Position numbers and translations under genes: made by a program. Below are positions 1 to 27,558 of a stretch of DNA of 27,558 nt, piece after piece. The stretch is taken from IMG/VR virus record IMGVR_UViG_3300025869_000074, positions 1 to 27,558 of that record; one strand, 5' to 3'. The notes under the pieces are model-generated. The model saw only the letters and a program-made list of their open reading frames with translations, made no database searches and had not been told where the DNA came from. Position 1 is the first letter of the stretch. The number at the start of each line of letters is the position of its first letter. Origin of the DNA: a virus.

Positions 1-18
1 ATTTGTAGGTGTTGCCAT
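1..18 (-). CDS. Start of an unidentified phage gene, cut by the window edge
   Basis: An ATG at 18-16 overlaps the TAA of the upstream HNH-like gene in a TAATG junction, the same arrangement used by the neighbouring genes. Only six codons, MATPTN, fall inside the window, so no function can be given. The start is believable because the junction type repeats through this cluster. The gene would continue beyond base 1 on the minus strand. Confidence 0.55.
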
Positions 19-263
19 TATGCTCTCCTTGCTGTTCGCGTTCTTTTAAAAGAACGATTTGATTTCTTCTTTTCCATTCTAATATTTTTAGGGTTATTGT
101 TCAAAGGGTTGTTGTCTTTGTGTGCAACGTCTTTACCGTCACCTTTTTTGGCTTTGCCTTTAGCTATCATTAAACGGCGTGCTTTATTACGAGCTGCTCT
201 ACGTTTTTTTTGTGCGGCTGTACCTTGGTATCTATCGTATTCTTGCCGATAGTTTCTGGCCAT
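18..263 (-). CDS. Small basic HNH-like protein
   Basis: This 81-residue, strongly basic protein has an Arg/Lys-rich N-terminal half (about residues 15-40) followed by GKDVAHKDNNPLNNNPKNIR at about 43-62. That segment resembles the HNH (beta-beta-alpha metal) nuclease core: a His after a strand, an Asn-rich loop, then an N-x-x-N-[IL]-R helix start. The residue before the key His is Ala where many HNH proteins have Asp or His, so catalytic activity is uncertain. Phage HNH proteins often lie near terminase genes and can assist packaging or act as homing nucleases; either role here is inference. It starts at a TAATG junction with the gene at 263-454 and ends at another with the next gene. Confidence 0.6.
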   Translation of the reverse strand: MARNYRQEYDRYQGTAAQKKRRAARNKARRLMIAKGKAKKGDGKDVAHKDNNPLNNNPKNIRMEKKKSNRSFKRTRTARRA

Positions 264-454
264 TACTTGCCAGTTTTATTCATAGCTTTTTTGTGTGCTT
301 GTCTCATGGTATCACCCATAAGCATGCGCCTTTTCATAAAAGCCATGTGCTTTGCGCTGTGGTGTTTGCTATGTCTTTTTAGGGATGCCTCTTGGCGTTT
401 AGAAATGCTTTTCTTTTTAACCTGTTGTGAGGGTCTTTTAACTTTTCTAGGCAT
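263..454 (-). CDS. Small Lys/Arg/His-rich hypothetical protein
   Basis: This 63-residue protein is extremely basic, with many Lys, Arg and His and few acidic residues, and no membrane segment. The central part (KHHSAKHMAFMKRRMLMGDT, about 31-50) looks helical and could be amphipathic. I do not recognise the family. The ATG shares a base with the TAA of the upstream gene, and its own TAA shares a base with the next ATG, so the gene is translationally coupled on both sides. The composition suggests nucleic-acid binding, which is inference only. Confidence 0.7.
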   Translation of the reverse strand: MPRKVKRPSQQVKKKSISKRQEASLKRHSKHHSAKHMAFMKRRMLMGDTMRQAHKKAMNKTGK

Positions 455-567
455 TATTTCTTGCTTTTTTTCTTCATTATTTTCTTTTTAAGAAAAGCCG
501 GCAAAGTTTTTTGTTTTGCAGTAAGTTTTTTTTGAGACCCCGATTTCTTTTTTTTCATCATTTTCAT
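454..567 (-). CDS. Tiny Lys-rich protein, 37 aa
   Basis: Reading the minus strand from ATG 567-565 to TAA 456-454 gives MKMMKKKKSGSQKKLTAKQK followed by TLPAFLKKKIMKKKSKK. Both ends form TAATG junctions with the flanking genes, so the ORF exactly fills the space between them; this is the main evidence that it is real. More than 40 percent of the residues are Lys. The central L-T-A-K-Q-K-x-L-P-x-F/A-L-K motif resembles small conserved proteins I associate with marine phages, but no function is known to me. Confidence 0.65.
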   Translation of the reverse strand: MKMMKKKKSGSQKKLTAKQKTLPAFLKKKIMKKKSKK

Positions 568-758
568 TATTTCCCTTTAGGTTTTTTAGGTTTATAAACA
601 ATGTTGTCTAATTTTTCTGATACTTCAGCTTCACTCATTAAAGTATAGCCATCAGTAGAAAGTTCTTGGTTAGGCACATTAGGTTTCATTTTAGTTTCCT
701 CAACCTTCATGTCTCCTACTTTACCGGGTTTTTTTGGTCCTGGTGTTCTAGACGCCAT
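567..758 (-). CDS. Small hypothetical protein with Pro/Lys-rich ends
   Basis: The product has 63 residues if translation starts at ATG 758, which is preceded by AGGAG with a 7-base spacer. The frame also extends to a TTG at 776, but that codon lies just before the AGGAG, so I prefer 758. The protein has basic Pro/Lys/Gly-rich ends (RTPGPKKPGK and YKPKKPKGK) around a more acidic middle (about 17-55) that includes SEAEVSEKLDNIV. The gene overlaps the end of the preceding gene by 11 bases and joins the next by TAATG. Its function is unknown. Confidence 0.65.
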   Translation of the reverse strand: MASRTPGPKKPGKVGDMKVEETKMKPNVPNQELSTDGYTLMSEAEVSEKLDNIVYKPKKPKGK

Positions 759-972
759 CTGTTTTCTCCTGTGCAATTAAAAAATCAAGTAACTTTATTT
801 TATCATTAATCTCAACTAATTTACCAACCAGCTGATCTAAGTACTCTGTAAAGTTAGTGTGCTCTGGTATTGAAGTAGCGTTTGAAGTAAGGACTTCTAG
901 GTCTAAACTGACCTGGGCCCGTTGTCCTTCAAGCGTTGCTTTATAAGCTGTGTAGATAGATCCTTTATCCAA
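748..972 (-). CDS. Small helical hypothetical protein
   Basis: This 74-residue protein is predicted by eye to be mostly helical, with a C-terminal stretch (about 45-70, LDQLVGKLVEINDKIKLLDF) that has coiled-coil-like heptads. It starts at TTG 972, preceded by AGGAG with a spacer of about nine bases inside the end of the upstream small gene, and it overlaps that gene by 8 bases. The composition is neutral, unlike its Lys-rich neighbours. I do not recognise the family; a small structural or scaffold-like role is possible but unsupported. Confidence 0.6.
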   Translation of the reverse strand: MDKGSIYTAYKATLEGQRAQVSLDLEVLTSNATSIPEHTNFTEYLDQLVGKLVEINDKIKLLDFLIAQEKTDGV

Positions 973-1093
973 AATATACTTCTCCTATTACATAACCACA
1001 AACAAAGAAGGCAGATGCCCACATAGGTTGAGCTTTACAAAAGGCCCATACCTGCGTCCAATACCCTACAAAGTCCTTCCATGATGATTTCAT
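965..1093 (-). CDS. Small single-pass membrane protein, 42 aa
   Basis: Minus-strand ATG 1093 to TAA 967-965 encodes a 42-residue protein beginning MKSSWKDFVGYWTQVWAFCK. The second half, about residues 23-41 (PMWASAFFVCGYVIGEVYF), is a plausible transmembrane segment, with an aromatic, basic N-terminal half facing the cytoplasm. A GAGG lies just upstream of the ATG. The gene sits 15 bases after the stop of the previous small gene and overlaps the next gene by 8 bases, so it fills an otherwise empty stretch in the same style as its neighbours. Function is unknown; a lysis accessory or a membrane-associated virion factor are both possible. Confidence 0.55.
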   Translation of the reverse strand: MKSSWKDFVGYWTQVWAFCKAQPMWASAFFVCGYVIGEVYFG

Positions 1094-1108
1094 AATCCTC
1101 ATCCACGG

Positions 1109-1198
1109 CTAGTAACCGTATGAAGGTTTCTTTTTACCTTTTTTAGCCGGCTTTTTCTTTTTAGCAGGCTTTTTTTTGTACATTCCTTTCATACCCAT
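1109..1198 (-). CDS. Tiny Lys-rich protein, 29 aa
   Basis: Minus-strand ATG 1198 to TAG 1111-1109 encodes a 29-residue protein: MGMKGMYKKK, then alternating PAKK/KKPAKKGKKK, ending PSYGY. I chose this ATG because GGAGGT lies nine bases upstream, the strongest Shine-Dalgarno in the area. The frame also extends to ATG 1222 (37 residues, beginning MKCGG), but there the GGAGG would be coding. The repeated AKKK/PAKK pattern resembles histone H1-type tails and the C-terminus of the protein at 27192-27509. A nucleic-acid-binding role is inferred from composition only. Confidence 0.55.
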   Translation of the reverse strand: MGMKGMYKKKPAKKKKPAKKGKKKPSYGY

Positions 1199-1238
1199 TT
1201 GATTTATACCTCCGCATTTCATAATAATTTATAGTACC

Positions 1239-1607
1239 TTAACTAGGCTCAGTTGGCCAGACTACATCATCAAAAGATGATTTACTTGAATTGGTTGCCG
1301 GTACATCTCTTAATGCTTGTCTGTATGTTGCCCATTCTGTTTTTTTGCTGTTTGATAAAGGCGTGTCTGCTATTTGTGTCCAGTCTGATTCTAGCAATAA
1401 GGCATCTCTTGCTAGTCTTACTTGATTCCAAAAATCCACAGTCTGTTCTACTGCAGAACCGTTAAGTATTTTATACTTCTCTACCTCGTAAACCCCTTCA
1501 ATTATTGATTGGTGGCTTTCTAAGTTTATTTGATCTATGCCTACATTAGTTGAACCACAAGATTCTATAACCCCGTCTGCTGTTTTGTAAATTGTATAAT
1601 CTGCCAT
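1239..1607 (-). CDS. Tail assembly chaperone-like protein
   Basis: The 122-residue product has an N-terminal beta-type region (MADYTIYKTADGVIES), then a helical region with DFWNQVRLARDALLLESDW (about 59-77) and WATYRQALRDVP (about 91-102). The pattern R-x-x-R-D-x-L-L-x-x-[ST]-D-W then W-x-x-Y-R-Q-A-L-R-D-[IVL]-P is characteristic of phage tail/fibre assembly chaperones of the XkdW/DUF4376-like type. The ATG lies one base after the stop of the J-like fibre gene, so this is most likely its dedicated chaperone. It has the same kind of position and motif as the 205-residue protein at 7724-8341. Confidence 0.7.
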   Translation of the reverse strand: MADYTIYKTADGVIESCGSTNVGIDQINLESHQSIIEGVYEVEKYKILNGSAVEQTVDFWNQVRLARDALLLESDWTQIADTPLSNSKKTEWATYRQALRDVPATNSSKSSFDDVVWPTEPS

Positions 1608-1608
1608 T

Positions 1609-3924
1609 TTATTGTGTGTTATCTATAAAGACATAAAGTGATTGGTATGTACTTCTTAGTTTTGTTATCCACCTTACTCGCCAATAAACAGTGCTTTGAG
1701 AAGTACTTAATCCGGTTATTGTGCCGTTAAACACAAAAGTATAAGTTCTAAATGTTCCTGCTGACATAGTAACGCCTTGTATACCACCTGCTGCTTGTTG
1801 GAAAGTAGAGTTATCTATGCTGTATTCCAACACCCCGTTGGTGCAGTCTCCATATACACCTGACCATATGGCTCTGTATTTTGCGCCATTACGAACATCC
1901 CCTATTGATAAAGGTAAATATGTTCCTGTAGATTGCGTTTGTGTTGTAAAGTCTGTGCTAGCTCTTTCAAACACACTTCCAAAAACTTCTAAAGGCACAA
2001 AAGCACCGCTGCTTAAATGACTTTTAATGTCTGTACTAACATTATCAAAATGTTTAACATTAAGAGTATCAGTACTTAATAAGTCGTTTGCGGTAATGGT
2101 ATCAGCATCAATTTCGTCAGCTGTAATACTATTAGCTGTAAGTTCTCTAACTCCAACAGTACCCGCAGTAATCTTATCCGCATGTATTGCATTAGCGTCA
2201 ATTAGATCTGCAACATTAAGAGTTCCCGTAGTAATCTTATCCGCAGATAAAGTACCAATTTTTGCAGTTGTTATAGAACCATTTTTTATAAAGGCATCTG
2301 CTATATAAACGCCAGCTGCTACGCTTTCGCCATTTAAAGTTGTAGCTGAAGTAACAACAAAAGGAGCAACAGAGTTGCTAGAAGCTGCACCCGACCCGGT
2401 CCATATAGCAAACTTGTCTGCTTGAAACTGTATAGCAGAACCAGTCCCACCGCTTGAAGCATTTGCTTCTAAGACCATGCCAGCTACCGCTCCATTAGCT
2501 TCAACTTTAAGGACATAAGCCGCAGCTGCGTTAGCATCTGTTGCATTAACATGCGAAATAATAGTATTAGAGGCGCTGTAAGCAGTACCATCATTGTCAT
2601 TTCCAGAGCCAACAGAAGCGGAAAGGTTAGTAATACTAGTAGCATTAGCACTGTCGGCACTTGCTCTAGTAGTTGCTTCCGTTACAATAGCAGCCTGACT
2701 TGTTACATCACGTACTTCAACCCAGTTAGACCCGTCCCATCTGTATTGTTTATTACTATCGTCTGTATCAAACCAAAGGTCACCCGTGTTGTTTGCAGTA
2801 GGCTGACCAGTTTGAGTAAACACCGTGATTTTACCATCGTTAGCGGTGTCCCTTACAACTACCCAATTACTAGAACCCGTCGCACTAGCACGATACAATT
2901 TATTATTGTCATTAGAATCTATCCACAGATCACCTACTGCTATAGCTGTAGGGGGATTATCTTGAACAAACGTTTTAGCTTTAGTACTTACTGTTGCTGT
3001 TAAAGAAGTAATTTCAGAAACTCTTGCAGTATTATTATCAGTTAAAGTAACTACATCACTTTGTGCAGCGGCCATAGCAGCACTTAAAGTACTACCTGTA
3101 AAACTAGTACTACCAAACAGATTAACTAATGTTGCATCACGTCCTGCTACCCAAGCATTGTTTGATGTGTTTCTTGTGTATATTTGACCATCGTCTGTAT
3201 CAAACCAAATATCATTTGGTTGTAAAGCATCACCGTTTGTTCTAGTGCTAGGTTCGCTAGAACTTTTTATAATTGTAGCGGCTGTTGCACCCGTCTGTAA
3301 CAGATTATATCCAGGTAAGTTAGAAAGATCTTCACTCAAAAGGCGCATAGTAGCCCCTATGTCTTGTATGGTTGTAGCACTAGCCATATTAGACCAAGGT
3401 CCTGGAACGCCTGCAGTACTTATATAACGAACCCAATAGTAATAAGTTCTATTATATTCTGTACTAGTGTCAGTGTAAGAAAACCCACCTACACCACCAG
3501 CTAGTGGTCCTGCAGCGATTGCACTGCTTAGATCTTGGGTTTGGGATCTCCAAATTTCTGTGCTCGCATGGTTGCCATATGGAGGATTAAAAGATCTAGA
3601 AGTGTGCCAAAACAAAGCAATATCTTTAAACAAGGTTTCTGCGCGCAGGTTTATTGGAGAAGGTGGCACCTCTACATCACCTGGTAGTTCGGATACAGGT
3701 CCGAAACCTGTTGCGCCAGTGTTGGGGTTATAAGGAGATTGAGCTAACGTAGTTGCAAGACCACTTTCTACAAGTTCGCGTAAAGTTACGGCCCTATCTA
3801 TGGGATCACCTCTTCGGCCAAGCCGCACCTCAAGTGCTTCTTTTATAGACTCTAAAGCAAGTTTAGTTTCGGGGTCTGTTTTTGCCGGAATATTCTTAAT
3901 GGCTGGAACTTTAGTTTCAGGCAT
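1609..3924 (-). CDS. Lambda J-like central fibre / host-specificity protein with FN3 domain
   Basis: This is a 771-residue modular fibre protein. Residues 1-60 form a charged helical anchor (EALEVRLGRRGDPIDRAVTL). Residues about 86-187 look like a fibronectin type III domain (PPSPINLRAETLFKDIALFW, then YYYWVRYISTAGVPGPWS). Three related modules of about 40 residues follow at 223-263, 322-360 and 370-407. Residues about 410-545 resemble the central-fibre domain of lambda gpJ (DUF1983-like), including SAIQFQADKFAIW and GVYIADAFIKNGSITTAKIG. From 548 to 620 comes a run of short ADKITTGTL/ADEIDADTI units typical of a trimeric stalk, and the last 140 residues or so are an unrecognised beta-rich head. 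It is probably a receptor-binding fibre. J-type fibres are best known from siphophage tail tips, so a podovirus context is unusual. Confidence 0.7.
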   Translation of the reverse strand: MPETKVPAIKNIPAKTDPETKLALESIKEALEVRLGRRGDPIDRAVTLRELVESGLATTLAQSPYNPNTGATGFGPVSELPGDVEVPPSPINLRAETLFKDIALFWHTSRSFNPPYGNHASTEIWRSQTQDLSSAIAAGPLAGGVGGFSYTDTSTEYNRTYYYWVRYISTAGVPGPWSNMASATTIQDIGATMRLLSEDLSNLPGYNLLQTGATAATIIKSSSEPSTRTNGDALQPNDIWFDTDDGQIYTRNTSNNAWVAGRDATLVNLFGSTSFTGSTLSAAMAAAQSDVVTLTDNNTARVSEITSLTATVSTKAKTFVQDNPPTAIAVGDLWIDSNDNNKLYRASATGSSNWVVVRDTANDGKITVFTQTGQPTANNTGDLWFDTDDSNKQYRWDGSNWVEVRDVTSQAAIVTEATTRASADSANATSITNLSASVGSGNDNDGTAYSASNTIISHVNATDANAAAAYVLKVEANGAVAGMVLEANASSGGTGSAIQFQADKFAIWTGSGAASSNSVAPFVVTSATTLNGESVAAGVYIADAFIKNGSITTAKIGTLSADKITTGTLNVADLIDANAIHADKITAGTVGVRELTANSITADEIDADTITANDLLSTDTLNVKHFDNVSTDIKSHLSSGAFVPLEVFGSVFERASTDFTTQTQSTGTYLPLSIGDVRNGAKYRAIWSGVYGDCTNGVLEYSIDNSTFQQAAGGIQGVTMSAGTFRTYTFVFNGTITGLSTSQSTVYWRVRWITKLRSTYQSLYVFIDNTQ
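2071..2283 (-). repeat. ADKIT-type short stalk repeats in the J-like fibre
   Basis: Codons about 548-618 of the J-like protein encode short units built on the patterns S/T-I-T-x-[AD]-[KE]-I and G-T-L/V, for example GSITTAKIGTLSADKITTG, ITAGTVGVRELTANSITADE and IDADTITANDLL. The matching DNA is degenerate, with repeated taatcttatccgc-like segments on the plus strand near 2170 and 2231. Such runs form the intertwined stalk of J-type fibres. Confidence 0.6.
2704..3258 (-). repeat. Three diverged DxWFDTDD...W.xxRD modules in the J-like fibre
   Basis: Codons about 223-263 (3258-3136), 322-360 (2961-2845) and 370-407 (2817-2704) encode three related modules. Each follows P-x(5-8)-GD/ND-[LI]-W-[FI]-D-[TS]-[DN]-D-x-x-x-x-Y, then N-x-W-V-x-x-R-D. 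Key segments are NDIWFDTDDGQIYT, GDLWIDSNDNNKLY and GDLWFDTDDSNKQY. The acidic turns suggest possible Ca2+-binding loops, but this is inference. Confidence 0.7.
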
Positions 3925-5936
3925 TAGATTCCTCTTAGTTCATCTATTGATTCAGCAATACAAATTTCGTTAACTACTTTCGCAGAAGATACTTCTATTG
4001 CAAAATCTTTAAATACTCTCGGTGGTAGCCTAAGAACGGGTTCGGGTATATTAGTAGAACTTATACTTACAGAACTGCCAGCAGCATTAATATAACTGCC
4101 TGAAACTGAGTGTTGTGTACCAGAAATAGCAACAGTTCCTGTATAAAACAGTGTGCCATCTCCATATACTTTTACTGTAACAGGAAATGCTTCAGCATCT
4201 ACTTTAACAAAACCCATGCTGGTTGGTTTGGGTGGAACAAAATCTTTAGATTTCCAAGTATATGTTTGATCTGTTGTACCACCTTGAAACTTTTTAATTT
4301 GGTTTGCAATAATTAAGTATGCATTACCATCATCAGGATCAGTAAACGTGCCTCTAATAAGCGCACTTGCAGTCAACTCAGTTAGTGCGTTTTTACCCCC
4401 TCTAGGGTCAAATATAAAACCACCAAACCCAGAACCTGTATTATAAAAACCTAAATATCTACCTTTCCACAAAGTAGCATTAATAGTGCTTGGGTAGTAA
4501 GTAGATTGCCATTGGTCTGGAGTTATTAACCCTTCAGTAATAATTTGTACGTCTGTACCCGCAGCTGCAACTAACCCTTCTGCCCCTGCATAAATAACAT
4601 ATTGACCCATATCTACCATAGATGTTTTACTTAAACAGGCTTGAGTAGATTCAATTTTAATTGCACTCATAGAAGCAGGATCAGAACCTGCAACTAGATA
4701 TGGAGAACCTTCAGTGGTTACAATTAAACCATTACCAACAGCTTTCATGCCTACAATGTTATCTTCTATTGCCATACGATAAGCAGTGGGCCAAGCGTGC
4801 GGTAAGAAAGGCTCAGAAAAACATACCCGCTTACCAGTAAACCCTGCCATTATGCCGTTTGGCATTGCAGTTAAACCTTTCATTGGCCCATCGGGATAGG
4901 TAGAACTATCATCATCTGGTGGTGCTACCCAGTAATAAGAAGGAATAACTTCAGCTAACTCATCATTATTAGAAGTATCCGTATAAGTAGTAGTTGACAT
5001 AGCAATTTCTGCTACAAATTGAAAAGCCGTTGTATTAGAACCCGTGTTAGATCTATATATACGTTTAACAGCGCCTGAACCTAAATTAGAATTTGATTTG
5101 CTTGTACTAGTTTGTAAATTACTTAATGCCACACTAGCATTGTCATCTGTTGTAACTACACTAGAAGCGGGAGAAGGTGGCCCTTCTTCACCGTACGCAC
5201 TTACAAAAGTGTAGACATAAGAAGTAGAAAAATCGGGTAGTTGGTCTGAAACCGCACCAAAAGTAGCGCCGTTAGAAATGGTGCCAGACGTACTTGCACC
5301 TGTAGCTGCGATAGCAGGTTCTACCGTTAAAGTTGTTGCACTTGGTACTGTAGCTATTTTGTGTGTTTGGTTTATATCGTCTGCGGGTATAGCATTTTGG
5401 GCACCAAAGCCTGCAAGCGTTACATATTGACCTACCGCCGCACCGTGGTCACTGGCCGTGGTCACTGTTAGTACTGATGAACCGCTGGACGTGGTTACCG
5501 TAGCGTTAATAGATGTTCCCGATGAAACGGCGACGGTCGGGGCCGCTGTTGGTGCCGCAACTCCTAACCTAAAAAATGCGTTAGGGTATACAGTTCCCCC
5601 TATGATTTGGCTGCTTCTGCCCATGCGTGGAAAATCTTGACCAGTCCAATAAACAGTGTTGTTTATATCACCTGCTATAGGCCCAGGTACAACATCTACG
5701 TCGTCATCAAACTGTAGCCATTGTGTATCTGTGTATTTGTATATGCTTTGTCTATTAGAATTAGACAAAGTAGTAACGTCTGCTTTTGGGTTTGTAACTG
5801 TATCATCAGTTATAGGAGTTAAACGTTGACTTTCTAAGTTAACGTTTGAAGCTGTTTGCGCTAGAGTATCTTCTAGTAATCTAGGTGAGACCTGCGGAGC
5901 AATTCCACCAAACTGGATGAGTTTAAAATACGCCAT
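3924..5936 (-). CDS. Tail nozzle / hub-like structural protein (gp12-type)
   Basis: This 670-residue, beta-rich protein starts with QFGGIAPQVSPRLLEDTLAQ followed by an N-V-N-L-E-S-x-x-L-T-P pattern. It resembles the N-terminus of T7-type nozzle proteins, in which a GG(I/V)-x-x-x-[PD] motif and A-x-N-x-x-x-x-x-x-L-x-P occur. A Thr/Ser-rich insert (about 130-225) and an FN3-like segment (YTFVSAYGEEGPPSPAS, about 240-310) precede a region with repeated short strands typical of beta-propeller hub proteins (GLTAMPNGIMAGFTGKRVCF). Assignment to the nozzle is by N-terminal motif and overall character only. In T7 this gene directly follows the adaptor gene; here it comes after the lysis cassette. It overlaps the J-like gene by one base (TAATG). 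Confidence 0.55.
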   Translation of the reverse strand: MAYFKLIQFGGIAPQVSPRLLEDTLAQTASNVNLESQRLTPITDDTVTNPKADVTTLSNSNRQSIYKYTDTQWLQFDDDVDVVPGPIAGDINNTVYWTGQDFPRMGRSSQIIGGTVYPNAFFRLGVAAPTAAPTVAVSSGTSINATVTTSSGSSVLTVTTASDHGAAVGQYVTLAGFGAQNAIPADDINQTHKIATVPSATTLTVEPAIAATGASTSGTISNGATFGAVSDQLPDFSTSYVYTFVSAYGEEGPPSPASSVVTTDDNASVALSNLQTSTSKSNSNLGSGAVKRIYRSNTGSNTTAFQFVAEIAMSTTTYTDTSNNDELAEVIPSYYWVAPPDDDSSTYPDGPMKGLTAMPNGIMAGFTGKRVCFSEPFLPHAWPTAYRMAIEDNIVGMKAVGNGLIVTTEGSPYLVAGSDPASMSAIKIESTQACLSKTSMVDMGQYVIYAGAEGLVAAAGTDVQIITEGLITPDQWQSTYYPSTINATLWKGRYLGFYNTGSGFGGFIFDPRGGKNALTELTASALIRGTFTDPDDGNAYLIIANQIKKFQGGTTDQTYTWKSKDFVPPKPTSMGFVKVDAEAFPVTVKVYGDGTLFYTGTVAISGTQHSVSGSYINAAGSSVSISSTNIPEPVLRLPPRVFKDFAIEVSSAKVVNEICIAESIDELRGI

Positions 5937-5937
5937 A

Positions 5938-6225
5938 TCATCTGAAAGTATACATTATTGCAGCTATAACTGCTGAAAAGACAACCCAAAACACGCGTTC
6001 GCCGTTGCTTACATCTTTTTTATTTAGTTTAGCAGTTTGTTCAACAGTTTCTACCCTGTCTTCAAGTCTGTCTAAACGCATAATAAACCTATCGTTTTGT
6101 TTCAATACAGTGGTTACCCTTTCCTCTATACGAGCAATAGTTATGACAGCATCTGCAAGCCTGTCTATTTTACTTTCTAATTTATCTAATCTATTTGATA
6201 CGTCGTCGATCACTTGTAACTCCAT
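5938..6225 (-). CDS. XhlA-like coiled-coil membrane protein
   Basis: The 95-residue protein has a long heptad-patterned N-terminal part (about 8-70, for example NRLDKLESKIDRLADAVI and RLDRLEDRVETVEQTAKL) and a single C-terminal transmembrane segment (VFWVVFSAVIAAIMYTF, about 78-94). This layout is that of hemolysin XhlA-type proteins, which are commonly encoded with phage endolysins and holins and help disturb the membrane. An inner-membrane spanin-like role is a weaker alternative, since the membrane segment is at the C-terminus rather than the N-terminus. The gene overlaps the endolysin end by 16 bases, which supports membership in the lysis cassette. Confidence 0.6.
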   Translation of the reverse strand: MELQVIDDVSNRLDKLESKIDRLADAVITIARIEERVTTVLKQNDRFIMRLDRLEDRVETVEQTAKLNKKDVSNGERVFWVVFSAVIAAIMYTFR

Positions 6226-6587
6226 ATATGTGGTCGAGGTCTGCTTGGTTGCGCATCGAGCGTGTCAAGATGTATGAACCGGCTATCACCATGCTGTTTT
6301 ACTCCTAACCCTGTAATACCATGTTTAAGGGCTACTTCAATTAATTTTAAAGCGTCCTTGCCGCGTATTAGTATGTCGATTGCTTTACCAGAAGCATGGG
6401 CTCCTGGTGTTTTTTTCTTAGCTTCTATTGGATGAGTTTTATCTCTGTAAGCGCTGGTTACTATAAAAGGCACTCCTACCTCTTCTCGTATTATATCTAG
6501 TTTATGCATGAAGTCATCATCCATTTTGCATAAACCGGTATGTTTACACTTTACTTCATTCTCAGAAAAGTATTTCCAGTTAGCCAC
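6210..6587 (-). CDS. M15-family peptidase, endolysin
   Basis: This is a zinc peptidase of the M15 (D-Ala-D-Ala carboxypeptidase-like) family, expected to cut peptide cross-links in the cell wall. From the GTG at 6587 the product has 125 residues and begins with the family-typical NWKYFSENEVKCKHTG. Metal-site motifs are HASGKAIDI (His64, Asp71: H-x6-D) and RFIHLD (His106, Asp108), and TSAYRD at about 44-49 also fits. I prefer GTG 6587 over the more distant TTG 6629 because AGAGGA lies directly upstream and the N-terminus then matches the family; the TTG start would add 14 basic residues overlapping the upstream gene. It lies between a small gene and an XhlA-like gene in a lysis cassette. Confidence 0.85.
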   Translation of the reverse strand: MANWKYFSENEVKCKHTGLCKMDDDFMHKLDIIREEVGVPFIVTSAYRDKTHPIEAKKKTPGAHASGKAIDILIRGKDALKLIEVALKHGITGLGVKQHGDSRFIHLDTLDAQPSRPRPHIWSYK

Positions 6588-6825
6588 CCTCTTCCTCTTT
6601 TGGGTTAGGTTCAATTTTATCTTCTTCAATAAAAACTTTAAGCTCTTCAGATATATGTAATTGTGCGCTTTGTTTGATTTTTAAATTAACCGCAAGTTCT
6701 GCTATGGCGCTTTGTAACTTAATTAAAAGGTTAAGGTGTTCTAAAACCCTAGGGGTAAGGTTTTTTATTAAATATTGTTCGCCGCCGAAATTGATTGAAT
6801 CAATCTCTTGTTTTTTATCTGACAT
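6580..6825 (-). CDS. Small DUF6447-like protein
   Basis: The 81-residue protein opens with INFGGEQYLIKNLTPRVLEH, then a helical stretch with LQSAIAELAVNLKIKQSAQ, and ends in an acidic tail. A short beta-hairpin with G-x-x-Y followed by two helices, the second starting L-Q-x-x-x-x-x-[IL], is what I recall of the DUF6447 family of small phage proteins, whose function is unknown. The ATG is preceded by AAGGAG that overlaps the holin stop region. Lying between holin and endolysin it may be a lysis accessory, but nothing in the sequence proves this. Confidence 0.65.
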   Translation of the reverse strand: MSDKKQEIDSINFGGEQYLIKNLTPRVLEHLNLLIKLQSAIAELAVNLKIKQSAQLHISEELKVFIEEDKIEPNPKEEEGG

Positions 6826-6828
6826 AGT

Positions 6829-7314
6829 TTACTCCTTATCTTTGTCGGATGAGTTAGAAGCCCCAAAGTAAAAAGAAATAACAGCGCTGGCTAATCCTCC
6901 TAAATACCCTAAGACCAAGTTAATTAAAGCTTCACTATTTTGTTCTGGTGGCTGTAAAGTTACTAAAAATATGTAACCCATAAACCCACATATAGTGACA
7001 AACCCTAAAGTTCTTGTTGTCCAATCTTTACTAAACTTAGTACGTGCATCTTGTTTGTCTGCAGTTTCTAAAGCAAAAATATCAACTTCTAATTCTTTCA
7101 TTTGAACTTCAAATTCGGCTTCAGCTTTTTTAAGTTCAAGCATTTGTGCTGGACTTGCAGTTTGGATTGCTTGATTAATTGATTTAGGATCTGTTTTACA
7201 TCCTAAAACGCCTGCAATAACAGAAGCTGCTTGTCCTCCTAATGGGCCACCTAATGCAGAACCTAGAGTAGGAGCCAAAGCTCCTACTACGTTCTTAATT
7301 AAGTTAAACTTCAC
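6829..7314 (-). CDS. GTA-type 3TM holin
   Basis: The 161-residue product has a Gly/Ala-rich hydrophobic N-terminus (about 5-38, containing APTLGSALGGPLGG), a charged helical middle (about 55-98) with the sequence QDARTKFSKDWTTR, and two clear membrane segments at about 102-120 and 129-151. This matches the family of three-TM holins first named for gene-transfer-agent release (GTA_holin_3TM), including the APxxGSALGGPL start and the D-x-R...DW-[TS]-x-R junction before the second membrane segment. It would permeabilise the inner membrane so the M15 endolysin can reach the wall. The GTG start shares its first base with the TAG of the lipoprotein gene. Confidence 0.8.
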   Translation of the reverse strand: MKFNLIKNVVGALAPTLGSALGGPLGGQAASVIAGVLGCKTDPKSINQAIQTASPAQMLELKKAEAEFEVQMKELEVDIFALETADKQDARTKFSKDWTTRTLGFVTICGFMGYIFLVTLQPPEQNSEALINLVLGYLGGLASAVISFYFGASNSSDKDKE

Positions 7315-7580
7315 TAGTCTTCTTTTTTAGGATCTTGAAGCTCGTCAGTTTGCTCGTCAATGTTTTCAACAACTGTATCAATTACGCCTTCGTAAGTTTC
7401 AGCTACTGTATTAACAACGCCACTAACATCTCTTAATGCTGCGCCTGAAATAGAGCCAGCAGTTTTTACTGTTGTATCTACGGTAGTCATAGCAATTTCT
7501 TTACCACCTTCAATAACAGAACCTACAGTTGCACATGAAGTTGCAAATAAGCCAATTAAAATAAATGTAATATTTCTCAT
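7314..7580 (-). CDS. Small lipoprotein of the lysis cassette
   Basis: The 88-residue product has a short lipoprotein signal: MRN, a hydrophobic run, then a lipobox-like F-A-T-S-C with Cys16 as the lipidation site. The mature part is a low-complexity helical protein rich in Val, Thr and acidic residues, ending DELQDPKKED. AGAGGA lies nine bases before the ATG. As the first gene of the lysis cassette, directly before the holin, it could be an outer-membrane spanin or another envelope lipoprotein. I see no matching classic inner-membrane spanin, so the spanin idea is weak. The lipobox is non-canonical at -3 (Ala rather than Leu). Confidence 0.65.
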   Translation of the reverse strand: MRNITFILIGLFATSCATVGSVIEGGKEIAMTTVDTTVKTAGSISGAALRDVSGVVNTVAETYEGVIDTVVENIDEQTDELQDPKKED

Positions 7581-7596
7581 TATTTAGAATCCTCTA

Positions 7597-7641
7597 ATTA
7601 TACTAAAGTTAGATTATATCAGCAGGAAATCTTTTTGACCA
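7597..7641 (-). promoter_or_regulatory. Possible sigma70-type promoter for the lysis cassette
   Basis: On the minus strand a perfect TATAAT (7618-7613) lies 17 bases after TGGTCA (7641-7636), which matches the -35 consensus at four of six positions. A second TATAAT occurs at 7602-7597. The site lies in the largest intergenic gap of the window, upstream of the lipoprotein-holin-endolysin genes. AT-rich DNA yields such hexamers by chance, so this is tentative. Confidence 0.35.
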
Positions 7642-7710
7642 TATTGTTAAACTATATTTTACTTCCTGTATTAATGGCAAACACTCGTGGCCGTGGGTTA
7701 CTTGTCCCAT
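7609..7710 (-). CDS. Possible 33-aa ORF in the gap before the lysis cassette
   Basis: Minus-strand ATG 7710 to TAA 7611-7609 encodes 33 residues starting MGQVTHGHECLPLIQEVKYS. It lies in the only sizeable gap of the window and has no clear Shine-Dalgarno upstream. Its end overlaps the -10 element of the possible promoter, so the stretch may be regulatory rather than coding. No family is recognised. I list it because it is the only open frame of any length on the coding strand there. Confidence 0.25.
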   Translation of the reverse strand: MGQVTHGHECLPLIQEVKYSLTIWSKRFPADII

Positions 7711-7723
7711 AGACAATATAAAA

Positions 7724-8341
7724 CTAACTGTTTACCTTTGGTAATTCTCCGAGAGGCCTTTCATTAGTAGGTGCCTCCGCTGTTCCTGTGTTCACATATG
7801 TTAATAAGGCTATCAGAGCATCAAGGTCAGTAGCATTCTCAAGTGCTGTACACATTTCATTTGCTTTTGTTCTCACTGCTGCTCTTTGAGTTGTAATAGA
7901 ACTTGGTACAGCTGTGCCGCCTTCAGCTTCTCTTATAACCATCCAATCTGTTGGTTGTAAAATATTTGCAGCGTCTACATTAATACCATTAATATACCTC
8001 TGTCTTATACCATATTGTTTAATCTCACCTTCTATACCAAGACCATCTGTTTCGTCTTGTGCTGTAAAGAGTACAGTATCTAAAACTTTGGGTGTTGCGA
8101 CACCATAACTTGCAGTAACTACTCCATCGGCAAAGTCAAAGCTTTGATCAGTATTAGTATAAAATTCTTTATTTTGAAAATTTGTATTATTGACAATAAC
8201 CTCATAAATCCCAATGGCTTCTAATTGTTCTGTCGTATAACTTGTAAAAACAACTCTCGGATAGTTGCCCGATTCTAATTCTAAATCTTTAGGTCTCGTG
8301 TAAACCTGAGTTACTGCATTATTTTCTACTAATGCCCACAT
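7724..8341 (-). CDS. Tail fibre assembly chaperone-like protein
   Basis: The 205-residue product begins MWALVENNAVTQVYTRPKDL, a start typical of tail fibre assembly (Tfa-like) proteins in which a short beta unit reports on the fibre. Its C-terminal half holds LQPTDWMVIREAEGGTAVP and TTQRAAVRTKANEMCTALEN, the D-W-x-x-x-R then R-A-A-V-R pattern of phage tail assembly chaperones. It follows three fibre-type genes, the usual place for a fibre chaperone. AGGAG lies six bases before the ATG. A second, shorter protein with related motifs is encoded at 1239-1607 behind the J-like fibre. Confidence 0.65.
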   Translation of the reverse strand: MWALVENNAVTQVYTRPKDLELESGNYPRVVFTSYTTEQLEAIGIYEVIVNNTNFQNKEFYTNTDQSFDFADGVVTASYGVATPKVLDTVLFTAQDETDGLGIEGEIKQYGIRQRYINGINVDAANILQPTDWMVIREAEGGTAVPSSITTQRAAVRTKANEMCTALENATDLDALIALLTYVNTGTAEAPTNERPLGELPKVNS

Positions 8342-8356
8342 ATTTTTCTCCTATTT

Positions 8357-9418
8357 TTATCGTGCACACGCTGGTACACCTGTTGATGTTACAAATGGAT
8401 TTTCTGCAAATGCCATGTAAATATATTTTCTATTAAGACCATTTGAACCTGTATTTGCTCCTCTCTGTTTAAAACCATTGCTTAATATATCTATATCAAA
8501 AGCAGTGGCTGTATATTCAGCTGAACTGTCATTTGGAAACAATTCGCGAAAGGCTTCGTTATATGTATCTCGCTTATGATCATATACAATCCAATTTTCT
8601 CCTGAATTACTTGAATTTTTAAATAGTACAAAAGCTGGTCTAAAACCCGTATAGACGAATGTACCATTAGTACCTCCACTCCCAGCATACTGACCAAACT
8701 TGCTATAGCCTTTTTTCTCTGCAAAGGCATAACAAATCATGTTGTTTGAGCTTTGATTGGTTTGTTGTCCTGCACCTACAGAAAATACACTTGAAGTTGG
8801 AGCAGTATGATTCCATCTGTTTGTTCCACTATCTATTTGTCCATCAGTATTATTAAGTGCTAATGTATATCCAGCATCTGTCATATCTTTATGATAAACA
8901 GCCCAATCAACACTTGTAGTTCTATTTTTAACTATTAAAACCGTAGGAGCTTGTCCTAGTCCATGTCCTATTGTTCCCGCCGAACCAGTACCCGACCAAG
9001 TAATAATGCTAAACCCAGCTGTGGTATTTGCTTGTACTGTAGCATTTATAGAGCCAGTAGTGTTGCTTGAGGTCGTACCACCATTGGCTTTCCATTGCCA
9101 AGTAACAAATCTTTGTGCATTATTATTAACAGCAGTATCGCCACTACTTAAAGTAAAACCATTGCTATTAAAACTTGTCACATAGCTTGATATAGTGGAA
9201 TCAGCGTTAGTTGTAAATGTTGTTAAATATTTAGTAACTCCTCTGCTTGAGTCTGCTACATAAATTCCTCTACCTAAGTCTCTGTTTATTTGCCACCATA
9301 AATCAGGTTGCATATTACTATTGCCATCATTAGTGATGGAATGATTTACAGTACTATTACCTGTATATAAGGTAGTTTGAAAATGTGCTGATGGGTCGTC
9401 TATTGTTGTATAAGCCAT
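8357..9418 (-). CDS. Tail fibre/receptor-binding protein with DUF7483-like domain
   Basis: The 353-residue beta-rich product has an N-terminal part with LYTGNSTVNHSITNDGNSNM and DLWWQINRD (about 17-48), then WQWKANGG (107-114), then WSGTGSAGTIGHGLGQAP with LIVKNR (about 141-166) and repeated aromatic strands to the C-terminus. The GTGSAGTIGHGLGxAPxxxIVKNR motif is typical of a domain common in marine phage fibres (I associate it with DUF7483). In other phages it often follows a LamG domain in the same protein; here the LamG-type protein is a separate gene joined by TAATG. It is probably part of the adhesive tip. It contains two Cys (the motif PACAR lies at the very end). Confidence 0.6.
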   Translation of the reverse strand: MAYTTIDDPSAHFQTTLYTGNSTVNHSITNDGNSNMQPDLWWQINRDLGRGIYVADSSRGVTKYLTTFTTNADSTISSYVTSFNSNGFTLSSGDTAVNNNAQRFVTWQWKANGGTTSSNTTGSINATVQANTTAGFSIITWSGTGSAGTIGHGLGQAPTVLIVKNRTTSVDWAVYHKDMTDAGYTLALNNTDGQIDSGTNRWNHTAPTSSVFSVGAGQQTNQSSNNMICYAFAEKKGYSKFGQYAGSGGTNGTFVYTGFRPAFVLFKNSSNSGENWIVYDHKRDTYNEAFRELFPNDSSAEYTATAFDIDILSNGFKQRGANTGSNGLNRKYIYMAFAENPFVTSTGVPACAR

Positions 9419-10968
9419 TATCCGTACTCCGCTAAGTTTTTAGTGCATAAGGCATAGTAGCCTGACGGAGGTGCATATTCAAACTTTCCATAGCCATTGG
9501 CATCTGTTGCTGCACTAGAAATTGCAACAGAGGAATACCCCCCAAAATTACAATTAAGATTGTTGTCATATGTTTGAAAGAAAGGTAAAACAAATATGCC
9601 ATTAGCCATATCATCGTCTAAATCAAAAATGTCTATACCTGCATTTCCTGTTCTAGTTCCATTATTGTAAAAAGTAATTTGTCCATCGTCTGCGTTAAAA
9701 GCTACTCCAAAAGTTCTTCCTATTGCTCCTGTACCTTCTGAAGGTAGCCCTGCTGCTGTGTTTTGAGATGTAAGAGTTCCATTAGTCATCGCCCAATAAT
9801 CTCCATAATGTAGTAGCCAAAATACAGCACTGTCTATTCCTGAAAAAGAAGCATTATTCCCCATCCCTTGAATTGTATGCAACCCGATGTAGTTTAGTAA
9901 ACCATAAGATCCGCTTCGACTTGGGATATAAAATTCCCAATACCATTTTCCAGCTGTCACACCCATTGTACCAACAAAAGATGCGAAATTGTTTTGACCA
10001 TCTCTTGCCATATAAGTACCACCTTCTGAAGCGTTTGCAGCAGTATAATTATCACTAAAAGCTGCATTAAGCACACAAAAATTATTCGTAGGTGTATCAG
10101 TTGCTTGGTCAAGAGATGTAATATTATTAAGAGTAACATTTTTACCGTTACCACTTGAGTCTGTACCAAGTGAAGCTGCATTATTAAATTTTAGATAAAA
10201 TCCTTGATTTCCAAAACTTAAACCACTTAAATCTTTAGGTTTCCATATACCACTATTATCATACTCACCAAAACTTGTTGGAGTTAATGCTGATCCATCT
10301 ATAACAGCGACCTCTGCCCAGTAGCCTGAATTGTCATATGAACCATCTCCATCTCTTGTGTTGAAATACATACTACTTCCAGACATCCAACTACTTTCCT
10401 GATTTAGACTTGGCCAATCATTATTATTAAATGGATAATCCTCTCCATTTACATACATTTTTACTCTATTTGTATTTGTAGCTTGTGTTGTATCTACAGC
10501 TAACACAATATGATACCAAGCAGAAGTATCTCTTAATTGACCTGCTGCTTCCAATTCTGTAGAATTTCCATCAAACATAAATCTAAGTGTATGATTAGCA
10601 AAGTGAAAACGAGCGTTACTGCCTTGGCTCATTAAATAGTTATCAGCTTGATACCCGCCTAATTGTGTTCGTTTAATCCAAAAACTAAATGTAAAAGTTC
10701 TTTTATTTCCTGCGGTTGGACCACTGCGATAAAACCATTCGTTTCCAGAATTAGCTTGAACCTTTAAAGAATTTTCAACCTCATAACCACTTGAAGCTCC
10801 ATAAAAATTAGAGATACTTATGGCACCTGAAGCTACTCCTGCGAGGTCTCTTAGCTCTGTTTCACCCAAAGAAGAGGTTGCCGTTGCAGATCTTCCCAGT
10901 TCAAGATTAATAGATCGGTTAGTGGTAGTTCCCCCTATAGATAAAGTTCCACTAGTTTCTAAGGGCAT
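9418..10968 (-). CDS. Tail fibre protein with LamG-like and SPRY-like domains
   Basis: This 516-residue protein has three parts. Residues 1-58 (TLSIGGTTTNRSINLELGRS, then LAGVASGAISISNFYG) are an N-terminal module seen in many phage fibres and probably connect to the tail. Residues about 66-262 look like a LamG/concanavalin A-type beta sandwich: TFTFSFWIKR (91-100), WYHIVLAVDTT (151-161), MYVNGE (171-176) and GYWAEVAVIDG (215-225). Residues about 330-510 look SPRY-like: GKWYWEFYI, YIGLHT and GVAFNADDGQITFYNNGT. Both lectin-like folds suit glycan binding on the host surface. It follows the S74 fibre and joins the DUF7483-like gene by TAATG. Confidence 0.7.
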   Translation of the reverse strand: MPLETSGTLSIGGTTTNRSINLELGRSATATSSLGETELRDLAGVASGAISISNFYGASSGYEVENSLKVQANSGNEWFYRSGPTAGNKRTFTFSFWIKRTQLGGYQADNYLMSQGSNARFHFANHTLRFMFDGNSTELEAAGQLRDTSAWYHIVLAVDTTQATNTNRVKMYVNGEDYPFNNNDWPSLNQESSWMSGSSMYFNTRDGDGSYDNSGYWAEVAVIDGSALTPTSFGEYDNSGIWKPKDLSGLSFGNQGFYLKFNNAASLGTDSSGNGKNVTLNNITSLDQATDTPTNNFCVLNAAFSDNYTAANASEGGTYMARDGQNNFASFVGTMGVTAGKWYWEFYIPSRSGSYGLLNYIGLHTIQGMGNNASFSGIDSAVFWLLHYGDYWAMTNGTLTSQNTAAGLPSEGTGAIGRTFGVAFNADDGQITFYNNGTRTGNAGIDIFDLDDDMANGIFVLPFFQTYDNNLNCNFGGYSSVAISSAATDANGYGKFEYAPPSGYYALCTKNLAEYG

Positions 10969-10971
10969 TAT

Positions 10972-13710
10972 TTAACCTTTTTTTTGGTCGTTAAGTTGTT
11001 GTTTGAGATCATCAACTTCTGTTTTAAGTTCTTTAATAGCTTCGATAAGAAGTCCTACCATATTACCGTATGCTACTGATTTAGTTTGCATTTCATCCTC
11101 AGCCGTAATTACAGCTTCGGGCAGTACCTTTTCAACTTCTTGTGCAATTACACCAGTCTGTCTAAGTGGTTCTTCTACATCTGTTCTGTCAAATGTAACT
11201 CCTCTTAATTGAGATACCTTTTCTAATGCACCATCAATTACAACAATGTTATCTTTTAGTCTTTCATCAGAGTAAGCTGTTACGTTACCAGTTGCTGTAA
11301 AGTGACCTGCATCGTCAAAGGTAAATCGTGTGGTTGTTCCATCTCGAATATACCAATTTCCAATTCCTGAATTAAGATCGGTATACATATGTGAACCATT
11401 ACAGAAGAACTCAACATCATCACTTGAACCAAAACGTAGTATGTCATTGTCAGCAAGATCAATTGCGTTTCTAACACTTAAAACTCCATTAACAGTTAAA
11501 GTTGTTCCTGTTAAAGTTGTAAAGGTATCCGTGGCATCACTTCTTAAGAAAGAACCTGAACCAAGACCATCCAATGTATCAGCATCTAAGCCACTACCTG
11601 GTCCGTCTACAGTTTTAATTGCCGTTAATATCTGAGCAGCTGTTTGATCTGCGGTAGCACCACTTTCAATACCGTCTAACTTAGAGCCATCGGATGCAAT
11701 ATCTCTTCCATCAACTGTACCTGATAATGTAATATTTCCGACAATATCAATACCACCTGATGTGGTTGCCAATTTTTCAGAACCATTATGGTATATTCTT
11801 ACTTCAGAATTTTCTGTGCAAAGTAAAGCCCATTCATCATTTAAATCATCATAAATACCAAAGTCATTACCATTGCCCATAAATGAGGTAAGAGTTTCTC
11901 CACTACTATTTGCAATGGTAATACCTCCCCAACTACTAGTACTTGATGTAATTGCTAATAAATCTGCTCGGTGTGAAGATTCTGCAAGTGAAACTTGTGA
12001 CCCTAGATTAATTGTAGTTCCTGAAAGAGTTGTAAAGGTATCTGATGCATCACTTCTTAGGAAAGAAGCTGAACTAATACCATCAAGTAAGTCTGCATCT
12101 AATCCTGAACCTGCCCCGTCTACTGTTTTAATTTTAGTAAGTACGTCTGCTGCTGTGTATGAAGAAGATGCTAATTTAGCATTTAAAGCTGTTTGTAAAC
12201 CGTCTACATTACTTATTACATGGTTATGCGAGTCGTCTGCTATTGTAACAGCAATACTTGTTGTACCTGAACCAGAAACATCTCCGCTCAGTGTGATTGT
12301 TTGGTTACCAGTTAAGTAACTTCCAGTTGCTTGTTTTCCATTTAACTGAGTTTGTATATTACTTGTTACACCGTCTACGTAATTTAATTCAGCCTTTGTC
12401 GCTGTAATTCCGAGATTCGTAATTGCATTTGCTTGTTGTGTTCCAGTTAAACCTTGAGATGCTGTATCAACTCGTAAGCGATTTCCTAATGCTGTTGAGG
12501 TTGTTGTAGAAAAGTTTGCGTCATCGCCAAGAGCTGCTGCTAATTCGTTTAATGTATCTAATGCAGCTGGAGCTGAATCTACTACTCCTGCAACTTGTGT
12601 ATCTACATATGCTTTAATTGATTGTTGTGTTGGTATTCTTGTTGCGGAGTTTGTTGCAAAGGAATCTTCGTCAATAAATGTAATTCCAGAAATTGTTCCG
12701 TCACTGAATGAGGTTGCTGTAACTGCACCTGTTACGTTTAAACCACTAGTGTTCATGGACATCTTGGTTGAGCCTGAGATATCAAAATCTATTCTCGTTG
12801 TAGCATCAATCGTGATTGGATAGCCTGAATCTATATGTAATCCTGTGGTTGCTCTGGTATCGTAAGGTAAAGAAATACTAGCGTAATCAGTTCCTGTAGT
12901 GTTAAATGTCCAGTTAATCTTAGCTGTTGTACCCGCTGCTCCACCTTTTAAATTTATTTCAGTATTATCTGAGTCTAGTAATAGGTTGCCTGAAATGTCT
13001 ATGCCTGTTGAGTTTGTGGCTATTTTTTGACTGTTGTTATAGTAAAGAGATACTGCACCATCATCATTAAATACAGCATATGTTTCCCCTGCATCTCCAC
13101 TTCTAAAATTAATTGATGCAGAACCATCTATATATAAATTTCCTGTGCCAACATCTCTAATATTACTATGACTGCCATTATGATAAATCTGTAAGTCTTG
13201 TGATGCACCAAACTGCAATCTATTAACTGTTTCACCTGAACTATCACCGAATTGGATAAGTTGATCATTTGTATCTAATGTTCCACCTAGCTGTGGACTT
13301 GTATCTTCTACAACATTGTTAATAGAAACAGCTTGTGCTCTAGCATCTGTGTAATAGAGGTTGGTTGAGCCCTCTGTAATAGTGTCCGTGTCTGCTGTAA
13401 GGGTTCCGCCATCTAGTTGGGGAAACACATTCATGATCCCGGCTGTTAGTCGGGCTTCTATTGTGTTGCTAGTTGAAAAAGCTCTGGCTGTAGTTCCCTC
13501 CTGTGCTCTTACAACAGTAAGGGTATTACCACTAATAGCGGTAACTTTAACAATCTCGTTGTTGGTATCGTCATCAATGGTGCAAAGAAAATATTCTCCC
13601 GCACTTAAACTTGGAAATACGTTTCCAGCCTGAACAGAGATTGAGGTCGCACTTGAACTAATATCAGCTGTAAGTACGGTATTTGCATTGTTCTTGAAAA
13701 CAACTGCCAC
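10972..13710 (-). CDS. Tail fibre with C-terminal S74 intramolecular chaperone
   Basis: This 912-residue fibre starts at GTG 13710, preceded by AGGAG with a six-base spacer. The N-terminal ~90 residues (VVFKNNANTVLTADISSSAT) are a conserved fibre base. The shaft holds repeated motifs such as YHNGS/YYNNS and GIDI-[SV]-GN, a TQQSIKAYVDTQV stretch (typical of phage fibres), and two copies of a module ending LRSDA[ST]DTFTTL[ST]GTT. Residues about 813-912 are a peptidase S74 chaperone: YSDERLKDNI, RTDVEEPLRQTGVIAQEVEK and a C-terminal coiled coil. The catalytic pair is predicted as Ser814 and Lys819 (S-x4-K, spacing as in endosialidase chaperones), with cleavage just before Ser814 after trimer folding. 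Confidence 0.85.
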   Translation of the reverse strand: MAVVFKNNANTVLTADISSSATSISVQAGNVFPSLSAGEYFLCTIDDDTNNEIVKVTAISGNTLTVVRAQEGTTARAFSTSNTIEARLTAGIMNVFPQLDGGTLTADTDTITEGSTNLYYTDARAQAVSINNVVEDTSPQLGGTLDTNDQLIQFGDSSGETVNRLQFGASQDLQIYHNGSHSNIRDVGTGNLYIDGSASINFRSGDAGETYAVFNDDGAVSLYYNNSQKIATNSTGIDISGNLLLDSDNTEINLKGGAAGTTAKINWTFNTTGTDYASISLPYDTRATTGLHIDSGYPITIDATTRIDFDISGSTKMSMNTSGLNVTGAVTATSFSDGTISGITFIDEDSFATNSATRIPTQQSIKAYVDTQVAGVVDSAPAALDTLNELAAALGDDANFSTTTSTALGNRLRVDTASQGLTGTQQANAITNLGITATKAELNYVDGVTSNIQTQLNGKQATGSYLTGNQTITLSGDVSGSGTTSIAVTIADDSHNHVISNVDGLQTALNAKLASSSYTAADVLTKIKTVDGAGSGLDADLLDGISSASFLRSDASDTFTTLSGTTINLGSQVSLAESSHRADLLAITSSTSSWGGITIANSSGETLTSFMGNGNDFGIYDDLNDEWALLCTENSEVRIYHNGSEKLATTSGGIDIVGNITLSGTVDGRDIASDGSKLDGIESGATADQTAAQILTAIKTVDGPGSGLDADTLDGLGSGSFLRSDATDTFTTLTGTTLTVNGVLSVRNAIDLADNDILRFGSSDDVEFFCNGSHMYTDLNSGIGNWYIRDGTTTRFTFDDAGHFTATGNVTAYSDERLKDNIVVIDGALEKVSQLRGVTFDRTDVEEPLRQTGVIAQEVEKVLPEAVITAEDEMQTKSVAYGNMVGLLIEAIKELKTEVDDLKQQLNDQKKG
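10975..11271 (-). other. S74 autocleaved chaperone domain of the fibre
   Basis: Codons 814-912 of the fibre encode SDERLKDNIVVIDGALEKVS and onward to the coiled coil KELKTEVDDLKQQLNDQ. The Ser814/Lys819 dyad and the GVIAQEVEKVLPEAV signature are diagnostic of the S74 family. Cleavage at the boundary would leave a mature fibre of about 813 residues. Confidence 0.8.
11501..11620 (-). repeat. Fibre module repeat, copy A
   Basis: This 120-base segment matches 12014-12133 at an offset of 513 bases, with clear DNA-level similarity such as gttgtaaaggtatc and catcacttctta. It encodes KTVDGPGSGLDADTLDGLGS then SFLRSDATDTFTTLTGTT. Confidence 0.75.
12014..12133 (-). repeat. Fibre module repeat, copy B
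   Basis: This is the second copy of the 120-base module, 171 codons upstream of copy A in the protein. It encodes KTVDGAGSGLDADLLDGISS then SFLRSDASDTFTTLSGTT. The two copies keep the frame and the spacing of the shaft motifs around them. Confidence 0.75.
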
Positions 13711-13727
13711 GGCTTTCTCCTATTTTA

Positions 13728-14153
13728 TTAAGAAACCGTTACAGTCCAAGTAATTGTCATTGAGTCCGCTGATCCCTTATTTACAACTGAAAAAACTGTT
13801 CTACAAAGAAGAGTTCCATTAGAAGAAGCATTTAAAATACCCGCTTCAGTAATAGCTCCAGTACCAGTACCAGCACCAAAAGTTGCAACATATGCAACCT
13901 CGTTGCTGCTAACAGTGGTAGAGGTTAGTGCTACTCGACCAGCCTCAGTTCCTAATGCTGCATCTCCAGCAGCCGCAGCAGTAGAACCCGTTCCGATAGC
14001 CATGTGTGACATAGCAGTAGCAGTAGCATCTTTCATTCTTGATGCAACATACTCTTTGCCGTCAGTAACAACTAGGTTGGGAATCTCCTGAACGGTGTTT
14101 CCGTTGATAGCGATCTTTAACTTACCAGTAAGTTTTAATCCATCTTTTAACAT
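13728..14153 (-). CDS. Small virion structural protein of marine-phage type
   Basis: The 141-residue product has an N-terminal KLTGKLKIAINGNTVQEIPN, a central MSHMAIGTGSTAAAAGDAAL (about 44-63), then EVAYVATFGAGTGTGAITEA and a C-terminal strand ITWTVTVS. The pattern M-x-[IV]-GTG-[ST]-x-A-A-x-x-x-D-x-x-L-x-x-E and TGAITEAGI-[LF]-N is one I know from small tail/fibre-associated proteins in many phages, with no solved function that I can name. The ATG has GGAG about eight bases upstream. It sits between the repeat protein and the S74 fibre, so it may be a fibre connector. Confidence 0.65.
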   Translation of the reverse strand: MLKDGLKLTGKLKIAINGNTVQEIPNLVVTDGKEYVASRMKDATATAMSHMAIGTGSTAAAAGDAALGTEAGRVALTSTTVSSNEVAYVATFGAGTGTGAITEAGILNASSNGTLLCRTVFSVVNKGSADSMTITWTVTVS

Positions 14154-14163
14154 TTATAGTCTC

Positions 14164-15207
14164 CTAATTTAATACACCAGTGTTAAGAGCCCTTGTGTTC
14201 AAAACTAACCCTCTAACATTTACTATTAACTGTACGTTAATAGACTCCGTTACAGAGGTTTGATCTGTAAGGCTCTTTGATGATAATAACACTTCTTGAT
14301 CTGATAGTGAAGCGGTATCAAGAGTTTGTTTATTAAGCGTTTTTGCGTGAGATTCCGCTAAGGATAGCTGGTCTGTAAAGACATTATTTATTAAATACAC
14401 AAGCGTCTCAGACATGGTTAAGGTCTCAGTTTTAGTAAGAGCATTTAAAAGAGATGCAGCCTCTGAAAGTGTTAAGGAGTCTGTTTCTGGCTTAGACAAT
14501 AACAACTCTGCGTTCTCTGTTATTGCAAACGAGTCTGTTAAACCTTTTGAAAGAGAGTAAATGTGTTCTTCAGAAAGGGTGGTAATATTTGTTTTATCAA
14601 GACCAACATCTGTTTGTAGCGGATCATCAACACTGGCAAGGTCGTCCAAAGTAAAACCATCAGTAAAGGACCTTAGATAAGAAACAACCCTAGAAAAAGA
14701 CTCAGACATAGATATTGTATCTGTTTTACTGAGCCCTGGCGTAAGAACCGGGGCTTCTGTAAGACTTACTGCATCAGATTTTTCTGCAGTAAAACTTTTT
14801 GCAAGAACTTCACTAACCACAACAGAATCTTCTTTATTCAAACCGGTAGCTAGGACAGCATTATCATCAGACATAGTTAATGTATCAGACGTTGGTATAC
14901 TAACTAATAAAACCGCAGCCTCACTCATAGTCATTGCGTCTGCTACAGACTTACTAAAAGACTGTACTAATTGTTCTGTAATAGTAAGAGTTTCTTGTTT
15001 TGTTGTTGTAAATGTAACAGCCAGAGCCTCAGATAAAGTAATAACTTCTGCATTTGGATGCCCAGAAAGAAAGTAAAGGTTTTTACTATCGGCATCTAAT
15101 AATACATTTACGGCTGATAAATCTACATACTGTAATGAACTTTGTAAGTTTGTAAATGTAATGGTTGACTTTAAGTCAACATAACTAACTGTTTTTTTGA
15201 ACGCCAT
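14164..15207 (-). CDS. Repeat protein with about fifteen 18-residue units
   Basis: After an N-terminal segment of about 53 residues, this 347-residue protein is almost wholly built from units of 18 residues, with consensus [DE]-x-[LVF]-[ST]-[LMI]-[ST]-[ED]-x(9-10)-K-x-[TSL]. Examples are DSFAITENAELLLSKPET, DSLTLSEAASLLNALTKT and ETLTMSETLVYLINNVFT. The regular period, alternating polar/hydrophobic strand and Asp/Glu turns suggest a beta-solenoid or stacked-sheet fibre. One unit (183-206) is longer, at 24 residues. It starts at a TAATG junction with the BppU-like gene, placing it at the start of the fibre module. It is probably a virion fibre or spacer; I know no characterised homologue. Confidence 0.7.
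   Translation of the reverse strand: MAFKKTVSYVDLKSTITFTNLQSSLQYVDLSAVNVLLDADSKNLYFLSGHPNAEVITLSEALAVTFTTTKQETLTITEQLVQSFSKSVADAMTMSEAAVLLVSIPTSDTLTMSDDNAVLATGLNKEDSVVVSEVLAKSFTAEKSDAVSLTEAPVLTPGLSKTDTISMSESFSRVVSYLRSFTDGFTLDDLASVDDPLQTDVGLDKTNITTLSEEHIYSLSKGLTDSFAITENAELLLSKPETDSLTLSEAASLLNALTKTETLTMSETLVYLINNVFTDQLSLAESHAKTLNKQTLDTASLSDQEVLLSSKSLTDQTSVTESINVQLIVNVRGLVLNTRALNTGVLN
14215..15048 (-). repeat. Array of about fifteen 54-base coding repeats
   Basis: Codons about 54-331 of the protein at 14164-15207 form degenerate tandem units, mostly of exactly 54 bases. Counting from residue 72 the units are 18, 18, 19, 18, 18, 20, 24, 18, 18, 18, 18, 18 and 18 residues long. DNA identity between units is low, but the (D/E)-x-(L/V/F)-(S/T)-(L/M/I)-(S/T)-E core is kept. 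Confidence 0.8.
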
Positions 15208-15581
15208 TAATCGAAGTCATCACGTACTTTAAACTTAATTAAATCTTGTACTGTTTGAATACCAGATCCAGAAGTTGTGTGTTCGATTTCACCTTCAAAA
15301 GTTCCTGCAGTTGTCCACGTTCCTGTAGGGAATGTTAATGTACAAGTGCCATTAGAAGCGCTTGTTATAGTAGCAGTTATTGTAGAAAGAACCGTTGTTG
15401 ACCCTACCTCACGAATGCGTAGTTTTACAGTTGCACCAGTTAAGTCGATTGGTGCCCAAGTAGTTTCGTCTTCTGCATCTAACGTAGCCCCAGACGCAGC
15501 AGTGTTGCTGTCTTTTAGGGTGAAAGTTAGTTCAGGAAGAGTGTCTCCTACTACTAATTTAATTGTGTCTGAATATGCCAT
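15207..15581 (-). CDS. BppU N-terminal-like beta-sandwich protein
   Basis: The 124-residue product reads as one immunoglobulin-like beta sandwich: IKLVVGDTLPELTFTLKDSN, then WAPIDLTGATVKLRIRE (about 46-62), SNGTCTLTFPTGTW and GTFEGEIEHT. The sequence [LV]-x-x-GD-[TS]-x-P-x-L-x-[FV]-x-[LF]-x-D followed by D-L-[TS]-G-A-T-V is that of the BppU N-terminal domain, which attaches receptor-binding proteins to the baseplate in lactococcal siphophages and is widespread in phage virions. Here it probably serves as an adaptor for the fibres. It is preceded by AGAGGT and overlaps the repeat-protein gene by one base. Confidence 0.7.
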   Translation of the reverse strand: MAYSDTIKLVVGDTLPELTFTLKDSNTAASGATLDAEDETTWAPIDLTGATVKLRIREVGSTTVLSTITATITSASNGTCTLTFPTGTWTTAGTFEGEIEHTTSGSGIQTVQDLIKFKVRDDFD

Positions 15582-15600
15582 AAATTACCTCTTAGTATAC

Positions 15601-18600
15601 CTAATTTTCTCTGTCAAACCCACCTACTTGATTGTAGCCTGGTATGAAGTCATCTATTTTTAATTTGCCTTGTGGAAAATCCCAAAGTTTTTCAAAAGCT
15701 GGTCCTAGTGGGCCAACAAAGAAAGGATCTCCATAAGTCTTGCCAGAAATTACAGGTAGCATAAGTGCGAAGGGTCCTAATGCCCCACTTCTATCAAGTA
15801 TTTCCATGGAGTATTCTCCATAGTCCATGTCTAAAGATTTTCTATAATTTCTTTCTGTAGAGTCTACACCAGGAAGGGCCCAAGCCAATCCACCTTTAAA
15901 CCTTTCTCGCAAATCAAATCCTAGCATAGTCAATGGAATTAAAGTAGCTGCAGCTAAAAGTAGTGGTGTTGCAGATTGAGACATAGACTCTCCTGCTTCT
16001 CTTCTTGCGTTCATCTCTCGACCTATACCACCAATAACAACTTTACCATAGGCATAGAAGAAGGCTTTTAGTTGCCAAACTAAAGCAAATCTAGGATCTG
16101 AAGCCCAAGCGGGTCTTTCAGAAGCATTGGGTCTTACAATAGACTCATCTACAAATCTATATAAAGCTACTTTTACTTTTTTACCAGCAGGGGTTTCAAG
16201 TGATTGTTCGCCAGCGTTCCAATCTGCAACGTCTTGTGGAGTTAAATTTAGTTCTTTTAAATACCTAATAGAACGTTGATCACCCTCTTGCGCCCTTCTG
16301 CCATGTTCAATAATAAAACTTTTACCCATACCAGCAGCAAAAACCCTAGTAAATTTAGTAAACCACTCTGTCCCTGTATACTTAAAAAAAGCTTCATTTG
16401 CACGTTTAGAGCCTTCTGTCATGTAGTCCATTTCACCCGCATTAACAAACATCATGTTAATTGCATCGGTGCTAACAGCCCCTATGTCGTAGGCCAGTCG
16501 CATGGCTTCTTCATCGCCTTTTAAAGCATTATAAAATATTTTTGCTGACTCCCTTAACTTGGGTAGTTCTTTAGACCTAAGTACGGGTCCTGCTACATCA
16601 GGGAAAGATGCAAACACTGTTAAAGCTAACAAGCCAAAAATGTTTGCTGTTAAAGCCCAACTGTTTGCAGTTTTTAATTTAGGATATTTTACGAATAACT
16701 CTGGGTTAATTTTACCCAAAGAAGCTAGCACCATGCTTGTAGCAATCTCTTTGTCTTTTTCAGTAGGAAGCTGATCTATCAACTCTTGTATACGTTTAGG
16801 CCCGCCCCTTTTGTTTAATTCATTTCGTTTAATTGTAGAAGTTACATAGTTACGCAAAGATTGTGCTGGGTTTACTAACGCCGAGTTGCCTTGTTCATCT
16901 ACAGCATTTCTTAATTCTGTAGTAGGAATGTTTCTAAATGCATCAGATCTACTTTTAGAAAGCCCCAATGCAAATTTTCCAGCATCGCTGTAAAGATCTA
17001 TATTAGTATTTTCAGGATCAGTTATAAGAAGGTTTACCATTTCTCTTGCAACTTTAGGGGTAATAGTAAACTCTCTTTCGCCGTCTTTAAACTTTTTACC
17101 TTTGTTAAACTCTACTAATAAAGCAACAACTTTATCTTGTATTACAGTGCTGTTTTCTATGTTTTGTAAAGCAATAGAACGCGGAAAATAATTGCTCATT
17201 TTTCTTATGCCAGCATACTTTTGAAAGTTTTCATCATCATACATTTTTGATAAAAACTCTCTAATTTCACGTGCTTTAGGGCTTAGTTTATCAGTGTTTA
17301 CTCGGCCATCTTCTGCTTCATACAAAATCTCCATAGCTTCATCAGTGACCTCACTTAATTCTTCAAAACCTAAAATACGCGCTATTTTGTTTGTGTACTC
17401 ATAAATTTTTTGTTGTTTAGCTTTACTCCAACCTAACTCAGTAGTTGTTTGTGACTGAGAGTATAAAATGTTTGCTATTTGTACACCTATAGGCCCAAGC
17501 CCCCTAAGCATGTTATCGGCTGTATAAGCTATTTCTTTTCCTGTACCTAATGCCTTTCTAACCCATCTTGCGGTTTTAGATTCAGATTCAGCTAGTTTTT
17601 TTGCTGTTCTTGCTAATCTCTCTACTGCAGGTTTTGACCCTGCGTTTTTAGATATTTTTGGTAGCTCATCAATAACAATACTTCTTATAATTGCGCTATT
17701 GAACATTCGGTTTGGCGTACGTTGTGGGTTACCTAATCCACGTTTTCTATCAGAAATAAGTTTTGTTATATACTCATCAAAAGCCGGATCTACTTTAAAT
17801 CTGTTTCTAAATGACTGAGACATCTTTTTAAAGAAAGCCCTTAGTTTTGCAGCTATTCTTTTGTAAATAGCTTCTCCACCATCAGTTGCTTTTGCAGTCT
17901 CATCAATTAAAAATTTAGCAATTTGGTTAGCACCATGTTCTTCAAATCTGGCTGCTATGTTTTTAGGTTCTGAACCTTCCATACCAGGAAAGTTTAGATC
18001 CTGTTCTAATTCAAACTTTTTAAAGTTTTTTACAAGTAATTTATAAGCATTACTATTTGGTTTTAGACTTAGAGAAAATTCTTGCTCTAAAATAGAGTGG
18101 CCTAACTCGTGCATAAGAGAAATGGCAGCTTTGCCTTCTGCTTCAGCGCTTGTGCCTTTCTTAGCATCAATGATTATAAAATCTGCGCCATCTGCTCCAG
18201 TTTGATAACTAATAATTCTACCACCAGCATTGCCTTGGCGTATAAACTCTTGCTCCTCCATAATTGCATTTAAGACTTGGTTGTTTCCTATATCTCTAAA
18301 AGTAACTACATCATCAGTAGTAAAAACATATATGTCACGCTTGTTTTTAAAATCATTTCTAACAATATTCATGACTGTAGGTAAAAATTTAGCGTCTTGG
18401 AAAGACTCAGTAACTTTTTTTGATATAAAAGATACAGGGTCTCTTCTAGTGGTCTCGGGTCGTAAAGGGTCTTTAGGTCTGTTTTTAAACTCGTCTGCAG
18501 CCCTTGCATCTGCCATATCTGTAGAGTCTAGAGCTACGGTTTTTGTTCTTGTATCTGTTTCTTCAAAAGTAGTAAAATCTTCTTTTTTTTCACTTTGTGG

Positions 18601-21600
18601 TAGTTTTAACTGGTCTATAAAAAAAAGGGTTTTAGAAATACCCATTTCTTTTTCGAGTCTTGCTTTTTCTGCTTGTAATTTTTTTAAACCCTCTGTGTCA
18701 TTTAAAGTTTTATAATCTTCTACAAGCTCTAAAACCCTGTTGTACATGCTTCCAAGCCCAATATTATTACCTTGAGTGCTTAAGTTTTCATTAATAATTC
18801 TTTTTACTTTGTCCTCACTTCTTTTAATCGCTTGTCGAGTCCGTTCTTGACTGGCGTTTTGATTTACAGGAACAGTAGCAGCCTCGCCAGTAGTACCACC
18901 AGCAGCACCACTTTCTCCACCTGTAGCTATAAATTCGTCTGGGTTTAAGGGTTGTGTAGCAGTTCCAGCTAATTGTTGCCTACTTAAATCCCTTTCTGCA
19001 GCAGTACCTTCTTCTTCTGTTTTTAATGCAACTCGTAAAGCAGCTAGTTCTTGTCCAATACTTTCGTATGGTTCATTTGGTTCAGCTTCTGGGTTGTCTT
19101 CAAGTTCTTGGATACGATTTTGTAACCTAGTACTTTCATCAGAAAACTCGCCACGTTCTGTAGCAAGTTCTGTCATAGAAAATTGTTGGTCCCCTCGGCC
19201 TTTTGTGTAAACAACTGCTTCTGCTTCTTCTTCTGCAGTTAATTCTGCTATTGGTTTACCATTCCAAAAGAACTCATACCCTAAAACTAAAGCTTCTGCT
19301 GCAGCTATTTGAAAACCTTGGTTAGCGGTTTCTAAGTCACCAGTAGCACTAACTTGAGCTTTGGTTCTGTTGTTATATCCACGACCGAAGTTAGTAAGTC
19401 TTGGCATATCTATAGGCTGAGACTTTTCTCCTTTCTCTTTATTTGCTGGAGTTAAAACTGTCCAAGGAGAACCTTTATATTTTCTAGCTGTAGTTTTTGC
19501 TTCTTTTACCCAATGCGCAACTTCTACATCCATATCTAACTCACCCGGTAAGGTGTACTTAAGCATGCCGTGACGGGGAGTGCCATCTTCATCTTGTCCA
19601 ATTTCAATAATATCAAAGTAAAATGCTTGGCCCGCCTCTTTAGATCTTTTTGCAAAGTTTTTAAGAAGAGAGCCTGAATAAATATTATCTTTTATATTAG
19701 CAACAAGTTCAGGTTGAAAACCAAATGCATAAACCAAAGCATTTTCTTTATCTGCTTCATAAGCTTCTGCGGCTGTTCTACCTTGCCCCCCACTATCTGG
19801 TTTTGTGCTCATGGGTCTAGTTGGATCATTCCCTTTCCATCCCTCTTCTTCTTGTCTTTGTTCTGTGGTTTGAGACTCGTGTTTAGAAGATTTAATTGGG
19901 TCAGCTTTAGAACCCGGCTCATCTGTTACTAACTCAGATTCAAAAGAAGTTGCTCCCATTGCACCAGCTGCAAAAGATGCCATACGATCATCAAGAGCTG
20001 CTAAATCTAAGTCATCAACCTGTTCTTCTTGGGAAGCTATACCTTCTAATTCTTGTTGAAGTTGGCCTTCTGGGGCCGCTTTTTGAGCACCGCTTGCTCC
20101 CTGTCTAATCAGTTCAATAGCTTGGAAGTCTTGTCTTAAAGTCTGTTGTTTTTGTGGGGATAGGTTTTCTATTCCTTTTGTGGGTAAACCTTTTTTTACA
20201 TTTTCCCTATCTTTAATTTGTATCTCTTTTAAAAGCCCTTGATACCTAGCAATTAATGCTTCATCTTCTTTAGTAGTTTGCTGGTCCTCGAGATCCATAC
20301 TACGTCTTTTTTCTATTGGAGTAATAGCCTTGTTTCGTTCTTCAACGTGTTGTTCTACAGGCTTGGTGACTATGTTTGCGTCTGGCCCAAATAATTTTAT
20401 AGCTGCTTCTTTTGCTGATTCTTCGTCTTGTATGTTTGTATTTTGATACCAAACGGGTACGTTACTATCATTCAATACTTCTACAACTAAATCTCCAGCT
20501 TTGTCTCTACTATGCGAATATCCAAGTATTTCAGCCAAAGAATTATCTAAAGCCGCTGTGTCATATAAATTTTCGTTTTCAGTTTGTTCTTGAAATCTTT
20601 GTCTAAGTTCTGGGTTAGTAGTAAGCAACATCCCCATAGACTTACTAGCTTCTTTATCTCCAGCTATGTGCTGTGTAACACCCGCATCTTGTAATTTTTG
20701 TTGTAGTTCTGGTTTATTTTTTAACAACTCAGCAAGCTGATTAAAGCTATCAGGATCTATGTACACCGCTTCTTTGTTGTTAGCGGGGTCTATCATGGCT
20801 TCTATTTGTGCTTCCAACCAAGCTTCTGGTTCTGTGTACACGGTGCCCGGTTCATTTTCGCCGTAGCGTTCTTTATAAAAAGCTTCAAGATCGTTTTTTA
20901 TTTTAACGTCTTTTATTTGCCCCCTTGCTTTGTTAATAACTCCAGTTGCTGTTCCAGTTGCAGCGCCAATACCAGCACCACCAAAAAACCCCATAAAAGC
21001 CGCTTGGGCACGGTCCATATTAGCCATAGCTGCAGTGTAGTCGTCATCAATTGCAAATTTTTGTCGTACTGTTATTTCTTCTTGCAATAATTCAGTAAGA
21101 CCTTCTACGCTTGAAGATCTAGCAGCACCAGCTCCTAAAGATTGTAAAATAGTTTTATGGGCTTTCCCGCTTCCTTTTTTTATTTGATTTACAAAGCCTT
21201 TAAATACCAAAGCTTCACCACCTACACCCACCGCAGTAAAAGGCACACCTAGTCCTAAAGACTGAAAAGCTTGAACTGGGTCAGTCATATCTTGTTCTGC
21301 AAAAGTACCAAAAGCTATACCAGCACCCTGTGGGTATTCTTGGCTTACAGCACCTGCAACTGCTCCACGCTTTGCAAATTTTGCTCTTCTTGCTTGATCA
21401 ATGGGCTTGCCCATTTGTTTTCTATAAGTTTGATAAGCCCCTTCTAAAATATCATTTTCATCTTTGTCTAAGGTCAAACCTTTCATTCGCTTTTTAGCAA
21501 TTCTATTTATTTCTTTTTTAGCTACATTACCCGTTAAACTTTTTGCAAACCCTACAAAAGTACCAGCAGTAGCGCCTCCAGGACCCGCAAGTATTGCGCC

Positions 21601-22014
21601 AGCGCCTGCACCCGCTAAAGCAGAAAGAAAACTATTAATAGCAGAAGGGCCAAATTGTCCAGTTGCACTTGAGACTTGATTTATAAAACCCCCAAAGGTG
21701 GGTTCATCTAGAAATTGATGAAAGTCTTCAACGGGCTCCATAATAGCTCCCGCATAGCTTTCATTTCTTTCAGCTTGCGCAATATTATCACGCATGGCTT
21801 TTTCGTCACCTCTAATTGAATTAGCTAAAGCTGAAAAATAATTTAAGTTGGCGGCTACATTATAGCCACCAGATTCAAAACCTTTTTTAAAGATCTTTAT
21901 TGGGTCTTTTAATTCTCCTCGAGCAGAAGATTGTTCAGTGTAAGCACCGGGTACTTCATAAGTGGGTTTTTGACCAACTTTTTCTGTGTAAGCCTGTGGT
22001 ACTTTTTTAGCCAC
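15601..22014 (-). CDS. Giant internal virion / ejection protein (gp16-like) with metallopeptidase motif
   Basis: At 2137 residues this is far larger than T7 gp16 (about 1300). It starts at GTG 22014, three bases after the stop of the gp15-like gene begins, in the gp16 position of a T7-type order. Residues 124-158, 215-235 and 335-360 are Gly/Ala-rich hydrophobic segments. Coiled-coil regions occur near 1090-1170. HELGH at 1302-1306, followed by RFEEHGANQIAKF (Glu1358/1359), fits a gluzincin-type Zn peptidase. The C-terminal part (about 1785-2137) has membrane-like segments (LTANIFGLLALTVFASF and ATPLLLAAATLIPLTMLGF) and the motif RFVDESIVRPNASERP, known to me from large internal proteins of marine podoviruses. 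No lytic transglycosylase signature was found. It is expected to be ejected and to span the envelope. Confidence 0.75.
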   Translation of the reverse strand: MAKKVPQAYTEKVGQKPTYEVPGAYTEQSSARGELKDPIKIFKKGFESGGYNVAANLNYFSALANSIRGDEKAMRDNIAQAERNESYAGAIMEPVEDFHQFLDEPTFGGFINQVSSATGQFGPSAINSFLSALAGAGAGAILAGPGGATAGTFVGFAKSLTGNVAKKEINRIAKKRMKGLTLDKDENDILEGAYQTYRKQMGKPIDQARRAKFAKRGAVAGAVSQEYPQGAGIAFGTFAEQDMTDPVQAFQSLGLGVPFTAVGVGGEALVFKGFVNQIKKGSGKAHKTILQSLGAGAARSSSVEGLTELLQEEITVRQKFAIDDDYTAAMANMDRAQAAFMGFFGGAGIGAATGTATGVINKARGQIKDVKIKNDLEAFYKERYGENEPGTVYTEPEAWLEAQIEAMIDPANNKEAVYIDPDSFNQLAELLKNKPELQQKLQDAGVTQHIAGDKEASKSMGMLLTTNPELRQRFQEQTENENLYDTAALDNSLAEILGYSHSRDKAGDLVVEVLNDSNVPVWYQNTNIQDEESAKEAAIKLFGPDANIVTKPVEQHVEERNKAITPIEKRRSMDLEDQQTTKEDEALIARYQGLLKEIQIKDRENVKKGLPTKGIENLSPQKQQTLRQDFQAIELIRQGASGAQKAAPEGQLQQELEGIASQEEQVDDLDLAALDDRMASFAAGAMGATSFESELVTDEPGSKADPIKSSKHESQTTEQRQEEEGWKGNDPTRPMSTKPDSGGQGRTAAEAYEADKENALVYAFGFQPELVANIKDNIYSGSLLKNFAKRSKEAGQAFYFDIIEIGQDEDGTPRHGMLKYTLPGELDMDVEVAHWVKEAKTTARKYKGSPWTVLTPANKEKGEKSQPIDMPRLTNFGRGYNNRTKAQVSATGDLETANQGFQIAAAEALVLGYEFFWNGKPIAELTAEEEAEAVVYTKGRGDQQFSMTELATERGEFSDESTRLQNRIQELEDNPEAEPNEPYESIGQELAALRVALKTEEEGTAAERDLSRQQLAGTATQPLNPDEFIATGGESGAAGGTTGEAATVPVNQNASQERTRQAIKRSEDKVKRIINENLSTQGNNIGLGSMYNRVLELVEDYKTLNDTEGLKKLQAEKARLEKEMGISKTLFFIDQLKLPQSEKKEDFTTFEETDTRTKTVALDSTDMADARAADEFKNRPKDPLRPETTRRDPVSFISKKVTESFQDAKFLPTVMNIVRNDFKNKRDIYVFTTDDVVTFRDIGNNQVLNAIMEEQEFIRQGNAGGRIISYQTGADGADFIIIDAKKGTSAEAEGKAAISLMHELGHSILEQEFSLSLKPNSNAYKLLVKNFKKFELEQDLNFPGMEGSEPKNIAARFEEHGANQIAKFLIDETAKATDGGEAIYKRIAAKLRAFFKKMSQSFRNRFKVDPAFDEYITKLISDRKRGLGNPQRTPNRMFNSAIIRSIVIDELPKISKNAGSKPAVERLARTAKKLAESESKTARWVRKALGTGKEIAYTADNMLRGLGPIGVQIANILYSQSQTTTELGWSKAKQQKIYEYTNKIARILGFEELSEVTDEAMEILYEAEDGRVNTDKLSPKAREIREFLSKMYDDENFQKYAGIRKMSNYFPRSIALQNIENSTVIQDKVVALLVEFNKGKKFKDGEREFTITPKVAREMVNLLITDPENTNIDLYSDAGKFALGLSKSRSDAFRNIPTTELRNAVDEQGNSALVNPAQSLRNYVTSTIKRNELNKRGGPKRIQELIDQLPTEKDKEIATSMVLASLGKINPELFVKYPKLKTANSWALTANIFGLLALTVFASFPDVAGPVLRSKELPKLRESAKIFYNALKGDEEAMRLAYDIGAVSTDAINMMFVNAGEMDYMTEGSKRANEAFFKYTGTEWFTKFTRVFAAGMGKSFIIEHGRRAQEGDQRSIRYLKELNLTPQDVADWNAGEQSLETPAGKKVKVALYRFVDESIVRPNASERPAWASDPRFALVWQLKAFFYAYGKVVIGGIGREMNARREAGESMSQSATPLLLAAATLIPLTMLGFDLRERFKGGLAWALPGVDSTERNYRKSLDMDYGEYSMEILDRSGALGPFALMLPVISGKTYGDPFFVGPLGPAFEKLWDFPQGKLKIDDFIPGYNQVGGFDREN

Positions 22015-24168
22015 TTACTTACCGCCAACTTTTTTTGCTCGTGCCTCTATATAATTTATAAGTTGGCCTTGTCCTACAAATTGAGTAAAATCTTCCCAGT
22101 CCATGCTTTCATCAGCTGGCAATTGGTAATTACCTCTTGTGTTAGTAAATTGAACTTTTTGCGGTTGATTATTGCTGTCGTAAACAATTTCAAAGTTGTC
22201 AAAGGCCCCACCAAGAGTTGGATTTTCTTTTCCATAACGAAGGAAGAAGTCCCCTATCGCATCAATAAACCCTTCAGAGCCCCCATCAATTTTTGCATTA
22301 ACGGCTTCAGCAACCATAGAATCCATAAGTTCTAAATCTTTAGTTCTAATTGGTTCTGCACCCGGCTCCTCTGCATTTTTTATCCTGCCCAGAAAATCTG
22401 TTAAAGAAGTTTTTAGTTTAGTTATAAATTTAGGATTACTATAATCTATCTTTTCATCATCTCCAGTTCCTGTTGTAGCGGCATCATTTATAGCTTTTAG
22501 TTCATTAGAAAATGTTGTTGCTTCGCTAAGCCTATTTTTTCTAATTGTTTCTGCAAGGCTTGCAGCACGTATATCTGTGTTACGCACATCATCTGCAGTA
22601 ACCCCTGGGTTACCAGTTTGTTTGTCGTTTATAAATTGTTGGTACAAATTCATAGATGCATTTGGGTTAGTTCCACCATCTAATGAATGAGCTATTATAA
22701 GAGCAATTTGTTTATACTCTAAATCATCAAGTTTACCTTGTTCATAGCGTTTAATAAGGTCTGCTTTGCTAGCTATTTGTTTTTCTTCCAATAATGTTTG
22801 AATGTTTTCTGCATCTTTTGGACTAATTTTTTGTAAAGCGGCAACATTGTTTTCATCAGCAAACCAAGTTCTAATGCCTTCCATGTCTTCCGGAATATCA
22901 GTAGGCACGGTTGTAACACCTTTTACACCACCAATCTGTCCCCCAAGAAAATACTCTTCTGGGTTTTGTTTCATTTTGTTAAACTCTTCAGGATTAGAAG
23001 AGAGAGTCTCTTTTATAGCTTTTATTTTTTCAGGATTTACTTTAAATCTTCCTTTTCCATCTACCCCTAATTCTTCTGCTAATTTTCTTAAATCAGTTTC
23101 TTCTTTAGGTGTCATGTTTGTTGTTTCTATATTAGCAAGCCTTTCATGAACCTGTTTCATAAAAGGCATAACTTCATTTGACACTGTAGTATTAGCGGCA
23201 ATTTGTTCTCTAGAAGTTAAATTTTTACGCTCTTCTGGAGTTAGTGAGTTCCAATCTTCTTCTTTTATATTAAATGGGTGTTTACTGTTGGGGTTTTTTA
23301 TATACCCTTTCATAGCATTTGAAGCTTCTTTAGATCTTGTAAAACTTGCTTTTCCAGAACCCCGTGAAGTTACAGTATCTGTTTTTAATAAGGTTTCTAT
23401 TTCTTCTTTAGAGGGTTGACTAACTTCCTCTGTAGTTTCTCCAGACCCACCTTTTATTGTAGACACATCTTCTGCGCTACTTACATCTTTTGCAGTGCGT
23501 TTTTCAGCAAATATATCATTTACACCCAAAACCGCACTTGAAATTTGTTCGCTAGTTCCTTTATTTAAGTCCTCACCCAACTGAAGTTGAATACGGCCTG
23601 CTTCACTATCGCCTAAGTTAAGACCTTGTAATTTACCCAATGCGTACCCACTTAAGCCACCTTGCGTAAGGGTATTAGCTAATTGCCCTTCAAATATAGT
23701 TGCTAAAAAATTAGCATCTACAAAAGCTGGCCTGTCATCAGGATCAGTACTACGCGAAGTAGTAACTGGTTTTATGTCCCCATTTTTATCTCTAATTTGC
23801 AAACTGTAACGAATGGCTCCTGTTTCTGGGTCTTTAAAGGCTTTTGGTTTAAGTAAATAACCCTGCACAGTCTCGCCGGTTTCTTGATCGTAATAATTTC
23901 TAGCGTTGTTTCCGGCGTTAAACCAATTTTCAAAAGCCCCGTCACTTAGATTCATAACTTTAGGCACATCTGCAACTAAAGCCCCATCTTTTACACCAAA
24001 AGCGTCTTGACCAAGAACGGTATTACTAACATTTTGAATATCTTTACGTTTATTTTCGTCAGCTAATACTTTAGTTTGTTGTTTAGTATAATCTCTACTT
24101 GCTTTATTAGAATAAGCGCTTTCAAAACCTGCTAATGCTGAACCAAAACCAAAATCATTTGTTGCCAT
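22015..24168 (-). CDS. Internal virion protein (gp15-like)
   Basis: This 717-residue hydrophilic, largely helical protein sits directly before the giant gp16-like gene, the gp15 position in T7-type phages. It begins NDFGFGSALAGFESAYSNKA, followed by charged helices, and has a long acidic, low-complexity middle (about 215-420). No catalytic motif or membrane segment is visible. In T7, gp15 forms the central tube between gp14 and gp16 in the ejected channel; assignment here is by position, size and composition only, since sequence similarity is not evident by eye. AGG lies about nine bases before the ATG. Confidence 0.6.
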   Translation of the reverse strand: MATNDFGFGSALAGFESAYSNKASRDYTKQQTKVLADENKRKDIQNVSNTVLGQDAFGVKDGALVADVPKVMNLSDGAFENWFNAGNNARNYYDQETGETVQGYLLKPKAFKDPETGAIRYSLQIRDKNGDIKPVTTSRSTDPDDRPAFVDANFLATIFEGQLANTLTQGGLSGYALGKLQGLNLGDSEAGRIQLQLGEDLNKGTSEQISSAVLGVNDIFAEKRTAKDVSSAEDVSTIKGGSGETTEEVSQPSKEEIETLLKTDTVTSRGSGKASFTRSKEASNAMKGYIKNPNSKHPFNIKEEDWNSLTPEERKNLTSREQIAANTTVSNEVMPFMKQVHERLANIETTNMTPKEETDLRKLAEELGVDGKGRFKVNPEKIKAIKETLSSNPEEFNKMKQNPEEYFLGGQIGGVKGVTTVPTDIPEDMEGIRTWFADENNVAALQKISPKDAENIQTLLEEKQIASKADLIKRYEQGKLDDLEYKQIALIIAHSLDGGTNPNASMNLYQQFINDKQTGNPGVTADDVRNTDIRAASLAETIRKNRLSEATTFSNELKAINDAATTGTGDDEKIDYSNPKFITKLKTSLTDFLGRIKNAEEPGAEPIRTKDLELMDSMVAEAVNAKIDGGSEGFIDAIGDFFLRYGKENPTLGGAFDNFEIVYDSNNQPQKVQFTNTRGNYQLPADESMDWEDFTQFVGQGQLINYIEARAKKVGGK

Positions 24169-24177
24169 AATATATAC

Positions 24178-24756
24178 CTAAATTGCAAACGCCATAATAG
24201 CAGTTGCTGCAAGCGAGCTGCCCATGCCTATCATTTGTGAAGTATGAGCTGCTTTTGCATTTTTATAAGCTGAAGCCTTTGCTGCAGCATTTTGCGAAGC
24301 TGTTCCCAGACTAGACAAAGAAGACCTATTTACGCCCTGCCCAATATTAATTAAATCTGCTAGCGTTGTTTGATTAATGTCTCTTTGTGCAACACGTGCA
24401 GTATTTAAACCCCCAGCTAAACCAATTTGCCCCTGTCTTTGTAAAGCCCTTTGTTGTTCTTGTCTTTGAGCAATACTTAATCCGGCCCCACCATAACGAG
24501 AGATGTTTCTTTCTTGTACACCCCTAGCAATCTCTGCTTGTTTAGCCGCATCTTCTGGCGCTCTGTCTATTAAAGAGGTGTCGTCTTTAGCAGCAATTAA
24601 CTCATTTTCAAACTGTCTATAATCCTGTACATAATTTTCGTAATCTTGCCGAGTTATGTCTGCAAAAGCTTTTTCTGGGTCATCAACACTTGGCAAAGTA
24701 GAAGTTGAATAACTTCTAGTTTGAGCCATATTGCTTTGGTAGTCTTCTAAAGCCAT
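24178..24756 (-). CDS. Internal virion protein (gp14-like), second copy
   Basis: The 192-residue product is rich in Ala, Gln, Gly and Asn, with helical segments such as IARGVQERNISRYGGAGLSI and GLNTARVAQRDINQTTLADL, and ends in a hydrophobic stretch (MIGMGSSLAATAIMAFAI, about 175-192) that could enter a membrane. This matches the character of T7 gp14, the ejected protein that forms the outer-membrane pore. Its ATG overlaps the stop of the gene before it (TAATG). That gene has a similar composition and shares an ARGV motif, suggesting the two arose by duplication or do paired jobs. Confidence 0.55.
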   Translation of the reverse strand: MALEDYQSNMAQTRSYSTSTLPSVDDPEKAFADITRQDYENYVQDYRQFENELIAAKDDTSLIDRAPEDAAKQAEIARGVQERNISRYGGAGLSIAQRQEQQRALQRQGQIGLAGGLNTARVAQRDINQTTLADLINIGQGVNRSSLSSLGTASQNAAAKASAYKNAKAAHTSQMIGMGSSLAATAIMAFAI

Positions 24757-25364
24757 TAGCCGTAAGCCCCCATTTTAAATCTGTCAGACCAAGTATTCTT
24801 TTTTGTTGTATTATCATCTACCTTAGTTTTACCACCAAAGAAGCTTGTGTCATTTTGTAAATTTGCAAACCCTTGTTTTGCTAAAGTTGTACCTAGTTTC
24901 ACTCCCGCTTCGGTCTGAGCTTGTCTAACCATTTGTTTAGCTTTTGCGGCTTGTAAATCTTTTGTGTTTTGTATTCTTGATGCTTGCGCTAATCCAGACA
25001 TAGCTTCGCCGGCTTGGCCTCGTGCTGTCCCTAAAACACCCGTTTGTTGTTGTCTTTGTGCAGCTAAACCTTGCGCACTTGCAGCAGCCATTTGTCCTAC
25101 TGCGGCCGATGCTAAATCAGCAGATTCATCTACTGATCTTGCGCCAGACAAAGTTGGTCTACCTGTTAAAGCCTGCATAGTGTCTGCGCCTGCAACGCCA
25201 CGCGCTACACTGCCTAAGTCTTCACTGCTTGCTTTATCACGCATTTCTCTAAGCAAAGGTGCATAAGTTTGATTAAAATAATCTTTTTCTGCTTTTGCTA
25301 CAGAAGCTTGTGTTTTTTCAGCTTCGCTAGCTTGGTAATCTTGTTTTTTTGGTTTACTACTCAT
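24756..25364 (-). CDS. Internal virion protein (gp14-like), first copy
   Basis: The 202-residue product has an acidic/basic N-terminus (SKPKKQDYQASEAEKTQASV), then an Ala/Gln/Gly-rich helical middle (SVARGVAGADTMQALTGRPT, then ASAQGLAAQRQQQTGVLGTA), and a polar C-terminus. No clear membrane segment is present. It lies between the gp13-like gene (ATGA overlap of four bases) and the second gp14-like gene, where T7 has gene 14. By eye the family is common in marine podovirus genomes as an internal or structural protein. Assignment rests mainly on position and composition. Confidence 0.55.
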   Translation of the reverse strand: MSSKPKKQDYQASEAEKTQASVAKAEKDYFNQTYAPLLREMRDKASSEDLGSVARGVAGADTMQALTGRPTLSGARSVDESADLASAAVGQMAAASAQGLAAQRQQQTGVLGTARGQAGEAMSGLAQASRIQNTKDLQAAKAKQMVRQAQTEAGVKLGTTLAKQGFANLQNDTSFFGGKTKVDDNTTKKNTWSDRFKMGAYG

Positions 25365-25804
25365 ACTTCTTTTTTATAAACATAACTTGTTAACTTAAAT
25401 CCATTAGCAGTTGCAGTCTTTGCCCATCCTGGACGACTTGTGTGAAACTCAATAACCTTCACATTTTTTTCTAAAGCAAGTTTATCTAAAAAGGTAAACC
25501 CTACTTTATTATAATTATACTCTGGTTTTTGGTAGGTTGCCCAGACAAAAAGCGTTGGCTCGCCGCCAGGGTCTGCTATCATTGAGCAAATTATAAATCC
25601 AATATATATGTCTTCTTTATAAAACATATACAAAGTTGCATTACTGTTTCGTAATGCTAAGTATATATCTGCTGGAATCCAGTCAGAATAACTTTTCTTT
25701 CTTATAACATGTAGATCAGATTCAATTGTTTCGTACGCATACCGAATCTCATCTACAGGTATTTCTTCAACAGAGACTCCATTAATAGTCAATCTCTGAA
25801 CCAT
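25361..25804 (-). CDS. GNAT-fold protein, T7 gp13-like
   Basis: The 147-residue protein has strand-helix features of a GNAT acetyltransferase fold: ATLYMFYKEDIYIGFIICSM, EPTLFVWATYQKPEYNY, FTFLDKLALEKNVKVIEFHT and a final GWAKTATANGFKLTSYVY. The W-x-K/R...x-x-x-GF near the end is typical of the phage branch. The pyrophosphate-binding R/Q-x-x-G-x-G/A loop of active GNATs is not evident, so it may be non-catalytic. T7 gp13 is a similarly sized protein in the same place, needed for internal-core assembly. The ATG lies inside the end of the adaptor gene (overlap of 23 bases). Confidence 0.65.
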   Translation of the reverse strand: MVQRLTINGVSVEEIPVDEIRYAYETIESDLHVIRKKSYSDWIPADIYLALRNSNATLYMFYKEDIYIGFIICSMIADPGGEPTLFVWATYQKPEYNYNKVGFTFLDKLALEKNVKVIEFHTSRPGWAKTATANGFKLTSYVYKKEV

Positions 25805-26465
25805 ATCTCTTATATCGTTTACGAGGAGACATCCCTGCTCCTTTATATTTTACAACTCTGCGTACACCTAAGTCTCCGCCCCTAGCTTTTAACTCAGCTT
25901 GTACTACTTCTTGATTGAATAAACTTAAATAATCTGCTGCTGCTTGTGGGTCGGTCCAATCTTTTGCGGGTATTCTAAGTAATCTATACAAAGCCCCATA
26001 GACAATCCCATCTCTGTAACTGTTAGAAAAAGTTGTATCAATGTTGCTAGTTGTTCTGCTTGGTTTTAAAGCAACGCTTAAAAGTAAACCATTAGTAACA
26101 GAACTATTAGGCACAGGAATAACCCAAAAAGTACTTGGATTTTTTTGCAAGTATACTTGTGGCAAAGATGTTTTATCTCGCCAATCGGGATAATTTAACT
26201 CTAAACTTCTAGGGCTTATAGGATCTAAATCATCGCCATCATAAGTCATCCACAAAATTTGATGAACATCAGTTCCACTTGGTTGATCAAACTCATATTC
26301 ATACACACCACTAATTGTTGTAATAGGGTCTAAGTCATATACATAAGCTTTTGATCTTTCTGCAAACTCTATACAAGCTGACCTTAAAGTAGATTCTACT
26401 AAAGAGTCAGGACAATTAGGAACATAGGGTAGTATGTCTTTTACTAAAGAACTAAAGGATGCCAT
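25782..26465 (-). CDS. Head-tail adaptor / tail tube-like protein
   Basis: The 227-residue product has N-terminal helices (SSLVKDILPYVPNCPDSLVE, then RSACIEFAERSKAY), a beta-rich middle with VYEYEFDQPSG and PRSLELNYPDW, and a C-terminal helical part with RDGIVYGALYRLLRIPAKDW followed by a basic tail (SPRKRYKRYGS). The order helices, beta region, helical pair is that of podovirus adaptor proteins placed after the portal/capsid genes. AGGAG lies six bases before the ATG. It follows another adaptor-like gene by one intervening base, so the two may share or divide the role of T7 gp11. Confidence 0.6.
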   Translation of the reverse strand: MASFSSLVKDILPYVPNCPDSLVESTLRSACIEFAERSKAYVYDLDPITTISGVYEYEFDQPSGTDVHQILWMTYDGDDLDPISPRSLELNYPDWRDKTSLPQVYLQKNPSTFWVIPVPNSSVTNGLLLSVALKPSRTTSNIDTTFSNSYRDGIVYGALYRLLRIPAKDWTDPQAAADYLSLFNQEVVQAELKARGGDLGVRRVVKYKGAGMSPRKRYKRYGSEIDY

Positions 26466-26466
26466 T

Positions 26467-27192
26467 TTATACTCCTAACCCTTGAACAGGAGGTGGAGCA
26501 ATGTTCTGTCCATTCCTATCAAAGTTTGGGTTAATTAAATTTTTAGATGAAATGCCACTAGATACACTATTTAAAAATAGTTGATAATGTTGACTAGCTC
26601 TTTGTGCATTACCTGCAAACTCAGAGTCTTTCATATAACATCTAAACAAAACATAATCTACAAGGGCATTACCATAAATATCATCAATATAAATAGTACT
26701 ACTTGTAGCACTTAAATCAGTAGGGCTTCTAGAAGTTATTAGTTCTACGTACGCGTTTTCACCGTCTTTTACACCTGGATATACATAAAATTTTCTAGGG
26801 TCGTCTGGATCAAACACATAATGTTTGATTACAGAACCGTGAGCTGCGTCTCCTGTAACAGTAGGATCATGCCAATCAGGTTCTATAGAATTTAAAATGT
26901 CTTCATCTACTAGCCTAATTGATTTTTTACCCGTTGCACTGCTACCAGTAGCACTCATGTTGCGTACTACTTTTATTAAAGACAAAGCTACGTCTGGTAT
27001 AGATTGTTCTGTACCAGTAGCTAATTGTACGTTTGAATGATCAGCCGAAGCTTGAGGTTTAAAGTTAACTACTTCTCTTTGTGCATCATTTATGTACCTA
27101 AGCAATTCAGCTTCAGTCCATCGAACGCCAGTTGTATCCTGCAGGCTGTCCTGTATTCTGGATATTAAATTAGCGCCCGTTAATGTGCCCAT
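26467..27192 (-). CDS. Head-tail adaptor-like protein (DUF6682-type)
   Basis: The 241-residue product starts with LISRIQDSLQDTTGVRWTEA, then LLRYINDAQREVVNFKPQAS (about 29-48), the [LR]-Y-[IV]-N-D-A-x-R-E-[VI]-V signature of DUF6682-type podovirus adaptor proteins. A beta-rich middle (VIKHYVFDPDDPRKFYVYPG) is followed by a helical pair with DIYGNALVDYVLFRCYMKDS and ASQHYQLFLNSVSSG. It would sit between the portal and the tail. The ATG shares a base with the stop of the Lys-tailed protein before it (TAATG), so the two are coupled. Confidence 0.7.
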   Translation of the reverse strand: MGTLTGANLISRIQDSLQDTTGVRWTEAELLRYINDAQREVVNFKPQASADHSNVQLATGTEQSIPDVALSLIKVVRNMSATGSSATGKKSIRLVDEDILNSIEPDWHDPTVTGDAAHGSVIKHYVFDPDDPRKFYVYPGVKDGENAYVELITSRSPTDLSATSSTIYIDDIYGNALVDYVLFRCYMKDSEFAGNAQRASQHYQLFLNSVSSGISSKNLINPNFDRNGQNIAPPPVQGLGV

Positions 27193-27509
27193 TATTTCTT
27201 AGCAGTTTTCTTTGCAGTTTTTTTAGCAGCCGGCTTTTTCTTAGCGGGTGCTTTACCATCTACATAGGCTTCGTTTATATCAGGTGTAGAGGGATCGTCA
27301 GGAATATAATGTCCTTTTTCATCTCTAGCTCTAATAGGTTCGCTTGGCTTTTTGTCTTTGATTGAATGAGGTTTGTGTTCTGTACACCCCTCTTGCAAGC
27401 ACAATAGGCCTATGTCATGTCCAACTTCTTTTGGTACGCCAGCTTCCAGTCTGATTGATGCGCCCCAGGTGGTCGAAATATACCTGTCAATATCTGATAC
27501 TACTATCAT
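27192..27509 (-). CDS. Hypothetical protein with histone H1-like Lys tail
   Basis: The 105-residue product has a globular N-terminal part (about 1-82) with VGHDIGLLCLQEGC, including Cys37 and Cys42, and a C-terminal tail (about 87-105) APAKKKPAAKKTAKKTAKK that resembles histone H1 or bacterial histone-like tails. AGGAG lies six bases before the ATG, right after a terminator, so this is the first gene after the presumed capsid gene. The function is unknown. The tail suggests contact with DNA, perhaps genome-end or capsid-interior binding, but this rests on composition alone. Confidence 0.7.
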   Translation of the reverse strand: MIVVSDIDRYISTTWGASIRLEAGVPKEVGHDIGLLCLQEGCTEHKPHSIKDKKPSEPIRARDEKGHYIPDDPSTPDINEAYVDGKAPAKKKPAAKKTAKKTAKK

Positions 27510-27520
27510 CTTTTACTCCT

Positions 27521-27550
27521 AAAAAAGGGGTGGCTCAAAATGAACCACCC
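27521..27550 (-). terminator. Rho-independent terminator upstream of the tail genes
   Basis: On the minus strand GGGTGGTTC (27550-27542), a five-base loop ATTTT and GAGCCACCC (27536-27528) form a nine-pair stem with one G-U pair. It is followed by C and six T (27521-27526 are A on the plus strand). The plus-strand side has no T-run, so it acts only on minus-strand transcripts. It is followed directly by the AGGAG of the next gene. T7 has a comparable terminator after its capsid gene. Confidence 0.85.
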
Positions 27551-27558
27551 ACAAAAAC

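Follow-up and report, generated by a model that had tools for sequence, protein, structure and literature searches.

A protein of 18-residue repeats as a candidate tail arm in a short-tailed phage

The repeat gene and its neighbors

The window, meaning the whole stretch of DNA analysed here, is a 27,558-base virus record with the gene content of a short-tailed phage. It encodes SU10-adaptor-like proteins and a phrog_511 protein common to Stx and Vibrio phages, and the phage is probably marine, judging from its relatives and their metagenome sources. The genes run from a 2137-aa structural protein through g09, g10, g11 and g12 to LamG/SPRY and DUF7483 proteins. The four central genes are:

15207..15581, minus strand: g09, small BppU_N-like protein, probable tail adaptor (PF10651, E=1.1e-4, 22.3 bits)
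14164..15207, minus strand: g10, repeat protein of 347 aa
13728..14153, minus strand: g11, 141 aa, phrog_5417 family, follows the repeat gene in the loci checked
10972..13710, minus strand: g12, fibre of 912 aa with a C-terminal Peptidase_S74 intramolecular chaperone (PF13884, E=6.3e-16) and matches to many tail-fibre PHROGs

The g10 open reading frame is real and on the minus strand, which the earlier note left unstated, and its start overlaps the stop of the upstream g09 (TAATG). The g09 product scores below the curated BppU_N cut-off (22.3 versus 23.1 bits) and is therefore BppU_N-like rather than a member. The g11 protein is a full-length match to phrog_5417 (E=4.7e-27, residues 2-140 on profile positions 9-156 of 156). 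The earlier note had placed g10 between a BppU-like adaptor and the fibre genes; it does adjoin the BppU-like gene, but g11, which was overlooked, intervenes before the fibre gene.

Elsewhere in the window, the 2137-aa protein (15601-22014) matches a virion structural PHROG at its C-terminus only and has no Pfam domain. At 8357-9418 lies a full-length DUF7483 protein (E=1e-106), which is followed by a 205-aa protein weakly like tail-fibre-assembly families.

An array of 18-residue units

The g10 protein is divided as follows, all on the minus strand:

15049..15207: residues 1-53, the N-terminal region, which is conserved across the podophage family and lies outside the β alternation
14212..15048: array of 18-residue units, residues 54-332, with continuous large/small alternation and one phase flip near residue 113
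14590..14721: variant double unit within the array, residues 163-206 (DTISMSESFSRVVSYLRSF..LDDLASVDDPLQTD..DKT), once per protein
14167..14211: residues 333-347, the C-terminal end, which contains VLNTRALNTGVLN; the wider family has three C-terminal types, of which this is one

There are about 15-16 units with the core D-x-h-[ST]-h-[ST]-[DE], matched at residues 54, 72, 90, 108, 127, 145, 163, (183/189), 207, 225, 243, 261, 279, 297 and 315. Twelve of the 15 spacings are exactly 18, and the exceptions are one of 19 and the 44-residue variant stretch 163-206, which contains an LDDLASVDD...DKTN segment. Self-identity at lag 18 is 0.202, compared with 0.090±0.018 in shuffled sequences; it is the highest of lags 2-79 and exceeds the highest value found over all lags in 2000 shuffles (0.188). 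The count of about fifteen units, nearly all of 18 residues, given in the earlier note is thus borne out. The core that it proposed, [DE]-x-[LVF]-[ST]-[LMI]-[ST]-E, is too narrow in its strict form, which fits four units only (0.009 expected; at most one in 5000 shuffles), whereas the looser core fits them all.

The unit typically has D at position 1, hydrophobic residues at 3 and 5, E or D at 7, L or P at 9, L at 11, F at 13 and K at either 15 or 17. Side chains at even positions are mostly small (S/T/A/G) and those at odd positions are large, a parity that the earlier note did not mention. Across the family, about half of the units have the lysine described near the end, at position 15 (29%) or 17 (36%), and these two positions covary strongly. 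Tandem Repeats Finder returned no array in the window DNA matching the g10 repeat, which argues that the repeat is old and has been kept at the protein level.

Relatives in other podophages

With g09 as bait, the best 80 of 281 confirmed IMG/VR stretches were taken, and in these loci a repeat protein of 285-580 aa directly follows g09 wherever the contig continues. A second scan, using the family alignment, gave 80 loci, 78 of them new. The mapped loci keep the order g09-g10-g11-g12 as far as their contigs reach, with either of two very dissimilar gene sets upstream of it, and the cassette is therefore common to different phage lineages. At L073 (6375-6662), and also at L076 and L077, a gene for a very basic 95-aa protein lies between g09 and the place of the repeat gene; when the L073 locus was read out, the array gene came directly after this inserted gene.

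The variant unit, LDDxASxxD...KxN in the family alignment, occurs once per protein and holds most of the invariant columns. Invariant in 22 sequences are R179, F181, L187, D188, D189, S192, D195 and K205, together with the adjoining N207. Other invariant residues are found at the N- and C-terminal regions of the repeat protein. The variant unit might bind a metal, introduce a kink or serve as a contact for a partner. In one 1065-aa protein (L002) it recurs several times.

Relatives differ in length by whole units, with insertions and deletions that include 18, 54 and 72 residues, although many lengths are not multiples of 18. A 119-residue domain is also cleanly present or absent between units. 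By a simple motif, 24 of 64 podophage relatives have a domain of about 115 residues with H...YYCTNHSGMGG between two units. Its carriers include L007, L010, L016, L024, L034 and L286, with two copies in tandem in L034. This domain resembles a blue-copper (cupredoxin) site, and plastocyanin was the second PDB match, although a weak one (E=0.1).

Alternation and covariation indicate β structure

Over residues 54-332 of g10, the autocorrelation of side-chain volume is -0.35, +0.28, -0.33 and +0.30 at lags 1-4, and it persists at lag 18 (+0.35) and lag 36 (+0.28). The volume spectrum peaks at 179-180 degrees, with 31.2 at 179 and 21.9 at 180, where the maximum in 1000 shuffles was 18.4; the helical band at 95-105 degrees is empty. 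The single phase flip, near residue 113, falls inside the 19-residue unit. Period-two alternation is absent from the N-terminal 53 residues of g10, from g09, from g11 and from the fibre. Taken as lag 2 above 0.1 with lag 1 below 0, it is found in 98% of podophage relatives and 73% of the proteins encoded upstream of g11, but in only 3% of control ORFs.

Mean-field direct coupling analysis (DCA) of 587 three-unit windows gave a mean z of 2.7 at i,i+2, which may partly stem from two-residue slips between units, compared with 0.55 at i+3 and 0.91 at i+4. Even offsets mostly exceed odd ones out to about 24 residues, and the i,i+18 couplings partly reflect unit duplication. Taken together, the i,i+2 covariation and the strict alternation over about 280 residues indicate that the array would form continuous β structure, and not helix or disorder. 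Alternation combined with even-offset couplings points to extended strands whose in/out parity is kept across the 18-residue unit, as would be expected of a β-solenoid or an intertwined β-helix. In/out alternation that is kept across repeats is the general mark of β-solenoids and trimeric β-helices, and the g10 array has it.

AlphaFold2 did not add to this picture. The whole g10 monomer, modeled with 22 sequences, had a pLDDT of 33 with no strands and no solenoid, and the C-terminal 141 residues, modeled with 35 register-matched arrays, reached a pLDDT of 54 with partial helices and no strands. One solenoid turn or strand-pair per unit had been suggested earlier, and a predicted stacked solenoid was named as what would support it. 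A β structure of period 18 is upheld by covariation and residue alternation, but that predicted solenoid was not obtained, and these low-confidence monomers are too poor to count firmly either way.

The very low AlphaFold confidence throughout would also suit a flexible, largely unfolded tether rich in S/T/D/E, in which the repeat stems from unit duplication and composition serves only for solubility. The S/T/D/E-rich composition, with a net charge of -24, and those indels that are whole units agree with a tether. We nevertheless consider it unlikely: a two-residue alternation this strict, common to nearly all relatives, argues against an unfolded chain, as do a positive FoldIndex (+0.20) and the near-exclusively hydrophobic position 5 of the unit (in part a product of the motif by which the units were selected).

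A possible tail shaft or arm

The preferred reading, to which we give somewhat better than even odds, is that g10 forms an elongated, β-structured shaft or arm that links adaptor and fibre in the tail of a short-tailed marine phage. The repeat, its β-type alternation, the conserved cassette and the change of length by whole units are shown directly; the virion location of g10 we infer from gene order, and we also infer its docking partners, oligomeric state and role as a spacer. Read most simply, the gene order g09-g10-g11-g12 would correspond to an adaptor, an extendable shaft, a connector and a fibre, and the unit-size differences in length and the removable 119-residue domain are as expected of a modular arm. 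The N-terminal region of about 50 residues would probably attach to the tail, with the BppU-like g09 as a possible intermediary. The array would follow as a continuous β assembly, either a solenoid or an intertwined homotrimeric β-helix; one face would present small S/T/A/G residues and the other hydrophobic and D/E/K residues. Its C-terminal LNTxALNTxxLN end would probably meet g11, which would in turn carry the S74-tipped fibre g12. The number of units would set the length of the arm, changeable by whole units, and extra domains could slot between them. The earlier proposal of a tail or virion spacer beside a BppU-like adaptor fits the conserved gene order.

That no characterised protein has this exact repeat, as the earlier note also said, holds against Pfam, NCBIfam and PDB sequences, in which the repeat has no match; PDB searches with g10, with a profile of 35 arrays and with a regular relative returned nothing. 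Hits of g10 to Ad_Cy_reg, Spexin, flg_new and lpxD among the Pfam and NCBIfam models were below the cut-off and were rejected as chance. A literature search, confined to open-licence papers, found no description of the repeat.

Several known systems share some of these features. Triple β-spiral shafts are built from repeats of about 15-21 residues with alternating hydrophobics in extended strands. The array resembles those of adenovirus fibre and reovirus sigma-1 in repeat length and alternating hydrophobics, but lacks their conserved Gly/Pro turn residue (at best 25% G at position 14 and 17% P at position 9). It also resembles the even-length β-solenoids (left-handed β-helix, ice-nucleation and antifreeze proteins) in having 18 residues per repeat, preserved parity and an S/T-rich face. 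The hexapeptide of the left-handed β-helix, [LIV]-[GAED]-x2-[STAV]-x, three of which make an 18-residue coil, is only partly visible: position 5 is hydrophobic and 11 mostly L/I/F, but 17 is K/L/F; lag 6 ranks third among the identity lags. AlphaFold usually finds monomeric β-solenoids, however, and predicted none for g10. In TP901-1, the N-terminal domain of BppU attaches the adhesion apparatus to the tail. The window is like this Dit-attached adaptor system in having a BppU_N-like domain before g10 and receptor-binding parts after it; it differs in that a gene of its own (124 aa) encodes this domain, in a phage with a short tail, and that g10 has no BppU match.

The array might instead be adhesive itself, a series of repeated β coils binding sugars or surfaces in which unit number and inserted domains tune adhesion. 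Outward S/T ladders in solenoids can bind surfaces, as in antifreeze and adhesin solenoids, and unit number does vary among relatives, which tolerate inserted domains such as the cupredoxin-like one. The S74-tipped fibre and the LamG/SPRY and DUF7483 proteins of the window are nevertheless better candidates for receptor binding, and conservation is among the highest at the two termini of the protein, as expected of a connector, so we regard an adhesive array as improbable, slightly more so than a tether. Rods with a five-turn helical repeat per unit are very doubtful: 18 residues do equal five helical turns, some units (SESFSRVVSYLRSF) look helical and helices are present, at a pLDDT of about 60, in the second AlphaFold model, but the spectrum near 100 degrees (1.7) is under the shuffle mean (2.9) and the couplings peak at i+2, not at i+3 or i+4.

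With g10 read as a tail arm, repeat-built structures of this kind are already known; what is new is this unit, which is in no family library or PDB entry searched. In these terms g10 is an undescribed repeat for a known job, working like a fibre shaft or spacer, and its pure two-residue alternation makes a sharp structural prediction.

A wider family found through g11

Homologues of g11 occur in four of 50,697 phage records, compared with more than 580 IMG/VR stretches. Used as bait, g11 yielded at least 123 distinct proteins encoded just upstream of its homologues. A unit HMM built from the podophage relatives of the window only (threshold E<1e-3) matches 119 of the 123, among the matches listed, and none of 540 other ORFs in the same loci. 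The near-palindromic character of the unit in residue property lets 108 of the 123 reach E<1e-3 in reverse too, so the HMM responds to composition and alternation in addition to sequence; 116 of the 123 score better forward than reversed, by a mean of 34 bits. Of the 116 loci with room for a BppU-like gene next to the array gene, 56 have one directly adjoining it. The three C-terminal types are xLNTxALNTxxLN, SQGYCDxTYFAEDYVGxSRTF and GGHYFNQTPINPG. A search of genome contigs with g11 found three MAG contigs, two of them with an array upstream; the same search with the repeat alignment gave no match.

Some T4-like contigs, such as L197, L248 and L225, have the array fused to the C-terminal side of a gp7-like baseplate-wedge domain (PF23786, E=2.6e-13 to 2e-10), which forms the N-terminus of the protein, again with a neighboring g11. 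The window g10 has no gp7 domain (no PF23786 match), and T4 gp7 itself is not known to us to have an array of this sort. None was present in the stretches examined of the gp7-like proteins of cyanophages S-RIM2, S-CAM1, Sf-CH1a and P-SSM4. In the T4-like Synechococcus phage BUCT-ZZ01, the array lies in the gene after gp6 (HMM E=4e-22; reversed 2e-9), with the g11 homologue elsewhere in the genome, away from the array gene. No further relatives were found when the repeat region of BUCT-ZZ01 or the L002 protein served as query. The repeat itself was not found in isolate genomes by tblastn, a weak negative since tblastn masks low-complexity sequence.

Hundreds of contigs from uncultured phages carry g11, and in nearly all that were checked an array of this kind comes directly before it, which suggests that the repeat protein is probably a widespread but unnamed tail arm. 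A broader and more tentative possibility, which we hold to be less probable than not, is that this unit, an unnamed β-repeat with no solved counterpart, provides the extendable arm of the adhesion apparatus in a sizeable fraction of uncultured tailed phages, across several tail types; g11 would almost always accompany it as a connector, the number of units would determine arm length, and additional domains could be slotted in. The repeat would help in annotating the adhesion modules of uncultured phages.

Three further phages, Aeromonas phage phiA008, phage Simon and EBPR siphovirus 1, were considered as carriers and rejected, having no alternation. With the unit HMM, phiA008 and Simon score hardly above their own reversed sequences and EBPR gp36 does not match. 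All three have the g11 partner next door, and gene position alone is claimed for them.

The g11 protein, and not the g10 repeat protein, weakly resembles residues 402-508 of the HFTV1 baseplate hub gp44 (PDB 9h4p, E=0.003). This hub anchors the tail fibres, which attach at its N-terminus and not at the g11-like domain (PMC12494034).
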